Positions 1 through 64,000 of a stretch of DNA of 64,000 nucleotides are shown one piece after another. Both the position numbers and the translations under genes were made by a program. The stretch lies in assembly GCF_002554795.1 (NCBI RefSeq), contig NZ_PDEQ01000004.1, positions 248,001 through 312,000 on the forward strand, written 5' to 3'. The number at the start of each line of letters is the position of its first letter. Position 1 is the first letter of the stretch. Source of the stretch: Longibacter salinarum (GTDB taxonomy: Bacteria; Bacteroidota; Rhodothermia; Rhodothermales; Salinibacteraceae). The notes below the pieces were generated by a model. The model made no database searches and was not told the DNA's origin. It saw only the letters and a list, made by a program, of their open reading frames with translations.

Positions 1-199
1 TAAATGCTGAAGATCGAGAATTGGCTTCATTCATCTTCGGGGCCAGCCTGGATTTACGGCTCTGGTAAGAACAGAGTGTCGGTCTAACGCCGAACAAAAA
101 TAAAAAAGTATGGTATCAATTATGTAAGTTTACATTTTAATACATACATTTATAGCCGTGTCTATCTGATCGTCTCTCATTTAGCTATCTCATCTTGAC
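1..199. other. AT-rich upstream region of the first gene
   Basis: No gene is visible. Bases 100-160 are clearly AT-rich compared with the rest of the window, and TACATTTA at 145-152 resembles the Bacteroidota -7 element TAnnTTTG about 45 bases before the first ATG. I see no convincing TTG at the expected upstream distance, so this is only a probable promoter region. Confidence 0.35.
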
Positions 200-1015
200 A
201 TGAGATCTCTTCAGACCGGCTTCCTCTCCCTTCTGTTCGTTCTTCTCATCTCTGGGTCCACCGCGGCCCAGCCTGTCACGCAAGCACCCGCGCGGTCGGG
301 CGATTATGTCGCCGTCGACTGGAATAAGCCCGTATTTAGCGTGCCGACGGTTTTCGAATCCTTGTCTTCCGCCGCTTTTGTATCCGGACGAGTAAGCATC
401 AATAAGACCGTCCGACTCGTCGCTGATCTTCCTTTTGGATACGGCGCTATTGATGCAAACTATGTTTCTTCGGATCAATACATATCGGACGTGGGACTCG
501 GCAATCCGTACATCGGCATCGAATACGCAAGCGGACATCATTTCCTGCTTGAATCTGGTGTTCGACTGCCGATCAACACTGTCGACAAAGCCCCTCTAGC
601 CTCGGTGATCGGCCAAATTGCCGTCACGAATCGAGTGATGGCTTTCGTTCCGGACTACCTGACGATGTATGCCGTCGGCAATTACGTGCACACGCTCGAG
701 GATTCACCCATTGAGTTTCGACTTCGAGGAGGTCCGGCCTTTGCCCTCTTCACCGGCGACGCCAGCGGGAGCAACGAGATGCTTGCCATCATCGACCTGG
801 GAGGCTGGTACGTCGGAGAAACGTACGAACTCGGTGTTGGATATTCGTCACGCGTCGTCCTTGGAGAAGATGCCCAGTCCGAACTCGGGGTCTCCGGGTT
901 CGCACGCGTGAAGGGCGTGTATCCGGGTCTTACCCTCGGTGTACCGGTAGGCGACGGCCTCCGTGACAGCGTGAGCTTTATTCTAGGCGCCACCATCCGT
1001 GTGCCGATCAACTAA
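200..1015 (+). CDS. Predicted outer-membrane beta-barrel protein
   Basis: A 271-residue protein with a clear Sec signal peptide (residues 1-23, hydrophobic LSLLFVLLISGSTA followed by AQP). The mature part has alternating hydrophobic/polar strands, many Gly and aromatic residues and no catalytic motif, ending in a strand-like segment (FILGATIRVPIN), as in small outer-membrane barrels. The ATG at 200 is the only start that gives the signal peptide. It stands alone, followed by a strong hairpin terminator at 1250-1291. I do not recognise a specific family; a transport or structural surface role is inference only. Confidence 0.6.
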   Translation: MRSLQTGFLSLLFVLLISGSTAAQPVTQAPARSGDYVAVDWNKPVFSVPTVFESLSSAAFVSGRVSINKTVRLVADLPFGYGAIDANYVSSDQYISDVGLGNPYIGIEYASGHHFLLESGVRLPINTVDKAPLASVIGQIAVTNRVMAFVPDYLTMYAVGNYVHTLEDSPIEFRLRGGPAFALFTGDASGSNEMLAIIDLGGWYVGETYELGVGYSSRVVLGEDAQSELGVSGFARVKGVYPGLTLGVPVGDGLRDSVSFILGATIRVPIN

Positions 1016-1342
1016 CTGAGATCGGTCGCTCTCACGAAATAGTGAGTGACTTGGGAGTACTTCAATAAGCGGCTCGCTGGCCGACGCCTCTCAGACCGAG
1101 CTTGGCGCATCTACCGTCGCAACGTTCGGCAGTTTCTCGCCAGGCGTCATCTTCGTCGTCCTCGCAGATGCAGGTCGGGATGAGCGGTCGGGTCCCGCGG
1201 GATTAAATCGGTCCGTTCGCGTCCGTGCCCCCTCCAGGCAAACGACAAACGGCTCGGTGTCCGCGAAAACTGGACACTGAGCCGCTTTTTTGCCTACGAA
1301 CTTGATCCCACATTTCTATCGTAGCGAGATCGATATCACGCG
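1016..1342. other. Intergenic region between barrel gene and rpoN
   Basis: Noncoding gap between two convergent genes. The only structure I can support is the terminator at 1250-1291; nothing else stands out. Confidence 0.5.
1250..1291 (+). terminator. Rho-independent terminator (possibly bidirectional)
   Basis: Stem CGGCTCGGTGTCC / GGACACTGAGCCG (one G-U pair) with a 9-base loop, followed by CTTTTTTG. It serves the plus-strand barrel gene. On the minus strand the stem is followed by the weaker CGTTTGTCGTTTG, so it could also terminate something read leftward past rpoN. Confidence 0.75.
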
Positions 1343-2902
1343 CTACGCCTCAACTCCCTCTGGCTCTTGCTCCGGCTCCTGTTCCCCGTCCTCATCGAGC
1401 ACGATCTGCTTCCGGAGGCGCGCTACCGGGATGCTCAAATGCTTGCGGTACTTCGACACCGTACGGCGAGCGATTTTGAAACCTTTCTCTTCCAGCTTGT
1501 CGGCGAGCTTCTGGTCGGAGTATGGGGACGTCTTGTCCTCCGCGTCGACAATTTGCTGTAGCACCGCCTTCACCTCCTTGTTCGACACCTCATCTCCGTC
1601 AACCGTCTCCAGACCTTCCGAGAAAAAGTACTTGAGTTCGTAGACTCCGAACTCCGACTGCACGTACTTGCCGTTCACGACACGGCTGACGGTCGAAATG
1701 TCCATGTCGATGATCTCCGCAATGTCCTGCAGAATCATCGGCTTCAGGTTGCCCTCGCCATACCTGAAGAAGTCCTCTTGCAGTTGGACAATGGCATCCA
1801 TCACCAGCGTCATCGTGTGCCGGCGCTGGTTAATCGAATTGATGAACCAACGAGCGGAGTCGAACTTGTTCTTCAGAAACTGCTTCGTCTCCTTGTCGAT
1901 GTCTTTTTTGTTGCCGCTGGCCTTCGCCTTCTTCTTTTTCTTCTTCTCCCGCTTCTTCTGAGCCCGAAGCTTCTCCAGCATCTTGCGGTAATGACGCGAG
2001 ATGTGAAGGTCGGGCGCGTTTCGGCCGTTCAGGGTGATGATGAACTCTCCATCCACGTACCGAACCGTAAAATCCGGCGTAATGTAGTTGGTCTCCTCGG
2101 AAAACTGTCCCTCGCCCGGCTTCGGATCGAGACGTTGCTGTATCAGATCGAACGCTGTTTTGAGTTCACGATCGTCTACTCCGAGACGCTTCTTCAGCTT
2201 GCCGAAGTGCTTCATCGTGAATGCCTTGTAGTGATCCTCCAGCATTTCGATCGCCGTGTTGCGACCATCCACATCGTCCGGCATCCGATAGAGCTGTAGC
2301 AGGAGGCACTCTTGAAGGTCGCGCGCGGCAATGCCCGCCGGATCCATCGATTGCACCTGGAGGAGCACCTCTTCGACATCCTCAACCTCCAGCTCAATGC
2401 CCTGATTGAACAGGATGTCATCGATGATCGACTCTGGGTCACGGCGGAGATAGCCATCTTCATCAATCGATCCGATGATCTGCTCCGCGACCATTTCATC
2501 GGTCTCGGACATGTTCAGGAAGCTCATCTGATTCTTGAGCTGTTCGGCCAGGGTCGTGCTGGACCGCATCGGCCGCTCCCGGTCGTCATCGTCCTCGCTG
2601 TAGTTCGGATTGGCCTTGTAGCCGTAGAGGTCGTCACTACTGTTGAGAAGATCCTCGACGTCGAACTCGTCCTCGTCCTCCGTCTCAAGTTCATTCTCCA
2701 TCTCTGCCTCCGTGGCATCGATCTGCTCCTCCTCCCGCTTTTCCTCCTCGTCGAGGCCCTCCTCCAGCAGCGGGTTCTCCTCCAGCTCCTCCTTGATTCG
2801 CATTTCTAAATCAAGGGTGTTGAGCTGCAGCAGCTTGATGTACTGAATCTGCTGCGGCGAAAGCTTTTGTTGAAGCTCTTGTTTCTGATGGAGTTCAAGC
2901 AT
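1343..2902 (-). CDS. rpoN: RNA polymerase sigma-54 factor
   Basis: Sigma-54 directs RNA polymerase to -24/-12 promoters and needs an AAA+ enhancer-binding activator. The 519-residue protein shows the Gln/Leu-rich region I at the start (QKLSPQQIQYIKLLQL, ENPLLEEG), a long acidic region II (EEEKREEEQ, DEDEFDVEDLL), a core-binding region, a helix-turn-helix (MDISTVSRVVNGKYV) and the C-terminal RpoN box as ARRTVSKYRKHL. Start: an upstream in-frame ATG would add 33 residues without family character; MLELHQKQ at 2902 matches the usual RpoN N terminus. A Lys/Glu-rich insertion (KREKKKKKKAKASG) sits in the core-binding part. It diverges from ruvB. No sigma-54 activator is visible in this window. Confidence 0.95.
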   Translation of the reverse strand: MLELHQKQELQQKLSPQQIQYIKLLQLNTLDLEMRIKEELEENPLLEEGLDEEEKREEEQIDATEAEMENELETEDEDEFDVEDLLNSSDDLYGYKANPNYSEDDDDRERPMRSSTTLAEQLKNQMSFLNMSETDEMVAEQIIGSIDEDGYLRRDPESIIDDILFNQGIELEVEDVEEVLLQVQSMDPAGIAARDLQECLLLQLYRMPDDVDGRNTAIEMLEDHYKAFTMKHFGKLKKRLGVDDRELKTAFDLIQQRLDPKPGEGQFSEETNYITPDFTVRYVDGEFIITLNGRNAPDLHISRHYRKMLEKLRAQKKREKKKKKKAKASGNKKDIDKETKQFLKNKFDSARWFINSINQRRHTMTLVMDAIVQLQEDFFRYGEGNLKPMILQDIAEIIDMDISTVSRVVNGKYVQSEFGVYELKYFFSEGLETVDGDEVSNKEVKAVLQQIVDAEDKTSPYSDQKLADKLEEKGFKIARRTVSKYRKHLSIPVARLRKQIVLDEDGEQEPEQEPEGVEA

Positions 2903-3314
2903 GGAGCTGTGGCGACCTGGTGCATCCGAGTAGAAAGGAAGACCGTGAAGCAACGAAACGAAGCAAATGCGCGAGGAGGCACTCCCGCATCTCGTTCTCA
3001 TTTCGCCGGTCTATAAGCGTGGGAAACTGCTTGCCCACAATATCTATTCCGCTTGCCCGTTTCTTAACGCAAGCCTCGCATCAAGGTTTGCATAATCCAT
3101 CGAGTTCTCCGTAATCCCTGTGTGAAGGGCCTATGGGTCCTCATCCGATGGAATACTTGAGCGTGGAAACGAAAGGAAAAACAGGCAGCCGGCTGCACGA
3201 TCCGGCGCCGCGTCGATCCTTGTGTCGCACGGCCCGGCTCCCAGACCGAAACCCTTCGACGCTGACAGGCTTGAACCACTCCCGCATCGTGTCGACCTCC
3301 TGACTGCGCCGTTT
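2903..3314. other. Divergent promoter region between rpoN and ruvB
   Basis: Both flanking genes read outward, so promoters for both should lie here. Upstream in-frame extensions of both genes enter this region but have no family similarity. I could not assign promoter elements with confidence. Confidence 0.4.
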
Positions 3315-4373
3315 ATGGATTCTGCTCGCTCCGCCCCTCTCCGTCCCGATGCAAATGCGACGGACACCGACATCGAAACTCAACTTCGCCCGCAGTCCCT
3401 GGACGAGTTTGTCGGCCAGGAAAAGATCAAGGAGAACCTGCGGATCTTTATGACGGCGGCGCTCCAGCGAAGTGAAGCGCTGGATCATGTGCTGCTGTCC
3501 GGTCCACCTGGCCTCGGCAAAACCACTCTGGCCTACATTGTGGCCAACGAAATGGCTGCCCGCATCCGGACGACAAGTGGCCCGGTGCTCGAAAAGCCTG
3601 CTGACATTGCGGGGGTCCTAACGAACATGGAGGAGGGAGATGTTCTCTTCATTGACGAGATTCATCGGCTGAGCTCCGTGGTGGAAGAGTACCTTTACTC
3701 CGCGATGGAGGACTATCGAATCGACATTGTCATCGACGCGGGACCGAACGCGAGGACTGTTCAGATCGATTTGCCTCCGTTTACGCTTATCGGAGCGACC
3801 ACCCGAAAGGGCCTGCTCACGGCTCCCCTCCGCGCACGATTCGGAATTGATTTCCGATACGATTACTACACGGCGGATCTCCTCCGACAAATCACGCTTC
3901 GCTCCGCTCGTATCCTTCAGGTTGATGCGACTGAGGATGGCGCCTACGAGATTGCTCGTCGCTCTCGCGGTACGCCGCGTATTGCCAACCGACTCCTGCG
4001 ACGCACGCGAGACTTTGCTGAAGTGGAAGGCGACGGACAGATCACAAAGGCCATCGCAGACCGAGCGCTGAATGCGCTGGATGTCGATGAAGAAGGACTC
4101 GATGACATGGATACGCGGATCCTTCTGACCCTGATCGAAAATTTTGGTGGCGGCCCGACCGGATTGAAAAATCTCGCCGTGTCCGTCGGCGAGGACTCCG
4201 GCACGATCGAGGAGGTCTACGAACCCTATTTGATTCAGGAGGGATTTCTTGAACGGACACCACGCGGGCGAATCGCACTGCCGCGTGCCTACCGTCACTT
4301 CGATCGAACACCGCCAAAAGGACGCGGGCCCTCGCTCTTTGAGGAGGATGAGCAAGGACGCGGTGATCTGTAG
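3315..4373 (+). CDS. ruvB: Holliday junction branch migration DNA helicase RuvB
   Basis: RuvB is the AAA+ motor that, with RuvA, drives branch migration of Holliday junctions for RuvC cleavage. The 352-residue protein has Walker [10 protein letters not shown] (63-71), Walker B LFIDEIH (111-117), sensor 1 ([11 protein letters not shown]), the arginine-finger region (TAPLRARFG) and the C-terminal winged-helix DNA-binding domain ([30 protein letters not shown]). The chosen ATG at 3315 gives the normal family length; an in-frame start at 3222 would add 31 residues without similarity. ruvA and ruvC are not adjacent. Confidence 0.97.
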
Positions 4374-4747
4374 TCGAGACCTACCGAAAACCTAACAGGC
4401 CGGTTACACGCGTGAACCTGTCGGTATGTCTTCGTGAGCGTGGGATACGAACCTTCACTCGTGCATGTCACGACCTAAGTTCTGACTGCCCCGCTCCTCC
4501 TACTGCCCCATGACCGACCTCTCTCGCTTCGGCATCGTCTTCATCCGCTCGATCCCGGACAGTCCCCGCATGCTCGTCTACACGGACTTCGACGGCCCCA
4601 TCCCTCCCATCATCGGCTACTGGGTGATGAACTAGGCACCCGCTCCGGGACCTTCTGGATTGAAGGCATCGGCTCGTCCGTCCCGGCTCACCTCCCCTAT
4701 CACCGCATCTCACTACCTTTTTGCGTGTTAACGTGTTAATGTATTAG
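4374..4747. other. Gap holding a possible decayed gene fragment
   Basis: No intact gene. A short reading frame and an out-of-frame continuation at 4510-4739 look like remains of a coding sequence (listed separately). The right edge meets the first copy of the ~200-bp repeat. Confidence 0.4.
4510..4739 (+). pseudogene. Possible remnant of a secreted-protein gene
   Basis: From ATG 4510 a 41-residue frame reads MTDLSRFGIVFIRSIPDSP...GYWVMN and stops at 4635. In a second frame, from about 4617 to the stop at 4737-4739, the translation continues as GTRSGTFWIEGIGSSVPAH. FWIEGIGS resembles a phrase I associate with secreted Bacteroidota proteins just before a C-terminal sorting domain; that resemblance is from memory. 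Codon use is GC-rich like real genes. A frameshifted gene end is the best guess, but chance is possible. Confidence 0.2.
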
Positions 4748-4944
4748 AACCTGTTTGGCGGACAGCCTTCGGCGATCCAGACGTGCGGACCTCCCGATGG
4801 TCGGTCCTCGCGACACAAGTAACATGAGACTGGGTTCATCTCAGACCCCGTGTTTACTCCGACATTGCGTAAGAATAATCGTCAGGCCGCCGATCGACCT
4901 GGACCGCCGAGGTTACTTTTCGCAATCCATCCGCCAAACAGGTT
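4748..4944 (+). repeat. Copy 1 of a ~200-bp repeat with inverted ends
   Basis: Begins AACCTGTTTGGCGGAC and ends GTCCGCC-type inverse ATCCGCCAAACAGGTT, so the outer 15 bases form a perfect inverted repeat. Inside lie GCCTTCGGC and the hairpin-forming GGACCTCCCGATGGTCGGTCC block also seen in the other copies. The middle is the most diverged of the four copies but still aligns with copy 2 (CCGTGT...ACT..G...AA..ATAA.CGTCA.GCC). It holds no reading frame worth calling and sits between ruvB and mltA. Confidence 0.8.
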
Positions 4945-4960
4945 ATTAACGTATCAACCG

Positions 4961-6205
4961 CTACGGTGCTAGTGACGCCGGCAGAAAGACGACGTAGGAG
5001 CCCGGCGACTTCATGCGTCCCGCGACGTCGGCTGCTCGCTCTCCCGCCCCCCAGAACACGTCGCCGCGTACAGCACCGCGAATGGCCCCGCCGGTATCCT
5101 GCGCGATCATAAGCCGTCGCAGGCGAGCCACGGGCGTCCCGTCGATTGTATCTGCTGGAGTGGCTCCCGCGCTCAGTTCGTCCTCCGTCAACGGGCGATA
5201 CGACGACAACCAGAGCGGCGCGCCATATGGCAGGAATCGTGAGTCAACAGCGAGAGAATGACCGGCCGTCAGCGGAACGCCCTGGGCACCGATCGGGCCC
5301 TCCCGTGCGTCGAGATCTGTCCGCTCCTGGAAAAAGACGTACGACCGATTGCGATTCATCAGGTCCTCCGCGCGCTCCGGATGATCGGCCATCCACTGGC
5401 GAATCGCCTGCATCGACATGTCCTCCCGCGCGACCTCACCCATCTGAATTAGATCGCGCCCGATCGCACGGTACGGCTGACCGTTCGCTGCTGCGTACCC
5501 AACCCGGATCAAGCTGGAATCGGGCAGGATGACGCGCCCCGAGCCCTGGATCTGAAGAAAAAACTTATCCACCCGGCTGTCGACGTAGACGATCTCAAGA
5601 CCGCGCCCCTCGAGAATCCCTTCCTCAATTTTCTCCCGTTCGTAGTACGGCACCAGGCGATTCCCTTCGACCCGGCCAAAGAGCCGCTCACCGTCAAGGG
5701 AAGAACGGAAATCGCCAAGATGGATCCGGATGAGGTCTGTTGGAGGCCTGTGCAGCGGCTCGGAGAACACGCTCGATTTTGTCCGCGCGCCTCGTAATTG
5801 CGGTTCGTAGTATCCGGTAAACAACCCGTCCCGGTCCTTTCCCATTGCCACATGGTACGGCCGAAACGACCGACTGAAGAATCGCTGCGCCTCGGCGTTG
5901 GATGTGTCCGGGAGACTGAGGGCCTTCTCGCATACGGGCATCCAGTCCTCGGTTGTACCAAAGACCGGCCGGTCGGGCACCATCCGAGCATCGGAGGGAC
6001 GATCTCGAAGCGCGTCACAAGAGCGCTGAAAGGCTTGCAACGCTCTGGCAGCGCCCGTCGGACGCCACCCATCAAGCTGGCGAGGCTCAATCGGCTGAAG
6101 GCTGAAGGTTGCCTCTGCCTCTCGTTGCGCTTCATCCGACGAAGAGCAGCCGATGACAGACAGCACCGTGATAAGACAGAGTCCGAGGCAGAAGCGGGAG
6201 TACAC
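4961..6205 (-). CDS. mltA: Lytic murein transglycosylase A-type lipoprotein
   Basis: MltA cleaves the MurNAc-GlcNAc bond of peptidoglycan to give 1,6-anhydro products. The 414-residue protein has a lipoprotein signal (VLSVIGC, Cys20) for anchoring in the outer membrane. The MltA domain is seen in FTGYYEPQLRGA and FFLQIQGSGRV, and the C-terminal 3D domain in LTAGHSLAVDSRFLPYGAPLW and QDTGGAIRGAVRGDVFWGAG, where the Asp of RGDVFWG matches the family's catalytic Asp. Length is close to that of E. coli MltA. It is alone on the minus strand beside repeat copy 1. Confidence 0.93.
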   Translation of the reverse strand: MYSRFCLGLCLITVLSVIGCSSSDEAQREAEATFSLQPIEPRQLDGWRPTGAARALQAFQRSCDALRDRPSDARMVPDRPVFGTTEDWMPVCEKALSLPDTSNAEAQRFFSRSFRPYHVAMGKDRDGLFTGYYEPQLRGARTKSSVFSEPLHRPPTDLIRIHLGDFRSSLDGERLFGRVEGNRLVPYYEREKIEEGILEGRGLEIVYVDSRVDKFFLQIQGSGRVILPDSSLIRVGYAAANGQPYRAIGRDLIQMGEVAREDMSMQAIRQWMADHPERAEDLMNRNRSYVFFQERTDLDAREGPIGAQGVPLTAGHSLAVDSRFLPYGAPLWLSSYRPLTEDELSAGATPADTIDGTPVARLRRLMIAQDTGGAIRGAVRGDVFWGAGERAADVAGRMKSPGSYVVFLPASLAP

Positions 6206-6406
6206 AGAAGGTGGGGGCTACGGGGTTAGAAGCAAACAAAATGTGGGCTGACGCGGAGGGTCGCCCCTCGCACTCATTCGAGCGTACAGGGGCAGGCCAA
6301 CGGGTCCCATCAATCTGTAATCACCGATAGAGCGTGACGCACAATCATGACCGGCTCTCCGAATCGAGTAATCGGGAGAACATCGGGCGCCTACGGCATG
6401 CTGTCA

Positions 6407-6823
6407 TCAACTAGCATCGTCGCTATCTCGATTCGGCAACGAGTCTTGAACAGCCCGTCGCTCAACGATCAGACGGGCGGTCGACTCGTTCGTCGCGATG
6501 GGCACATTGTGGACGTTACACGCCCGGAGAAGCGTCTGAATGTCCGGTTCGTGCGGGTGCTTGCCCAGCGGGTCGATGAAGAACACAACGGCGTAGACAT
6601 TTCCCTCGACGATGCGAGACGCAATCTGGACATCTCCGCCAAGTGGACCGGAGTGGTAGCGCACGACGTCGAGATCAAGTTCATCAATGAGCATCTGCCC
6701 GGTGGTTCCGGTGGCCACGAGCTGGAATTGACGAAGCAGGTCCGCGTGCTTGTGAGCAAATGAAATCAGATCAGCCTTTTTGCCGTCATGAGCAATCAAG
6801 GCGAGAACAGGAGCTTCGGGCAT
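6407..6823 (-). CDS. mgsA: Methylglyoxal synthase
   Basis: Converts dihydroxyacetone phosphate to methylglyoxal and phosphate, a bypass that relieves phosphate limitation in lower glycolysis. The 138-residue protein carries the family signatures LIAHDGKK (phosphate contact), TGTTG, GPLGGDVQIASRI with the catalytic Asp64, and PHEPD with His91 and Asp94, matching the Asp71, His98 and Asp101 set of E. coli MgsA, followed by PIATNESTA. It diverges from the ferredoxin gene across a 212-base gap. Confidence 0.95.
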   Translation of the reverse strand: MPEAPVLALIAHDGKKADLISFAHKHADLLRQFQLVATGTTGQMLIDELDLDVVRYHSGPLGGDVQIASRIVEGNVYAVVFFIDPLGKHPHEPDIQTLLRACNVHNVPIATNESTARLIVERRAVQDSLPNRDSDDAS

Positions 6824-7035
6824 GGATCGAGCCAGGTGGCGAGAAGCATTGTGAGTGTCAGCGTTCCCATTTACATCTTCGAACAGGAACGTAGCCGGCC
6901 TTTACTATGGGACGTTCGCAGTCAGCCCCGACCCGGCCAACCCGTAACGCGTATGTCTTTCTGGAACTGCGGAAAACATACGGGTTATCATCGTATCGAA
7001 TCAACTCCAGTCTGCTCTGTCCGTACCTCCTTCCT

Positions 7036-7380
7036 ATGCCGTACGTCGTCACCGAACCCTGCATTAACTGCAAGTACACAGATTGTGTCGAGGTATGCCC
7101 CGTAGATTGCTTCTATGAAGGGCCTAACTTTCTCACGATCCAGCCCGACGAGTGCATCGACTGCAACGCCTGCGTGCCCGTCTGCCCGGTCGAAGCCATC
7201 TATCCGGATGACGAACTCCCGGAGGAGTACCAGCACTATACGGAATGGAACGAGTATCTCGCCAATCAATGGCGCGAACTCGGGTACAACATCACGGAGA
7301 AGTCCGATCCGATGCCAGACGCCGAGGAGTGGGAAACGAAAGAGAAGTCGGAGGAAGACATTCTGACCTGGGACGTGTGA
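7036..7380 (+). CDS. fdxA: 7Fe (3Fe-4S/4Fe-4S) ferredoxin
   Basis: A soluble low-potential electron carrier. The 114-residue protein opens [24 protein letters not shown], the 3Fe-4S plus 4Fe-4S pattern typical of FdxA, followed by FYEGPNF and the second cluster motif [17 protein letters not shown]. The C-terminal half is acidic ([18 protein letters not shown]), as expected for a halophile or acidic ferredoxin. An in-frame upstream start at 6907 would add 43 residues of no family character, so 7036 is chosen. Partner enzymes are not in the window. A terminator follows at 7411. Confidence 0.93.
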
Positions 7381-7410
7381 TGCGCCGCTCCCACGCCGAT
7401 GCTCGTCTCG

Positions 7411-7447
7411 AACGCCGCTCCAGGTATCCCGTCGGAGCGGCGTTTCC
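7411..7447 (+). terminator. Terminator after ferredoxin gene
   Basis: Perfect 11-bp stem AACGCCGCTCC / GGAGCGGCGTT with a 12-base loop; the U-tract is short (TTTCCGTTG). It lies 30 bases after the stop codon. Confidence 0.6.
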
Positions 7448-7625
7448 GTTGTCTATGCGCCGCGACCACGCCGCCAGGTTAGGCATGCAGCGGTCCGACG
7501 GTCTGCAGCTTTCGTTCGCCTCGAGCGTCGTGGTATAACACATGGTTCCCGTCGCGCAGGATCATTCCTGCGCCCGCTAGCTACTATTTCCCGGCCCTTT
7601 TCGCCACCTACCTCTGCGCTTAATT

Positions 7626-8339
7626 ATGCCCGATTCCTCCCCTGCCATCGACGCGTCCCAGGTTTCCTGGACGCCTGTCGCGGACCTCGACACGTCGACT
7701 CGCGCGGCGTTTATCTGGCAGACCTATCTCCACGTGGCCGCTGCCATCATCGGCTTCGCCCTACTGGAGGTCTTTCTGTTTTCCTCCGGCCTTGCCGAAC
7801 CGATCGCGCAGGCCATGTTGAGCGTGAACTGGCTCATCCCCCTGGGCGCATTTATGGTCGTCGGCTGGCTCGCGACGCGCACGGCCCACCGAACGGAATC
7901 CATCTCGAAGCAATACCTCGCTCTCGCGGGCTTCGTCGTGGCGGAGGCCATTCTCTTCGTGCCCTTGCTCGTCATGGCTCATTATACAGCAGGCGGGGGC
8001 GTCATCGAAAGTGCAGCCTGGGTGACGCTGCTCGGCTTCGCGGGCCTTACGGGCATCGCCTTTTACACACGCAAAGATTTCAGCTTCCTCCGCGGAGTGA
8101 TGATCTGGGGTGGGTTCGCGGCCCTCGGCCTAATCGTTGCCGGATCGATCTTTGGCTTTCAACTCGGAACGTTTTTCTCGATCGGCATGGTCGCCCTCGC
8201 CGGCGCCTCCATTCTGTATGACACGTCGAACGTGATCCACCACTTTCCGAAAGATCGCTACGTCGCGGCGGCGCTTCAGCTGTTCGCCTCCGTCGCCATG
8301 ATGTTCTGGTACATCCTGAGCTTGATGTCGAGCGAATGA
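7626..8339 (+). CDS. Bax inhibitor-1 / YccA family membrane protein
   Basis: A 237-residue integral membrane protein with about seven transmembrane helices. The C terminus matches the BI-1/UPF0005 signature: a GMVALAGASILYDTSNVIHH segment, a polar loop, then AALQLFASVAMMFWYILSL. The Asp of YDTS corresponds to the conserved aspartate in the pore-lining helix of BsYetJ-type calcium-leak proteins. In bacteria the family (YccA, YbhL, YetJ) is linked to pH-dependent ion leak and to FtsH modulation. It stands alone and ends at a terminator. Confidence 0.85.
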   Translation: MPDSSPAIDASQVSWTPVADLDTSTRAAFIWQTYLHVAAAIIGFALLEVFLFSSGLAEPIAQAMLSVNWLIPLGAFMVVGWLATRTAHRTESISKQYLALAGFVVAEAILFVPLLVMAHYTAGGGVIESAAWVTLLGFAGLTGIAFYTRKDFSFLRGVMIWGGFAALGLIVAGSIFGFQLGTFFSIGMVALAGASILYDTSNVIHHFPKDRYVAAALQLFASVAMMFWYILSLMSSE

Positions 8340-8410
8340 CAAGAGCATTTATGATCACGCGGCTGTGAGGGGCAAAACAACGCCGTCTCCACAAACCGAT
8401 GCTTGATGCG

Positions 8411-8446
8411 CGCCCTGCCGGCCACTGCGTCGGGAGGGCGTTTTTG
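8411..8446 (+). terminator. Terminator after BI-1 family gene
   Basis: Stem CGCCCT / AGGGCG, extended by partial GCC/GGG pairing, followed by TTTTTGTGG. Confidence 0.65.
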
Positions 8447-8556
8447 TGGACGGGCGCACGCGACCAAATATCGTCTCGGGCTCCCAGCATGCAACTGTTG
8501 ACGACAGCCTTCTGTATGAGCCGTCCCTTATGATTTCTCCGACCACTCTGATCACC

Positions 8557-9045
8557 ATGCGCATCACGAACCCCTTTCTTCTTCTGGTTTCCCTGCTCAC
8601 CGGACTGCTTGTTCTCTCAGGCTGTGAAACGCGAAGCGAACTGACGATCAGCGGTCCCCCTCAAAATACACCGACGACCGTAACGATCACCGTCGACAAC
8701 CGGAGTAATGATGCATGGGTCGTCGTTGACGTGCAGGGAGGTACGGACGTAACGGATGGATCGACCGACAACCCTACGCTTCGCTTCAAGAAAGACGTTC
8801 GGTATGTCATCAATAACATGGGCGGAGAAAACAACCATCCAATCGCGCTCAAAGACGCGGACGGCTCCATCCTCCTTCGTCAAGACACCGGCGGCGGCTC
8901 GCTAAGTGGAGATGAGGATATAAACTTCGTGGCCAACACGGACGGAATCGCCTTCACGTTCACGCGAACGCTGCTGCAAGAAGTAGATGCGTACAATTGC
9001 CTGAACCATGCTGCCATGGAAGGCTCCATCGTCGTCGTCGAATAG
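8557..9045 (+). CDS. Cupredoxin-like lipoprotein with a type 1 copper ligand set
   Basis: A 162-residue lipoprotein (lipobox LSGC, Cys23). Start 8557 is chosen because it puts the signal peptide at the N terminus; an in-frame start at 8446 would bury it. The mature part is predicted all-beta and ends with YNCLNHAAMEGSIVVVE. The C-x2-H-x2-M spacing (Cys148, His151, Met154) plus an upstream NNHPI (His94) reproduces the ligand pattern of plastocyanin/auracyanin blue copper sites. I infer an anchored electron carrier or copper-binding protein. The family is not otherwise recognised. Confidence 0.65.
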   Translation: MRITNPFLLLVSLLTGLLVLSGCETRSELTISGPPQNTPTTVTITVDNRSNDAWVVVDVQGGTDVTDGSTDNPTLRFKKDVRYVINNMGGENNHPIALKDADGSILLRQDTGGGSLSGDEDINFVANTDGIAFTFTRTLLQEVDAYNCLNHAAMEGSIVVVE

Positions 9046-9069
9046 ACGCGACCGTCTGGGATGAGCTAA

Positions 9070-9113
9070 AAATAAAAAAGCGCCCTGCCGGCCGTAGCCA
9101 GCAGGGCGCTTTC
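9070..9113 (-). terminator. Terminator of ahcY (bidirectional hairpin)
   Basis: Stem AGCGCCCTGC / GCAGGGCGCT. On the minus strand it is followed by TTTTTTATTTTT, an excellent U-tract for ahcY; on the plus strand by TTCTGTG, weaker, for the cupredoxin-like gene. Confidence 0.85.
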
Positions 9114-9171
9114 TGTGTGTGGTCGGGACAGCGGTGAGGTGCTCGTCCCTTGCATCACAGACTCAACGAGA

Positions 9172-10455
9172 TCAGGTGCCGGCCGAGTAATCGGTGGCGT
9201 AGGCAACCTGCTCATCGGTGAGCGAGTCGATCTCGATGCCCATCGTCTCGAGCTTGATGCGCGCGATCTCCTGGTCGAGCGACTCCGGCAGGTCAATCAC
9301 GTGCGGGCCGAGCGGCTCGCCGGCTTCGTGCTTCTGCACGAGGGCGAGATGGGCCTGGAACTGGTTGGCAAAGCTCATGTCCATGACCTCGCTCGGGTGG
9401 CCTTCTGCAGCAGCGAGGTTCACGAGGCGACCATCAGCAAGGATGTAGATCTTCTTGCCGTTCTCCATGGTGTACTCGCGATTGTTGTCGCGGACCTCGC
9501 GGGCGTCGACCGACAGCTCGGCGAGTTCCTTGAGGTTCAGCTCCACGTCGTAGTGCCCCGTGTTGGACACGATCGCGCCATCCTTCATCTTGAGGAAGTG
9601 GCGTCCGCGGATCACGTCCTTCATGCCGGTCGCGGTCACGAAGATGTCGCCGATCTCAGCGGCCTCATCCATCGTCATCACGCGGTGGCCGTCGAGCGTT
9701 GCCTTGAGCGCAGCGGTCGGCTTGACCTCCGTCACGATCACGTTAGCGCCCATGCCTTTCGCTCGCATCGCGACACCACGGCTGCAGTGGCCGTAGCCAG
9801 CGACGACGAAGTTCTTTCCGGCGAGCATGACGCTCGAGGCGCGCAGGATGCCGTCGATGGTGGACTGACCCGTGCCGTACACGTTGTCAAAGTCCCACTT
9901 GGTCTCGGCATCGTTCACTGCGAACACCGGATACAGCAGCTTGCCGTCGTTGTCCATCGCACGCAGACGGTGGACGCCCGTGGTCGTCTCCTCCGAACCA
10001 CCGATGATCGTTTCCGCCATCTCCGGGTATTCGGAGTGGACGCGGAAGATCAGGTCGGCGCCATCATCGAGCGTCAGGTGCGGAGCCTTCGGCTGGATGG
10101 TCTTGTCGATGCTCCAGTAGAAGTCTTCCGTGCTCTGGCCGTGCCATGCGTAGATCTCGGCCATGCCGTTCTTCGCGAGAGCAGCGGCGACCTCGTCGTT
10201 GGTCGAGAGCGGATTGCAACCACTCCACGCCACATCCGCACCACACGCGGCGAGCGTCTCGACCAGCACGGCCGTTTCCTTCGTCACGTGCAGGCATCCT
10301 GCGATCTTGTAGCCGTCGAACGGCTTCGTTTTCGAGTACTCCTCGCGCAGTTTCATGAGAACCGGCATCCGGCTCTCGGCCCATTCGATTCGCTTGCGGC
10401 CCTTTTCAGCCAGACCAAGGTCCTTGACCTTGTACGCCCCTTCCTTGTGATCCAT
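9172..10455 (-). CDS. ahcY: Adenosylhomocysteinase (S-adenosylhomocysteine hydrolase)
   Basis: Reversibly hydrolyses S-adenosylhomocysteine to adenosine and homocysteine, clearing the product of SAM-dependent methylation; it works downstream of MetK, also in this window. The 427-residue protein has the substrate region (GCLHVTKETAVL, SGCNPLSTNDEVAAAL), the NAD-binding motif FVVAGYGHCSRGVAMRAKG and VTATGMKDVIRG. The GYGxCxRGVAMRAKGMGA form and the C terminus YATDYSAGT, with no Lys/Tyr tail, place it in the shorter archaeal/thermophile-like class rather than the eukaryote-like class. A strong terminator follows. I saw no SAH riboswitch in its upstream 160 bases. Confidence 0.96.
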   Translation of the reverse strand: MDHKEGAYKVKDLGLAEKGRKRIEWAESRMPVLMKLREEYSKTKPFDGYKIAGCLHVTKETAVLVETLAACGADVAWSGCNPLSTNDEVAAALAKNGMAEIYAWHGQSTEDFYWSIDKTIQPKAPHLTLDDGADLIFRVHSEYPEMAETIIGGSEETTTGVHRLRAMDNDGKLLYPVFAVNDAETKWDFDNVYGTGQSTIDGILRASSVMLAGKNFVVAGYGHCSRGVAMRAKGMGANVIVTEVKPTAALKATLDGHRVMTMDEAAEIGDIFVTATGMKDVIRGRHFLKMKDGAIVSNTGHYDVELNLKELAELSVDAREVRDNNREYTMENGKKIYILADGRLVNLAAAEGHPSEVMDMSFANQFQAHLALVQKHEAGEPLGPHVIDLPESLDQEIARIKLETMGIEIDSLTDEQVAYATDYSAGT

Positions 10456-10614
10456 CGGTGTGCAGATGTGTCATGTACATGTAATTCGGCAGTCCAAGAA
10501 AGGCGTACCGGCACGCGCCGCGCAATGCTCCCCGTTAGGCGAGAATTCAAGTCAAACCGAACAACATCGTACCTCTCTCCCCGACCGGTCGCCCCAAAAA
10601 GCCCTATGCATACA

Positions 10615-10653
10615 TAAAACGCCTGCCTCCAGGCCAGAGGCAGGCGTCTGCTA
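10615..10653 (-). terminator. Terminator of the DUF4382 lipoprotein gene
   Basis: Stem CGCCTGCCTC / GAGGCAGGCG with a 7-base loop. On the minus strand the stem runs into TTTTATGTATG. Confidence 0.75.
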
Positions 10654-10716
10654 GCAGACATTCTCCGAAGAGAACGCCGCTATAACCGCGAAACGCGGTT
10701 GTCGATAAGCTCGACG

Positions 10717-11787
10717 TTAGTTGCTCCCAAGCTCGATGCTCGTGGCAAGACGCGAGCCGTCGCTGAGGACGATGAAGTCAACCTCGATGATGTCCGACGA
10801 CGTCAGAGCCTGAAGCGTAGCCGCATCCAGCGTCCCTTCAAACTCCGTGTCACCATCGATCGCGATACTCTGACCCAGAAGGCTGACCGACGTGTCGGTT
10901 GCACCCTCGACGTACCCTTCGAGACTGAAGGTGAACTCGTCCGAGCTCAACGCTTCAACTTCAGCGGCGCGGTAGGTACCGTCGTCTTCCTTCACAGCCT
11001 CTACGCTCGCGTAGTTGTACGAGGACAGGCCGTCGATGGCAGACACACCGTCAAAGTCGGTGCTGTCCGTCGTCGTAAAGGGAATTCCCTCGACGGTCAG
11101 CGTCGGGCCACTCGTATCGACGTTGTCGATGCGACCGGTGGCTTCGATTTCAGCCAACTCCAGGTCGGCATCCGTAAACTCGATGGCTTCAGCCTTGACA
11201 ACCGGCTTCAGGATATACCCGCCATTTCCGAGTTCAACAACAGACTGGCTGGCGTCGAAGTCGAGCGTGAGGTCGACGATATCGCCTTCCTCATCAATCT
11301 CAAACTCCGGAATCTGAATCTTGTAGCCGCTCTGCTGAGCACTCGGCGTCTTCAGGTTTTCGGTGCTGCCGTCGTTGAAGACGAGCGTATTATTATTCGT
11401 CAGCACGAGACGCATCTGCGAATAATCACCGGCCGGAATGGCGGCGTCCGTCACGAGCGTCGCCGTGGAGTCGGTGAGATCGAGAAGGTTGACAGTAACC
11501 GGCTGATCGGGTGCGAAGACAGGTACGATTGCATCATCGCCAGCCTCCACCTCATCGGACTCGCTGTCGCCCTCAAGGTCATCATCGTCGGCATCCTCGC
11601 GAACGAGGTTGATGCTCTCGATCGTGACGTTGACCTCGGCCACGCTATCGAGCGGGGCGTCGGTGAGACGGAGGTTCATCTTGCCCTGCACAGCGCCCGA
11701 ATCGGACGAATCGCAGGCGGTAAAAGTAACGAGGCCCAGGACGAGAACCAGTCCGAGGCTGAAAACAGTGCGCAACGTAGACTTCAT
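10717..11787 (-). CDS. DUF4382/DUF5666 domain lipoprotein
   Basis: A 356-residue lipoprotein (signal then FTACDSSD, Cys25). The N-terminal mature part (GKMNLRLTDAPLDSVAEVNVTI... and YSQMRLVLTNNNTLVFNDG) matches the DUF4382 pattern, a beta-sandwich common in Bacteroidota and halophile lipoproteins. The C-terminal half (IEATGRIDNVD, SLEGYVEGATD, DGDTEFEGTL, IIEVDFIVLSDGSRLATSIEL) looks like DUF5666-type OB-like modules. An acidic Asp/Glu stretch (DADDDDLEGDSESDEVEAGDD) is inserted in the first domain. No enzymatic function is known. It is monocistronic with its own terminator. Confidence 0.75.
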   Translation of the reverse strand: MKSTLRTVFSLGLVLVLGLVTFTACDSSDSGAVQGKMNLRLTDAPLDSVAEVNVTIESINLVREDADDDDLEGDSESDEVEAGDDAIVPVFAPDQPVTVNLLDLTDSTATLVTDAAIPAGDYSQMRLVLTNNNTLVFNDGSTENLKTPSAQQSGYKIQIPEFEIDEEGDIVDLTLDFDASQSVVELGNGGYILKPVVKAEAIEFTDADLELAEIEATGRIDNVDTSGPTLTVEGIPFTTTDSTDFDGVSAIDGLSSYNYASVEAVKEDDGTYRAAEVEALSSDEFTFSLEGYVEGATDTSVSLLGQSIAIDGDTEFEGTLDAATLQALTSSDIIEVDFIVLSDGSRLATSIELGSN

Positions 11788-12231
11788 AGGGGGATTCGGT
11801 CGCTATACAATGCGTCATCGAAACGAGAGCGCTGGCGCAAATCCGGCTGCGTTCGATGCAACCGTCACGTGCAGCGATCTCGGGCCGCTCTCCGGGGTTT
11901 CCGGCGAACGCGCACCTCATAGAAGAACGTTAGCGGAGGTGGTTACACGCTGCGCTATCGTTTTGGTAGACCGTAACATAACCACCGCGGAATGGCCTCA
12001 GACCCAACGACCTCGGAAAAGAACCCGCTTCAACACCTGTGAATAGCCGTTTTCCGTCCGTTCCCCTCCACCGCTGCACCCACCATTCACGAAGTATGAA
12101 TATAGTTTTTGATGCTGTGACCTCGCTCTCTGCCTCCGGAGGGTCCGGCACCCTTTCAACAAAAACGAACCGCCCTTCCCCCAAGCGAGGAACGGCGATT
12201 CGACCCACCTGGTGAGCGGCGACGTTGTTGA
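11788..12231. other. Intergenic region with an 8-bp inverted repeat
   Basis: No gene seen. GGTGGTTA at 11938-11945 and TAACCACC at 11979-11986 form an inverted repeat with a 33-base spacer, in the long leader of the DUF4382 gene. This could be a structured 5' UTR or an operator; the evidence is weak. Confidence 0.3.
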
Positions 12232-13773
12232 TCAATCCGTTGCGTCGCGATAAAATGTCTCGACGTTATCCGTGAACTGCCGTAGCGATGGCATGTGCAC
12301 ATACATCATGTGTCCGGACTCGTAGTAGCTCACGCTTACATTGTCACGATACTTCGCACCGAGCCCCATGTGGTCCAGTACGTAGTCGGTCGCGAAATAT
12401 GGCGTTGCTACATCGTAGTACCCGCTGGCGACATGGACGCGGAGCGCAGGGTTTTTGTGGATCGCCTGCCGCAATGGCTCAGCCACATCAAGGTACTGGT
12501 TCTCGAAGGTCTCATAGTTCCACGGCCATACCCGTCCGGTCAGAATCTCGTAGGGAAGGTCCGTTTCGAAACCCAGTTCACCCCGCACGTAGCTGTTCAG
12601 CGTGGCGGTGTACGGACCAAGGATCGCCACGTAGCTCGGGTCAAACTCCGGTCCGGCTCCGACGTCAAGACGATCCTGCGCCGTGAACCGGCTGTCCAGG
12701 CGTCCCACCGTCTGCCCCTCGTCACGTAGCAACTCTTTATAGAAGTGGCGATCCACGACGCGCAAGTTGGCGTCATCGATAAACTCGCGCGATAGGCCCG
12801 TGTACTGATGCAGCCGATCGATCACACGCTCCCGCTCGGCATCCGGTAACGCATCCCCCTGCATAAGTGCAACCGTGTAATCGGTCGTGGCCCACTGTTC
12901 GACCTCGTCTAGAAACGTTCGGAGGTCTCGCCCCTGCTGGTCAGCGGGAAGCGCGCCGTGGTAGTGAGCTGTGGCAGCGTAGGTCGGCAGGAAAAGCGGG
13001 TACACCAGGTCGTTTCCGCGATCGAATGCATTCGCCTGGTAGTTCAGGACAGCCGAGACAAGAACAATTCCATTGAGGTACATGCCGTGACGATCCTGTA
13101 GTGCCGACGCGAGGCCCGCTGCGCGAACCGTGCCGTAGCTCTCACCGGCGAGAAACTTCGGCGATGACCACCGGTCGTTTCGCGTGGTATACAGCCGAAT
13201 GAATCGCGACACCGACTCGATGTCTCCTTCGAAACCGTGAAAGCGGTCTTCGTCAACCGCTGACGTTGATCGGCTATATCCGGTCGTCACCGGATCGATG
13301 AACACGAGGTCCGTAAAGTCGAGCCAGGTCTGACCGTTGTCAACAAGTTCGTACGGCGGAGAGAGAACGTTTGTCGAATCGGAAACAACCGGCACGCGAC
13401 GAGGGCCGAGAGCGCCAAGATGTAGCCAGACAGAGGACGAACCGGGGCCGCCGTTGAAAGCAAACGTGATCGGTCGATCTTCCTGATCCGTGCCTGCCTT
13501 CCGATAGGCGACGTAGAACATTTTCGCCTGAACGGTACCATCTTCCGCACGAAGCGGCAGATAACCGGCGTCTGCCGTATACCTGATCGTTTCCCCGTCG
13601 ACCTCTACCGTGTGCTCGGTGGTTATAACCGTGTCAGGATATAACTCTGGCCCTCCGGTGGTATCAGGCGCCTGAGCCATCGAAAAGCCGACAGTGGTGC
13701 CATAGAGGCAGAACACGGTCAGAAACGAAAGATAGAGACGCAAACGCTCCAATCGTTCAGCGGTCACGGACAT
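12232..13773 (-). CDS. Secreted serine carboxypeptidase, peptidase family S10
   Basis: An exported exopeptidase releasing C-terminal residues. The 513-residue protein has a signal peptide (FLTVFCLYGTTVGFSMAQA) and the S10 signatures: substrate-binding FAFNGGPGSSSVWLHLG; nucleophile FLAGESYGT (Ser212); catalytic Asp in ASGYYDVATPY (Asp454); catalytic His in YYESGHMMY (His488). The start at 13773 places the signal peptide correctly; an upstream in-frame start at 13887 would add 38 residues. It lies 162 bases downstream of the four-gene sigma-factor operon on the same strand, so read-through is possible but not shown. Confidence 0.9.
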   Translation of the reverse strand: MSVTAERLERLRLYLSFLTVFCLYGTTVGFSMAQAPDTTGGPELYPDTVITTEHTVEVDGETIRYTADAGYLPLRAEDGTVQAKMFYVAYRKAGTDQEDRPITFAFNGGPGSSSVWLHLGALGPRRVPVVSDSTNVLSPPYELVDNGQTWLDFTDLVFIDPVTTGYSRSTSAVDEDRFHGFEGDIESVSRFIRLYTTRNDRWSSPKFLAGESYGTVRAAGLASALQDRHGMYLNGIVLVSAVLNYQANAFDRGNDLVYPLFLPTYAATAHYHGALPADQQGRDLRTFLDEVEQWATTDYTVALMQGDALPDAERERVIDRLHQYTGLSREFIDDANLRVVDRHFYKELLRDEGQTVGRLDSRFTAQDRLDVGAGPEFDPSYVAILGPYTATLNSYVRGELGFETDLPYEILTGRVWPWNYETFENQYLDVAEPLRQAIHKNPALRVHVASGYYDVATPYFATDYVLDHMGLGAKYRDNVSVSYYESGHMMYVHMPSLRQFTDNVETFYRDATD

Positions 13774-13935
13774 AGCGAGGAGAGAGAGGGCAAGTTGAAG
13801 CGAAGAGGGCCTAAACATAGGCGGCGCGACGTCGGAGAACAACACTCTCCAGCGCCGCGCCGCCATAGCTTTCACACGATGCATCAACGGATAACGCCCC
13901 GTTTCGGGTCGTCATCCACCTCCGCCCGGCATGAA

Positions 13936-14943
13936 TCATCCGGGTGGTCCGCCTCCGGGCGGGTTGGTTGGTGGCTTTCCGCCACCTGGCGGATCACCCG
14001 GTGGTTTTCCCGGAGGTATATTCGGGGGCTTTCCCGCGTCTGGTGGCTTTCCCTGGCCGGGTGGCGGCCCATTTCCTGCGCCTGCGCCATCTGCAGCGGC
14101 TGGCAAGTCTGCGACCCGTCCCTGGTACAATCCGCGGAGTACGTCGGTCGCCGGCACACCCTGGGCAATCGCCTGAGCCACTCCCTGCGTCAGTGCCGGC
14201 ATAGGCTGGCGTGTCTGAGCCTGAGCCCGCTGAAGAGCAGCCGGAAGCTGTCCGACCTCATCAGCAGAGTATCCGGCGGAAAGCGCCGAAGCAACAAGAT
14301 TGCGGGCAAGAGTGCGATCCTGACTGGCATCCGGCATCTCGGCCATTGCACGAACGGCTGCTGCAACCTCGCGTGTTGATGGGGCTGCAGCCTGGGGGCC
14401 GCGACGATCGGCAATGGTAGGGACTTCCGCGAGCAGTTTTTCAACATCGCCCATTTTTAATCCCTGTTGACGAGCATGTGCACTGCTTACGATCAGCTGG
14501 TCACGACCGGACGGGCTTGCGTCACGCAATCTGGACTGAACGTCCGACTGGCGCAGCCACGCATCGATCATCGGGCCTGTCTCTCGGATGTGTGAAGCCA
14601 ATCCACTGACGACAGAACGGACGCGCGACGCGGGCACGCGCTTGGCAAGCCCTTCGAGAGTCTTGTTGAGGATGGGGGAAGCAGGCAGGCCGGATTCCGC
14701 CAGTTCGACCGCCGGTGTAAGCAAGTCGACCACGGTCTGGGGGGATGCACCATTCAACTGTGCACGTTTGGCAACATTGCGGAGCAATTCACCATCCGCG
14801 CCGGCTGCCTCACCTCGTTCCACGACCGACGTCACGGGCGCAGGGAGCGTCTCCTGTGCCACAGCCGAAGACGAACCGGCCACGCAGAACACCGCGCCAC
14901 ACAGGACGGCCATCCATAATGTCACCGAGCGGGGAAGGGGCAT
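13936..14943 (-). CDS. Secreted protein with Pro/Gly/Lys-rich C-terminal tail
   Basis: A 335-residue protein with a signal peptide (VTLWMAVLCGAVFCVAGSSSAVAQ). Residues ~30-280 are helical and Ala/Gln-rich with repeat-like segments (VVDLLTPAVELAESG, EVAAAVRAMAEM, LVASALSAGYSADEVGQLPAALQ, GVAQAIAQGVPATDVLRGLYQG). The last ~50 residues are a low-complexity tail rich in GKPP and PPG. It is the fourth gene of the sigma-factor operon, 37 bases after the barrel gene. The start 14943 is chosen for the signal peptide. Function unknown; a wall- or surface-associated substrate of the system is inference. Confidence 0.7.
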   Translation of the reverse strand: MPLPRSVTLWMAVLCGAVFCVAGSSSAVAQETLPAPVTSVVERGEAAGADGELLRNVAKRAQLNGASPQTVVDLLTPAVELAESGLPASPILNKTLEGLAKRVPASRVRSVVSGLASHIRETGPMIDAWLRQSDVQSRLRDASPSGRDQLIVSSAHARQQGLKMGDVEKLLAEVPTIADRRGPQAAAPSTREVAAAVRAMAEMPDASQDRTLARNLVASALSAGYSADEVGQLPAALQRAQAQTRQPMPALTQGVAQAIAQGVPATDVLRGLYQGRVADLPAAADGAGAGNGPPPGQGKPPDAGKPPNIPPGKPPGDPPGGGKPPTNPPGGGPPG

Positions 14944-14980
14944 GAAGGGTAATGAGGGCGTGATGGGGGTCACCAATTCG

Positions 14981-16246
14981 CTATGGAATGACACAGACTC
15001 CATTCTCTCCACCAAATGCATCATTCGTCGTTGGCACACCGGACGGTAGGGTCATCCAAGAAGGAGACGAGTTGGAGTCGTCGGGGTTACTTCCGGTCTC
15101 TCGCACCTCCTTCGGGGAATGATGAATTCGGTACTCAAAGCGCCCGGTCGGTAGGGGCAGTGTCACGGTGTACATGTCACCCTGTGGCTGCGTCCGACTA
15201 AGACCGACACCTGGAAGCTCCCAGCCGTTGAAGTCCCCGGTGATGTAGGGTCGTCCGTCTCCCTCGTATCGGACCCGGAACCGAGCGCCCCCCTCCACCG
15301 ACAAACAGTAGAGTTCTGCCGTGTCCTTACGGCGATGGGACTCCGTTGCATCGTACAGTGTCGTGCGCCACCGGTATCGAAGACCGAGGGCGACGCGACG
15401 ATCACGCACGTCCGTGTTATTGACATCTCCTATCATTCCCTGGCCTGCAGCAAACAACTCTACGGACGGCGTCGCCTGCCAGTCTACGCCGATGTGAGCA
15501 CGACCAATGAGGTCTACTTGCTCTCTGGGTGTTGTCGTATTCAGTTCGGTAAACAGTCGCTCCGCTGTTCCACGAACGGTGGCGGTTACCGTCGGCGACA
15601 GGAGGAGCCGGACGCCAATAGATCCGCCCGTTCCGCCATACGACGCGGCTGACGTGCCTGCCCGTCCGTCACTCACATAGATACGAGCCGTACCGCGAAT
15701 GTTGTCTGTCAGCCAAGATTGCAGCGACAGCGTGCCGAGAGCACTCGTCTGCTTTTGCGCTGGGTCGAACGTGCGTACCATCCGCCGACTGAGCCCGCCG
15801 GCAAGGGTGATGGTCGTGTACTTCAGTGGGGCCCAACGGACGCTCGACATCAGCCACCCGGTATCTCGCGAGGCGTTTAGCTGGTAGCGTTGTATGCCAC
15901 CCTGAATGCCCACGCGCCAACGCGACGACAACAGCCGATACGCACCCATGCCTCCCTGAGCGAACTGCGGGTTGGGAGTCTCGGTGCGGCGGGGATACAG
16001 ACGAGTTCGGGCAAACGCTTGGACCTGCCACTGCGGCGTGTCCCAGGTAATCGCACCGATCGGCGTGATGGAAGCGAACCGTGGATCCGCGGTCGGATCC
16101 CACTCTCCCAGTAGTGGGTCGAGATAAGGATTCGACTGCGCACCCGCTTCGGCATCGGCACCGACCGTTGTATACAACACCTGGGCACGCGCGTCGAGGC
16201 AGGTGGACCACAGCAGGAGGCCCAGGCCAAGAAGCGCGTAGCGCAT
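14981..16246 (-). CDS. Outer-membrane barrel protein with C-terminal CBM48-type domain
   Basis: A 421-residue exported protein (signal RYALLGLGLLLWSTCLDARAQ). Residues ~25-310 have alternating amphipathic strands typical of a beta-barrel (WRVGIQGGIQRYQL, GIGVRLLLSPTVTATVRGTAERL-like runs, HIGVDWQATPSVELFAAGQG). Residues ~317-421 form an early-set/glycogen-binding-type module: RPYITGDFNGWELPGVGLS, MYTVTLPLPTGRFEYRI, and the terminal AFGGENGVCVIP. The first glycan-contact Trp (FNGW) is kept, while the region of the second is replaced by a Ser/Asn/Pro-rich insert. It starts 8 bases after the anti-sigma gene, so the two are co-transcribed. Confidence 0.7.
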   Translation of the reverse strand: MRYALLGLGLLLWSTCLDARAQVLYTTVGADAEAGAQSNPYLDPLLGEWDPTADPRFASITPIGAITWDTPQWQVQAFARTRLYPRRTETPNPQFAQGGMGAYRLLSSRWRVGIQGGIQRYQLNASRDTGWLMSSVRWAPLKYTTITLAGGLSRRMVRTFDPAQKQTSALGTLSLQSWLTDNIRGTARIYVSDGRAGTSAASYGGTGGSIGVRLLLSPTVTATVRGTAERLFTELNTTTPREQVDLIGRAHIGVDWQATPSVELFAAGQGMIGDVNNTDVRDRRVALGLRYRWRTTLYDATESHRRKDTAELYCLSVEGGARFRVRYEGDGRPYITGDFNGWELPGVGLSRTQPQGDMYTVTLPLPTGRFEYRIHHSPKEVRETGSNPDDSNSSPSWMTLPSGVPTTNDAFGGENGVCVIP

Positions 16247-16254
16247 CTACGAAT

Positions 16255-17073
16255 TTAGAGTTTGAGTACGGCATTCTGAGCCCCAAATCCGTCGTCTCGT
16301 TGAATCGGTGCGAGCGGGTCGGTCACCCACGTCTCACCGTTAATAACAAACTGGTATTCGTGCTCACCACGTCCGACGGGTACGAGGCCGGTCCAGATGG
16401 TCTGGCCCCGTACCGTACGGGATGAAAGCGGGATAGGCTCCCACTTGCTGAAATCCCCGGCCACAGCCACGGATTCGGCATCGGCAGCACTGTAGACGAA
16501 GCGCATCCAGACGACCGACCCGTCATCGGATACCGCGGTGGCCTGCGGACCATTGGGTGCGGACGTGGATGGTCCACTTGCTATCGCCGTGGAGGGCTCA
16601 CCCTCCGGCACGACGGAACCGTTCCCATCGCCCACCTGCCAGACAAGAACGCCGAGTGCCGCGGCCACAAGCAGTGCTACGACCGGTCGCACCGTCAGCG
16701 TAAGCGGTACAGTGAGCGGGCGAAGCCAATCTTGCAGTCGGGCGACCACACCGGAATCTGCGACGTCATCGGCCGCGGGAACGGTCGCGTTGGCGGTTGC
16801 TTCCGACATCTCGATCGCCGCCATGACATTGTCTGCAAACCCAGCGGGTGGGGACGTGGATGAGGAGCGAGCTGCTTCTCCAGACCACTGAAGTTCAAAC
16901 CGTAACACGCTTCGTGCTTCTTCGTCTTCCGCGATTGCGTGGAGAGCATCCGTTTCTTCATCCGTCGAGAGATCCCCATCAATCAGCCGCTGCACGAGGT
17001 TGTCGGCCGGAGACCGAAACTCGTGCCCGTTCGAGTAGGCGGTGTTGTCGTGTTCTGAAGCTTGATCGTTCAT
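16255..17073 (-). CDS. Transmembrane anti-sigma factor with periplasmic glycogen-binding-type domain
   Basis: A 272-residue protein directly after the ECF sigma gene. Residues 1-115 are an acidic cytoplasmic domain (VQRLIDGDLSTDEETDALHAI, EEARSVLRFELQW, FADNVMAAI) like an anti-sigma domain, but without the zinc-binding His/Cys motif. One transmembrane helix spans ~129-147 (RPVVALLVAAALGVLVWQV). After a Ser/Pro/Gly linker, residues ~187-272 form a CBM48/AMPK-beta-type domain: VAVAGDFSKWEPIPL, EHEYQFVINGETWVTDPLAP, GFGAQNAVL. Trp211 and Trp249 fall where the two glycan-binding tryptophans of AMPK beta lie. I infer that it holds the sigma factor at the membrane and senses a periplasmic ligand. 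Confidence 0.8.
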   Translation of the reverse strand: MNDQASEHDNTAYSNGHEFRSPADNLVQRLIDGDLSTDEETDALHAIAEDEEARSVLRFELQWSGEAARSSSTSPPAGFADNVMAAIEMSEATANATVPAADDVADSGVVARLQDWLRPLTVPLTLTVRPVVALLVAAALGVLVWQVGDGNGSVVPEGEPSTAIASGPSTSAPNGPQATAVSDDGSVVWMRFVYSAADAESVAVAGDFSKWEPIPLSSRTVRGQTIWTGLVPVGRGEHEYQFVINGETWVTDPLAPIQRDDGFGAQNAVLKL

Positions 17074-17154
17074 GTCAGATAAACCGTCACGGTGAAAGTG
17101 ACATCCGCAGGCCGATCGCGGCGTCCGCGATGACCCGTCTACGTTTAGATACTC

Positions 17155-17736
17155 TTATTCCGGGCGGATAGCGTCCAGATCTTCGTTCTCGAGAACCGTC
17201 CGCAGCTTCTTACGGGCTCGATGAACGCGAACTTTCAGGGCGCTCACGGAAACGTCGAGACGCTTCGACATCGCTTTGTACGTCATGCCATCTCGATACT
17301 TCATCAGGAAAGGGACGGAGTACGTCGGAGTTAGCGTGTCGAGCGCCCTCCACAGCGCCTCTCCCTTCTCCTCCCGTTCAAGTTTGGAATCTTGCCGCTC
17401 GAGCGGGTTCGGTGTGCTGTCCTGATCCGCCGCTTCCGTTCGGCTGAACGGAAACGTCTGCCGTCGGATGTTTTTTGCGTAATCCCGACAACGGTTCAGA
17501 GCAATGCCATATAGCCATGATGCAAATCGGTCCGGGTTTCGCAGGTCATCTATTCGGTTGTAGGCCCGCATGAACACTTCCTGCGCCAAGTCGGCTGCGT
17601 CGTCTTCGTCGCTGGCGTACCGATACGTCAACTCATACACCATCCCCTCATACCGTTCAAGCAGTGGTCGGAATGCGGACGAATCCCCGTCTCGCACCCT
17701 CTGTACGTATGTCCCGTCAGAAACGTCATCGGGCAT
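17155..17736 (-). CDS. ECF-type RNA polymerase sigma factor
   Basis: A 193-residue group 4 sigma factor. Region 2 is clear (VQRVRDGDSSAFRPLLERYEG, DAADLAQEVFMRAYNRIDDLR, FASWLYGIALNRCRDY). Region 4 follows a Ser/Asp-rich linker (SVPFLMKYRDGMTYKAMSKRLD, VSALKVRVHRARKKLR). It heads a four-gene minus-strand operon with its probable anti-sigma factor 81 bases downstream. Autoregulation is usual in such operons but I could not identify its promoter here. Note that it is a different protein from the sigma factor at 31829. Confidence 0.9.
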   Translation of the reverse strand: MPDDVSDGTYVQRVRDGDSSAFRPLLERYEGMVYELTYRYASDEDDAADLAQEVFMRAYNRIDDLRNPDRFASWLYGIALNRCRDYAKNIRRQTFPFSRTEAADQDSTPNPLERQDSKLEREEKGEALWRALDTLTPTYSVPFLMKYRDGMTYKAMSKRLDVSVSALKVRVHRARKKLRTVLENEDLDAIRPE

Positions 17737-18056
17737 GATGGATCTATTTCGATGGATCGGCTCCCCCGAACGGCGTGGGGAAAGGTCAGGCGCAGAGTCG
17801 AAAGAGACTGGTATAGAAAATATAGCGCTCTCTCAGTAAAATACGTTCAGCAATACCTGCAAGTGGACGAGCCGTAGAAAAATGGGTTACACGCACGAAG
17901 GCACACGCACATCGATGTGAACCCGGGAGGGACGGATGACATCTCGAAACGTGTCATGGTCGCGCTGGGCACAACACGTAACCCAACACGCAAAAAAGAC
18001 GCCCGAACGCAATCCTGCGTCCGAGCGCCGACAAAAAGCAGAATGGATGCAACGCC
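17737..18056. other. Gap between sigma-factor operon and metK
   Basis: Holds the promoter region of the sigma operon near 17740-17860 (AT-rich ATAGAAAATATAGCG on the plus strand) and the metK terminator at 17992-18030. No gene seen. Confidence 0.4.
17992..18030 (-). terminator. Terminator of metK
   Basis: On the minus strand a 13-bp stem GGCGCTCGGACGC / GCGTTCGGGCGTC (with G-U pairs, 6-base loop) is followed by TTTTTTG. Confidence 0.8.
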
Positions 18057-19214
18057 TCACGCGAGTTGTTTCGCGGCGTGTTTCAGAGCGTCCACATAGT
18101 TCGTCTTCTCCCACGGGAAGGTATCACGACCGAAGTGTCCGTACGCGGCCGTCTTACGATACATTGGACGCATAAGGTCGAGTCGATCGATGATGGCCGT
18201 CGGCGAGAGCTCGAAGTGATCACGCACCAGGTTGGTGAGCTGGTCATCGGTGAGCTTACCGGTCCCGTTCGTATTTACATCGATGGAGACGGGCTCGGCA
18301 ACGCCGATCGCGTATGCAACCTGGACGAGGGCTTCGTCGCAGAGGTCGGCGGCCACGAGATTTTTCGCTACGTGCCGCGCGGCATACGTCGCGCTGCGGT
18401 CGACCTTCGACGGATCCTTGCCGCTGAACGCGCCACCGCCGTGGGCGCCTTTTCCACCGTAGGTGTCGACGATGATTTTGCGTCCGGTCAGACCCGTATC
18501 GCCGTGCGGACCGCCAATGACGAACCGTCCGGTGGGGTTGACGTGCAAAATCACATCGTCATCCAGCATGTCATCCGCAATGACACGAGGAAGCAAGTGC
18601 TCGCGGATGTCGCGTTTGATCTCGGACTGCGAGACGCCTTCGTCATGCTGCGTCGAGACGACGATCGTGTGAACGCGGCGAGGCGTACGACGATCGTCAT
18701 CGTATTCCACTGTAACCTGGCTCTTCGAATCCGGCCGCAGGTACGGCATCAGGTCCGTCTCCTTGCGAATGTGAGCCAGTTCCCTCACGAGTCGATGCGC
18801 ATACATGATCGCCATCGGCATCAACACGTCGGTCTCGCGGTTTGCGTACCCGAACATGAGTCCCTGATCCCCGGCGCCCTGCTCGGACGTCCCGTCCACA
18901 CCCTGGCTGATGTCCGGGCTCTGCTCGTGAATGCTACTCAGCACGCCACAGGAATCCGCATCGAACCGGAGGCGCGGATCGGTATAGCCGATGTCGCGGA
19001 TCACTTCGCGTGCGATCTCGCGGACGTCGGCATACGCATCCGTCGACACCTCTCCGCTGAGAACGACCAGTCCGGTCGTAACCATCGTCTCGACGGCTAC
19101 GCGGCTTTTCGGGTCGTCGGAGAGAAGGGCGTCGAGGATAGCATCCGAAATCTGGTCGGCAACCTTGTCGGGGTGTCCCTCCGACACGGATTCACTTGTA
19201 AAGAGGTAAGCCAT
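18057..19214 (-). CDS. metK: S-adenosylmethionine synthetase
   Basis: Makes S-adenosylmethionine from methionine and ATP. The 385-residue protein has [20 protein letters not shown] at its start (ATP site, GHPDK), [12 protein letters not shown] (substrate/K+ region) and [17 protein letters not shown] with the signature Lys/Asp residues. The frame remains open for 102 residues upstream of ATG 19214, but that extension has no similarity; [10 protein letters not shown] is the conserved start. The open upstream stretch is a long leader and may carry regulation (see 19389-19480). Confidence 0.97.
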
Positions 19215-19746
19215 GAAACGGGCAGGCAGCTCGTGGGGTGGAAACGATCCCGCCGACCCCAGACCGGAGTGGCAGGAAAAAGAAATTGTTGCGAACGGAT
19301 AAAAACCGTACGGCCCATTAGTATACGAATCAGCGACCCTCATTCCCATGACCGTGATCGGAAGATTTGCGAAAAGCCCGTTTAGTATCCCGGCTTTCCC
19401 GTCAGATGGGCGAAAGGGACCCTCGCGCTCGGGGCAATGAGGAGATGCGGACCCCATATCGAATAGCTCCTGAAGCCGGGGATGTCTTTTTGCGCGACCA
19501 TTTTGCAACATATGGTTCACAAAGACGTGGCGGCATGCGAAGTCCCCGTCAAACGAGAAGCAGGAATTGATTCTCGCAACTCCGGAACGTACGTTTCAAC
19601 GTTTGAATGCCCGGGGTGGCCTATTTATCCGCCGGCGTGATCCCAGAACTACGCTCATTTTGAGCCTGCGATCTTGCGTTTGCGGCCACCACCCCACCCC
19701 TTTTTCGCACCAGGACACCCATTAGCCAGCAAGAGGCTGCCACGTT
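19215..19746. other. Long divergent leader region between metK and acpP
   Basis: 532 bases with no gene. The metK side keeps an open frame with no protein similarity and contains a possible long-range stem (19389-19396 with 19473-19480). I looked for the SAM-I core and did not find it. The acpP promoter must lie toward 19700. Confidence 0.45.
19389..19480 (-). promoter_or_regulatory. Candidate structured metK leader
   Basis: On the minus strand CCCCGGCTT (near 19480) can pair with AAGCCGGG (19396-19389), closing a ~76-base domain that contains AGGAG/CTCCT and other GC-rich pairing options. Placement ~175 bases before metK would suit a SAM-responsive leader, but the sequence does not match the SAM-I, SAM-II or SAM-IV signatures I know. 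It could be chance in GC-rich DNA. Confidence 0.2.
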
Positions 19747-19986
19747 ATGGCCAACGACATCAAATCCACCGTCAAAGGTATCATCGTCGAGAAACTCGGC
19801 GTTGACGAGTCTGATGTTACGCGGGAGGCATCGTTCACCAACGACCTCGGCGCAGACTCGCTCGACACCGTCGAGCTCATCATGGAATTCGAGAAAGAGT
19901 TCGATCTGACGATCCCCGACGAGGAGGCGGAAAAGATTGCAACGGTCGGTGATGCCATCGACTACCTCGAAGAGAAGTCTGCGTAA
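19747..19986 (+). CDS. acpP: Acyl carrier protein
   Basis: Carries growing acyl chains on a 4'-phosphopantetheine arm during fatty-acid synthesis. The 79-residue acidic protein has the phosphopantetheine site [15 protein letters not shown] with Ser38, then [23 protein letters not shown], the conserved helices II-III. Length is normal. It is followed by a hairpin and then fabF, the usual bacterial arrangement. Confidence 0.97.
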
Positions 19987-20290
19987 CAGACGTCTCTAAG
20001 GCCGGCTTCCCGGCGAGCCACGCCCTTTGGCGATCGTGCTCGCCGGGTTCGTTGTATTCGGCCCTGATGCACGACTTCGTTCGGCGTCTCCTCGAGCACG
20101 TGTCGCGCCTTGCCGGCCGACATCTCAGGCGAGGAGACGCCCGGTTCGTGCGTTCATTTCTTGAGCCTGCCCCTGCATCGTTGTAAGCAGGTTACCTATT
20201 CTACTGTCCGGAGCATCATGCTCCGCCGCGCCCGTCCGGGTTGCGAGCCCCATCGTTACGTGTATCGGTTCGACCTTCCGACTCCCTCCC
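19987..20290. other. acpP-fabF spacer
   Basis: 304 bases with no gene. It holds the hairpin at 20009-20052; the rest shows nothing I can support. The spacing is long for an acpP-fabF pair, suggesting fabF also has its own promoter. Confidence 0.4.
20009..20052 (+). terminator. Hairpin between acpP and fabF (attenuator-like)
   Basis: Perfect 10-bp stem CCCGGCGAGC / GCTCGCCGGG with a 19-base loop, followed by TTCGTTG. The U-tract is poor, so partial termination would keep acpP more abundant than fabF. That role is inference. Confidence 0.5.
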
Positions 20291-21550
20291 ATGAATCACA
20301 CTGAACGTAGAGTTGTCATCACCGGAATGGGCGCACTCACGCCGATTGGTACCACGGTGTCCTCATTCTGGGATGCTCTGCTAAACGGTACGAGTGGCGC
20401 TGCCCCCATCGAGTCGTTCGATACCGAAGGCATGCGCGTGACGTTCGCCGCGGAGCTCAAGGACTTCGATCCGGCAGACTATCTCGGCGCCAAACAGGTG
20501 CGACGGATGGATCCCTTTTGCCAATACGCGCTCATCGCGGCCGACCAGGCTGTCGAGGACGCGGGGATCGATCCCGACGAGATGAGTCAGGAAGAAAAAG
20601 ACCGGGTCGGTGTCATTTACGGCAGCGGCATCGGCGGAATGCAGACGTTTTACGAACAAGCGAACTACTTCCAGGAAAACGACGAGAAGCGTACCTCGCC
20701 GTTCTTCATTCCGATGCTCATTCCAGACATCGCGAGTGGCCAGATTGCCATGCGGTTCGGCTTCCGAGGCCCCAACCACGCGATCGTCTCTGCCTGCGCA
20801 ACTGGCAACCATAACATCGGAGATGCTGTCCGACGCATTCAGAGCGGCGAAATGGACGCGTGTGTCGCTGGTGGTACGGATGCCTGCGTAACCCGCCTGG
20901 GTATCACCGGATTCGCGAGCATGCGCGCACTCTCAACGCGAAACGATGACCCCGCAGTCGCATCTCGCCCATTCGATGCAAACCGTGACGGGTTCGTCAT
21001 GGGCGAAGGAGCTGGTGCGCTATACCTGGAGTCCCTCGAAAGCGCAAAAGCCCGGGGGGCCAACATCTACGGTGAAATCATCGGGATGGGCGCATCCGCC
21101 GACGCCCACCATCTCACAGCACCGGATCCCGAGGGCGGGGGCGTTCGCCTGGCTCTCAACCGCGTGCTTGACCATGCCGGCCTGAATCCGGAGGACATCG
21201 ATTACGTGAACGCCCACGGCACGTCGACGCCCCTCGGTGACGTCGCAGAAACGAAGGCGCTCAAACAGGTCTTTGGCGAAGCCGCGCATAAGCTCAACGT
21301 GTCGTCCACCAAGAGCATGACCGGTCACCTGCTCGGTGCAGCCGGTGCAGTGGAGGCCATCGCAACGATCCTTGCGACGAAGCATGACATCGTCCCTCCG
21401 ACGATCAACTTCGACACGCCGGATCCGGACTGCGACCTCAACTACACCTTCAATGAACCGCAAGAACGCTCGGTCGACGTTGCCCTCTCGAACGCCTTTG
21501 GCTTCGGCGGGCACAATACCTCTGTTGCCTTCAAGAAGTTTGAAGGCTAG
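20291..21550 (+). CDS. fabF: 3-oxoacyl-[acyl-carrier-protein] synthase II
   Basis: Condenses malonyl-ACP with acyl-ACP during fatty-acid elongation. The 419-residue protein opens RRVVITGMGALTPIG and has the KAS II catalytic set: Cys169 in VSACATGNH, His309 in NAHGTSTPLGD, Lys341 in SSTKSMTGH and His346 in GHLLGAAGA. It ends with SNAFGFGGHNTSVAFKKF. Length is typical. It follows acpP and converges with a dciA-like gene. Confidence 0.97.
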   Translation: MNHTERRVVITGMGALTPIGTTVSSFWDALLNGTSGAAPIESFDTEGMRVTFAAELKDFDPADYLGAKQVRRMDPFCQYALIAADQAVEDAGIDPDEMSQEEKDRVGVIYGSGIGGMQTFYEQANYFQENDEKRTSPFFIPMLIPDIASGQIAMRFGFRGPNHAIVSACATGNHNIGDAVRRIQSGEMDACVAGGTDACVTRLGITGFASMRALSTRNDDPAVASRPFDANRDGFVMGEGAGALYLESLESAKARGANIYGEIIGMGASADAHHLTAPDPEGGGVRLALNRVLDHAGLNPEDIDYVNAHGTSTPLGDVAETKALKQVFGEAAHKLNVSSTKSMTGHLLGAAGAVEAIATILATKHDIVPPTINFDTPDPDCDLNYTFNEPQERSVDVALSNAFGFGGHNTSVAFKKFEG

Positions 21551-21594
21551 AGCGGACCAGATATCGGTTGCCCCACTCCTCGTGGGACCTCCTC

Positions 21595-21632
21595 GGTAGC
21601 GTGCGGATCCCACCGGATTGCAGCACGCTACC
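21595..21632 (+). terminator. Hairpin between convergent fabF and dciA-like genes
   Basis: Perfect 10-bp stem GGTAGCGTGC / GCACGCTACC with an 18-base loop. The stop codon of the minus-strand gene lies inside the right arm. There is no T-run on either side, so its action as a terminator is uncertain. Confidence 0.4.
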
Positions 21633-21918
21633 GAAACATTATTTCCCCGACAATCTCGCGTCCGAGCGCGTCATTGAGCCGCTCTCTCCAGGCTCGGCGG
21701 TTCATATGAAGCTCCTGCCGCCATGCCGCCGAGGAGATCTTAACGAACAGCGTATCTCCCTTCATCCAGGCGGATTCCGTCATCGCGTTCACGCGGTCTC
21801 CCGCAATCGTAGCCCACGTCTCAACAACACGGGCCTCATCGATCTTCTCGCGCATTCCCAGGCGGTCAATCACCTCCTTGAGGACATCGCCGAGCGGTTC
21901 TGGACTGTCGGTAGGCAT
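21628..21918 (-). CDS. DUF721 / DciA-like protein
   Basis: A 96-residue protein of the DUF721 type: PLGDVLKEVIDRLGM, a VVETWATIAGDRVNA segment and LFVKISSAAWRQELHMNR with a C-terminal LNDALGREIVGEIMFR. Proteins of this fold include DciA, the helicase-operator protein that replaces DnaC in many bacteria. The length fits the short Bacteroidota form. No replication gene is adjacent, so the DciA role is family-level inference. Confidence 0.8.
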   Translation of the reverse strand: MPTDSPEPLGDVLKEVIDRLGMREKIDEARVVETWATIAGDRVNAMTESAWMKGDTLFVKISSAAWRQELHMNRRAWRERLNDALGREIVGEIMFR

Positions 21919-22145
21919 GAGGAAAAATCAGTCTCGGGGGAAGAGAGGCATTTGAGAGTGTGAACGCGGTCGCCGCCATGGCGTTCAGTCGAGCGGTCCC
22001 TTCTCGTTACCTCTGGACGCCACGAAGCGGCTGTGTCATCGGCCCCGGTCCCTTAGATCCTTTGGTCAGCTATTGACTTGGCGGACCCGGATCGTTGGAA
22101 CCCTGACCTTTCGTCCATTTCGAGATCTCTGCCCTTTCCGTACGC

Positions 22146-23636
22146 ATGACGCGTCTATCCCTCGGCTCTTCTGCCTGTCGGCTCGTTGTCCCTCTCGCCC
22201 TTCTGGTGATTCTGGGTCTGTCCTCCCCGCTCAGAGCACAGTCCGTCACGAACGACGGTGCCCATGGAGCCCATGTTGCCGAGGGGGACACCGTCCAACT
22301 CTCGCTGGCCGAATCGGTGCAGCGATCCCTCGACGTGAGTCCAGAGGTCAACATCGAGCGCGCTGGTCAGGACTTCGCCCGGGCCCGCCTCGGGGAGGCG
22401 CGTCAGAACCGCTACCTGACGTCGTTCTCTGCGAATACCGCGCACTCAATCGCCCCGAGCCTCGACATCCCGCAGGGCACCACGCAGCCGCCCAGCTCCT
22501 ACTACCTTGAGCCGCGCGTCGTCAATGACTGGACGGTGGATGCCCTCCAGCCGTTCAACCGCTTCGAAGTCCGGGCGCAACAGCCCATCTACACGGCGGG
22601 TGAACTGGGCGGCAGCATCCGCGCTGCGCGTCATGGGGTGGACGTCGAGAAAGCAAGCGTCGACCTCAAACGGCTGGAAGTCGCCCGACGGACCGGAGAC
22701 ATCTACTACTCGCTCCTCCTTGCCGAAGCACTGAAGCGCCTGGCTGACGACACCGGGGAGGTCGTGGATCGGGCCAAGCGGGAAGTTCAGCGCCTGCTGG
22801 ATGAGGGCGACGAGGACGTTGACCAGGCCGATCTGTTCGAGGTTCGCCTCACGGAGGAAGAGTACAAACGGCGTCTTGTGGAAATTCGTGAACGGCTCGA
22901 GACGGCACGCTCCGCTCTCCGGCGCCAGCTCTTTTTGCCGGACGATGTTGTGATCCAGACCACCGACCGTCGTCTCAACCCGGTCGACTTCGAGGTCCAC
23001 CCTGACTCGCTGGCGTACTACCTCGCCCTCGGTATCGAGAATCGCCCCGAACTCGACAAAGCCAACGCTGGAATCGAAGCGCGCAAAGCCCTTGTCGATG
23101 TCGAGCGGTCGGACTACTTCCCCAAACTGGGCTTCCAGGCAACGTACGCATATACGTATACTCCGAATCGCCCGAACCAACGGAGTGCCTACATCAACGA
23201 CTCCTACAATGGAAATTCCACACGGACGGGCATTGGCATTCAGATGAACCTCGACTTCTTCCAGACGCGGGAGCGCGTTGAGCAGGCCCGCGCGGAGCTC
23301 AACGAGGTTCGCTACCAGAAGGAGGCCGCCGCTCAACTTGTCCGCTTTGAGGTCGAGGAGGCCTATCGGAACGTAATCATTCAGAAAACGAACCTGGAAT
23401 CGCGGGACGAGTCCCTGCAGATCACGGAGGAGTGGCTTCGGAATGAACAGATCAACTTTGATCTCGACTTCGGAAACACGGAGAACCTGGTCAAGGCTGT
23501 TCGTGCCAATTTGGAGGCTGAGGCTCGGTATTTTGAAGCGGTGAAAGCGTACAATACGGCCGTCCTCAAGCTGCTGGACGCCACCGGAACGCTGACCACC
23601 GACCTGGAACGGGACATCTTTTCGGAAACGGAATAA
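22146..23636 (+). CDS. TolC-family outer membrane efflux protein
   Basis: A 496-residue exported protein (signal RLVVPLALLVILGLSSPLRAQ). It has the two-part TolC/OEP pattern: LSLAESVQRSLDVSPEVNIERAGQ, then long alternating coiled-coil and barrel segments, and a second half starting near YYLALGIENRPELDKANAGIE with YFPKLGFQATYAYTY. TolC-type trimers form the outer-membrane exit duct of tripartite efflux pumps and type I secretion. No membrane-fusion protein or pump gene lies next to it. Just downstream is a GTTCAGG tandem repeat. Confidence 0.9.
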   Translation: MTRLSLGSSACRLVVPLALLVILGLSSPLRAQSVTNDGAHGAHVAEGDTVQLSLAESVQRSLDVSPEVNIERAGQDFARARLGEARQNRYLTSFSANTAHSIAPSLDIPQGTTQPPSSYYLEPRVVNDWTVDALQPFNRFEVRAQQPIYTAGELGGSIRAARHGVDVEKASVDLKRLEVARRTGDIYYSLLLAEALKRLADDTGEVVDRAKREVQRLLDEGDEDVDQADLFEVRLTEEEYKRRLVEIRERLETARSALRRQLFLPDDVVIQTTDRRLNPVDFEVHPDSLAYYLALGIENRPELDKANAGIEARKALVDVERSDYFPKLGFQATYAYTYTPNRPNQRSAYINDSYNGNSTRTGIGIQMNLDFFQTRERVEQARAELNEVRYQKEAAAQLVRFEVEEAYRNVIIQKTNLESRDESLQITEEWLRNEQINFDLDFGNTENLVKAVRANLEAEARYFEAVKAYNTAVLKLLDATGTLTTDLERDIFSETE

Positions 23637-24312
23637 GTTCAGGGGCAACGTTCAGGGTTCAGGGTTCAGGGTTCAAGGTTCAGGGTTCAGGGGGGTACGC
23701 CTCGGATACGTGAGTAAGAGACCACCTGGCCACAGAGGATGTTATTCACCGGCGTGCCGAATACCCTGTACGGAATGTCTACCGAGACATTGACAAAATA
23801 AGCGTCACACGGCCGTGCGACGCTTGATTCCTTCGAAAATGGACGGAGGGCCGAGCATCGAATTGAACCCGGCAGAGACGAATCTGGATTTTCCTGAGGT
23901 ATTCCCGATGTTGTCGTGACGACAGGGTTCAGGGCTAGCAACCGGACCGTTTTGATTTCAAACCGGAATATCTCCGGATGTCATCGAAAAACGGACCTTT
24001 TGCGTCCCGGCAACCAAGTGTCATTATCGAACATGACGCACTCTCACACTACCATACCCACATCCTCCCATGCATTTCGGAGCCGCCGCGACGGGAAACG
24101 CTGAAATGACACACGCTCTTGTGAACGTGTCCGGTAGGTAGGGTTCAAGGTTCTTGGGGGTCGTTCGGGTATACGAAACACGTTCCCCCGCGCGTTGTCA
24201 TTGATGCCCGTGTGACTTTTCCCCGCCGGCGTGCGGCTACATGGGCGACGGACACAGAGGCCCTGTGCCGCACCCGTTTCGCCACCCTCGTTCCAAGTGT
24301 CGCTTCCTGACT
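23637..24312. other. Intergenic region with heptamer repeats
   Basis: 676 bases without a supported gene. It contains six tandem GTTCAGG units at 23650-23691 and isolated related units (AGGGTTCAGGG near 23925, AGGGTTCAAGGTTC near 24140). Short open frames here lack start sites and family character. Confidence 0.5.
23650..23691 (+). repeat. Tandem GTTCAGG heptamer array
   Basis: Six consecutive 7-base units, five GTTCAGG and one GTTCAAG, 14 bases after the tolC-type stop codon. Single degenerate units recur at ~23925 and ~24140 in the same gap. Simple-sequence expansion is likely; no function is visible. Confidence 0.9.
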
Positions 24313-24942
24313 ATGCGTACCTCGTTCCTCCACCGTTCGCTGTCCATCCTTGCCTTGCTGCTGGGCTTGACCCTCGCGCTGTCCTCCTCGCCGGCCCACG
24401 CCCAGGATGCCGCCGAACAGGAGATTCGCTCGATGCTAGAGTCGCGCGATCAACAGATCAAGTCCATTCTGGATGGCGACACATCGGCCTTTTCCGACCA
24501 GCAGCGGGAAGAACTAAAAACGCTAATCAACGGCGTCATCGACTTTCGAGCCATGGGTCAGGTCGCCCTCGGCCCGTTCTGGAGCGACCTCTCCGATGAT
24601 CAGAAGAACGAGTTTGTCGATGTCTTCCGTGACATCGTGCGCGCTCAGTCGTTGGCTGACCTGGAGGTATACAATTCGAAGGTCACCTACGAAAAGATTA
24701 ACGTTGAAGAAGACAGCGCGTACGTCCAAACCCTGACAGAGTACGAAGGCACCGAAACGCCCGTTGTCTACGATCTGCAAAAGCAGAATGACACGTGGGT
24801 GGCGCAGGACATCATCCTCGACGGCGTCAGCACCGCCGAGAGCTACGCGCGCTCATTCCAGACCGTCGTGCGCAAGCGAGGATTCGATGCGCTTATGACG
24901 AGCCTGAAGAAGAAACGAGACAAGGTCACGTCGGCTCGATAA
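24313..24942 (+). CDS. MlaC-like phospholipid-binding ABC transporter protein
   Basis: A 209-residue periplasmic protein (signal SILALLLGLTLALSSSPAHAQ). The mature part fits the MlaC/Tgt2 family: TLINGVIDFRAMGQVALGPFWSDLSDDQ, FVDVFRDIVRAQSLADLEVY, VVYDLQKQNDTWVAQDIILDGVS and YARSFQTVVRKRGFDALMTSLKKK. MlaC ferries phospholipids between outer and inner membranes to keep outer-leaflet asymmetry. The ATPase, permease and MlaD partners are not adjacent. Start 24313 is chosen because it gives the signal peptide. Confidence 0.88.
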   Translation: MRTSFLHRSLSILALLLGLTLALSSSPAHAQDAAEQEIRSMLESRDQQIKSILDGDTSAFSDQQREELKTLINGVIDFRAMGQVALGPFWSDLSDDQKNEFVDVFRDIVRAQSLADLEVYNSKVTYEKINVEEDSAYVQTLTEYEGTETPVVYDLQKQNDTWVAQDIILDGVSTAESYARSFQTVVRKRGFDALMTSLKKKRDKVTSAR

Positions 24943-25101
24943 CCGATATCACATCGACGATTCTGGCGGTCGCCGGGGTGGATTCACTCTGCCCCGGCGA
25001 CTTGTGCTTTTAGCGGAATTTGACGGTGGTTCCTCTCCCGTTGTTTGTTGTTATACAACGGTGCGTGCGCTTTCGACTGCTTTCGCCTTCCCCCTCCTCC
25101 G

Positions 25102-26121
25102 ATGCCTGCCTCTCCTACTTCTTCTGCCAACGCCCCGACCGAAGGCTACGTCTTTCACAGTTACGGGGGCGAAAAGTACGCACAGCACGCGGTTGTCTCC
25201 GTGCAAACGCTCCGGCGGTACGACGACCACCGCCCCGTTGCACTCTTTTGCCCGGAGCCACACCGGGAGATGCTGGAGCGGTACGGTGCCGACCAGTTTT
25301 TTCAGCACATCGAGCCGCTCCCGCCGGAGCATCGGTCGATCGTTGGCTTTAAGCATCATCTCCACAAGTTCAAGATCTTCGACCGTTCCCTCTTCGTGGA
25401 TGCGGACATGATCTGGTGCCGCGACCCGGATCCGCTGTGGACGCAACTTAGCGCATTTCCGTTCACGGGAACGGGCCTGATGCGCGCCGACCACTTCTTC
25501 GGGGGGCCCAAAGGGGCTGGAGTGATTCTCGATATGCTTCTCCGCCGACGCCGCAGCACGCTCCGCCACTTCGGGCTGACGAACCTCCCACGCGTCCAGG
25601 CGGGAATGATCTATGCGCAGGACGACGACACAACCCGAGCTGTATCCGAGACCGCGGCCGACTTCCTCGCGCGTTCGGACGAAACACACTTTCGCAGCCG
25701 ACTAAACGAGGGTCGCAGCGAAGAGACGTGCGAGTGGAGCATCGCCATGGCGATGAGCAAGCTGGAGCTCGCGGTCTTTCCATGGCTGCAGGGTCGAAAC
25801 AGTCCCCAGCTTGATTATATCGACGGCCTGACGACGCACGACCCGGACTTCCAGAACGTCAGCTGTACGTTCTACACGACGCCGTTCATCTACAACCTCC
25901 GTGGCCTACCCTCGCGCGGACTACGCGACTTCCTCTTTGGGCTGGCGAATCAGCTTCCCGGACTCGGAGATCGTATGGAAGTCACCCCGTTTGTCGTTCA
26001 CTTCGGATGGTTGCACCAGAAGCAGCCCTTTTACGACTTTGCTGACCGCACGTGGAAGCACATCTTGGACGACCGGTCTACGCCAAGACTTAAACAACAA
26101 TCAGCGGACCCGGGAGCGTGA
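25102..26121 (+). CDS. Glycosyltransferase-like protein with DAD motif
   Basis: A 339-residue cytoplasmic protein. The N-terminal part has a GT-A-like layout: YVFHSYGGEKYAQHAVVSVQTLRRYDDHRPVALF, then HHLHKFKIFDRSLFVDADMIWCRDP, where the DAD at 100-102 matches the DxD metal/nucleotide-sugar motif of GT8-like and related transferases. A later His (VVHFGWLHQK) could be the second metal ligand. I cannot name the donor or acceptor. ATG 25102 is chosen; an upstream in-frame start adds 19 residues without similarity. It converges with the next gene. Confidence 0.65.
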   Translation: MPASPTSSANAPTEGYVFHSYGGEKYAQHAVVSVQTLRRYDDHRPVALFCPEPHREMLERYGADQFFQHIEPLPPEHRSIVGFKHHLHKFKIFDRSLFVDADMIWCRDPDPLWTQLSAFPFTGTGLMRADHFFGGPKGAGVILDMLLRRRRSTLRHFGLTNLPRVQAGMIYAQDDDTTRAVSETAADFLARSDETHFRSRLNEGRSEETCEWSIAMAMSKLELAVFPWLQGRNSPQLDYIDGLTTHDPDFQNVSCTFYTTPFIYNLRGLPSRGLRDFLFGLANQLPGLGDRMEVTPFVVHFGWLHQKQPFYDFADRTWKHILDDRSTPRLKQQSADPGA

Positions 26122-26176
26122 AGCTCTCGCTCGAACCCCGTTTGTAGGTGCTCGTCTCCCGTTTTAGACCGTCGCA

Positions 26177-27979
26177 TCACGTGCGAGTAAAAAGGTGGAT
26201 GACGAGGGAAGCAGATATGTTTGTCTGTACCCACGTGATCGCGAACAGAAGTGTCGTGATCGCGGCCGGGCTGAACACGGCCATCAGGCTCGCCACGGGC
26301 AGCGGGATGCGTGTGACCACGCGAACATCCCGTAACACACGCACCGTTGCCCACACGGCCGACACAGCGCCCAGAGCGGCCAGAATCCCTGCGGTCTGCG
26401 GACTCCCGGTTGTCCCGTTCGACACCATGACGAGAGCGACTCCCATCCATAGCAGGGCGGGCCAGCAGGGCCATATGACCAGCATCATGACCTGATCGGT
26501 GCGGAGGGTCTTCCAGTTCCGCACGGCAAGACCGATCATAACACTCCAGACCAGTAGCATCACGATCACACCTCCCGCCACGAATGCTCCGGTCGTAATC
26601 GGCTGCGAAATATACGAGCCCAATCGCTGACCGAGATCGGGCCCGAGGGCATCGATGAAGCGTTCAGCGACCATCGTTGGAGCGAGAACGTCCACGATGA
26701 CCGCTGCAATCACCCCCGTCGCCACACCGACGACCAATAGCATAAGCCAACTGACCAGCGAGACGGTATCGCGCCCTTCGCGGACACTATCCGTGTAGAA
26801 ACCATGCGCCATGAAGTAGCGCCCGACTGCCCTGCGAAAAAGCGGTCGACGTGCGTACAGCAGCGCGAACCCAATCAGCAGAAACCAGCCGAAAAGAACG
26901 GCCCACGGAGCCTCAGGGCTCGGAGCCGATCCGGAGGGAAAGGCAAAAACCCGTTGCTCTCCCCGGTAGATTCCGCGGACAACGGTAGCTGCGGGCCGCG
27001 GGTCGCCGTTCGCCGCGTGCAACCCGTACCTGCGCCCCAAAGGATTCTTCTCGTCTGCCCACCGGTACACGAAAATCGTCGGCGAGAGCTCGGAGAAGGC
27101 TTGTGCGTCCGAAGCAGGGGTATCGCCCGGTTCACTCCACTCGAAAGCGTCGGAGCGCTCCGGAATCCACTGGTTCAGCACCATCTCGAGCCAACGAGCC
27201 TGGGCCTGCGAAGAATGCGGAATGTTCAACCCGGATGCGGAATCCGGAGCAACCCACGTTCCGGCTGCACCGATAGCTACTGGTGTATCCGTCGATGCGC
27301 TCCACGCCCTGTGCCGCTCCACCGGATTTTCTACACCTCGAACATCGAGCAGAACGCCATCCACCGCGCCCGCACACTGATCTTCCTCGGGCCGGAAGGG
27401 GCTGATGTAGTACCGAGCTACGTCGGGCGCACGATTACGGAGCTCGACAGCGAGACGTTCGAGAGCTGCGCACGTCTTCGAGACCGATGTGTCCAGACTT
27501 TTACCAAGACCGACCGCCACGAGAGCACGATGCTGCCGCGCGAGCTGGGCAATACGGTCGAGCGTCGGCCCAAGCGAATCGGTGGCAACGTCAATCTGTG
27601 CTGCACTCTCATAAGCGAGGGGCAGATCGAGAGCCACCGAGACACCGAGCGATTCCGCATGTGCGAGAACGGCTGCAGCGCTTCGCTCTTTCCCGGGCAA
27701 GAACCACGGAGCCGCCGACACCCGGACGGTCGTAATGCCCGATTCTGCGATACGATCGAGTTCGAATCGAGCCGCTCGATCAACATCGGGTACCTCCCAA
27801 ACCACACCGCGTCCACCAGAAAAAAAGGATTGAGCACCGACGGATTCTCCTGGCGTCTCCGATTGCCCGTACGCGGTGGGCACGCTGGCCAGCGCAAGTA
27901 ATCCCGCCAGCAGAACACCGATCCAGTCAATACGTCGTTGATGTTGCTCGAATGACGATAGGAGAAGCGGGGCGAACAT
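26177..27979 (-). CDS. Exported TIM-barrel-like protein fused to a six-helix membrane domain
   Basis: A 600-residue protein. After a signal segment (IDWIGVLLAGLLALASVPTAYGQ), residues ~60-330 resemble the catalytic-barrel layout of glycoside hydrolases (GVVWEVPDVDRAARFELDRIAESGITTVRVSAAPW, ...GVSVALDLPL, RALVAVGLG, GVLLDV, TPVAIGAAGTW, ARWLEMVLNQW, PTIFVYRWAD), without an acid/base pair I can assign. Residues ~390-600 hold about six transmembrane helices (PWAVLFGWFLLIGFALLYA, WLMLLVVGVATGVIAAVIV, and others), Yip1-like in look. An exported sugar-binding or hydrolase-like domain tethered to a membrane channel-like part is inference. The start 27979 fits the signal peptide. Confidence 0.55.
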   Translation of the reverse strand: MFAPLLLSSFEQHQRRIDWIGVLLAGLLALASVPTAYGQSETPGESVGAQSFFSGGRGVVWEVPDVDRAARFELDRIAESGITTVRVSAAPWFLPGKERSAAAVLAHAESLGVSVALDLPLAYESAAQIDVATDSLGPTLDRIAQLARQHRALVAVGLGKSLDTSVSKTCAALERLAVELRNRAPDVARYYISPFRPEEDQCAGAVDGVLLDVRGVENPVERHRAWSASTDTPVAIGAAGTWVAPDSASGLNIPHSSQAQARWLEMVLNQWIPERSDAFEWSEPGDTPASDAQAFSELSPTIFVYRWADEKNPLGRRYGLHAANGDPRPAATVVRGIYRGEQRVFAFPSGSAPSPEAPWAVLFGWFLLIGFALLYARRPLFRRAVGRYFMAHGFYTDSVREGRDTVSLVSWLMLLVVGVATGVIAAVIVDVLAPTMVAERFIDALGPDLGQRLGSYISQPITTGAFVAGGVIVMLLVWSVMIGLAVRNWKTLRTDQVMMLVIWPCWPALLWMGVALVMVSNGTTGSPQTAGILAALGAVSAVWATVRVLRDVRVVTRIPLPVASLMAVFSPAAITTLLFAITWVQTNISASLVIHLFTRT

Positions 27980-28305
27980 TGATGAGGTCAGAAGGGGACA
28001 GGACGAGGGACCTGAAGCAAGCGAAGGGGGCCTGCGGACACGTACGCCTAACGTAGTCATCAGCAGTGCGGTATGCACACTGTTGACCGGCACAAAACCG
28101 CCACGTGGATCGGGTTGAATTCAATCATTAAACCATTCGACCGCATATCGACTTGCCATATCGCTCCTTTTTTGTATTTTCATCCTGTCATCACGAAAGG
28201 GATGACCGTTATCACGATACTTTCTCGCTATCACTAGTACGGCGGGTCGCTGGAATTTTCTCAGCCCCAACGTATTCCCCTCACCTAGAATTACAGACCT
28301 CAGAC
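27980..28305. other. Divergent promoter region upstream of barrel gene
   Basis: No gene. It includes a plausible Bacteroidota-type promoter at 28153-28182 and an inverted repeat GTCATC-N8-GATGAC at 28187-28206. Confidence 0.4.
28153..28206 (+). promoter_or_regulatory. Candidate promoter and operator-like inverted repeat
   Basis: TTG at 28153-28155 and TATTTTC starting at 28175 are separated by 19 bases, close to the Bacteroidota TTG-N19-TAnnTTTG arrangement. Just after it lies GTCATC-N8-GATGAC (28187-28206), which overlaps the likely transcription start and could be an operator. The ATG is ~100 bases further on. Confidence 0.35.
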
Positions 28306-28836
28306 ATGAAACGCTTTTCGTTTGCTACTCTCTTTGTTGCCCTCCTCTTTCTGGCCATCCCATCGCAGGATGCGCACGCGCAGGTGAAACTTGGCCCCCG
28401 CGCCGTCCTGTCCGTTGGTGACATTTCTGACGCAGGCGGCGACTTCGGTATCGGTGCCGACGTTCGCTTCCTCGCCGGCGACCTGCCCGTGACGTTTAAT
28501 GGCGCATTCGACTACTACTTCGTCGATGATGAATTCGACCAGGGTCTTTCTATTTTCACGGTCGACTTCAACGCTCTCTACATGTTCGGTATCGATAACC
28601 AGGCCTTTACCCCGTATGCCGGTGGCGGCCTGGGCATTACCCGCCTCTCTGCTGATGAGCAGTCCGTCCCCGGTGGTGGGACGTTCGATCCGAGCACAAC
28701 GGAGGTAAACCTCAACATCATCGGCGGCGCAGAATTCCCGCTCGAGCAGTTCACGCCCTTCGTCCAGGCACAGTTCGGTGTCGGTGGCGACGTGGACCGC
28801 TTCAACATTGCTGGAGGGCTGCTCTTCAACCTCTAA
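28306..28836 (+). CDS. Small outer-membrane beta-barrel protein
   Basis: A 176-residue exported protein (signal FATLFVALLFLAIPSQDAHAQ). The mature part has eight or so strands typical of OmpA/OmpW-like barrels: KLGPRAVLSVGDI, FGIGADVRF, VTFNGAFDYYFVD, FTVDFNALYMFG, FTPYAGGGLGITRL, EVNLNIIGGAEF, FTPFVQAQFGVGG and the terminal FNIAGGLLFNL. Start 28306 is the one that gives the signal peptide; an earlier in-frame ATG at 28153 does not. A strong terminator follows. Confidence 0.8.
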   Translation: MKRFSFATLFVALLFLAIPSQDAHAQVKLGPRAVLSVGDISDAGGDFGIGADVRFLAGDLPVTFNGAFDYYFVDDEFDQGLSIFTVDFNALYMFGIDNQAFTPYAGGGLGITRLSADEQSVPGGGTFDPSTTEVNLNIIGGAEFPLEQFTPFVQAQFGVGGDVDRFNIAGGLLFNL

Positions 28837-28900
28837 GTCCGATCGGTTCCGATCATTCACCTAACGTCGGTGAATGGACACCGATACCAGGTTGATGTTG

Positions 28901-28937
28901 AGCCCGCTGCTCCTTCGGGAGTGGCGGGCTTTTTTTG
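28901..28937 (+). terminator. Terminator after barrel gene
   Basis: Perfect hairpin AGCCCGC...TTCG tetraloop...GCGGGCT (13-bp stem with one mismatch-like G-U) followed by TTTTTTTG. Confidence 0.9.
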
Positions 28938-29172
28938 TTTGACCGCGCCGTTAGGGCGACGGAAATCTGATCGGCCCTAGTTCGTGACATTCTGGTTGAA
29001 CGACAACGTCTTTGAACAATGGCTAACCGAGGGCGCAGGACCACAGTCCTGGAACAGCCACTTGCCGTCTGACCCACTGTCTTCCGCCAGACCGGCTCAG
29101 ACACTTTCCAGCGTGACGGCGATGTCAAACCGCATGATACATCTCCGCTTCGTTCAGAGCGATCCTCACATA

Positions 29173-29206
29173 GAAAACGGGACACAGCCGCCGAGGCCGC
29201 GTCCCG
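29173..29206 (-). terminator. Terminator after smr gene
   Basis: On the minus strand CGGGACGCGGCC pairs with GGCTGTGTCCCG (two G-U pairs) and is followed by TTTTCT. Confidence 0.75.
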
Positions 29207-29239
29207 CTTTCGTACGTGGTTTCGAAATGGGCGTCGAAC

Positions 29240-29524
29240 TTATGCCTCTTCGTCCTCAGGCTTTAAAAATGCTATGGTCGCGCCCCACGAACTGGCGTCC
29301 TTCGCGGTTTCGTAGCGAGTCACTGCGTCGGTTCGGTCCAGAATCGCATGTACGCTTCGCCGCAATTGCCCGGTGCCCTTCCCGTGGATGATGCGTACGC
29401 GCAGGATGTCTTTCTCTCGGCAGACGCGAAGATACTCCGGCACCAGTTCCCCAATGTCCGACGGCTCAAAGACGTGGAGGTCCAGTACGCCGTCGACCGG
29501 GTACTCCTGCGGGTCAGGCTCCAT
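29240..29524 (-). CDS. Smr-domain protein
   Basis: A 94-residue stand-alone Smr domain. It has the motif VLDLHVFEPSDI (DLHG-like, with HVF in place of HG), the signature RIIHGKGTGQLRRSVHAIL and an acidic C terminus. Smr domains are nickases or RNases, best known from the C terminus of MutS2. The central H-G-K-G-T-G is intact. It begins 10 bases after the collagen-like lipoprotein gene and must share its transcript. Confidence 0.9.
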   Translation of the reverse strand: MEPDPQEYPVDGVLDLHVFEPSDIGELVPEYLRVCREKDILRVRIIHGKGTGQLRRSVHAILDRTDAVTRYETAKDASSWGATIAFLKPEDEEA

Positions 29525-29534
29525 GACAACGGTC

Positions 29535-30158
29535 TTAGTTTCGCGGGTAGGGCGGCGTCATCGGAAGGTCAAAGTGCTCGGCTACGTCGTAGTAGTCCGC
29601 CCAGTCCACCTCCGGGTACGCTTCCTGGAGGGCGTCGAGCTTGGATACGCCCTCGGCAGACGCGGCCTTGCTGGCGGACGTAAACGGATCTCCCTCCATG
29701 ACGACGACGCGCACGTCGCGGTCAACGGCAAAGTCGAGGGCGCTCGGCTTCGACCCTTCGTAGAAGATCTGCACCAGGTCGACGTCAAACGCAAAACCGA
29801 ACGTCAGCGTGTACTCTCCAACGCTCGACTGGTCCTCACCGTACGTGTACGGCATCGCCGTGAGCGTATTGTTGGACTCGAAGTAGTAGCACATCACGAG
29901 ACCGTTCGTCAGCACATTAGATGTGATCTCCGGTGCATCGTAATTATCGAAAAGAACCAGCCCGTCCGGCCCCACCTGCGCTGACTCCACATCAAAGATC
30001 ACGTCGAAACTCGACACGGCGACGCCGGCCGGTCCTTCGGGGCCGGGAGGACCCATGGGGCCCGGAGGACCCACGGGACCTTCATCACATCCCAGCGTCA
30101 GGAATACGAGAGCGAGGAATGAGGCGAAAAGCGAAACTCGAGAACGAATCATCATCAC
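29535..30158 (-). CDS. Lipoprotein with short collagen-like Gly-X-Y repeat
   Basis: A 207-residue lipoprotein (signal FASFLALVFLTLGC). Directly after the lipidated Cys comes a run of six Gly-X-Y triplets with Pro (GPVGPPGPMGPPGPEGPAG), then a ~150-residue globular domain (VSSFDVIFDVESAQV, ITSNVLTNGLVMCYYFES, YTLTFGFAFDVDLVQIFYEG, VRVVVMEGDP). A lipid-anchored short triple helix lifting a beta-rich head is a known bacterial arrangement. Three ATGs lie at the start; the first is used. It is the first gene of a two-gene unit with smr. Confidence 0.75.
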   Translation of the reverse strand: MMMIRSRVSLFASFLALVFLTLGCDEGPVGPPGPMGPPGPEGPAGVAVSSFDVIFDVESAQVGPDGLVLFDNYDAPEITSNVLTNGLVMCYYFESNNTLTAMPYTYGEDQSSVGEYTLTFGFAFDVDLVQIFYEGSKPSALDFAVDRDVRVVVMEGDPFTSASKAASAEGVSKLDALQEAYPEVDWADYYDVAEHFDLPMTPPYPRN

Positions 30159-30292
30159 GGAGAGAAGTTAGTGAGTCGGGCAGCCGGTCATACGAAATAA
30201 AAAGTGACCTGCACGCGGAAGCCGCGCATCGTTGGTTCACTAAAATAGACGCATCAACCAGCCGAAACGTAACGGGTACCCGACTCCGTCTT

Positions 30293-31441
30293 TTATTCGT
30301 CTCCGTTCGTTTCCTCGTGCTCTTCCCCGTAAATCTTGATGACGATATTGCCGTCCGCGTCCACGTACCCCCGATACATTCCCGGCGTATTGAACGGCAT
30401 GGCGATATTGCCCTCGGCGTCCAGCGCGATCACGCCGCCGCTCCCCCCTTCACCGATCGCGGGTAGCTCCTCCATCACGACCTCGTCCGCCGCTTCCTGC
30501 AACGACTTACCGCCGTACCGCATGCGTGCCGCAATATCATGTGTGACCACACCACGGATAAAGTATTCGCCGTGACCCGTCGCGGACACACCGCATGTCT
30601 CATTGTGCGCGTACGTACCCGCACCAATAATTGGAGAGTCGCCCACACGGCCCCAGCGCTTGTTCGTCATCCCGCCTGTCGACGTGCCGGCGGAAATTGT
30701 ACCCGTCCGGTCGAGCGCAACGGCCCCTACAGTTCCGAACTTGCTGACGTCCGGTGCATCCGATGCCCCCGTCGGACCGCCATCCTCGCTCCCGGCATCC
30801 ACATCGCTATCCTTGTTCTCGGGTTCGTCAAGCTGCGTTTCCTCGCGGGACAGTGCATTCCGTAGCTGCTGACGGCGTCGTTCGGTGTAAAAGTACTCGT
30901 TCTCAACCGGATCGAATCCCTGTTGCCGAGCAAATGCTTCTGCTCCCTCTCCAGACATCATCACGTGCTCCGAATGCTCGAGGATCGCACGCGCCAGCCG
31001 GATTGGATTCCGGACAGTCGACACGCCCGTGAGCGCCCCGGCAGCACGCGTGCCGCCATGCATGATCGACGCATCGTGCTCGACCGTACCCTCGTGCGTG
31101 AATACCGCGCCGCGCCCCGCGTTGAAAAGCGGTGAGTCCTCCAGTAACACAAGCGTCTCCACCACAGCATCCAGGCTACTCCCGTCATTTTCGAGAACGT
31201 CGTAGCCAGATTCGAGCGCAGATCGGAGGGCGGCGCGAATGTCCTCCTCCTTCTCTGGCGTCATATTCTCGGGAAGGATCGTTCCTGCCCCTCCGTGCAC
31301 CACAATAGCGATGGGTGCGTCGCTCGGAGACATAGAGTCAGCGTCGTCAGTGTTCTGAGCCAAGGAGGGGTTGGCGGAAAGGGTGAGTACAATACAGACC
31401 GCCAATGCGATCGTACAGATAGCGCGCGTAGATGAAATCAT
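30293..31441 (-). CDS. Isoaspartyl peptidase / L-asparaginase, Ntn-hydrolase type
   Basis: An exported (signal AICTIALAVCIVLTLSANPSLAQ) 382-residue plant-type asparaginase (peptidase family T2). The alpha part starts APIAIVVHGGAGTI and includes GSSLDAVVETLVLLEDSPLFNAGRG. Autocleavage is expected before Thr237 in KFGTVGAVALD, the nucleophile. The substrate-binding RVGDSPIIGAGTYA and ATGHGE are intact. A long acidic insert (EPENKDSDVDAGSEDGGPTG) precedes the cleavage site. The start 31441 gives the signal peptide. It degrades isoaspartyl dipeptides or asparagine in the periplasm. Confidence 0.93.
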   Translation of the reverse strand: MISSTRAICTIALAVCIVLTLSANPSLAQNTDDADSMSPSDAPIAIVVHGGAGTILPENMTPEKEEDIRAALRSALESGYDVLENDGSSLDAVVETLVLLEDSPLFNAGRGAVFTHEGTVEHDASIMHGGTRAAGALTGVSTVRNPIRLARAILEHSEHVMMSGEGAEAFARQQGFDPVENEYFYTERRRQQLRNALSREETQLDEPENKDSDVDAGSEDGGPTGASDAPDVSKFGTVGAVALDRTGTISAGTSTGGMTNKRWGRVGDSPIIGAGTYAHNETCGVSATGHGEYFIRGVVTHDIAARMRYGGKSLQEAADEVVMEELPAIGEGGSGGVIALDAEGNIAMPFNTPGMYRGYVDADGNIVIKIYGEEHEETNGDE

Positions 31442-31828
31442 TTCTAAGACAATATCACAGATTGGAGTCGTTGGCTTCCGCGCTACAACGTAGGGGAGCG
31501 TGACAGAAATCGCTAAACCTGTCTCAGGTTTGTCGCTTACCGTCATAACGGCGGGTGCAATGTGATGTTAGCATGCAGAGCCGACGAAATGGCAGAGGAA
31601 TTAGGTGTTTTCACAACCATTTTCGTCGGAACCATTCACGATGTCCGCTCTGGACTGTATTTTGCGATACAATAAAGCAGTGAGTGAGAACGTTAGGGAA
31701 CATGTGGCCCGGTGCCTGATTCGTAACAAATTGCGTTTGCGTTTCGGTCAGGCATCTACCAGATTGGTACTCACGGTCACAGGTTGTCGACCATCAGTTT
31801 TTCAGCAGCAATACAGCGTACGGTATAC
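31442..31828. other. Divergent promoter region upstream of sigma factor gene
   Basis: 387 bases without a gene, AT-richer near 31660-31780 (TGTATTTTGCGATACAA is an imperfect palindrome). The promoters of the asparaginase and sigma factor genes must be here, but I cannot place them. Confidence 0.35.
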
Positions 31829-32488
31829 ATGGCGAAGGACAAAGCGGAAATCGTAACCCAGAAAACCCAGGACAAGTCGGCGTTTAGCCAGTACGAGGCC
31901 CTGCAGGAAATGAGCGACGAGGATCTGATGTCGCAGTTCCAGGCCGGTACGGTAGAGGCGTTTAATATCCTGGTCGAGCGGTACTCGGACCGCCTCATGC
32001 AGTACCTGTACCGTTTCCTCGGTGATATGAAACGGTGCGAGGACCTACTGCAGGAGACGTTCCTCCGGGTTCACCGCAACCGGCACTCGTACCGGCGGAT
32101 TGCGAAGTTTTCGACGTGGCTCTACACCATTGCCGGAAACCTGGCCCGCTCGGAATACCGCAAGCGGAAGCGCCGTCGGATGCAATCCATCCAGTCGGTG
32201 AACCGCGACAACGAGGAGTACGAGATGGAAATCCCGGATGAGTCGTTCTCCCCGGACAAGCACGCGGAGAGCACCATTCAGGACCACTACATTCAGGAAG
32301 CGATGAACGAGATTCCGCCCGCTTTCCGTGAGGTGGTCGTTCTTCGGGATATCCAGCAGCTCGCCTATGACGAGATCGCTGAGATTACGGGACTGCCCAT
32401 GGGTACGGTGAAGAGCCGGATCAACCGTGGCCGGACCAAGCTCCAGGCCCTGCTCAAGGACGTCTACCCGTTCGAGTCGCAGTCCTGA
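31829..32488 (+). CDS. RNA polymerase sigma factor of the ECF type
   Basis: A 219-residue sigma factor. Region 2: EDLMSQFQAGTVEAFNILVERYSDRLMQYLYRFLGD, RCEDLLQETFLRVHRNRHSY, FSTWLYTIAGNLARSEYRKRKRRR. Region 4: IPPAFREVVVLRDIQQLAYDEIAEITGLPMGTVKSRINRGRTKLQ. The ERYSDRLMQYLYR / VHRNRHSY layout resembles the conserved single-gene sigma factors of Bacteroidota that have no adjacent anti-sigma factor. Start 31829 (MAKDK) is preferred; an upstream start at 31784 adds 15 residues. A terminator follows at 32538. Confidence 0.92.
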   Translation: MAKDKAEIVTQKTQDKSAFSQYEALQEMSDEDLMSQFQAGTVEAFNILVERYSDRLMQYLYRFLGDMKRCEDLLQETFLRVHRNRHSYRRIAKFSTWLYTIAGNLARSEYRKRKRRRMQSIQSVNRDNEEYEMEIPDESFSPDKHAESTIQDHYIQEAMNEIPPAFREVVVLRDIQQLAYDEIAEITGLPMGTVKSRINRGRTKLQALLKDVYPFESQS

Positions 32489-32537
32489 GCTTGACGCAAC
32501 CCAGACCGGAGTACCGTTCTTCGCCGAACGACGCTCG

Positions 32538-32569
32538 ACGCCGAGCTCCACAGGGGCTCGGCGTTTTTT
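32538..32569 (+). terminator. Terminator after sigma factor gene
   Basis: Stem ACGCCGAGC / GCTCGGCGT (8-base loop) followed by TTTTTTA. Confidence 0.9.
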
Positions 32570-32637
32570 AGTCCGACGACATGTTTTGAAGAGCCGGTCG
32601 GTGGCTGGTCTCGGTTCGTAGCCGAAACGACATCAAC

Positions 32638-35415
32638 TCAAGCTGCCGCACTGGGTGCCGAGGGTTCAGACGAGCGGGTCTCTGGCGTCCCTCCAACAGC
32701 ATCGAGATCCACGAGCGCGGCATCGAGATGTGTTGCGACTTCGCGAGCGAAGTACGGGTGACAGGTGAAGAAAAAGAGCTGCCGGCGTTCGGCCATCTCG
32801 GCAAGAACGTCGAACGCCCCTCGGCGACGCTCCTGGTCCCAGTTGACAAACACCTCGTCGAGAAAAAGCGGGAGCGTGTCGCGCCCGTCGTCGAGGTGAT
32901 CGACGATGGCAAGACGGATGGCGAGATAGATCTGATCGAGCGTCCCCTGGCTGAGCGGCGGCGCCACGGTCACAGGATGCGTACCGTTTTCGGCAAACGT
33001 CACCAGCCGTTGCCCGTCATCCTGGAGCTCGAGACGCTCGTACCGACCGCGCGTCACGGTCGAGACAATCGAGGAAGCACGACGGATGACGTCGGGCTGG
33101 TGCTTACGGCGAAAATCGGCATCCGCCCGCCGGACGATGTTCGCCAGTAGCATGAGCCGATCCCGTTCCCGCTTCGCTTCGTCAAGTTGCTGCTCCACGC
33201 TGGCCAACTCACTCTCGATCTCCGCGACCGTTGGCTTCTCCAGCAGGTGCTCCAAATCTTTGCGTGCTCCCTCCCGCTCCACCGTTTTTTCCTGCAGCCC
33301 AGCCGAAATCTCCTCCAGCCGCTGCGACATCCGTGCCCGCTCCTCGTCGGTGAACGTCCACCCCTCAGCATCGTCTAGAGCCTCAATCTCATCGCGCCGA
33401 TCCTCCCAGTCGGGATACTCGCTATGCAACGTATCTCGCGCCATCTCTGCACGACCTCGCGCACTCCGCCGACGGGCAAGAGCGTCGATACCTCGTCCAA
33501 TCTGTTCTTCCGCCGTCTCAGGAAGATCCTCGTCGTTCGCGGACTCCGCTATCTCACGGAGTAGGGTTTTCACCTCCGTGATCCGCCCTTCAAGTCGCTG
33601 ATAGCGAGCCTCGAGGTCAGACACAGTCTCCCGAACGTCCGGGAGCCTCTCTTCCGCATCCTGAGCCGCCTCTGAGCGCTCTTCCGCGTCCTCGAGCCGG
33701 GTTTCCAGTTCCCCGACAACATCCGGCATTTCGCCATTCGCAGCCGTTTCGCTCATTCCGCACACAGCCGCGAGCGCTCTCACTTTTGTAACCGCTTGTT
33801 CGACTGCAGCCCGGGTTCGGTCAGCGGCATCCCGACGTTCGTCATACGTCTGGAGCGCATCCTTCACCATGCGCAGGTCGTCTACCAGGTCCGGGCCGGG
33901 GCGCTCAACACGGGCGGATGGCACAGGCACCTCGGCAACAAGATTGGCGACGGAGGCTGCTCGCGTCTCGGCCTCGGCTTCCTTTCGCTCCAGCTCGAGC
34001 GCCTCCCGCTGGGCCGCCCGGTCTTCGTTTTCTTGATGCGCGAGAATCGCTTGCCAGATTCCGACCACGGCGATAACGGCCCCCACGGCGGGCAATCCCG
34101 CAATCGGCATCGTAAACCAGGCCGTCAGAACGCCCATGATCGCTCCAAACGTAGCAACGGCCACCCAGATCGCTATCGGCGCACCGGCGCCTGCCTGTAC
34201 GTCGAGGGTCTCAGCCGTCGATCGGGCTTCACGGAGATCCTGGGCTGCGCGCTCATACCCCCGGATGCGTTCGCGCAGATCTGCGAGGGAGAGCTGCCGA
34301 ATGAACTCGGCGTACTGGTCGTCCCAGCCCCGGTCGAGAATGCCTCCGGCCGCTTCGAGCTGGCGTCTCGCCTCTTCTGCCTTGCGCTCCGCCTCCTGCG
34401 CCTGCACCTGGCGGTTCTGCAGGACTTCGATACGCTTGGTCCATCCTCGGATTTGGCTTGCATGCTCCAGCACCTGCTTGTCATTGTCGGTCGGAGCATC
34501 GAGGGCACGCTCAAGCGCCTCCATCTGCTCTGACTTCTCCGAAAGCGTCAACTCGACCTCCGAACGCTGCGTGTCGAGCGTCTCGATCAACTCGCGTGGA
34601 TCGTCCGGGATCGAGGCATATGGCGTCAGATCGCCTGCCTCCTCTTCCAGGACGTCGATCTTGTTCAGGAGACGGCGAACTGGGGCGAGGCGCTCGGCGC
34701 GGTTCTGTTGCGCAGTGAGCGACACCTTTTCTTCTTTCAACGCGCGGATCTCCGACTCAAGCGTCCCCACCTCCGCAGAGAGAGACCGGATGTGCCGGTC
34801 GCGCTCGCGAGCATCACGAGCCTTCTCCCGAAGCTGTCGACGCTGCTTGCCTAGTTGCTTCGCTGTCGGCTTGCCCCGATTGTCGGGGCGCCAGAGATCG
34901 GATGCCTCATCCTCGAGTTCCTCGATTACGGGTCGGGCCGATCGGATATGCTCGACGCTTAACGAGCCCAGAAGACGGTCTTGCACCTCATCCCACGCCG
35001 CCCCTTCGAGGCGAATCAGGTCGTCGAGTTGAAGCGCGTACACGGATTCGAAGACGGACTGCGGAACGTGCTGCGCCGCGGGGATCGTTCGATTGCGCAG
35101 GTCAACCGTTTCGCTACCACGGACCATGGTCCCTTGCGGCGAGCTTCGTAGACGCCGCGAGATCGTGGCCGGTTCTTCTCCATCCAACTGAATCATCATC
35201 TCGCCTTCCAGAGCACGCCCCGAGCGCGGACAGTACGGATGCTTGTCGGCATTCGTCGGGTAGATTCCGTACAACATGCTCCGCAGGAAGTGGAAAAACG
35301 AGGTCTTTCCCGCCTCGTTGTCGCCATGAATGACGACGACGGGATGGTCGAGCGACTCGAGAGTAAGCTTGCGGAAGCGACCGAACGCTTCGATATGGCA
35401 CGAGTGAATACGCAT
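32638..35415 (-). CDS. YhaN/SbcC-like SMC-type AAA ATPase
   Basis: A 925-residue ATPase with the split ATP-binding cassette of Rad50/SbcC. N-terminal Walker A GDNEAGKTS (31-39) follows the YhaN-type start MRIHSCHIEAFGRFRKL. A long coiled coil with a hydrophobic pair of helices in the middle (IWVAVATFGAIMGVLTAWF, VGAVIAVVGIWQAIL) separates it from the C-terminal signature and Walker B (PLSQGTLDQIYLAIRLAIVDHL, LPLFLDEVFVNWD). It lies 58 bases after the YhaO-type nuclease gene and should form a complex with it in double-strand-end processing. The membrane-like pair in the coiled coil is typical of YhaN rather than SbcC. Confidence 0.9.
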   Translation of the reverse strand: MRIHSCHIEAFGRFRKLTLESLDHPVVVIHGDNEAGKTSFFHFLRSMLYGIYPTNADKHPYCPRSGRALEGEMMIQLDGEEPATISRRLRSSPQGTMVRGSETVDLRNRTIPAAQHVPQSVFESVYALQLDDLIRLEGAAWDEVQDRLLGSLSVEHIRSARPVIEELEDEASDLWRPDNRGKPTAKQLGKQRRQLREKARDARERDRHIRSLSAEVGTLESEIRALKEEKVSLTAQQNRAERLAPVRRLLNKIDVLEEEAGDLTPYASIPDDPRELIETLDTQRSEVELTLSEKSEQMEALERALDAPTDNDKQVLEHASQIRGWTKRIEVLQNRQVQAQEAERKAEEARRQLEAAGGILDRGWDDQYAEFIRQLSLADLRERIRGYERAAQDLREARSTAETLDVQAGAGAPIAIWVAVATFGAIMGVLTAWFTMPIAGLPAVGAVIAVVGIWQAILAHQENEDRAAQREALELERKEAEAETRAASVANLVAEVPVPSARVERPGPDLVDDLRMVKDALQTYDERRDAADRTRAAVEQAVTKVRALAAVCGMSETAANGEMPDVVGELETRLEDAEERSEAAQDAEERLPDVRETVSDLEARYQRLEGRITEVKTLLREIAESANDEDLPETAEEQIGRGIDALARRRSARGRAEMARDTLHSEYPDWEDRRDEIEALDDAEGWTFTDEERARMSQRLEEISAGLQEKTVEREGARKDLEHLLEKPTVAEIESELASVEQQLDEAKRERDRLMLLANIVRRADADFRRKHQPDVIRRASSIVSTVTRGRYERLELQDDGQRLVTFAENGTHPVTVAPPLSQGTLDQIYLAIRLAIVDHLDDGRDTLPLFLDEVFVNWDQERRRGAFDVLAEMAERRQLFFFTCHPYFAREVATHLDAALVDLDAVGGTPETRSSEPSAPSAAA

Positions 35416-35473
35416 GCAGAGGTCGGCAGAGAAACGTCAGGGGGCACGGGGAGACGCAGAGTGACGGCGTCAA

Positions 35474-36727
35474 TCAGTCGGTGCTTGAGCGCACGAGCCG
35501 GGCGATGGCCTCGCGGTCGAGCGATCGAACGAGCGCACGTATGTTCGAGGCGTCGGAGTCTTCATCCATTGACGCCCAGACGTCTGGTGCTACGTCCGCG
35601 AGCGCTTCATCATCCTCCATGAGGCGGTCCAGCAGGGCGAGCACTTCCCCCGCCAAATGGGTTTCGCCACGAAACTGATCAACATCGACCGGGGGCGACA
35701 AGTCACGCGTACGCACCTCCGCATCGAGTACACCGAGGTGATCAGACAGGATCGCCTCCAGTTCATCGATCGCCTCCTCCTCGTCCAGGTCGGAGGCAAG
35801 CGGAGAGGGGCCGGTCAACTCGAACCGAACGATGACGTCGCGCAGGGCCGGCGTGTCACCACGCCCCGCCTCGAGTTGGTCGAGCAGAGCCGAGCGCGCC
35901 ACCTCCTCCAGCTCAGTCAGCGTGTCAACTGTAGAAAGACCGGATAGCGTCACGGTCTCCCAGCGGGTCGGCGCGAGCACCACAGGACGCACGGACGGCA
36001 CGTTTCCCGCCTCGACTTCTACCAGGAGCGCTCCCTTCGGCCCGGTTTCGCGCGGCGAACGCCCCTGCAGATTGCCACAGTACCACGCGGTACGCTCATC
36101 ATTCACGGGCTGCCGCTGATGGATGTGTCCCAGCGCCCAGTAGTCATAGTTCGAAGCCTCGAGATCGTCGACCGAACACGGCGCGTAGCGGTCGTGTGCA
36201 TCGACTTGCGCAGCACTCGTAACGTGAGCGTGCAGCACACCGATGTGCGGCAGATCGGCTTCGGACCGCTCGGGAAACGTCGCCGCCAGGTTCGCGCTTT
36301 CGCGGGTCGAGGCATGGCCCGCCGCAGTAACGCACCCGACCACGGACCCATCTGGCCCGGTAAGATCGATCGTCTCCGGCTCGGTATCGTCCACATACAT
36401 GAACGTCTCCGGCCAATCGATTCGGGATGCCCGATAACTGCTCCCCCCGGGATCATGATTTCCTGTCGAGTAGATCACCGGGATCCCCGCACCATCGAGC
36501 CGCTCACACTGCTCAACCAAAAACGCCTCCGTCGCAAAACTGAGTCGGTCGTCGTCGAACAAGTCTCCGGCAATGACGACAACATCGACCGGTTCGCCGA
36601 TAGCGAGGTCTACGGCACGCTCGAAGGCTGTTCGCAATGATTCACGCAAGTGCTTGCGCAGTTCTGCTGTGCGCCCTTCGAATGCTGTATCGAGATGAAC
36701 GTCCGCGAGGTGAAGCAACCGAATCAT
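35474..36727 (-). CDS. YhaO/SbcD-like DNA repair metallophosphoesterase
   Basis: A 417-residue calcineurin-like phosphoesterase with all metal-binding motifs: HLADVHLD, VIAGDLFDDD, YSTGNHDPGG, GVLHAHVT and YWALGHIHQR. The motif set and the following domain match Mre11/SbcD-type nucleases of the YhaO subgroup. It is upstream of, and co-transcribed with, the YhaN-like ATPase; the pair is the counterpart of Rad50-Mre11. It likely cleans blocked DNA ends; substrate preference cannot be read from the sequence. Confidence 0.9.
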   Translation of the reverse strand: MIRLLHLADVHLDTAFEGRTAELRKHLRESLRTAFERAVDLAIGEPVDVVVIAGDLFDDDRLSFATEAFLVEQCERLDGAGIPVIYSTGNHDPGGSSYRASRIDWPETFMYVDDTEPETIDLTGPDGSVVGCVTAAGHASTRESANLAATFPERSEADLPHIGVLHAHVTSAAQVDAHDRYAPCSVDDLEASNYDYWALGHIHQRQPVNDERTAWYCGNLQGRSPRETGPKGALLVEVEAGNVPSVRPVVLAPTRWETVTLSGLSTVDTLTELEEVARSALLDQLEAGRGDTPALRDVIVRFELTGPSPLASDLDEEEAIDELEAILSDHLGVLDAEVRTRDLSPPVDVDQFRGETHLAGEVLALLDRLMEDDEALADVAPDVWASMDEDSDASNIRALVRSLDREAIARLVRSSTD

Positions 36728-37111
36728 ATAACTGGCAAATGTTGGATGTGTATGGACTCTCCGTTTCCTCTACAATGGGGCGAACCGTGGCAAACAATCT
36801 TGACGTCTCGGTTGGCGAACGTCTACCAAAGAGAACAAGCGAAGCGTAGAAGCTAAACAGCGAGAACCTGTTTCGCGGATGTATCTCAAAGATGTACGCG
36901 CAGCGGTTCATGCCTATTCGTAGGCATGACGGTTATCCTTTGACACCAACGCAGTCGACACGGTGCGCAAGATCCATCAAGCCCCGTATTGCAAACGTCA
37001 CGAGGACCGACCGTCGAGAGGTCCGTACCTTTGGAATGCCGAAGGCTGTCCGCCAAACAGGTTCTGGATGTATTAACGGAACGAATTGGCCGTAGCACGT
37101 CGGTTACTCCG
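36728..37111. other. Gap largely filled by repeat copy 2
   Basis: The upstream region of the yhaO-type gene, then the ~200-bp repeat at 36865-37063. Nothing else seen. Confidence 0.5.
36865..37063 (-). repeat. Copy 2 of the ~200-bp repeat (reverse orientation)
   Basis: Plus-strand ends are GAACCTGTTTCGCGGAT and CCGCCAAACAGGTTC, so the inverted ends here extend to GAACC/GGTTC. Its right half matches copies 1 and 4 closely (AGGACCGACCGTCGAGAGGTCC, GCCGAAGGCTGTCCGCC). A small extra hairpin, TGCCTATTCGTAGGCA (36908-36923), is specific to this copy. No coding capacity. Confidence 0.85.
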
Positions 37112-37918
37112 TTAGAACGAAACCTGTAGTCCGTTCTGAAGAATCACATCGAGGTCCTCCACATTGTCCGGGGCTTGGCTATCATAGTTGACCTGGAGAG
37201 CAACCCGCAGCGTCACGTGGTCGGTGATCTTGACACCGAGCGCTGCTTCGTTTAAGACCCGGACATCCTCTGGCGTATCGAAGCGTGGCTGAACGTACGT
37301 CGTGTTCACAAAGAACGTCGTCTCAGACACGCGTAGGCGCACGTTCAAATAATTGCTCCAACGGACCGTCGTCGTTGAGGACGGATGACGCACCACTTGA
37401 CTCCCATTGAGGTTTTCCACCTCTAGCATGGGTGTTGTGCCCTGAAAAAGTCTGAACCGATCGGTGTCCACATACCGAACCCGCACACCGGCTCCGTACA
37501 GAAACCGCAGTTGGAGCAGCGTAAATCCGTTTTGCTCGACCTGAGTGAACGTTTCGGGTATGAGCCACGGAATGATGCGGTACGCGTATCGCAGGTGAGC
37601 GAACGAGCGATTTCGGAACCGTTCGCCATCTTCTTCGCCGTAGCGCACATCACCGTTTAGAAAACCGTAGTGACGGCCCTGTCGGAGGTCAAATCGGATT
37701 CTCGCCCCTACCTCGAACAGGACCGCATTCCCGGACTGAAAGGCAACATCTCCCCCGAGCGTCGTCCGAAATCCATCGACATCGAGCGCTCGCATCTTCT
37801 CGGTATTAACCTGAGCACAGGTCGGCTGCACGGTAGCCGCAGAAATCAAGCCGAGAAGCAGACAAACGAGAACCCCCTTCTGCGATCGTTCGGAAAACAA
37901 GCGAGAACGCCGAGTCAA
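37112..37918 (-). CDS. DUF481-like outer-membrane protein
   Basis: A 268-residue exported protein (signal GVLVCLLLGLISAATVQPTCAQ). The mature part is a run of amphipathic beta strands with the DUF481 look: FRTTLGGDVAFQSGNAVLFEVGARI, FAHLRYAYRIIPWLIPETFTQVEQNGFTLLQLRFLYGAGVRVRYVD, and a closing strand ILQNGLQVSF. The family is common in outer membranes of Bacteroidota and Proteobacteria and has no fixed function. It sits beside repeat copy 2. Confidence 0.8.
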   Translation of the reverse strand: MTRRSRLFSERSQKGVLVCLLLGLISAATVQPTCAQVNTEKMRALDVDGFRTTLGGDVAFQSGNAVLFEVGARIRFDLRQGRHYGFLNGDVRYGEEDGERFRNRSFAHLRYAYRIIPWLIPETFTQVEQNGFTLLQLRFLYGAGVRVRYVDTDRFRLFQGTTPMLEVENLNGSQVVRHPSSTTTVRWSNYLNVRLRVSETTFFVNTTYVQPRFDTPEDVRVLNEAALGVKITDHVTLRVALQVNYDSQAPDNVEDLDVILQNGLQVSF

Positions 37919-38226
37919 CAGAAGTCCTTCTGACAGTATTGAGTGGAAGTGGAATGCCGTTGCGCCGACGGAGAACAGACCAGATAAAACACCGCTCCAT
38001 ACTCGATGATAGTAGCTATGATCGGTGTACCTCCTGACGCATGCAGGTTACGCGGGTAGACGACAACCCAAAATCTGAGATCGATACCGTCGTGGCGTGA
38101 CACAGCGACGGGCGACGAAACACAGGAGATCGACCCGCATCGTCGCCCGGACGCACGATGATGTAGATGATATAAAAGGGACGGAATGGTCGTACAGATC
38201 GGTACGGCCCCGACGTCGGGAGCAGA
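37919..38226. other. Intergenic region, nothing recognised
   Basis: 308 bases between the DUF481 gene and the small membrane ORF. I see no gene, terminator or repeat that I can support. Confidence 0.4.
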
Positions 38227-38319
38227 TTATGCGACCTGACCCATGATGGCCATGATCACGAAAAACCCGACGAGGATGCCGGCTGCGATCATAATCTGAC
38301 GCTTCACACGCTTGTTCAT
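38227..38319 (-). CDS. Possible 30-residue single-pass membrane protein
   Basis: From ATG 38319 the frame reads MNKRVKRQ, then a single hydrophobic helix (IMIAAGILVGFFVIMAIMG), then QVA and stop. A GGA lies about eight bases before the ATG. Positive residues precede the helix, so the N terminus should be cytoplasmic. No relative is recognised. Short length and isolation make it uncertain, but the composition is that of a real small membrane protein. Confidence 0.4.
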   Translation of the reverse strand: MNKRVKRQIMIAAGILVGFFVIMAIMGQVA

Positions 38320-38623
38320 GGTTCCAGGGGGGATACGAAAGGATCGTTTTGATCTTGCCCGGACCGGCATCATGCAGAAGCAGTCTGCCGGCCCCCGGAC
38401 TGGGCAAGGTAGTTCACACAATTCACATGATCGGTAATTCGACCCTGTTTTTCAAGTCTTACACTGTTCGATTTGCAAGCAGATGCCCCCACCGGGGTGA
38501 GGCGATCGCGAGGCCGAGTGTCGGTCTTCGCCAAAATGTTGCTTTTTCAACACAACGCAAACGGAGCCCGAGCATACTATCTGTTACATAATGCTCATGC
38601 TTTTGACGCCAACCTGACGCTTT
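38320..38623. other. Intergenic region upstream of SpoIIAA-like gene
   Basis: 304 bases; no gene seen. The AT-richer stretch 38420-38470 may hold promoters in either direction. Confidence 0.35.
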
Positions 38624-39028
38624 ATGCACGAGATTATCGACGTTCCTGGTGAAAACGTAGCCGCCGTCTCCCTTAGCGACACGCTAACCGAGGACGATTT
38701 CGACGCCGTATATCCGTTCATCAAAGATCAGGTAGAGCGCCATAACACGGTCCGGCTACTCTTCGAAATGGACGGCGTCGACGGTTGGGAGCCTGAAGAG
38801 GTCTGGGATGACTTCGTGTTCGACGTCCGCCATGCACACGACGTAGATCGCGTCGCGGTGCTAACTGATGACGAACCCTTTGAGGCGTGGATGAAACGAC
38901 TGGACCTCGCCTTCCCGAGCGCGCACGTCGAAGTCTACGAAACCAGCGAACGAGACTCCGCCATCGCCTGGCTCAACGGCGAAGATCTTGAGGTGGACGT
39001 GCCATCGCCGAAGGGTCAGAAGCAATAG
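38624..39028 (+). CDS. SpoIIAA-like (STAS-fold) protein
   Basis: A 134-residue cytoplasmic acidic protein. VAAVSLSDTLTEDDFDAVYPFIKDQVERH, VRLLFEMDGVDGWEPEEVWDDFVFDVRHAHDVDRVAVLTD and FPSAHVEVYETSERDSAIAWL match the SpoIIAA-like family (PF11964), a STAS-type fold. The role is unknown; related proteins may bind hydrophobic ligands or membranes. No sigma factor or kinase partner is adjacent. A clear terminator follows at 39083. Confidence 0.85.
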   Translation: MHEIIDVPGENVAAVSLSDTLTEDDFDAVYPFIKDQVERHNTVRLLFEMDGVDGWEPEEVWDDFVFDVRHAHDVDRVAVLTDDEPFEAWMKRLDLAFPSAHVEVYETSERDSAIAWLNGEDLEVDVPSPKGQKQ

Positions 39029-39082
39029 ACCGTAATGAACGTTTGCGGCGTGATTTCTCTACCAGAGTGACGCTCCCGCACC

Positions 39083-39118
39083 AACCGGTGCTGCGATGAT
39101 ACGCGGCACCGGTTTTCT
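39083..39118 (+). terminator. Terminator after SpoIIAA-like gene
   Basis: Perfect 9-bp stem AACCGGTGC / GCACCGGTT (14-base loop) followed by TTCTCT. Repeat copy 3 begins about ten bases later. Confidence 0.7.
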
Positions 39119-39128
39119 CTATGGTTAG

Positions 39129-39331
39129 AGCCTGCTTGGCCCGCAGCGTGCGGCCATCCAAAGGTACAGACCTCCCGACCCGACGGTCGGTCTTGGGACG
39201 CCTGCGCAACCACGCCTCGTTCGTTTTGCACCCCGTGTCTATAGCAGACGTGTCATCGGGTCACCGCCAACCCTACGACTATACAGGAACGACCGAGCGT
39301 ACGTTTTCGCGGTCCATCCGCCTAACAGGTT
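39129..39331 (+). repeat. Copy 3 of the ~200-bp repeat
   Basis: Ends are AGCCTGCTTGGCCCGC and ATCCGCCTAACAGGTT, a decayed version of the shared inverted ends. Its interior is the closest match to copy 4: CACGCCTCGTTCGTTT, GTGTCTATAGCA.ACGTGTCATCGG and the GACCTCCCGACCCGACGGTCGGTC hairpin block are shared in the same order. It lies between a terminator and the winged-helix gene. Confidence 0.85.
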
Positions 39332-39345
39332 ATCAATCGTTGTTA

Positions 39346-39579
39346 TCATTGCGCTTGGAAGCGACGGGCCTGCTCATCGCCCGCCGGCGTGCAGACAATC
39401 CTGTCTCCACGCTCCGAGACCACGACCAGCCCCGCACGATCGAGTTCGCGGACGCGCTCCTGCACCTGCCTCGGCCCCACTCCGACGGATGAAGCCAGAT
39501 CATAGATGTCGACATCACCAGCGTCGTGTACGGCGAGCAATATTGACTTCGCGGCGTCAGTCAGGTCGAAATCCGACAT
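39346..39579 (-). CDS. Small winged-helix DNA-binding protein
   Basis: A 77-residue protein consisting of one winged helix-turn-helix: DLTDAAKSILLAVHDAG, VDIYDLASSVGVGPRQVQERVRELDRAGLVVV, SERGDRIVCTPAG. This is the MarR/ArsR-like or Lrp-type reader with a wing but no effector domain. Start ATG 39579 is chosen; a longer frame reaching 39897 runs through the tRNA-Thr gene and is not real. Its stop lies 15 bases from repeat copy 3. Target unknown. Confidence 0.65.
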   Translation of the reverse strand: MSDFDLTDAAKSILLAVHDAGDVDIYDLASSVGVGPRQVQERVRELDRAGLVVVSERGDRIVCTPAGDEQARRFQAQ

Positions 39580-39749
39580 GAGAACTTGGGGCTCTGTTAG
39601 AGACGTACTCGAGAAGGAGGAAATGTAGACGTGTGACACCGGCCTACCGCCCGGCCCGAAGCTACCCAGTCTGATCACGCCGGAGGAATAGGGCACGGTG
39701 CACAAACAGAAAACGCCCCACTCCGCTGATGCGAAGCAGGGCGCTGTAG

Positions 39750-39822
39750 AGCCAACGACCGGACTCGAACCGGTGACCTGTCCCTTACGAGGGGACTGCT
39801 CTACCAACTGAGCTACGTTGGC
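39750..39822 (-). tRNA. tRNA-Thr (anticodon CGT)
   Basis: On the minus strand a full cloverleaf can be drawn: acceptor GCCAACG / CGTTGGC, D arm GCTC-AGTTGGTA-GAGC, anticodon arm GTCCC-CTCGTAA-GGGAC (anticodon CGT, reading ACG), and T arm ACCGG-TTCGAGT-CCGGT. The discriminator base is U. The 3' CCA is not encoded. Confidence 0.95.
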
Positions 39823-40021
39823 TTTGACGATTTCATGTAGCGGATCAGCGGGCGTCTCTTTCTTGCTGACCGATGCCGAATGTAGGACTGCTTTCACGAT
39901 GTGTCAAGGATCAGGATCCCCGGACCCATCGGTTTCACCATCGATTAATGGACTGTAATCGACGGTTCTCGATCTTAGTCGTTGGTTCGATTTTTCCCCA
40001 CAGAACCTCTACATATCGCGG

Positions 40022-40753
40022 ATGATTCAGCTCGATGGCATCACGAAAACGTTCGCCGACACGACTGCTGTCGACAACGTCACGCTTGAGTTGAGGTCGG
40101 GAAAAACGACGGTGCTGATTGGTCCGAGTGGATGCGGCAAATCCACCTTACTTCGTCTCATCATCGGGCTCGTGGAGGCAGACGCAGGGACCGTGACGGT
40201 CGGATCACACACCGTAGGTCCCAATACGCCTCCCGAAATCCGCCATCGAATGGGCTACGTCATCCAAGACGGCGGGCTCTTTCCGCATCTCACCGGTCGT
40301 GGGAACGTCGCGATTCTCGCTCGCCATCTTTGCTGGTCCGCCGATCGGGTCGAGCAACGGACAGAAGAACTCGCTGACCTCGTTCAACTTCCTCTCGATC
40401 GACTCGACCAGTACCCGAATGAACTTTCTGGTGGGCAGCGTCAGCGTATTAGCCTGATGCGAGCACTGATGCTCGATCCCGATGTCTTGCTCCTCGACGA
40501 ACCCCTCGGAGCACTGGACCCGATGATTCGTGCGGACCTCCAGACGGATCTGCGTGACATTTTCCAGACACTGGACAAGACGGTCGTGTTCGTCACTCAC
40601 GACCTCAGCGAGGCTGCGTTCGTTGCGGATCGAGTCGTTCTTCTCCGAAAGGGACAAATCGTCCAGACCGGACCGATGAGCGACCTTTTGGAATCTCCCG
40701 CAACAGATTTCGCCCGCGACTTCGTCCAGGCTCAGAGATCAATCCTTGTATAG
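40022..40753 (+). CDS. ATP-binding subunit of a glycine betaine/choline-type ABC transporter
   Basis: A 243-residue ABC ATPase of the ProV/OpuCA type. Walker A is GPSGCGKST (34-42), Q-loop VIQDGGLFPHLT, signature LSGGQRQRISLMRAL, Walker B VLLLDEPLGALDP and H-loop VFVTHDLSEA. It lacks the C-terminal CBS pair found in OpuCA, so ionic-strength sensing by CBS is not expected. It is followed at once by the fused binding-protein/permease gene, whose ATG is 37 bases downstream. The pair would import a compatible solute. Confidence 0.92.
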   Translation: MIQLDGITKTFADTTAVDNVTLELRSGKTTVLIGPSGCGKSTLLRLIIGLVEADAGTVTVGSHTVGPNTPPEIRHRMGYVIQDGGLFPHLTGRGNVAILARHLCWSADRVEQRTEELADLVQLPLDRLDQYPNELSGGQRQRISLMRALMLDPDVLLLDEPLGALDPMIRADLQTDLRDIFQTLDKTVVFVTHDLSEAAFVADRVVLLRKGQIVQTGPMSDLLESPATDFARDFVQAQRSILV

Positions 40754-40790
40754 CCCTCCCCTCACCCCGTGCAGTCGCCCGCCGCTGTCC

Positions 40791-42302
40791 ATGCTCCGCC
40801 TGTTTGCCCTCGTCATTTTCTGTATTGCACTCCTTTCCCCGCGGCCCACGGTTGCTCAGAAAGCAACAGAGGCCGAGGCTGCTGACTCCACCCTCGTCGT
40901 GGGATCGAAGAAGTTCACCGAGAACGTCATTCTCGGATGGATGGCCACAGAGTTATGGAGAGCGCAGGGATACACGGTTCAACATCGCGCCGAACTCGGG
41001 GGATCGAGATTCCTCTGGGAAGCCCTCCGTCGTGGCGACATCGATGCGTACCCCGAGTACACCGGGACGCTGATCCAGGAAATTCTTGCGTCCACCGACG
41101 TCACAAGAGCTACACTGGCCGACACCCTGGCACAGTACGGGATCGCCATGACCGATCCACTCGGCTTCAACAACACGTATGCCATCGGAATGCGGGCAGA
41201 CCACGCGGACTCGCTGGGCATCCGGACGATCGGTGATCTAAGGAACCATCCCAACCTCGAGCTCGGCTTCTCGAACGAATTCATGGAGCGCGGTGATGGA
41301 TGGCCCTCCCTGAGGAGAACGTATGATCTACCGCACGACGCACGCGGAATCGACCATGACCTCGCCTACCGCGGGCTCCGAAGCGGTGAGATCGACGTCA
41401 TCGACTTTTATTCGACCGACGCCGAAATCGAGGCCTATGACCTGCGCGTGCTCCAAGATACCCGCGACCATTTCCCCGAATACCGTGCCCTTTTTCTCTA
41501 CCGGTCGAATGTGTCCGACCGAGTGCCCGGTGCAGTGCAGCAGCTCCGGCGCCTCACCGGACGCCTGCCAGCCGACACGATGCAGACCCTGAACAAACGC
41601 GCCAAGATTGACGGCCAGGCCGAGCAGAATGTTGCCGCCCAGTTTCTAAACTCGTCGTTCGACCTTGACCAAACCGTTAAAGCCTCGACCACAACCTGGG
41701 TACATCGTATTGCGGTCCGATCGACCGAACACCTCACGCTTGTTGGTCTGTCGCTTATTCTGGCTGTTCTATTCGGTATTCCTCTCGGCATTATGGCGGC
41801 GCGCGTGCGCATCGTCGGCCCGACCGTGCTGCTCGTTGTTGGCGTGTTGTATACCATTCCCGCCCTCGCCCTGCTCGCCGTGATGGTGCCAATCATCGGT
41901 CTCGGCCGTACTCCCGCGATCACGGCCCTCTTCCTGTACAGCCTGCTTCCTATCGTCTGGAATACGTACACCGGGCTCAACGATATTCCGCGTGGGCTCA
42001 AGGAATCCGCCGAAGCACTCGGCCTCTCCCGGACTGCGCAGCTTCTCCGCGTGGAAGTTCCCATGGCTGCCCGGTCGATTCTCGGAGGAATTAAGATCGC
42101 CGCCGTCATTAATATCGGAACGGCGACGCTGGGCGCCCTCATTGGAGCTGGCGGATACGGACAACCTATCCTCACAGGGATCCGCCGAGCCGATCTGAGC
42201 CTCATTCTTGAAGGCACGGTACCAGCGGCGATCCTGACCGTCTTCGTTCTCGGCGCTCTCGAAGCCACCGAACGCGGCCTGCTGCCCCGCGGTTTGCGGT
42301 GA
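40791..42302 (+). CDS. Fused substrate-binding protein and permease of osmoprotectant ABC transporter
   Basis: A 503-residue protein. After a signal sequence (LFALVIFCIALLSPRPTVAQ), residues ~30-300 form an OsmX/OpuCC-type quaternary-amine binding domain (LVVGSKKFTENVILGWMATELW, RGDIDAYPEYTGTLIQEIL, LGFNNTYAIGMR). Residues ~310-503 form the permease (LVGLSLILAVLFGIPLGIMAA, VGVLYTIPALALLAVM, EALGLSRTAQLLRVEVPMAARSILGGIKIA, the EAA loop). The order binding-domain-then-permease is opposite to the TMD-SBP fusions I know as ProWX/OpuFB. An in-frame TTG at 40746 would overlap the ATPase gene but ATG 40791 gives the cleaner signal peptide. Confidence 0.88.
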   Translation: MLRLFALVIFCIALLSPRPTVAQKATEAEAADSTLVVGSKKFTENVILGWMATELWRAQGYTVQHRAELGGSRFLWEALRRGDIDAYPEYTGTLIQEILASTDVTRATLADTLAQYGIAMTDPLGFNNTYAIGMRADHADSLGIRTIGDLRNHPNLELGFSNEFMERGDGWPSLRRTYDLPHDARGIDHDLAYRGLRSGEIDVIDFYSTDAEIEAYDLRVLQDTRDHFPEYRALFLYRSNVSDRVPGAVQQLRRLTGRLPADTMQTLNKRAKIDGQAEQNVAAQFLNSSFDLDQTVKASTTTWVHRIAVRSTEHLTLVGLSLILAVLFGIPLGIMAARVRIVGPTVLLVVGVLYTIPALALLAVMVPIIGLGRTPAITALFLYSLLPIVWNTYTGLNDIPRGLKESAEALGLSRTAQLLRVEVPMAARSILGGIKIAAVINIGTATLGALIGAGGYGQPILTGIRRADLSLILEGTVPAAILTVFVLGALEATERGLLPRGLR

Positions 42303-42410
42303 CACTGCAGTAGGCGCACAGACTAGCAAAAGAACTTCGGCACGGAAGGTCGTGTTCAGAAGACTAGGAGCCGTCGCTACCTCATTCCATCGAAGGATCA
42401 TCTACCGTCC

Positions 42411-43916
42411 ATGAGCACCGCACTTGCTGATCTGAAGAGCCGCCTCGGTCAGATCGAAGACCTGAAAGCTGCAGCGAACGTGTTATCCTGGGACCAGGAA
42501 ACGTATATGCCTCCCGGCGGTGCGGAAGCGCGTGCATACCAGCTGTCTACGCTCCAGACACTGGCCCACGAGAAGTTTGTCGCAGACAAGACCGGCGAGC
42601 TGCTAAACCACGCCGAAGAGGAAGTGAACGGAGCAGACCCGCTTAGCACGGATGCTAGCCTGGTCCGAGTTACGCGGCGGGATTACGAGCGGGACCGGAA
42701 GCTCCCCGCGTCTCTCGTTTCGGAAATATCCAAAACCGTCTCCGAGGCCAAAGAGGCATGGAAAAAGGCACGTGCTGCGGACGACTTCGATATCTTTGCC
42801 CCGCTCCTTCGCCGAATCGTGGAGCTGAACGTAGAGAAGGCCGAAGCGATCGGCTACGAGGACGAGCCGTACGATGCACTCCTCGACGAATACGAACCCG
42901 GGATGCGTACGGCAACGGTTGTCGACACATTCCGTGATCTGCGCGATGACCTCGTGCCGATCGTCGACGCGATCGCATCGTCTGAACAGGTTGACAATGC
43001 GGTGCTACACGGGACCTATCCCATCAAGCAGCAGAAATCATTCGGACAGTCTGTCATCCGAGATCTGGGATACGATTTTGATCGTGGGCGCGAGGACGTT
43101 TCCGCTCACCCATTTACCACATCGTTTTCAATCGGAGATGTCCGCCTTACGACGCGGTACGACGAGTCCTTCTTCCCCGCTGCGTTCTTCTCCACGCTAC
43201 ACGAGGCCGGTCACGGCCTGTACGAACAGGGGATCGACCCGAGCCTTGACCGCACACCGCTCGCCGATGGGACCTCTCTTGGAATGCATGAGTCGCAATC
43301 GCGTCTCTACGAGAATCTCGTCGGCCGTAGCCGGACGTTCTGGTCCCATTACTTTGATGACCTGCAGAATGCTTTTCCCGAAGCTGTAGGCGATACCGAT
43401 CTCGACACCTTCTACCGCGCGATCAACCGTGTCGAGCCGTCGCTCATACGCGTCGAATCAGACGAGGTCACCTACAACCTCCACATCATGCTCCGCTTCG
43501 AACTGGAGCGCGGTCTGATCGACGGCCGCATCGATGTCGACGACCTCCCAGATCTATGGCGCGAGAAAATGAATGACTACCTCGGGGTGGTTCCAGAAAC
43601 CGACGCCGACGGTGTCCTCCAGGACGTGCACTGGTCCCTCGGCGCCATCGGGTATTTCCCAACCTACGCACTCGGCAATCTGATGTCGGTGCAGCTGATG
43701 AATACGATACGGGAGGAACTCTCTGATGTAGATGGGGACCTGGCAAATGGTCGGTTCGGTCCCTTGCTCGACTGGTTGCGCGAAAACGTGCACGAGCATG
43801 GACGCAAGTTGACGGCTCCCCAACTTCTCGAACGCGTCACGGGCGAAGGCCTCTCCGCCGACCCGTGGATCGAGTACGTGAGATCGAAGTTTGGTGACCT
43901 CTACGACCTTGATTAA
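42411..43916 (+). CDS. M32 family carboxypeptidase (Taq type)
   Basis: A zinc metallocarboxypeptidase of 501 residues, the usual family length, cytoplasmic. The zinc motif HEAGH lies at 264-268 within FFSTLHEAGHGLYEQGI, and the third-ligand segment GMHESQSRLYENLVGRS holds Glu294. Other family landmarks are VLSWDQETYMPPGG near the start, EYEPGM, and VEPSLIRVESDEVTYNLHI. It removes C-terminal residues from peptides. It is monocistronic, ~110 bases after the transporter. Confidence 0.95.
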   Translation: MSTALADLKSRLGQIEDLKAAANVLSWDQETYMPPGGAEARAYQLSTLQTLAHEKFVADKTGELLNHAEEEVNGADPLSTDASLVRVTRRDYERDRKLPASLVSEISKTVSEAKEAWKKARAADDFDIFAPLLRRIVELNVEKAEAIGYEDEPYDALLDEYEPGMRTATVVDTFRDLRDDLVPIVDAIASSEQVDNAVLHGTYPIKQQKSFGQSVIRDLGYDFDRGREDVSAHPFTTSFSIGDVRLTTRYDESFFPAAFFSTLHEAGHGLYEQGIDPSLDRTPLADGTSLGMHESQSRLYENLVGRSRTFWSHYFDDLQNAFPEAVGDTDLDTFYRAINRVEPSLIRVESDEVTYNLHIMLRFELERGLIDGRIDVDDLPDLWREKMNDYLGVVPETDADGVLQDVHWSLGAIGYFPTYALGNLMSVQLMNTIREELSDVDGDLANGRFGPLLDWLRENVHEHGRKLTAPQLLERVTGEGLSADPWIEYVRSKFGDLYDLD

Positions 43917-43992
43917 CATCGCCAGAAACCATTTCTCGACGTGTCGAATCGCGAGAGACATGGTCTCCGGCCGCCACGCACCAAGGCGCGCT

Positions 43993-44469
43993 TCACCCGT
44001 TCGTATGGCGCATGACGATATCGGTCTTGCGGAGCCGTGAACCAACCTGGATAAGAAGCCCCTCGTCAAGATAATACGTCAGACACGAGCGTGCCGTCTG
44101 ACTATCCAGCTGAGCTTTTGCTGCGAAGCGAAAATAGTTCGCAAACGTGAAGGACGTAGGCAACCGGTCATAGAGATCTGCAGCAGGAGCTGGAATGGGA
44201 CTCAACTCTGCCTTTTCTCCGATCTCCGCCGTCTCATGTTGATCGTCGTGCGCGCGGTAGAGCCGGACGAGAGTCGCCTCTCTCCGCAACGAACGATTCT
44301 CACGTATAAGTGCTCTTCTCTCCTTCGTGAGCCGCTCGTTCTCTCGTTTCAGTCGCTTCACCTCCGCTCGTAGACGCGCCGCCTCCGCCTTGATAAGAGA
44401 TGAGGCGATGTGCCTCCGCGCGTCCGATGCATGGCCAGGGTTTCGGTATGAGTTCTCAGACGACATCAT
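43993..44469 (-). CDS. Coiled-coil protein with possible winged-helix C terminus
   Basis: A 158-residue protein of unknown function. Residues ~25-75 are a basic/acidic coiled coil (AEAARLRAEVKRLKRENERL, RALIRENRSLRRE), bZIP-like in look. The C-terminal ~55 residues (FTFANYFRFAAKAQLDSQTARSCLTYYLDEGLLIQVGSRLRKTDIVMR) have the pattern of a small helix-turn-helix with a wing. It could be a dimeric DNA-binding protein. Either of the first Met residues could be the start. It opens the gene-poor stretch. Confidence 0.55.
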   Translation of the reverse strand: MMSSENSYRNPGHASDARRHIASSLIKAEAARLRAEVKRLKRENERLTKERRALIRENRSLRREATLVRLYRAHDDQHETAEIGEKAELSPIPAPAADLYDRLPTSFTFANYFRFAAKAQLDSQTARSCLTYYLDEGLLIQVGSRLRKTDIVMRHTNG

Positions 44470-45063
44470 AGAGACCTCAATATCTACTCGGTGGTCTGTG
44501 TACCCGGCGGTAAATACTGATTTGTACCGGCGGAAAGAAGAACCTTACCACAACCAATCGCAGAGGTCATCGCTTCGCTAGCGTTTCTCCCCACGGTGCC
44601 CGGGTGCTTTATGGAGCACCAAATCGTGCACCAAAGTCTCCATGACACAAGGACGGGACAATAGATGAAGCGGATGGACGATATCGCCATACTCTTTTGG
44701 ATGTGAGCCACGTCTTATGTCTCTCACATTCCACCATCGAGAGGCCTGATCGTGCGTAGATAATGGCCAATAAAAACGAATCACGAATGGGTGCGCTGCT
44801 CCAAAAGGTAACCCACATGGTCTGCTCTACCCGTGTAACCTGCTCGTCCAGTCGGCTTGACCACGCGATGCTTGAGGTGTCGAGAATGGCCTCCAGGTCA
44901 GAGAACGCCGAATGAGCGTTCCGCTGCAGAGCCGACGTCACGCAATAGACGCTACGGCATCATTATACCGTTTCGACTTTAATATGTCGGTGTCTCCAAC
45001 GGCTTCGATTCAGCGGACGCGCCACACCCTGGCAGAAGAACGTTTGAACGTATCCCGTTGAGG

Positions 45064-45265
45064 AACTGGTTGGCGGATGGATCTCAAAAACGCAAACTCG
45101 TTCGTTCCTCTCTAGTCGCAGGCCGGGCGGTGATCCGATGACACGTGTGCTATAGACACGGTGCGCGAAACGAACGAGGCGTGGTTGCGCAGGCGTCCCA
45201 AGGACCGACCGTCGGGTCGAGAGGTCCGCCCTTTGGATGGCCGAAGGCGGTCCGCCAAACAGGTT
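45064..45265 (-). repeat. Copy 4 of the ~200-bp repeat (reverse orientation)
   Basis: Ends AACTGGTTGGCGGATGG and GGTCCGCCAAACAGGTT. Nested inside are CTCGTTCGTT (45097-45106) and its perfect inverse AACGAACGAG (45169-45178), and a hairpin GGACC-GACC-GTCG-GGTC-GAGA-GGTCC (45202-45227). The interior is very like copy 3. The whole can fold on itself from end to end. No coding capacity. Confidence 0.88.
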
Positions 45266-45408
45266 TTAAACCGGCTCTCCTCCCAACTCGGAGCCGCTGC
45301 GAGGACACGGTTGGGGCGATCCCGACACAATCATTCGGAAAACGAATTCGCCCATATCAACGGTCGTCGTCTTCGCTCCGTCGACCGGTACGATCGCCAG
45401 GTCCAAAC

Positions 45409-45441
45409 GACACGGGCGACTCCGAAGTGGAATCGCCCGTC
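45409..45441 (-). terminator. Possible terminator of the TPR membrane-protein gene
   Basis: Perfect 8-bp stem ACGGGCGA / TCGCCCGT with a 17-base loop that itself can pair (CTCCGAAGTGGA). On the minus strand it is followed by GTCGTTTGG, so intrinsic termination would be weak. Confidence 0.4.
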
Positions 45442-45478
45442 AGGAGATCAGATATGTCGTCCTCCGTCGCGGGTTCTG

Positions 45479-47368
45479 TCAAACGGTCGTGTTCATTACA
45501 GCAATTGGAACGGCCATAACGGGTTCGTCAAGCTCGATGGCCTGCAGGCCCCCATCTGGGGTTTGCTGAATGATTTGCGTCTGCGGTCGTGCGTAGCGAT
45601 ACGCAAGCACGACTCTACCAGACATGGAGATCGCGATGAAGCGATCAGAGGAGGCATGTTGAATGATTCGCTCGGGCACCGAGATGGTACCGGTCTTTTC
45701 ACCAGACGATGAGTACACCGAAACAGCCGGCGACGTGCGCATGCATCGGCGCAACATCTGGCCGAGGGTCCGTGGTGTTTCGCGTTCGGGGATACGAGGC
45801 TCTACCTCCGGCAGATCATCGAGGCCGATCCCGATGGACGTTAGCCATTCCGCATCTTCTTCCGACAGCGCCACGCCGTCCCCGTGTGACGCGAAATCCC
45901 TCGAATCAATCTTCGTCGTCTCAGATGCATCGGTGGAATCACGTTGAGCCGAGTCTACATCTGGCAGGAAGATGTCGCCCTCCGGCATCACGCCAAGCTG
46001 GTCGGCACGTGTCTGCGTCTTGGGGCCTTGCGTCCCTGCAGCGAGCGCGGACATCCGGGCAATTGGACCGGACTCGTTCTGCGTGCCACGTACCGCCGTA
46101 CTGATAAATTGCAGAACAACGGACACCCCCACGGCGATCGAGAACAGCATCCAGAACGGAAGCGGCGAATCGTCTGATGCGCCACCAAAGACCGACGCAT
46201 AGGTTGCCGATGCCTGTCTGTAGATGTTGTCCGGGACATCCTCGTCCATGGCGGCCAGCTGATGCAGGGCCTGTCGAGCAACATCTCGATCACTCGCCCG
46301 AGCCGCAATCTCAATCTGCACGTTCAACAGGTACGGAAGATAATCCTGGCGGCCGGACGTTCGTATTTGTCCCGCGAGGTCTGCAGTCAATTGCAGAGCC
46401 TCGCCGTACTCGCCCTGATCACTTCGGATCAGCGCCCGACGATACGACGCCTGAAACTGTGTCCACGTGCTTCCAAGATGTTCACCGAGTTTAGCTGTCT
46501 TATCTATAAGCTCAAGCGCGCGCTCATGCTCGCCACGTTGTCTAGCGATAATGAACTCATTACTTAGCTCATTACGCATCGCATCTAATCTCGCTTTACC
46601 AGACAGAGATTGCGCCGTCTCTGATCCTTTTCGCTGGTGTGATAGCGCTAGATTCCAGCGTGAACACCGTTTATCCGCACGGAGCGTTTCGCGACGATCT
46701 TGAGCCGACATGCAGCCGATCAGCAGTGCCGAAGCAGCAACATAATGAAGCTTCGCTTTGATTTCCGAAGCCCCCCTCATCTCCAGCCCCCTCATCGACT
46801 CAAGTGCTTCCGTCACCGTACGATACGCGGCATGCGTATTTCCTACACGAACCTGCAGAAGGGCAAGGGACCGCCGATTATTTAGACGGTGAGCTGGATC
46901 CAATCCCTCGGATTCGAGGGCGGCTAGGTTAAAATAATGTATGCTTAGTGAATGGTTGCCAAGCGCCAGCGCTGCATGGCCCGCAACCTCGAAAACATGG
47001 GGCATGTAATTCTTTCGAGTCTGAATCACGCGCTCGCCCAGGATATGCTGCACGAGATCCAGTGCCTCCTGATTACGATTCAGTTCAACAAGTGCGTCAA
47101 CCTCCGAGATATACGTGTATTCGATGCGCCTGCGATCTGACTTCGGTAAACACGATCTCGCCTCTCGCGAACCGTTCAAGACATCTATCCAGTCTCCCTT
47201 TTGATAAGATGGGTAAATGTCATTATAGATCGATACGCAGGAGGATTGTAAATTGACATCGCTAGCCCCTACATTAAAGGGCACAACGATCACACCAACC
47301 AACAAAGCCGCTACTACTATGGATACGTTGCGTAACATGTTTGTCGCTCTAGAAGAGTCCGTACGCAT
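45479..47368 (-). CDS. Membrane protein with periplasmic TPR-like domain and cytoplasmic C terminus
   Basis: A 629-residue protein of unknown function. A signal peptide (VSIVVAALLVGVIVVPFNVGA) is followed by ~350 residues of helical, TPR-like repeats (YISEVDALVELNRNQEALDLV, AGHAALALGNHSLSIHYFNLAAL, LRADKRCSRWNLALSHQR, ERALELIDKTAKLGEHL, YRRALIRSDQGEYGEALQLT). One transmembrane helix lies at ~403-422. The last ~200 residues should be cytoplasmic, with an acidic segment (EEDAEWLTSIGIGLDDLPEVEP) and an ending of beta character (RFIAISMSGRVVLAYRY). The topology suits a sensor, but no output domain is recognised. A second start lies at residue 11. It is less GC-rich than its surroundings. Confidence 0.6.
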   Translation of the reverse strand: MRTDSSRATNMLRNVSIVVAALLVGVIVVPFNVGASDVNLQSSCVSIYNDIYPSYQKGDWIDVLNGSREARSCLPKSDRRRIEYTYISEVDALVELNRNQEALDLVQHILGERVIQTRKNYMPHVFEVAGHAALALGNHSLSIHYFNLAALESEGLDPAHRLNNRRSLALLQVRVGNTHAAYRTVTEALESMRGLEMRGASEIKAKLHYVAASALLIGCMSAQDRRETLRADKRCSRWNLALSHQRKGSETAQSLSGKARLDAMRNELSNEFIIARQRGEHERALELIDKTAKLGEHLGSTWTQFQASYRRALIRSDQGEYGEALQLTADLAGQIRTSGRQDYLPYLLNVQIEIAARASDRDVARQALHQLAAMDEDVPDNIYRQASATYASVFGGASDDSPLPFWMLFSIAVGVSVVLQFISTAVRGTQNESGPIARMSALAAGTQGPKTQTRADQLGVMPEGDIFLPDVDSAQRDSTDASETTKIDSRDFASHGDGVALSEEDAEWLTSIGIGLDDLPEVEPRIPERETPRTLGQMLRRCMRTSPAVSVYSSSGEKTGTISVPERIIQHASSDRFIAISMSGRVVLAYRYARPQTQIIQQTPDGGLQAIELDEPVMAVPIAVMNTTV

Positions 47369-47515
47369 TGAAAATCAGGTTTCTGACCCAGAGAGACCGG
47401 ACAAAAACCCACTGCCGCCGCCAGATGAGAATCACCCTACAACGCAGGATTAGGCTCTTTCCCGCTCTGGTGATTTACTTGATGGTATAATACAAATGCG
47501 GAGACTAAGCGTCAA

Positions 47516-48198
47516 TCATTTTGTGTTTCTTTCTGTCACTTCAACTGATTGACTAACGTATACACCAGAGTGCATTAATATCCCATCATCTAGGGCGCCC
47601 GAATGCATGTGGACGTACGCAGTGCACAATCGGTCTGCATCGGATTCGTTGATCGCAACCGGCATCCCGATGACGTAATTGACTGACTTCAGGTTGATGT
47701 TTCCGAAGCGACAGTGCACAGCGTTCTCGGCAGGTGCAGTGAGCTTGTAAAAGAGCACAGCACCTACATCTTCCTGAAGTGCGACGAGTCGATTGGTTGC
47801 AAATGCCTTCCTTAGATGAATGGAACGGTGGAGCGGCGCAAGCGAATCTCCTGCCTCACTGATACACGCGTCACGTACTCCGCTACCATCCGACGCCGAA
47901 TCCGACAACCTCGGGTTCGGCGTCCGTATGTCCCTTCTCTCCATATCGCCCGCTGGGTCAGTGACGGAAGTAACGAGACGGTGATCGCCGATGAGCCGGT
48001 CAAATCGAGTTTGAGCCAACTCGTTCGCTCTTGGGTGCCCTTACGAACGGCAGATACGCGATCAGCCCGTACGTCCATGTCAACCGGATCCAAGTGAACC
48101 GGTACGCGCTCCTCGTCACGCGTCTCCAGGTCGATGGGCCGTCTCTGACGCATACTCGAGGTTTCCTCGCCGTACCGCGCCCCCTGAATCACACGCAT
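47516..48198 (-). pseudogene. Possible frameshifted gene of unknown function
   Basis: Two overlapping minus-strand frames may be halves of one gene. From ATG 48198 the first reads YGEETSSMRQRRPIDLETRDEE...VDMDVRADRVSAVRKG with a strong coding look, then turns Arg-rich. Near 47812-48019 a second frame takes over and ends with LVALQEDVGAVLFYKLTAPAENAV, CRFGNINLKSVNYVIGMPVAINE, YVHMHSGALDDGILMHSGVYVSQSVEV. A single-base indel between them would explain both. No family is recognised. The upstream AT-rich region (TATATATAGTACAATTG on the minus strand near 48260) could be its promoter. Confidence 0.35.
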
Positions 48199-48463
48199 AT
48201 CGCTGGGGATCGGTTGCGTTGTACGAGCGCGTATCCACCGCCTCCGATAAACAATTGTACTATATATATCTGCTCGCTCCCATTTAACGCGGACGAGATA
48301 GCGGGATGACGCGGTTACATCGACCGGGCGAAATCTAGGCGCACATGTATATGCAACCCATTGTAACTCATCCGGCCAATCACCGACAGAATGACCAACG
48401 GATATGCCACCGTTCCAGGAGGCTTTCTCGTCCAGCTAACAGGTAACGCTCTTCCCGTTACGG

Positions 48464-49714
48464 CTATACAAGAAGCGCAAGTCGCTCAGCGGGACGGGTG
48501 ACGGCTACATACAGAAGTGCCTCTTTTTCAGGACCTCGGCAGGCCTGAAGATCTCTATGGTCTACAAACACGGTCCCGAACGTAGAGCCCTGCGCTTTGT
48601 GGACCGTCGTCGCATAGGCATAATCGACTGACGCAAACCTCTCTTTGAGTTCGTAGAATGCCCCCCATTTCGAGCCGTCCTCCTTCGCCCGTGTCCGGAG
48701 CCGCTCGAGGTCATTCTCATAGCGTTCATGCTCTTCCTCGTGAAGCACGAGAATCGTGCGATTGAAGGCAGCGTACGGACTCCGCACTTTCAGTTTCCAT
48801 ACCTTCCACTCGCTGAGGTCGTCGGCTTCAAATGTCGTGATCGATGTTTTTGTGACGCGCAGTTCCTCACTATTTTTGACGACCGGAGCTCCGTCGTGGA
48901 ACCACGTCTCACGTGCAACCAGCCACTCCCCCTTCTCGAAACGAGGCGCATCGCTACCATAGCGAGCCGTTCGAATCTCGCGGTTGTACTTTCGCACCGT
49001 CCGATTTCGATACGCGAGGAGACGCGCATGGGCAGCATTATCTGCAAATGCATCGGAGTTAAACGTGCGAAGAACCGTATCCAGAAAGGCCTCGCGCTTG
49101 TGCGTAATGGCGACACCGATGCCGTCTTTAAATCGAGACTGAAAGCCGCGCGCTGTGCCCGTACGGACCTTGGTTGCCAGATCAAGAATCGGATTGTCGG
49201 TCGATTGCCGATGAACCTCCTCCAGCATCGGTCCCTCGACTTCGAGCGCAGGTGACGGATCTTCGTTTACTGGCGGCAACTGCGCGGGATCGCCGACGAA
49301 GAGCCACTGCAAATTCCGCTGCGATGCCTGGATATACTCCCACTCCTCACGGCCCACCATGGAGGCTTCGTCGCAGACAACGACGCTCGCGGGACGTTCT
49401 TCCTCCATCCCATCCGGAACCAGCACGTACTGTCCATCGACATCCGGCTTGAGACGAAGCCCGAGATACGAATGAAGCGTTTGCGTCTCGACCTCGCCTC
49501 CATCCAGCTGGTCGCGTAGGACCTGAACCGCCTTATGCGTCGGCGCGCACACGGTGACCGTGCAGCCCTCGGATACGAGCTGATCGACGAGTTGACTGAC
49601 TAGAAAGGTTTTCCCGGTCCCCGCGTAGCCTCGGAGACCCGTAAATCGCTCGCCTGCGGCGAGACGCTCATACACAACATCGTAGGCGTCTTGCTGATGC
49701 TTCGTTAGCGACAT
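48464..49714 (-). CDS. Dda/RecD2-like superfamily 1B DNA helicase
   Basis: A 416-residue 5'-3' helicase-like ATPase, near the size of phage T4 Dda. Motif I is GYAGTGKTF (29-37), with CAPTHKAVQVL (Ia), VVCDEASMVG (II), LFVGDPAQLPPV (III), AYRNRTVRKYN (IV-like), ATTVHKAQGSTFGTVFVD (V) and LLYVAVTRPAERL (VI). It opens LTKHQQDAYDVV, the Q-motif region. No RecBCD partner is adjacent; a stand-alone role in replication restart or repair is likely. It may be phage-derived given the surrounding gene-poor DNA, but I see no phage gene nearby. Confidence 0.9.
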   Translation of the reverse strand: MSLTKHQQDAYDVVYERLAAGERFTGLRGYAGTGKTFLVSQLVDQLVSEGCTVTVCAPTHKAVQVLRDQLDGGEVETQTLHSYLGLRLKPDVDGQYVLVPDGMEEERPASVVVCDEASMVGREEWEYIQASQRNLQWLFVGDPAQLPPVNEDPSPALEVEGPMLEEVHRQSTDNPILDLATKVRTGTARGFQSRFKDGIGVAITHKREAFLDTVLRTFNSDAFADNAAHARLLAYRNRTVRKYNREIRTARYGSDAPRFEKGEWLVARETWFHDGAPVVKNSEELRVTKTSITTFEADDLSEWKVWKLKVRSPYAAFNRTILVLHEEEHERYENDLERLRTRAKEDGSKWGAFYELKERFASVDYAYATTVHKAQGSTFGTVFVDHRDLQACRGPEKEALLYVAVTRPAERLALLV

Positions 49715-49862
49715 GGACGAGAAAGACTACATTGCATACCGGCGGTTGGATGTGTCTGTACTTTGGCCTCTGGAACATGTGCCGAACATGAGAGGGTCCA
49801 CTCAGACTTCATGGATGTACCGGTCGGACCCAGTGCAGAATCGAACGGAGATGTGGTTTTAT

Positions 49863-51365
49863 CTAATGCCAGACCGGCTGCCCTTCCTCCGTGGGGTCGA
49901 TCTCGTCCGTTATACGACCTTCAGCAGGAATCGTATTGCTCAATTGCTCGAGGTGGTGACCGAACCGATTCATGACGAAAAGGTGAGCAAGAGCCTGCGT
50001 GGCGTTATAGACATACCACGGCAACATGGGTGCAAAATCATGCACCGCGGTGATGATGTATTCGCCGTTCATAGCGCGTCTAAACTCGAGCCGTCCTTCC
50101 GGTCCCTTTGTCAGATCGGCCAGCATTCCACCGGTCACGTAGAATAGGTGGCGCCCTTCCGGACTCTGATCCGGTGCATATGTCATTTCCAGTAAGGTCA
50201 GGCCGAACGGTCGCAGCTGGAACTTGCACACTCTCTTACCCACGACCGAACACTTGAGAAGCGGCCATCCAAATCGCGGCAACCATCGAATGTATTCGTG
50301 CGCGACGTCACGCGCGGTGTAGCCAGGAGGAAGCGGCAGTCGCTGCACGGACCGCGCAACACTATCCTCTCGGATTGCTGCGTCATCTTCCGTTCGCAGG
50401 GCCGATCTGGGATTCGGCAGTGGGCGTCCATCTTCGGTCACCGACTTCTGTATCGCCTCCTCAAACGGCGTCGCGCCAGGCTCAAGATAGCGTTGAAGCG
50501 GATTTTCCGATACGACGGACTGGAAGCGGAGGCTGTCCACGATCGGATCCACGATGGACCACGGTCCGCCACTGAATACGCGAATCCAGGCCTTGGACAA
50601 ATGCGGGGCGTCAAACGGCACAGTCGCCATCGGTCGCGGGCGTAACCCCAGGGCGCGGGCGGTCCGCTGAAGCATCTCCCGGTACGTCATGCGATCCGGC
50701 CCGCCCACATCGTACGTTTTGTTGTAATGCTGCGGCTCACCGAGGCAGGTGATCAGGCCTCGAATCGCATCTTTGACGAAAATCGGCTGGGTCTGCGCCT
50801 CCGTCCACTTCGGCAGCAGCATCGCAGGCAGACGACGCACGAGGTTTAGCAGCAGCCGAAGCCACGTGCCTCCGGGCCCAACGATTAGGCCAGCACGAAG
50901 CGTTGTCAGCGGAACAGATGTCGAACCGAGTGTCGACTGAATCTCCAGTCGGCTCCGAATGCGCGGAGGGAGTGTCTCCCGCGGAATATCGTCAGGCACG
51001 AGGCCGCCGACATAGAGAATTTGTTTTACGTCTTGCGCAGCAGCCGAGCGGGCAAAGTTGTCCGCCATCAGCAAATCGAGATCCGCGACTTCTGCCTGCG
51101 TCAGTCGTGCCGATGGGTGTACGGAATGTGCGAGATAGAAGGCGTAGTCGGCCCCCTGGAGTCGCTTTTCGATCTCGTGTGGCGAAAACAGGTCGCAGTG
51201 CTTCCATTCCTCCCCCTCTCGCCTACCGGTATTTCTGCGTGCCCGGATCGGCGACCGGGTGAGCGCAACCACACGATACTGGCCACGCAGAGCTTCCCGA
51301 AGGGCCGTGCCGAGAAAGCCGGTAGCACCTGCAATGACGACGGTGGGTCGATCGGAATTGCCCAT
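49863..51365 (-). CDS. NAD(P)-binding SDR oxidoreductase with C-terminal DUF2867-like domain
   Basis: A 500-residue protein. The N-terminal ~300 residues are an atypical extended SDR/NmrA fold with VVIAGATGFLGTALREAL (GATGFLG nucleotide motif), YAFYLAHSVH, ILYVGGLVPDDIP and YDVGGPDRMTYREMLQR. The C-terminal ~150 residues (WPLLKCSVVGKRVCKFQLRPFGLTLLEMTYAPDQ, RLEFRRAMNGEYIITAVHDFAPMLPWYVYN) match the DUF2867 region commonly fused to such SDRs. Substrate unknown. The start MGNSDRPTVV at 51365 is chosen; a frame open to 51461 adds 32 residues of no character. Confidence 0.85.
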   Translation of the reverse strand: MGNSDRPTVVIAGATGFLGTALREALRGQYRVVALTRSPIRARRNTGRREGEEWKHCDLFSPHEIEKRLQGADYAFYLAHSVHPSARLTQAEVADLDLLMADNFARSAAAQDVKQILYVGGLVPDDIPRETLPPRIRSRLEIQSTLGSTSVPLTTLRAGLIVGPGGTWLRLLLNLVRRLPAMLLPKWTEAQTQPIFVKDAIRGLITCLGEPQHYNKTYDVGGPDRMTYREMLQRTARALGLRPRPMATVPFDAPHLSKAWIRVFSGGPWSIVDPIVDSLRFQSVVSENPLQRYLEPGATPFEEAIQKSVTEDGRPLPNPRSALRTEDDAAIREDSVARSVQRLPLPPGYTARDVAHEYIRWLPRFGWPLLKCSVVGKRVCKFQLRPFGLTLLEMTYAPDQSPEGRHLFYVTGGMLADLTKGPEGRLEFRRAMNGEYIITAVHDFAPMLPWYVYNATQALAHLFVMNRFGHHLEQLSNTIPAEGRITDEIDPTEEGQPVWH

Positions 51366-51497
51366 AAGGATGTAGCACAAACGAGGCAGAAACGGCCCCC
51401 AGTGGAATGCAATGCCGGGCGACCAGCGCCTCCAAACGAAACGGAGGCACACAGACGACAAAAGCCAGTTCCGAGGCGTCTCGGAACCGGCTTCGTG

Positions 51498-51586
51498 CGG
51501 AGAGGGAGGGATTCGAACCCTCGAAACCGCGTTAACGGTTTACTCCCTTAGCAGGGGAGCGCCTTCGACCGCTCGGCCACCTCTCC
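51498..51586 (-). tRNA. tRNA-Ser (anticodon GCT)
   Basis: On the minus strand: acceptor GGAGAGG / CCTCTCC, D arm GCCGAGCGGTCGAAGGC, anticodon arm CTCCC-CTGCTAA-GGGAG (anticodon GCT, reading AGC/AGT), a long variable arm (AAACCGTTAACGCGGTTTC, class II), T arm GAGGG-TTCGAAT-CCCTC. Discriminator G, as expected for Ser. CCA is not encoded. Confidence 0.96.
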
Positions 51587-51763
51587 TTGAAGTAATAAGT
51601 GTATGCCTCGGAGCGTCGCGATGTTGCTCTCTTATTTCGGTAGATGTTACAATACAGGTGGAGATACACGGTTCCGCGTTCTCCTTCCTGTAATGAACTT
51701 TCGACGGGTGTTCACGCGGAGACCTGATCCACCTCTCTGGTACGCTTACTCACGACAGGTAAA

Positions 51764-52687
51764 TCAGCCGTCGCCAAGAGCCTCCGCACCACTTGTGATG
51801 TCGAGAATCTCCATCGTAATGGCGTTCTGACGCTCGCGGTTGTAGGTAATCCGCAGATCTTCGAGGAGATCTTCGGCATTGGACGTTGCGTTGTCCATCG
51901 CCACCATTCGCGCGCCTTGTTCAGCCGCGTTCGACTCGAGGAGCGCCCGCCAGAGCTGGTAATTCAGATAGCGTGGAACGAGCTCGTCGAGAATCTTCAC
52001 GGCCCCCGGCTCGAAGATGTAGTCGATCTCCTGATCGTTATTCGTTTCCGGCTCGCCGTTAAGCTCTTCCTTCATGATCGGCGTCGCAAACGTCTCCTCC
52101 GGAAGCGGAAGAAGCGGCTCCACAATCCGGTTCTGAGCGATCGTGTTCTTAAACTCGTTGTAGACTACGTCGACCTTGTCCCACAGCTCACGGCGGTATC
52201 CTTCAATCGCATCGTCGACGATACCCGACGCCGTCTTAAAGCTGAGAGAGTCGAACACACCCCGGTAATCGCCGACGACCTGATAGTCGCGCTTCGAGAA
52301 GTGCTCGTGACCCTTACGGCCGACGCACAGCAGGTACAAGTTGCCCGCTTTCTGGACATCCCGATACTGCGACTCGATCGCTTCCTCTGCCTTCTTGATC
52401 ACGTTCGAGTTGAACGCACCAGCAAGGCCACGATCTGCGGTTATGACGATGAGAAGAACCCCGTCAATCGCCTCGCGCTGCTGAAAGAACTCGTGAGCCG
52501 TCGGGTCGAGCTCTTCCTGCAAGTGATCGACGATCTCGCGGATCTTAAACGCATACGGGCGTGTGTTGAAGATCCGCTCCTGGGCTTTCCGAAGCTTAGC
52601 AGCCGCGACCATTTTCATGGCTCGCGTAACCTGCTTCGTGTTTTCAACCGAGTTGATTCGGTTTCGAATGTCGCGAAGGTTCGCCAT
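51764..52687 (-). CDS. atpG: ATP synthase gamma subunit
   Basis: The central rotating shaft of F1. The 307-residue protein starts MANLRDIRNRINSVENTKQVTRAMKM, the conserved N-terminal helix, and ends NATSNAEDLLEDLRITYNRERQNAITMEILDITSGAEAL, the conserved C-terminal helix; both form the coiled-coil shaft. VLLIVITADRGLAGAFNSNV is the conserved central motif. An acidic insert (NGEPETNNDQEIDYIFEPG) is present. It is the last gene of the cluster; atpD and atpC are not here, as is usual in this phylum. Confidence 0.97.
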   Translation of the reverse strand: MANLRDIRNRINSVENTKQVTRAMKMVAAAKLRKAQERIFNTRPYAFKIREIVDHLQEELDPTAHEFFQQREAIDGVLLIVITADRGLAGAFNSNVIKKAEEAIESQYRDVQKAGNLYLLCVGRKGHEHFSKRDYQVVGDYRGVFDSLSFKTASGIVDDAIEGYRRELWDKVDVVYNEFKNTIAQNRIVEPLLPLPEETFATPIMKEELNGEPETNNDQEIDYIFEPGAVKILDELVPRYLNYQLWRALLESNAAEQGARMVAMDNATSNAEDLLEDLRITYNRERQNAITMEILDITSGAEALGDG

Positions 52688-52802
52688 AGATCAGGAGCGT
52701 TGCACAGAGGTGAGACAGAACCGCTATGGGCGTCACGGGCGGTGAGGCAAACCCTCACCGCACCAGTGCGACCCGTGCGGACACGCAATCAGGTGGAAGC
52801 TG

Positions 52803-54446
52803 TTACGCGGCAACTTCGCCGCCAAGAATGTCTTCGCTCTCTTCCTCTTCCTCCTCTGCGTAGACATCGGTGAGGTCATCGGCTACCTTCTCGAACGTCT
52901 CTTTCGCTTCGTCGGAAAGCTTGCCGGAGTCGCGAATTCCTTCCATCACGCTTTCGTGCTGGAGGCGCAGACGCTCGAGATACTCCTCTTCAAAGTCCGC
53001 GATCGATTCGAGCGGCACATCATCGAGGAGACCTTCGATCGCAACGTAAATGATCGCGACCTGCTCCTCGACCGGTACCGGCGAGAACTGATCCTGCTTG
53101 AGGATCTCGACCAGGCGCTCGCCCCGGTTGAGCTGGCGCTGCGTCGATGCATCGAGGTCGGAACCGAACTTAGCGAATGCTTCCAGCTCGCGGTACTGCG
53201 AGAGGTCGATGCGCAGCGTACCGGCCACTTTCTTCATCGCCTTAATCTGCGCGGATCCACCCACACGGGAGACCGACGTACCAACATCGATGGCCGGACG
53301 GATACCCGAGTTGAAGAGATCCGTCTCGAGGTAAATCTGACCGTCGGTAATGGAAATGACGTTCGTCGGAATGTATGCCGACACGTCACCAGCCTGCGTT
53401 TCAATCACAGGGAGAGCGGTCATCGAACCACCGCCTTCGACCTTGTCCTTCATAGCCTCCGGCAGGTTGTTCATTTCGCCGGCCACTTCATCGTTATCGA
53501 TGATCTTGGCGGCGCGCTCCAGAAGGCGGCTGTGCAGGTAGAAGACATCACCCGGATACGCTTCACGTCCCGGCGGACGGCGAAGCAGCAGGGAGAGCTC
53601 GCGGTAAGCGACGGCCTGCTTCGAGAGATCGTCGAAACCGACGAGCGAATGGCGGCCGGTATCGCGGAAGAACTCGCCGATGCAGGCTCCAGCGAATGGA
53701 GCCACGTACTGCAGAGGCGTCGGCATGGACGCCGAAGCGTTCACGATCACCGTGTATTCCATCGCGCCGTTGCGCTCGAGATCGCGACGGACCTGGGCGA
53801 CCGTCGAGTCCTTCTGGCCGACGGCGACGTAGACGCAGTAGACCGGCTTGTCGGTGTCGTGCGTCTGCTTCTGGTTGATGATCGTATCGATGATCACCGC
53901 CGTCTTACCGGTCTGACGGTCACCAATGACGAGCTCACGCTGACCGCGACCGATCGGAATGGCCGAGTCAATCGACTTAATACCGGTCTGAAGCGGTTCA
54001 CTCACCGGTTCACGGTAGATCACGCCCGGTGCTTTGCGCTCGAGCGGAAGCGACATCTTCTCGCCTTCGATCGGTCCCTTCCCGTCCATCGGGTTGCCGA
54101 GCGGGTCGATGACACGCCCAAGCATATTTTCATTGACGTTGATCGAGGCGATCTCGCCCGTACGACGAACCTCATCGCCCTCACTGACCGCGTCGACCTC
54201 ACCGAAGATAATGACGCCGACGTTGTCTTCTTCCAGGTTCAGAACCATTCCCTGAACGCCGCTATCCGGGAAATCGACGAGCTCACCGGCCTGGACGTTG
54301 GCAAGGCCATAGATGGAGGCAATCCCGTCACCGGCTTGCAGCACGGTTCCTACTTCATAAGTTTCGGCATCAGCCTCGAAACCGCCCAGCTCTTGCTTGA
54401 GGACGGACGTGACTTCATCCGGTCGTATCGACGTGCCGTTGGACAT
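52803..54446 (-). CDS. atpA: ATP synthase alpha subunit
   Basis: The non-catalytic nucleotide-binding subunit of F1. The 547-residue protein has Walker A GDRQTGKT (175-182), [22 protein letters not shown] upstream of it, and the arginine-finger region [14 protein letters not shown]. The C terminus is longer and more acidic than in E. coli ([19 protein letters not shown]), which fits a halophile-like proteome. A 115-base gap follows to atpG. Confidence 0.98.
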
Positions 54447-54544
54447 AGCGTGTAAGGTCGAAAGGTGATATCAAATCTTGATGCGGAGCGAGGATCGGCA
54501 GTGAGCCGATCGGAATGGGATACTTCTAAAGGGGGACTGCTGGG

Positions 54545-55129
54545 TCAGGGCGCAGGAGGCGCGCCGTTCTCGGCCGGGGCATCCCCGACGCGGCCCGTGC
54601 GGAAGCGCTCACGAAGGTTCTCCAGCTTGTTGCGGACGCTTCCGTCAAAGACCCGATCGCCAATTCGGACGACGACACCTCCGATCAGGGATTCATCGAC
54701 ATCCACAACGAGACGGATCTTCTTACCGGTGGTCGCCTTCAGCGCGTTCTTGAGCGCCTCCCGGTCGTCGTCAGACAAATCGTATGCTGCCTTCACATGA
54801 GCCTCGACCACGCCACGTTGTTCATCCCGCAGCGCCCGGTACTGATTCGTCATCGGGGAGATCATACCCTCCCGGTCTTTTCGAACCAGGAGTTTGAGAA
54901 AGCGAACCGTCAGCTCATGCGTACGATCAGCCAACAGAGCGTCAATCACGTTTCCCTTCTTCTCGTCAGATATGACGGGATTCTGAAAGAAACGATGTAG
55001 CTCGTGCGAGTCGTCGAGCGAGGCGCGAAGAAGGGCGACATCGCCATCGATGGCATCGACAATGCCAAGGCGATCGGCCTCTTCATAAAGCGCGGTCGCG
55101 TACCGGCGAGCGACAGTGCGTTGACTCAT
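54545..55129 (-). CDS. atpH: ATP synthase delta subunit
   Basis: Peripheral-stalk subunit joining F1 to subunit b. The 194-residue protein opens QRTVARRYATALYEEADRLG and carries HRFFQNPVISDEKKGNVIDALLA, LTVRFLKLLVRKDREGMI and the C-terminal KIRLVVDVDESLIGGVVVRIGDRVFDGSVRNKLENLRERF, the delta/OSCP signature. A Gly/Ala/Pro-rich tail follows. Position between atpF and atpA is standard. Confidence 0.97.
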   Translation of the reverse strand: MSQRTVARRYATALYEEADRLGIVDAIDGDVALLRASLDDSHELHRFFQNPVISDEKKGNVIDALLADRTHELTVRFLKLLVRKDREGMISPMTNQYRALRDEQRGVVEAHVKAAYDLSDDDREALKNALKATTGKKIRLVVDVDESLIGGVVVRIGDRVFDGSVRNKLENLRERFRTGRVGDAPAENGAPPAP

Positions 55130-55196
55130 AGGGTGTGCAGGCGATTAGGCGTTCAGCAGGAAACAGCGGCCAGGCCGCTGAAGAATAGCGACGCGC

Positions 55197-55706
55197 TTAA
55201 TTCTGGGGCAGGTCGTCGATGAAGTCGTTGACCAGCTTGCGCTGACGCGGGGCGTCAAGATCTTCCTTGACGATTTTCGAAGCAGCCTGCACAGCGAGGT
55301 CGGCAACTTCGTCGCGGAGTTCTTGGAGCGCACCCTGCTTCTCGCGTTCGATTTCAGCACGGGCCTGCTCCTGCATGCGCTGCACCTCTTCGCGCATCTG
55401 AGCTTTCTCCTTCTCCTTCAGCTCTTCGGCAGATTCGCGCGCCTCGCGAAGAATACGTTGCGCTTCACGCTCGGCTTCGCGGCGGGCTTTGTCGTTTTCG
55501 GCCTGAATTTGCTTCGCTTCCTGCAGCGCTTTTTCGGCGCGGCGGATCGAATTATCGATCGTTTCCTCCCGGTCCTTCAGGGACGTGGTGATCGGCCCCC
55601 ACGCGTATTTGTAGAGAACGAAAAGCAGGATCGAGAACGCGATTGCTTTCCAGACGATGAGTCCGGAGGCAGGTTCGAGAAGTCCGGCAGCAAGTACGAG
55701 GTGCAT
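55197..55706 (-). CDS. atpF: ATP synthase b subunit
   Basis: Peripheral stalk of F0. The 169-residue protein has one N-terminal membrane helix (PASGLIVWKAIAFSILLFVLYKYAW) and then a long charged helix (REETIDNSIRRAEKALQEAKQ, REAEREAQRILREARESAEELKE, RDEVADLAVQAASKIVKEDLD), as expected. Start ATG 55706 is chosen because it matches the family; the frame is open to 55766. The gap to upstream atpE is unusually long (427 bases). Confidence 0.96.
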   Translation of the reverse strand: MHLVLAAGLLEPASGLIVWKAIAFSILLFVLYKYAWGPITTSLKDREETIDNSIRRAEKALQEAKQIQAENDKARREAEREAQRILREARESAEELKEKEKAQMREEVQRMQEQARAEIEREKQGALQELRDEVADLAVQAASKIVKEDLDAPRQRKLVNDFIDDLPQN

Positions 55707-56133
55707 AACAGTCTTCCGGGAAGTATTCCGGGATGAAGATTCTCCGGGGCGAGAGGCAGACCGCAAAGCGAAAGCGACGCGGTCAACAACAGGGATCGAA
55801 TGGGTAAACGAGGGATTGGGCCCTCAGGTGCCCATTCGGGAGGGTCGGCGGTGCAGCGGGCGAGCGTGGACGGGTCGCGGCAGTCTGCCGACGCGTTTCC
55901 GCACGAACGAAAACGTCTCGGCAGACCGGCACGAGCCGAGCACAGCACAGCGATAAACGATCGGGCCAGAGGCCGCCTCGGGAGAGGCGAGTCGCGCCAC
56001 CGTCGCATGCTGCCCGAAGACAACTAACGACGGCGACGTCCACTCGGACCTGTTCGTATCGCCGGGAGCGTCCCCTCCATGCACTACGCATGGGCGACTG
56101 GACGCTGTGAAGCCGGTGCCGGAGCCGCGTAGG
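55707..56133. other. Long gap between atpE and atpF with a strong hairpin
   Basis: No gene in 427 bases inside an operon. The GC-rich sequence contains a long stable hairpin at 55883-55926 and other pairing potential. Reading frames across it are shadows without start or family character. Confidence 0.5.
55883..55926 (-). promoter_or_regulatory. Long hairpin in the atpE-atpF transcript
   Basis: On the minus strand GTCTGCCGA pairs with TCGGCAGAC (9 bp) and, after a small internal loop, CGTTTTCG pairs with CGGAAACG (8 bp, one G-U) around a 6-base loop. No U-tract follows, so it is not a simple terminator. A 3' stabiliser or RNase processing site that raises atpE over downstream subunits is a reasonable inference. 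Confidence 0.5.
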
Positions 56134-56367
56134 TTACGACGTCGCCAGCAGGACGCAGATAACGAGACCGAAGAGGGCAACACCCTCAATCAGCGCCGCG
56201 GCAATAATCATCGACGTACGGATGTCACCGGCGGCTTCCGGCTGACGTGCAGAGCCTTCCATCGCAGGGCCAGCAAGACGGCCAATGCCGTAGCTAGCAC
56301 CAATCGTCACGAGTCCGGCGCCAAGACCGGCAGCAAGAAAAGCGTATGCAGTCGGATCAAATTCCAT
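56134..56367 (-). CDS. atpE: ATP synthase c subunit
   Basis: The c-ring proteolipid. The 77-residue protein is a two-helix hairpin: YAFLAAGLGAGLVTIGASYGIGRLAG, polar loop AMEGSARQPEAAG, then MIIAAALIEGVALFGLVICVLLA. The ion-binding carboxylate is the Glu of ALIEGVALFG. The Gln and Ser/Thr neighbours of Na+-type rings are absent, so H+ coupling is expected. Copy number in the ring requires high expression, and a strong hairpin follows its gene. Confidence 0.97.
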   Translation of the reverse strand: MEFDPTAYAFLAAGLGAGLVTIGASYGIGRLAGPAMEGSARQPEAAGDIRTSMIIAAALIEGVALFGLVICVLLATS

Positions 56368-56533
56368 AGTGAAAACCTCAGGTTAAGTCGTTCGAGTCGG
56401 TGGGGCGAGTGTAGATCCCGGGGAACCGGGGTACGAACAGGAAGGGTCCTGCATCGTGGGGGTCCTGCAAAGGGTTGTACTGCGAGGCACACCTCGGCCC
56501 GAGCCAAGGTGACCGTTCCGAAGCAAATCGATG

Positions 56534-57730
56534 CTAGGATGCAACGGCTTCGCGTTCGGTGGAGACGCGCGTCTTCTCGGGAGCGGCGCCGTCACCCGCA
56601 AGGGCGGGCGTCAGGTCTCCGGTGTCGTGGTGGTGCTCATGCTCGTGATGCTCATCATGGTGATCGTGCTCTTCGACGGACATGCCGATGAAGAGCGCCG
56701 ACAGGATGGTGAACACGTAGGCCTGAATGAAGGCCACCAGCAGCTTCACCAGTGAGATAAACACCGTCAGGAAGATGCTTGGGATGGCGGCCCCATAGGC
56801 CGCGGTCGGCCCGAACGTCACGTTCATAATGAAGATGAGCCCGAGCAGGCTGAAGATCACCAACGCACCTGCCGCCATATTCGCAAAGAGACGAATGGCA
56901 AGCGCAAAGTGACGGGTTAAGAGTCCGAGAATCTCGACAGGGACGAGAATAATTCGGATCAGAACCGGCACCTCAGGCGGGCCGAGAAGGATATGTCTCC
57001 AGTGATCCTTCGATGCGTACACCTGCCCGATCACGAAGGTGAAGACCGCCAGCATACCCGTGACCGCCAGATTGGAGGTCGCGGCAGCGCCGTACGGCAC
57101 AAGCCCGAGCAGGTTTGCAAACAGAATGAAGAAGAATGCTGTCAGCAGGTACGGCAGAAATTTTTCGTGCTTATCGCCGAGCGTTGGCTTGGCGATCTCG
57201 TCGCGGATGTAGATAATCAACGCCTCAAAGGCATTCTGAAACACCCCTCTGGGTGCTTCATCGCGCCCGACGCCTCGCTTGTATTTATTCGCAAGCGAAA
57301 TACCGATAACGGCGACGATCAGCATCGCCAGGAGTCCGAAAAGCAAGTGCCGCGAGATCGAGAAGTCCAAGATCACGCTTCCGGCCGCCGGCTGAAGCTG
57401 GGCGTGAAGGTGCTTATGACTTTCGATCGCCGTCTCGAGCTGCGCCGCGGTCTTCACGGGCCCCTCTTCGAGAACAAGCTGAAAGTCACCGGACCGAAGC
57501 GCGGCCGCGGTCGAAGCATATGCCTTCACGGTGAGCGAGCCTGACGCATCTTCCATCAGGAATATACGCGGGAGCTCGACCGTGGCCATCGGCTCAAACT
57601 CAAGGTAAAAGCCGTCGGCCGTATGCCCAACGATGTCGACCGTCCCCCCTTCTGCGGCCTGGGCATTCATCGGGGCCCAGAACACGCCGAGGGTGAGCAC
57701 GACGAGCAGAGCGTACAGGGACTTCTTCAT
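56534..57730 (-). CDS. atpB: ATP synthase a subunit, with extended exported N terminus and His-rich tail
   Basis: The stator half-channel of F0. The 398-residue protein starts with a signal-like helix (KKSLYALLVVLTLGVFWAPMNAQAA) and a ~100-residue extra-cytoplasmic region before the usual five-helix core (LPYLLTAFFFILFANLLGLVPYGA, VEILGLLTRHFALAIRLFANMAAGAL, IQAYVFTILSALFIGM). The essential Arg is in FALAIRLFANM. An N-terminal extension is common in Bacteroidota AtpB. The C terminus adds a His/Glu/Asp cluster (EEHDHHDEHHEHEHHHD). Start MKKSLY at 57730 is chosen; upstream in-frame ATGs lack similarity. Confidence 0.95.
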   Translation of the reverse strand: MKKSLYALLVVLTLGVFWAPMNAQAAEGGTVDIVGHTADGFYLEFEPMATVELPRIFLMEDASGSLTVKAYASTAAALRSGDFQLVLEEGPVKTAAQLETAIESHKHLHAQLQPAAGSVILDFSISRHLLFGLLAMLIVAVIGISLANKYKRGVGRDEAPRGVFQNAFEALIIYIRDEIAKPTLGDKHEKFLPYLLTAFFFILFANLLGLVPYGAAATSNLAVTGMLAVFTFVIGQVYASKDHWRHILLGPPEVPVLIRIILVPVEILGLLTRHFALAIRLFANMAAGALVIFSLLGLIFIMNVTFGPTAAYGAAIPSIFLTVFISLVKLLVAFIQAYVFTILSALFIGMSVEEHDHHDEHHEHEHHHDTGDLTPALAGDGAAPEKTRVSTEREAVAS

Positions 57731-57947
57731 GGCAACGTGTCGTTCGTACATGCAGTACCCGTGGTTACGGATGGGTGCGGCCGGCATGAGCCCCTGTGGA
57801 GCTTTCACTGCCGCCCGCATTGAAAAAACATTGCTGTGTGCCTGGTGGATGCCGGCGCGATGAGGCAACCAGTTGATACGTGCTCCAAATCGATACAGAA
57901 ACTACAAGCGTGACGCCTTCACCAAGCGAGTGAAAGCACCGCCTACT

Positions 57948-58286
57948 TCACCGTCGCGCATCGTCGGACGCATCCCCAGCCGCTTCGCGGACCACGTCGC
58001 TTGTCTGGCGATGAAGGTGCAACACCTCCATAATAAGCGTTACGACGAAGACCCCAAAGAAAGAGCCGATGAATGCTGTCTCGTCGACCGGCACAAAGAC
58101 CAGTGTTACTGTAACGAGAAGCAGGGCAAATGCCATTCGCGCCAAAAGACCACCGAAGGCGATGGCCAGAAACTGGTTTCGACTACCGGACTGAAGCGCA
58201 ACCCGATGCGTTATGAGACTCGCGATCGCATATAGCAGGGCTAGCCCTACACCGATAGCGAGTCCGATCAGTACTGGTTCATCCAT
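57948..58286 (-). CDS. Small membrane protein of the ATP synthase cluster (AtpI/AtpR-like)
   Basis: A 112-residue protein with about four transmembrane helices (VLIGLAIGVGLALLYAIASLIT, FLAIAFGGLLARMAFALLLVTVTLVFV, AFIGSFFGVFVVTLIMEVLHL). It lies between the AtpZ-like gene and atpB, the place normally taken by AtpI-type assembly factors. Size and topology fit, although sequence similarity is weak by eye. Start MDEPVLIG at 58286 is chosen; an upstream in-frame start adds 19 residues. Confidence 0.6.
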   Translation of the reverse strand: MDEPVLIGLAIGVGLALLYAIASLITHRVALQSGSRNQFLAIAFGGLLARMAFALLLVTVTLVFVPVDETAFIGSFFGVFVVTLIMEVLHLHRQTSDVVREAAGDASDDARR

Positions 58287-58523
58287 AGTCGACTCCGTTC
58301 GACTGCAACATGTGAGTGCAGTGATCCCGCCCAAATATCGCATCGGGCGAAATGCCGATTCACATCAGCATTCGGAATCTACTGATTAGCAAGAGAGGTG
58401 CTGATAAGGGACAGTGAATAATAAGTCAAAGGGGGATGGAAAGCGACGAGTCGAACCAGCCCAAACCTACCAGCGCCCTCCGGAAGCGTGTCGATCTACC
58501 GCCAAACCCATGTCGGTTTGGGC

Positions 58524-58808
58524 TCAACCATCCGGCGACGTGCCCGAATCGGACGCGCCCGACTCACTCTTTTTTCTCCTCCGTACCTTTTTCTGCTCCT
58601 CCTCGATGTTGAAGCGCATGATGATCCCGAGAATGGCAACAAAGCTCAACACCGTCCCGGCGATGCTCAGCCAGGGTACTGTTTCGAGGTAGCGGTCCAG
58701 CCAGGCTCCGCCCCCACCGAAGATGAGAATCGCGGCAGCGATGCGATACCCTAGGTCGATGTGCGGCCCAGCCACGCGTAATGATTCCTGCCAACTTGCC
58801 TTTCCCAT
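58524..58808 (-). CDS. AtpZ/AtpI-like accessory protein
   Basis: A 94-residue protein with two helices: GYRIAAAILIFGGGGAWLDRYLE and LSIAGTVLSFVAILGIIMRFNIEEEQKK, followed by a basic then acidic tail. GGGAWLDRYL is the AtpZ-family signature. AtpZ with AtpI can move Mg2+/Ca2+ or help F0 assembly. It is the first gene of the atp cluster, following the bactofilin gene by 69 bases. Confidence 0.85.
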   Translation of the reverse strand: MGKASWQESLRVAGPHIDLGYRIAAAILIFGGGGAWLDRYLETVPWLSIAGTVLSFVAILGIIMRFNIEEEQKKVRRRKKSESGASDSGTSPDG

Positions 58809-58877
58809 TACACCGAATCGATTGGCGTGGTCATGATGGCTGCGTCGGCCCCACCCTCAACATGCGAATCGACCGAT

Positions 58878-59417
58878 CTACTTCTTCGCACCCGACGACT
58901 CAGGGGTCGCCGTACCGGAATCGACCGAACTCTTCTTCGAGCTGGGCTTCCCGGACGCACTCGACGACTTAGATGACTTGGACGTGGAGGCTGCGACATC
59001 GTCGGACCCAACCGCTTTTTCGGTGACTGCCTCTCCCATCTTACACGTGCCGGTGAAGACGGCACCTTCCTCGACGACCAGACGGTCGGTCTGGATACTT
59101 CCATCAACATGTGCTGTGCTTTCCAGCTCTAGACGCTCGTCGACGTATACTTCTCCTTCGATGGTGCCGCCAACAGCGGCATTGGTGGCGCGCAGCTCTC
59201 CTTCTACGACACCATTTTTCGAGATGACCGCCCGACCGTTCACGATCAGCTTACCGACGACGCGGCCGCTGACATTCACGTTGCTCTCTGCGCGAAGCGT
59301 CCCTTCGAAAACGGTCCCTTCGCCAACGATATTGAACTGGGCCTGACTTTGTCCACTGCCCTGATTAGCCATAGACGATTTTGAGCTTTTGTCTTTCTTA
59401 TTTCCGAAAATAGCCAT
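58878..59417 (-). CDS. Bactofilin
   Basis: A cytoskeletal polymer protein of 179 residues. The central right-handed beta-helix (residues ~28-125) shows the repeating pattern FNIVGEGTVFEGTLRAESNVNVSGRVVGKLIVNGRAVI, VVEGELRATNAAVGGTIEGEVYV, VDGSIQTDRLVVEEGAVFTG. N- and C-terminal tails are disordered and Ser/Lys-rich. Bactofilins polymerise without nucleotides and often recruit M23 peptidases that shape the cell wall; an M23 peptidase gene lies just upstream on the same strand. Confidence 0.93.
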   Translation of the reverse strand: MAIFGNKKDKSSKSSMANQGSGQSQAQFNIVGEGTVFEGTLRAESNVNVSGRVVGKLIVNGRAVISKNGVVEGELRATNAAVGGTIEGEVYVDERLELESTAHVDGSIQTDRLVVEEGAVFTGTCKMGEAVTEKAVGSDDVAASTSKSSKSSSASGKPSSKKSSVDSGTATPESSGAKK

Positions 59418-59748
59418 TCGACGTGCGGGGGAGGGAATGCAAGAAACGACTACGCTGAGAAGACGACCTACGCCACACCCAGCGCAAGGCCCGACCGATG
59501 CAATGACGACCGAGCCGCGTGCGCCCGCTTATAGAGATCGTCCTGCGTGTGGATGGTACACCACAGAACGGGCATATCCAAACGCAAACGAGCTGGAGAG
59601 AGATGCTGGCGCTATGAAGCGGACACGGATCTGGGGGCTCATAAGATCCACCCTGCGCCAGATAAAGGAGGACCTCACCACGAAATTCGACCAACCTCAC
59701 CGATTTCCCACATGGATCAGCCTAGAAGTATGGACACCCGTGGCCGCT
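59418..59748. other. Gap between M23 peptidase and bactofilin genes
   Basis: 331 bases. No gene that I can support on either strand; the bactofilin promoter is expected here. Confidence 0.4.
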
Positions 59749-60636
59749 CTACCATCCTTCGAAGAGGGGCCGCGGGTCCTGCGCGAGCCCATTGTGCCAG
59801 AGCTCAAAGTGCAAGTGCGGACCGGTCGTGATCTCGCCCGAGTTGCCACTGATCGCGACGGCTTCTTGCTGATGCACGCGGTCGCCGACGCGCTTAACGA
59901 GGCGCTGGTTATGCTTGTAGACCGACACGTACCCATCCGCATGCTGCACTGCTACCGTAAAGCCCCCATCGTTCGTCCAATCAGCAAAGATGACGTAACC
60001 GTCCGCCACGGAGTACACATACGAGCCGGCCTCAACGGCGATATCAATCGCGTAATGACCCTCTCGCACGTTAAAGCCGCGGGTCGGGAAGCCCGTCTCG
60101 ACCGGAGGAGCCAGCGGCATTCGCAGACTCGGCAATCCATCGACGGAGCCCGAAGACGACGCGCTGCTCGCCGGGAAGCTCGTGACCGTCACGGCCGGTT
60201 GCTCGTGCACCTCGCTGTTTCCCGATCGCTGCTGTGGAGCCGGACGGCTTCGGGCGCCGGGCTGAGATGCCGGCTCCGAGGCAGATGCTGCTCCACGCGG
60301 CTCAACGCGACCTGTCATGAGTTGCTGCAGCCGCTCGATGTAGCGACGCTGCACCGTCAGCGAGTCGCGAAGGGCCGCGACGCGCATCGCACTCAGCTGC
60401 GCGCTACGCTGCACAGCCTCGGTTCCGTAGCCAGGAATAAGCGTACGGATCGGGGTGAACGCAATGATCGCCGTCGTGAGGACCACCGCGGCACCCAGTG
60501 TGGATAGCCAGAGCACACCGAGCTCCCGTGGGCGGACCTCATGTCGCCGCGCGGGGTCCGAGCTCTCGTCGTTCATGACGAGAACGGTAAGTTTTGCACG
60601 CCAGTGGTCGGCGAGATCCGACAAGAACGTCCACAT
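59749..60636 (-). CDS. M23 family (LytM-type) peptidase, membrane anchored
   Basis: A 295-residue protein with one N-terminal transmembrane helix (LGVLWLSTLGAAVVLTTAIIAF), a short coiled stretch (ALRDSLTVQRRYIERLQQLM), a Ser/Pro/Gln-rich linker and a C-terminal LytM domain. The zinc set is present: GHYAIDIAVEAGSYVYSVADG (H-x3-D) and TTGPHLHFELWHNG (HxH), and GISGNSGEI-like VAISGNSGEITTG precedes it. It cleaves peptide cross-links of peptidoglycan or regulates amidases. Start MWTFLSDL at 60636 is chosen. It is near the bactofilin gene, a well-known pairing. Confidence 0.92.
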   Translation of the reverse strand: MWTFLSDLADHWRAKLTVLVMNDESSDPARRHEVRPRELGVLWLSTLGAAVVLTTAIIAFTPIRTLIPGYGTEAVQRSAQLSAMRVAALRDSLTVQRRYIERLQQLMTGRVEPRGAASASEPASQPGARSRPAPQQRSGNSEVHEQPAVTVTSFPASSASSSGSVDGLPSLRMPLAPPVETGFPTRGFNVREGHYAIDIAVEAGSYVYSVADGYVIFADWTNDGGFTVAVQHADGYVSVYKHNQRLVKRVGDRVHQQEAVAISGNSGEITTGPHLHFELWHNGLAQDPRPLFEGW

Positions 60637-60957
60637 GCGAGATCGGTGCTTAGGGGAAACGGGGCACGAGCGAGATGAGCACACGCAATGGAACGGCCGT
60701 AACGCCATCCAACTTGGCTCGTCGTCTTACAACGTAGGGCACTTACCGGACGATTTCACCGGCATCCCCACGAAAAGGATGCGGTATACCGACGATTTTC
60801 GAATAGCGGGGAAACAACATGCAAGGTGCCATTGTGCTCTACAACTGTACCCGTGGAGATACGTGTTCGGTCGCCCGGAGCATTTGACTATGCTACAGAG
60901 GCTCGACCCCGAAAGCCGTATTTCCCCAGCTTTTGAATATGAAAGACAGCATCCGAC
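60637..60957. other. Divergent promoter region between M23 peptidase and rpsT
   Basis: 321 bases, no gene. It holds promoters for both neighbours; I could not place them. Confidence 0.35.
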
Positions 60958-61215
60958 ATGCCGCAGAATAAGTCCGCAGAGAAGCGTATCCGCCAGAACG
61001 AAAAGCGGCGCAGCCGCAACAAGGCCAAGAAGACGAACGTCCGGTCGATGATGAAAAAGCTCCGTGCCACGGAGGATAAGGCCGAAGCTGAATCGCTTCT
61101 CGACGACGTCAAGGCAGCCCTCGACCGCCTGGCCGGCAAGGGTATTATCCACAAGAACAAGGCCGCCAACTACAAGAGCAAGCTTGAGAAGCACGTGAAC
61201 TCGCTCGATGCGTAG
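60958..61215 (+). CDS. rpsT: 30S ribosomal protein S20
   Basis: Binds 16S rRNA early in 30S assembly. The 85-residue basic protein reads PQNKSAEKRIRQNEKRRSRNKAKKTNVRSMMKKL with the conserved S20 N-terminal helix, then AESLLDDVKAALDRLAGKGIIHKNKAANYKSKLEKHVNSL. Length and pattern are standard. It is monocistronic, as usual. Confidence 0.98.
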   Translation: MPQNKSAEKRIRQNEKRRSRNKAKKTNVRSMMKKLRATEDKAEAESLLDDVKAALDRLAGKGIIHKNKAANYKSKLEKHVNSLDA

Positions 61216-61918
61216 GCCGAAAGGTCGAGTCTATCCATCCGGGTGGGCTCCCTTTTACGAAACGACGGCGTCCAACCGCTTTCGAGGCTCGCTCACGCGT
61301 AGCCGTACCGCCAACATGCGATGAACTCGGAATGACGAGATTCAAGCGCATGCGTGCGAAGATTTTATTCCGTTAACGTGATAACTCTTCAACGCGGCGG
61401 TCAAAGCATTGCGTTCCGGTTGGATATTCCCAATATTCGCGGAGGAAGACCATGCCTGTGCCGAAGGTATTTGGCATGTTTCCCCACGTTGCCGTATACA
61501 TGAGCGCAGCGTACCTGCGATTTTCGAGGCGAGTTCAGTCGCCGAAACGACCCGAAACAATCGCTTTTGTGCATGGGAAGGTAGCGGGTTAGATTTATTT
61601 CCCGCTCATCTCATGATCGCTCCGGGTCGGTTCGCGGAGACTCTTGTTGCACGATCATAGCCCGATTCGTCTGATTACAACCAGACGATATCAACCATCG
61701 GGTCTGTTCTCACCTGAACTGCAGCCGCAGTCGCGCCAAATTGTTCTTTACTTGCACGTCGACTGCGCGTTGTCTTTTCGCTTTACCGCGCATTGGTCCG
61801 TTCATCGGACTCATCCAGCAGCAGGGGTTTCTCCTGCACCAGGGCTTCGGCCCTATATTGAAGCACCGGCATCGTAGCATCGGTTTTCGCTTCCTCAGAC
61901 GCAGCGCAACCAACCACT
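61216..61918. other. Intergenic region between rpsT and PKD-OmpA gene
   Basis: 703 bases without a supported gene. Near 61820-61860 two small hairpins (GCAGGGG/TCCTGC and AGGGC-TTCG-GCCCT) precede TATATTG, the probable promoter/leader of the downstream lipoprotein gene. Nothing else stands out. Confidence 0.4.
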
Positions 61919-62875
61919 ATGAAAATACATACTGTGAACGCACGTCAAAGCTTCACCTATTGGCTTCCTCTTCTGCTCGTCCTCGGCGGGCTCTTCGCCG
62001 CGGGTTGCGGCCCAACGGCTCCAGAGGTCATGTCGACTTCTGGACCGGATGAGCTGGAAACCGGCGAATCTGGCACGTTTGAGGCCACCGTCAACGAAGA
62101 TGTCGGTGAAGATGGCCTCAGCTACACCTGGAACTTCGGCGACGGCAACACCGGCTCCGGCCTCCTCGCGAGCCACAGCTTCAGCTCGCCCGGAGAGTAC
62201 CAGGTCGTGTTCACCGCCCAGAACGAAGGCGGTACAGCCCGCGACACGATGATGGTCAACGTGGTGCGCCCGCCGCAGCCAGCCCGCATCACCACGATCA
62301 ACGCCAACCCGAATCCGGCAGACGAAGGCGAGTCGGTTAGCTTCAGCAGCAACGTCCGCGGCGACAGCCCCCTCTCCTATGAGTGGGACTTCGGCGACGG
62401 AAACACCGCTACCGGCGAGTCGGCTTCGCACACGTTCGAAGAGCCGGGCCAGTACACCGTCTCCCTCACCGCGTCGAACGACGTCGGCCAGGACACGCGC
62501 ACCCTCAACATGACGGTCGAGCGTGACCTGCCGCCGATCTGCACCAGCGTCAGCGAGTTCAACTCGGCGTTCTTCAGCCGGAACTCCAGCACGCTCTCGG
62601 ATGAAGCCGAGTCCTCCCTTATGGAGAACAGCGACATCCTGAGCCAGTGCCCGAACCTCAGCGTTCGCGTCGAAGGATACGCCGCCCCGGGCGAGCGTAG
62701 CCCTGAGTCCCTGTCGGAAGATCGCGCCCGCGCGGTCTCCCAGTTCTACCAGGACAACGATGTTGCCGCGAGCCGCGTCACGACGTCTGCTGAAGGCGAA
62801 GTGGGTGGAGTCACGAGCAAGAAAGGTGGCACGCGTCAGTTCCGCCGCGCCGACTCGATTCCGGTGCGCAACTAA
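61919..62875 (+). CDS. PKD-domain lipoprotein with OmpA-like C terminus
   Basis: A 318-residue lipoprotein (signal WLPLLLVLGGLFAAGC, Cys30). Two PKD domains follow in residues ~35-205, each with the typical YTWNFGDGNTGSG / YEWDFGDGNTATGE plus SHSFSSPGEYQVVFTAQN / SHTFEEPGQYTVSLTASN. The C-terminal ~110 residues form an OmpA-like peptidoglycan-binding domain (FNSAFFSRNSSTLSDEAESSLMEN, LSVRVEGYAAPGERSPESLSEDRARAVSQFY). It therefore ties the outer membrane to the cell wall and exposes PKD modules. A strong terminator follows. Confidence 0.9.
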   Translation: MKIHTVNARQSFTYWLPLLLVLGGLFAAGCGPTAPEVMSTSGPDELETGESGTFEATVNEDVGEDGLSYTWNFGDGNTGSGLLASHSFSSPGEYQVVFTAQNEGGTARDTMMVNVVRPPQPARITTINANPNPADEGESVSFSSNVRGDSPLSYEWDFGDGNTATGESASHTFEEPGQYTVSLTASNDVGQDTRTLNMTVERDLPPICTSVSEFNSAFFSRNSSTLSDEAESSLMENSDILSQCPNLSVRVEGYAAPGERSPESLSEDRARAVSQFYQDNDVAASRVTTSAEGEVGGVTSKKGGTRQFRRADSIPVRN

Positions 62876-62917
62876 CGTATCCGCCTGACGGATCTGGCGA
62901 GATTCGCTCTCGCCACC

Positions 62918-62954
62918 AAGGCCTCCTTCCTCCGGGAAGGAGGCCTTTTTGTAT
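62918..62954 (+). terminator. Terminator after PKD-OmpA gene
   Basis: Stem AAGGCCTCCTTC / GAAGGAGGCCTT with a short CTCCGG loop, followed by TTTTG. Confidence 0.88.
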
Positions 62955-63073
62955 GCAAACGGGTGTTTTGGCGCAGCGAATGGGCTTTCCCTCCCCGGCG
63001 AACTCCTGACCTCTCTGCTCCGTTTTCTACTTCCTCTTCTGTTTCTCTCTCGTCGCCTCCTTCCTTCATCCCC

Positions 63074-64000
63074 ATGCCCGGCTTCGACGCATCAGCCCAA
63101 TTGGATCTCACGCTACGCCTGAAGGCTGAAGCACGGCGCCTCGGCTTTGACGACTGCGGCATCTCTTCCGCTGAGCCCCTTGACGAGGAAGCCCGCCGTC
63201 TCGAACAATGGCTTCTCGAGGGACGCTACGCGACGATGGAGTGGATGGCGAACCATTTCGACAAGCGCACCGACCCCACCCAACTGGTTGAGGGGGCGCA
63301 GTCGGTCATCTCTGTGCTCCACAACTATTACCAACCCGATCCGCCCGAAGCGTCCGACGGGCGGGGAAAGATCAGTCGGTATGCGTGGGGCGACGATTAC
63401 CACGAGGTGATGAAGGACAAGCTGTACCGCCTCTATCAGTGGCTCCAGGAGGAGGTGGGTACAGATGTAAACGGGCGCGCATTTGTAGACTCGGCGCCCG
63501 TGATGGACAAAGCCTGGGCGGCTCGGTCCGGACTCGGCTGGCAGGGAAAGAATACCCTCCTGCTGAATCGCGAGATGGGCTCGTACTTCTTTCTTGGTGA
63601 GCTGATCGTCGACGTCCCTCTGACCCCCGATGCGCCGGTTCCCGACTCATGCGGCTCCTGCACTCGGTGCCTGGATGCCTGCCCGACCGACGCGCTGTAC
63701 GAACCGTATGCTCTCGACGCTTCACGCTGCATCTCCTACCTCACGATTGAGCACCGTGGCTTCGACGTGCCGGACGAGATCCGTGAGGAATTGCACAACT
63801 GGATCTTCGGCTGCGACATCTGTCAGCAGGTCTGCCCGTGGAATAAATTTTCGCGCCCGACGCAGGAGCCAAGGTACGAAGCGCGGGAGGACGTCCGCGA
63901 CACCGACTTACATGACTGGGTGGAGATGAATCTGGATGCCTTCGAGAAACGCTTTCAAGGTACGCCGGTCACGAGGGCCGGCTACGAAGGCTTTCAGCGG
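63074..64000 (+). CDS. queG: Epoxyqueuosine reductase, incomplete at window end
   Basis: Reduces epoxyqueuosine to queuosine in tRNA, the last step of queuosine synthesis, using cobalamin and two 4Fe-4S clusters. From ATG 63074 the frame runs to the end of the window without a stop (309 codons seen; the family is about 310-390 residues). LGFDDCGISSAEPLDEEARRLEQWL, YATMEWMANHFDKRTDP, and the ferredoxin-like motifs SCGSCTRCLDACPTDAL and CDICQQVCPWN are diagnostic. The catalytic acid lies in the VDSAPVMDKAWAARSGLGW region. Confidence 0.95.
   Translation, partial: MPGFDASAQLDLTLRLKAEARRLGFDDCGISSAEPLDEEARRLEQWLLEGRYATMEWMANHFDKRTDPTQLVEGAQSVISVLHNYYQPDPPEASDGRGKISRYAWGDDYHEVMKDKLYRLYQWLQEEVGTDVNGRAFVDSAPVMDKAWAARSGLGWQGKNTLLLNREMGSYFFLGELIVDVPLTPDAPVPDSCGSCTRCLDACPTDALYEPYALDASRCISYLTIEHRGFDVPDEIREELHNWIFGCDICQQVCPWNKFSRPTQEPRYEAREDVRDTDLHDWVEMNLDAFEKRFQGTPVTRAGYEGFQR

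Follow-up and report, generated by a model that had tools for sequence, protein, structure and literature searches.

The well-understood routes from the outer membrane to a sigma factor rely on TonB receptors, and anti-sigma factors with a known ligand are few. In one of the closest described systems, homologous domains are carried by the anti-sigma factor and by its outer-membrane partner, namely, the STN domain of PupR and the NTSD of PupB (PMC7186176). The RsgI anti-sigma factors of Clostridium thermocellum possess an extracytoplasmic sensory module, which is carbohydrate-binding in several of them, and the SigI/RsgI operon is autoregulated (PMC6056542). Furthermore, RsiV illustrates that the ectodomain of an anti-sigma factor may serve as a receptor for a ligand (PMC5014341). 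Here, we describe a cassette of Longibacter salinarum, recurring in at least seven phyla, that would offer a compact alternative to the TonB routes.

The cassette consists of four tightly packed minus-strand genes, in the order sigma factor, anti-sigma factor, barrel protein, and secreted protein, with gaps of 81, 8, and 37 bases. The open reading frame coordinates agree in this with the original prediction, which was made from the DNA letters. The features are as follows, numbered within the window, i.e., the whole 64-kb stretch of DNA that was analyzed:

17155..17736, minus strand: ECF sigma factor, 193 aa (Sigma70_r2, Sigma70_r4_2, TIGR02937)
16255..17073, minus strand: anti-sigma factor, 272 aa (RsiW-like N terminus, one transmembrane segment, linker, periplasmic E-set)
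16258..16521, minus strand: periplasmic AMPK-beta/CBM48-type E-set of the anti-sigma factor (aa 185-272; W211, W249, F263, N267)
14981..16246, minus strand: outer-membrane protein, 421 aa (signal peptide, 14-stranded barrel, C-terminal E-set)
14984..15310, minus strand: C-terminal E-set of the barrel protein (about aa 313-421; W342, W397, N415), placed by profile and alignment
13936..14943, minus strand: secreted helical protein, 335 aa (signal peptide, helical solenoid at aa 35-273, disordered Gly/Pro tail)

The likely start of the secreted-protein gene is the ATG at 14943, the longer GTG start at 15039 being mechanical. The anti-sigma factor had no match in the plasmid collection.

The first gene encodes an ECF sigma factor with sigma-70 regions 2 and 4 only: Sigma70_r2 (3e-16) and Sigma70_r4_2 (2e-15) in Pfam and TIGR02937 (108 bits) in NCBIfam all score above cut-off, and the counterparts in 13 genomes share 37 to 63% identity. 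A profile of 77 homologues of the anti-sigma factor matches RsiW at the N terminus (5wuq_C; E 4.9e-6) and structures of AMPK-beta and GH13 proteins at the C terminus. This N-terminal anti-sigma domain, together with the adjoining sigma gene, assigns the protein by sequence to the class I anti-sigma factors (ASDI). A single hydrophobic segment, peaking at residues 126 to 144, bears out the single-pass topology proposed earlier. The whole protein is devoid of cysteine and therefore lacks the zinc motif Hx3Cx2C, as had been read from its N-terminal part. Zinc or redox sensing by the anti-sigma domain was considered as well and set aside. Residues 192 to 268 pass the curated Pfam cut-offs for AMPK1_CBM (33.4 bits versus 26.8) and CBM_48 (24.9 bits versus 22.4), and the L. 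salinarum E-set alone finds AMPK beta-1 structures (E 1.6e-6), in keeping with the periplasmic CBM48/AMPK-beta-like domain of the original prediction.

The AlphaFold2 model of the barrel protein (mean pLDDT 85) has 14 strands between residues 23 and 299, followed by the E-set. Both ends of a barrel with an even number of strands are periplasmic, so the E-set of this protein would face the periplasm. The best structural matches, which cover the barrel part only, are CymA (Z 22.2; 3.2 Å over 261 residues, 8% identity) and OmpG (Z 20.5). We take a CymA-type channel, a monomeric and sugar-specific porin, as a lead only, given that 14-stranded barrels resemble each other and that a shared fold does not imply a shared substrate. 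The fold of the E-set comes from sequence profiles. Residues 326 to 373 of the L. salinarum protein alone give a sub-threshold AMPK1_CBM match in Pfam (14.1 bits; E 0.055), a 14-sequence profile of the C terminus finds structures of the AMPK beta glycogen-binding domain (4yef, 1z0m, and 1z0n; E 2.6e-5), and proteins in the same slot in Krumholzibacteriia and Gemmatimonadota exceed the Pfam cut-off unaided (35.6 and 38.7 bits). The C terminus of the barrel protein thus belongs by profile to the AMPK1_CBM/CBM48 family, and the second copy of the fold that had been proposed is upheld; by Pfam and by PDB sequence profile, both domains are AMPK-beta/CBM48-like rather than of an unrelated fold. The accompanying statement that the barrel copy keeps only the first tryptophan is wrong: W342 and W397 are both present, and neither varies in any of 14 close relatives; an insertion particular to the L. 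salinarum protein had hidden the second.

The carrier of the second E-set differs between lineages. Barrel proteins carry it at their C terminus in Rhodothermota, Gemmatimonadota, Krumholzibacteriota, Eisenbacteria, and Myxococcota, and in Nitrospira and Vicinamibacterales it forms a small lipoprotein whose lipobox cysteine is invariant; in two loci (L122 and L110), a separate barrel gene of the Phenol_MetA_deg family lies directly upstream of the sigma gene. Either form, fused barrel or lipobox lipoprotein, would put the second E-set at the outer membrane. Small stand-alone E-set proteins are also present in many relatives.

The phylum sample comprised 296 genomes, among which 13 besides L. 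salinarum have a full-length homologue of the anti-sigma factor. All 13 keep the sigma factor, the anti-sigma factor, the barrel protein with its E-set, and the secreted protein in the same order, mostly with a 4-base overlap between the anti-sigma and barrel genes; the co-occurrence search suggested in the original prediction therefore found the sigma and anti-sigma genes conserved together with the barrel gene. We extended the comparison to 80 named loci, which were retrieved via the anti-sigma E-set, so that this domain is given by the search while the neighboring genes are independent of it. In 69 of them, a sigma factor, an anti-sigma factor with E-set, an outer-membrane E-set protein, and a helical secreted protein follow one another in order, 33 in the barrel form and 36 in the lipoprotein form, the latter being nearly all from Nitrospira and hence not independent. 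In two more loci (L130 and L111), all four parts are present but differently ordered; seven others run into contig ends, and L083 is also cut and has no visible second E-set, which leaves L084 as a real exception to the gene set. The lineages with a complete set are Rhodothermota/Balneolota, Nitrospirota, Acidobacteriota, Gemmatimonadota, Krumholzibacteriota, Eisenbacteria, and Myxococcota, which makes at least seven phyla.

The original prediction described the fourth gene without remarking that its conservation equals that of the other cassette genes: it is kept in 13 of 13 close loci and in most distant ones. Its product is modeled with a mean pLDDT of 87, and mostly above 94 in the core, as a helical solenoid with a disordered tail. 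Nothing scored above the Pfam cut-offs, and the hits of the fold search were weak, most of them being designed helical repeats (E 9.8e-3; Z of at most 7.5), with no clear natural relative among the matches listed.

The residues that contact glycan in AMPK beta, W100, W133, and N150, and the K126 position were compared across 153 E-sets (80 anti-sigma, 36 barrel, and 37 lipoprotein). W211, W249, and N267 of the anti-sigma factor are the equivalents of W100, W133, and N150. Both tryptophans occupy the glycan-contacting positions, as had been claimed, and all three residues are kept in 80 of 80 anti-sigma E-sets; the counts for W, W, and N are 36, 33, and 31 of 36 in barrel E-sets and 37, 37, and 36 of 37 in lipoprotein E-sets. 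The equivalent of K126 is Met or Gln in the anti-sigma E-sets and mostly Lys or Arg in the barrels. Given the contact residues that are kept, we regard the E-sets as putative alpha-glucan binders. In a tree of the E-sets, which has only 88 columns and poorly resolved inner branches, the 80 anti-sigma copies cluster together (95/94; recovered in 96% of bootstrap trees), and the 73 outer-membrane copies lie outside this cluster; the split indicates that the pair is old and has been inherited together.

The original prediction had also called for a shared promoter motif to be sought. Of 29 Rhodothermota/Balneolota loci, 26 have an ECF-type motif, GTAAC-N16-CGTC, ahead of the sigma gene, L. salinarum included. 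The spacing is 16 in these 26 loci, with at most one locus at any other spacing and a shuffle mean of 0.0145. Such a conserved promoter upstream of the sigma gene points to an autoregulated ECF operon, and we infer that GTAAC-N16-CGTC promoters are those used by this sigma factor. The shared motif and the tree of both E-sets support the view that the genes form one unit. All positions of the window were ranked with a matrix built without the sequence of the window; the sites so ranked and the nearby lipoprotein gene are:

17866..17890, minus strand: inferred operon promoter, GTAAC-N16-CGTC, rank 1 of all window positions
15066..15090, minus strand: possible internal promoter before the secreted-protein gene, exact GTAAC-N16-CGTC, rank 2
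11922..11946, minus strand: near-match promoter before the DUF4382 lipoprotein, GTAACC...TTCTTC, rank 6
10717..11787, minus strand: lipoprotein, candidate member of the regulon (one DUF4382 domain, with no other DUF4382 protein in the genome, fused to two DUF5666 domains)

Sites comparable to the internal promoter precede the secreted-protein gene in three other loci (L060, L062, and L069). A promoter-like, high-scoring site at 24923 on the minus strand was discarded, as it lies antisense within another gene.

The near-match at 11922..11946 carries a single mismatch, in the -10 element. In most Balneolaceae, GTAAC-N16-CGTC recurs after the secreted-protein gene, before a DUF4382 lipoprotein (18 of 24 exact); in L141, it also occurs once before another DUF4382-like lipoprotein, elsewhere in the genome; and 17 of 18 Nitrospira loci have a variant, TTTAC-N16-CGTC, before a DUF5666 lipoprotein. 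DUF4382 or DUF5666 genes adjoin the cassette in many relatives. The regulon therefore seems likely to include the DUF4382/DUF5666 lipoprotein of the same window, which had gone unnoticed in the original prediction. An S10 carboxypeptidase gene (12232-13887) lies between this lipoprotein and the cassette in L. salinarum; in the relatives examined, no such gene was seen at this place. Exact motif counts over the L. salinarum genome showed no excess versus the reversed control, and we therefore claim no wider regulon.

Based on the fixed gene set, the old pairing of the E-sets, the W/W/N residues kept, the two membrane anchors, the shared promoter, and the PupR/PupB precedent for homologous domains on the two partners, we think it fairly probable that the cassette is a trans-envelope ECF switch, with E-sets at the inner and the outer membrane that respond to a periplasmic ligand or to one another. 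The sigma factor would be held at the inner membrane by the RsiW-like, zinc-less class I anti-sigma factor with its periplasmic E-set, while a second E-set of the same family would be tethered to the outer membrane, as the barrel C terminus here and as a lipoprotein in Nitrospira and Acidobacteria. We conjecture that a ligand, most likely an oligosaccharide reaching the periplasm, possibly via the barrel, or else an altered state of the outer-membrane protein, changes the contact or the occupancy of both E-sets, and that the anti-sigma factor thereupon loses its activity, probably through regulated proteolysis of the RsiW kind. Once released, the sigma factor would transcribe its own operon and the envelope DUF4382/DUF5666 lipoprotein from GTAAC-N16-CGTC promoters, and the helical secreted protein is perhaps a periplasmic co-regulator. 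Against this model, we count the Met or Gln at the K126 position of the anti-sigma E-set, the mismatch in the -10 element of the DUF4382 site, and the motif counts in the genome itself. In the loci examined, we saw no glycan-degrading gene that recurs in the cassette or the regulon, which also counts against it, as does the ability of E-sets of the AMPK-beta/CBM48 family to act as protein-binding surfaces too.

This last property leads to a different, rather unlikely reading, in which the E-sets are protein-protein modules that touch each other or the helical protein across the periplasm and signal whether the outer-membrane protein is assembled or intact, like envelope stress systems of the RseA/RseB type. 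Homologous domains paired on both membranes would suit such a role, for which the contact of homologous domains in PupR/PupB is a precedent (PMC7186176), as would targets that are envelope lipoproteins and a cassette and regulon in which no glycan enzyme was seen to recur. Nevertheless, the glycan-contacting Trp, Trp, and Asn persist across phyla in both groups of E-sets, beyond the needs of a pure interface, and the closest structural match of the barrel is a cyclodextrin channel, CymA. That same resemblance of the 14-stranded barrel to CymA and OmpG, together with a domain of the same kind bearing the same conserved residues on two proteins of one operon, would fit an arrangement like that of RsgI with its CBMs, in which sensing of a periplasmic glycan is left to the E-set of the anti-sigma factor and the barrel protein or lipoprotein is a co-regulated, non-signaling uptake or capture protein. 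We give this limited credence, as the pairing is kept in Nitrospira, where the second E-set is a bare lipoprotein without a barrel, and as the old paired descent suits a partner better than a changeable uptake protein. E-set/CBM48 domains are common and stand-alone E-set proteins occur in many relatives, yet a coincidental recruitment of two functionally unlinked early-set folds is very improbable and was dropped on the conservation data, the pairing being shared by 69 of 80 loci from at least seven phyla and kept on two kinds of carrier, with E-set groups that split once and were inherited together.

Returning to the trans-envelope switch, a broader proposal can be made, to which we would give slightly less than even credence: the cassettes may represent a multi-phylum class of sigma switches in which a duplicated glycogen-binding-type domain, present on both membranes, reads an alpha-glucan-like or other oligosaccharide in the periplasm and controls DUF4382/DUF5666 lipoproteins, including those of the Nitrospira nitrifiers. 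In the open-access literature, we found no anti-sigma factor with a CBM48, AMPK, isoamylase, or glycogen-binding domain, although the sigma factor may fall within an already classified ECF group, and no account of a glycogen-binding-type domain shared by an anti-sigma factor and an outer-membrane protein. The ligand class of the sensor domain is directly testable, the promoter consensus can be used as a reporter, and lipoproteins with DUF4382 and DUF5666, domains of unknown function, gain a regulatory context.

The cassette resembles FecI/FecR/FecA and PupI/PupR/PupB in combining an ECF sigma factor, a single-pass anti-sigma factor, and an outer-membrane barrel with a periplasmic domain that has its homologue in the anti-sigma factor. 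Unlike FecA, the barrel is small, with 14 strands, and no plug, TonB box, or STN domain was seen in Pfam or in the model; unlike FecR, the anti-sigma factor has no FecR match in Pfam. A TonB-type FecA system was consequently rejected, as no plug, STN, or FecR domain was matched. In addition, the shared domain is here a C-terminal AMPK/CBM48-type E-set, the outer-membrane copy may be a lipoprotein, and a helical protein is added. As in SigI/RsgI, the anti-sigma factor has an extracytoplasmic sensory module; however, the sigma factor is of the ECF type, which SigI is not, and Pfam finds no RsgI match. RsgI modules are of other CBM, PA14, or GH types, and the SigI/RsgI host lacks an outer membrane, with no partner there bearing the same module. 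The cassette therefore belongs to neither the PupR/PupB nor the RsgI type, whose defining features it lacks. Its cytosolic anti-sigma domain is RsiW-like, but it differs from SigW/RsiW and SigV/RsiV by the lack of a zinc motif, an unrelated ectodomain, and an outer-membrane partner. With AMPK beta and CBM48, finally, it shares the fold family and the W, W, and N positions; it differs from AMPK beta by the Met or Gln at the K126 position of the anti-sigma copy and by the placement of the domain in the periplasm, on signaling proteins.

Upstream of the cassette, metK is found both in the window and in a Salinivenus relative (locus L052), where a DUF4382 gene is positioned between metK and the sigma gene. 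The neighboring genes concerned are as follows.

Window 18057-19520 (-): metK, upstream of the cassette
L052 4288-5451: metK, upstream of the cassette, Salinivenus relative
Window 12232-13887 (-): serine carboxypeptidase S10 gene, flanked by the cassette and the DUF4382 lipoprotein gene
L052 10578-11360: second ECF sigma gene, downstream of the cassette by a few kb
L032 11403-11957: second ECF sigma gene, downstream of the cassette by a few kb, Salinivenus relative

Three further Salinivenus relatives (L053, L054, and L055) likewise carry a second ECF sigma gene a few kb 3' of the cassette, and this gene is absent from the window. The S10 carboxypeptidase gene, which was not seen at this position in the relatives examined, is an insertion that separates the cassette of the window from the DUF4382 lipoprotein gene.

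In the barrel protein (window 14981-16246 (-)), C314 and C418 flank the E-set domain, an arrangement also found in the close relative L032 and missing from the Balneolaceae barrel copies in the alignment. The two cysteines may form a periplasmic disulfide.

In Nitrospira, a small lipoprotein without any Pfam match (L122 2240-2671, L157, L158, and L160) is located behind the second promoter, either adjoining the DUF5666 lipoprotein or standing apart from it. On a Thermodesulfovibrionales contig, a gene (L130 3722-5899) that we judged by eye to be GH57-like directly precedes the E-set lipoprotein.

Stand-alone E-set proteins of ∼100 to 140 amino acids are widespread in the phylum outside the cassette (L045, L046, L048, and others). 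At L084 (6746-7267), a membrane-anchored E-set protein has neither an anti-sigma domain nor a sigma gene, and the helical secreted protein still comes after it.
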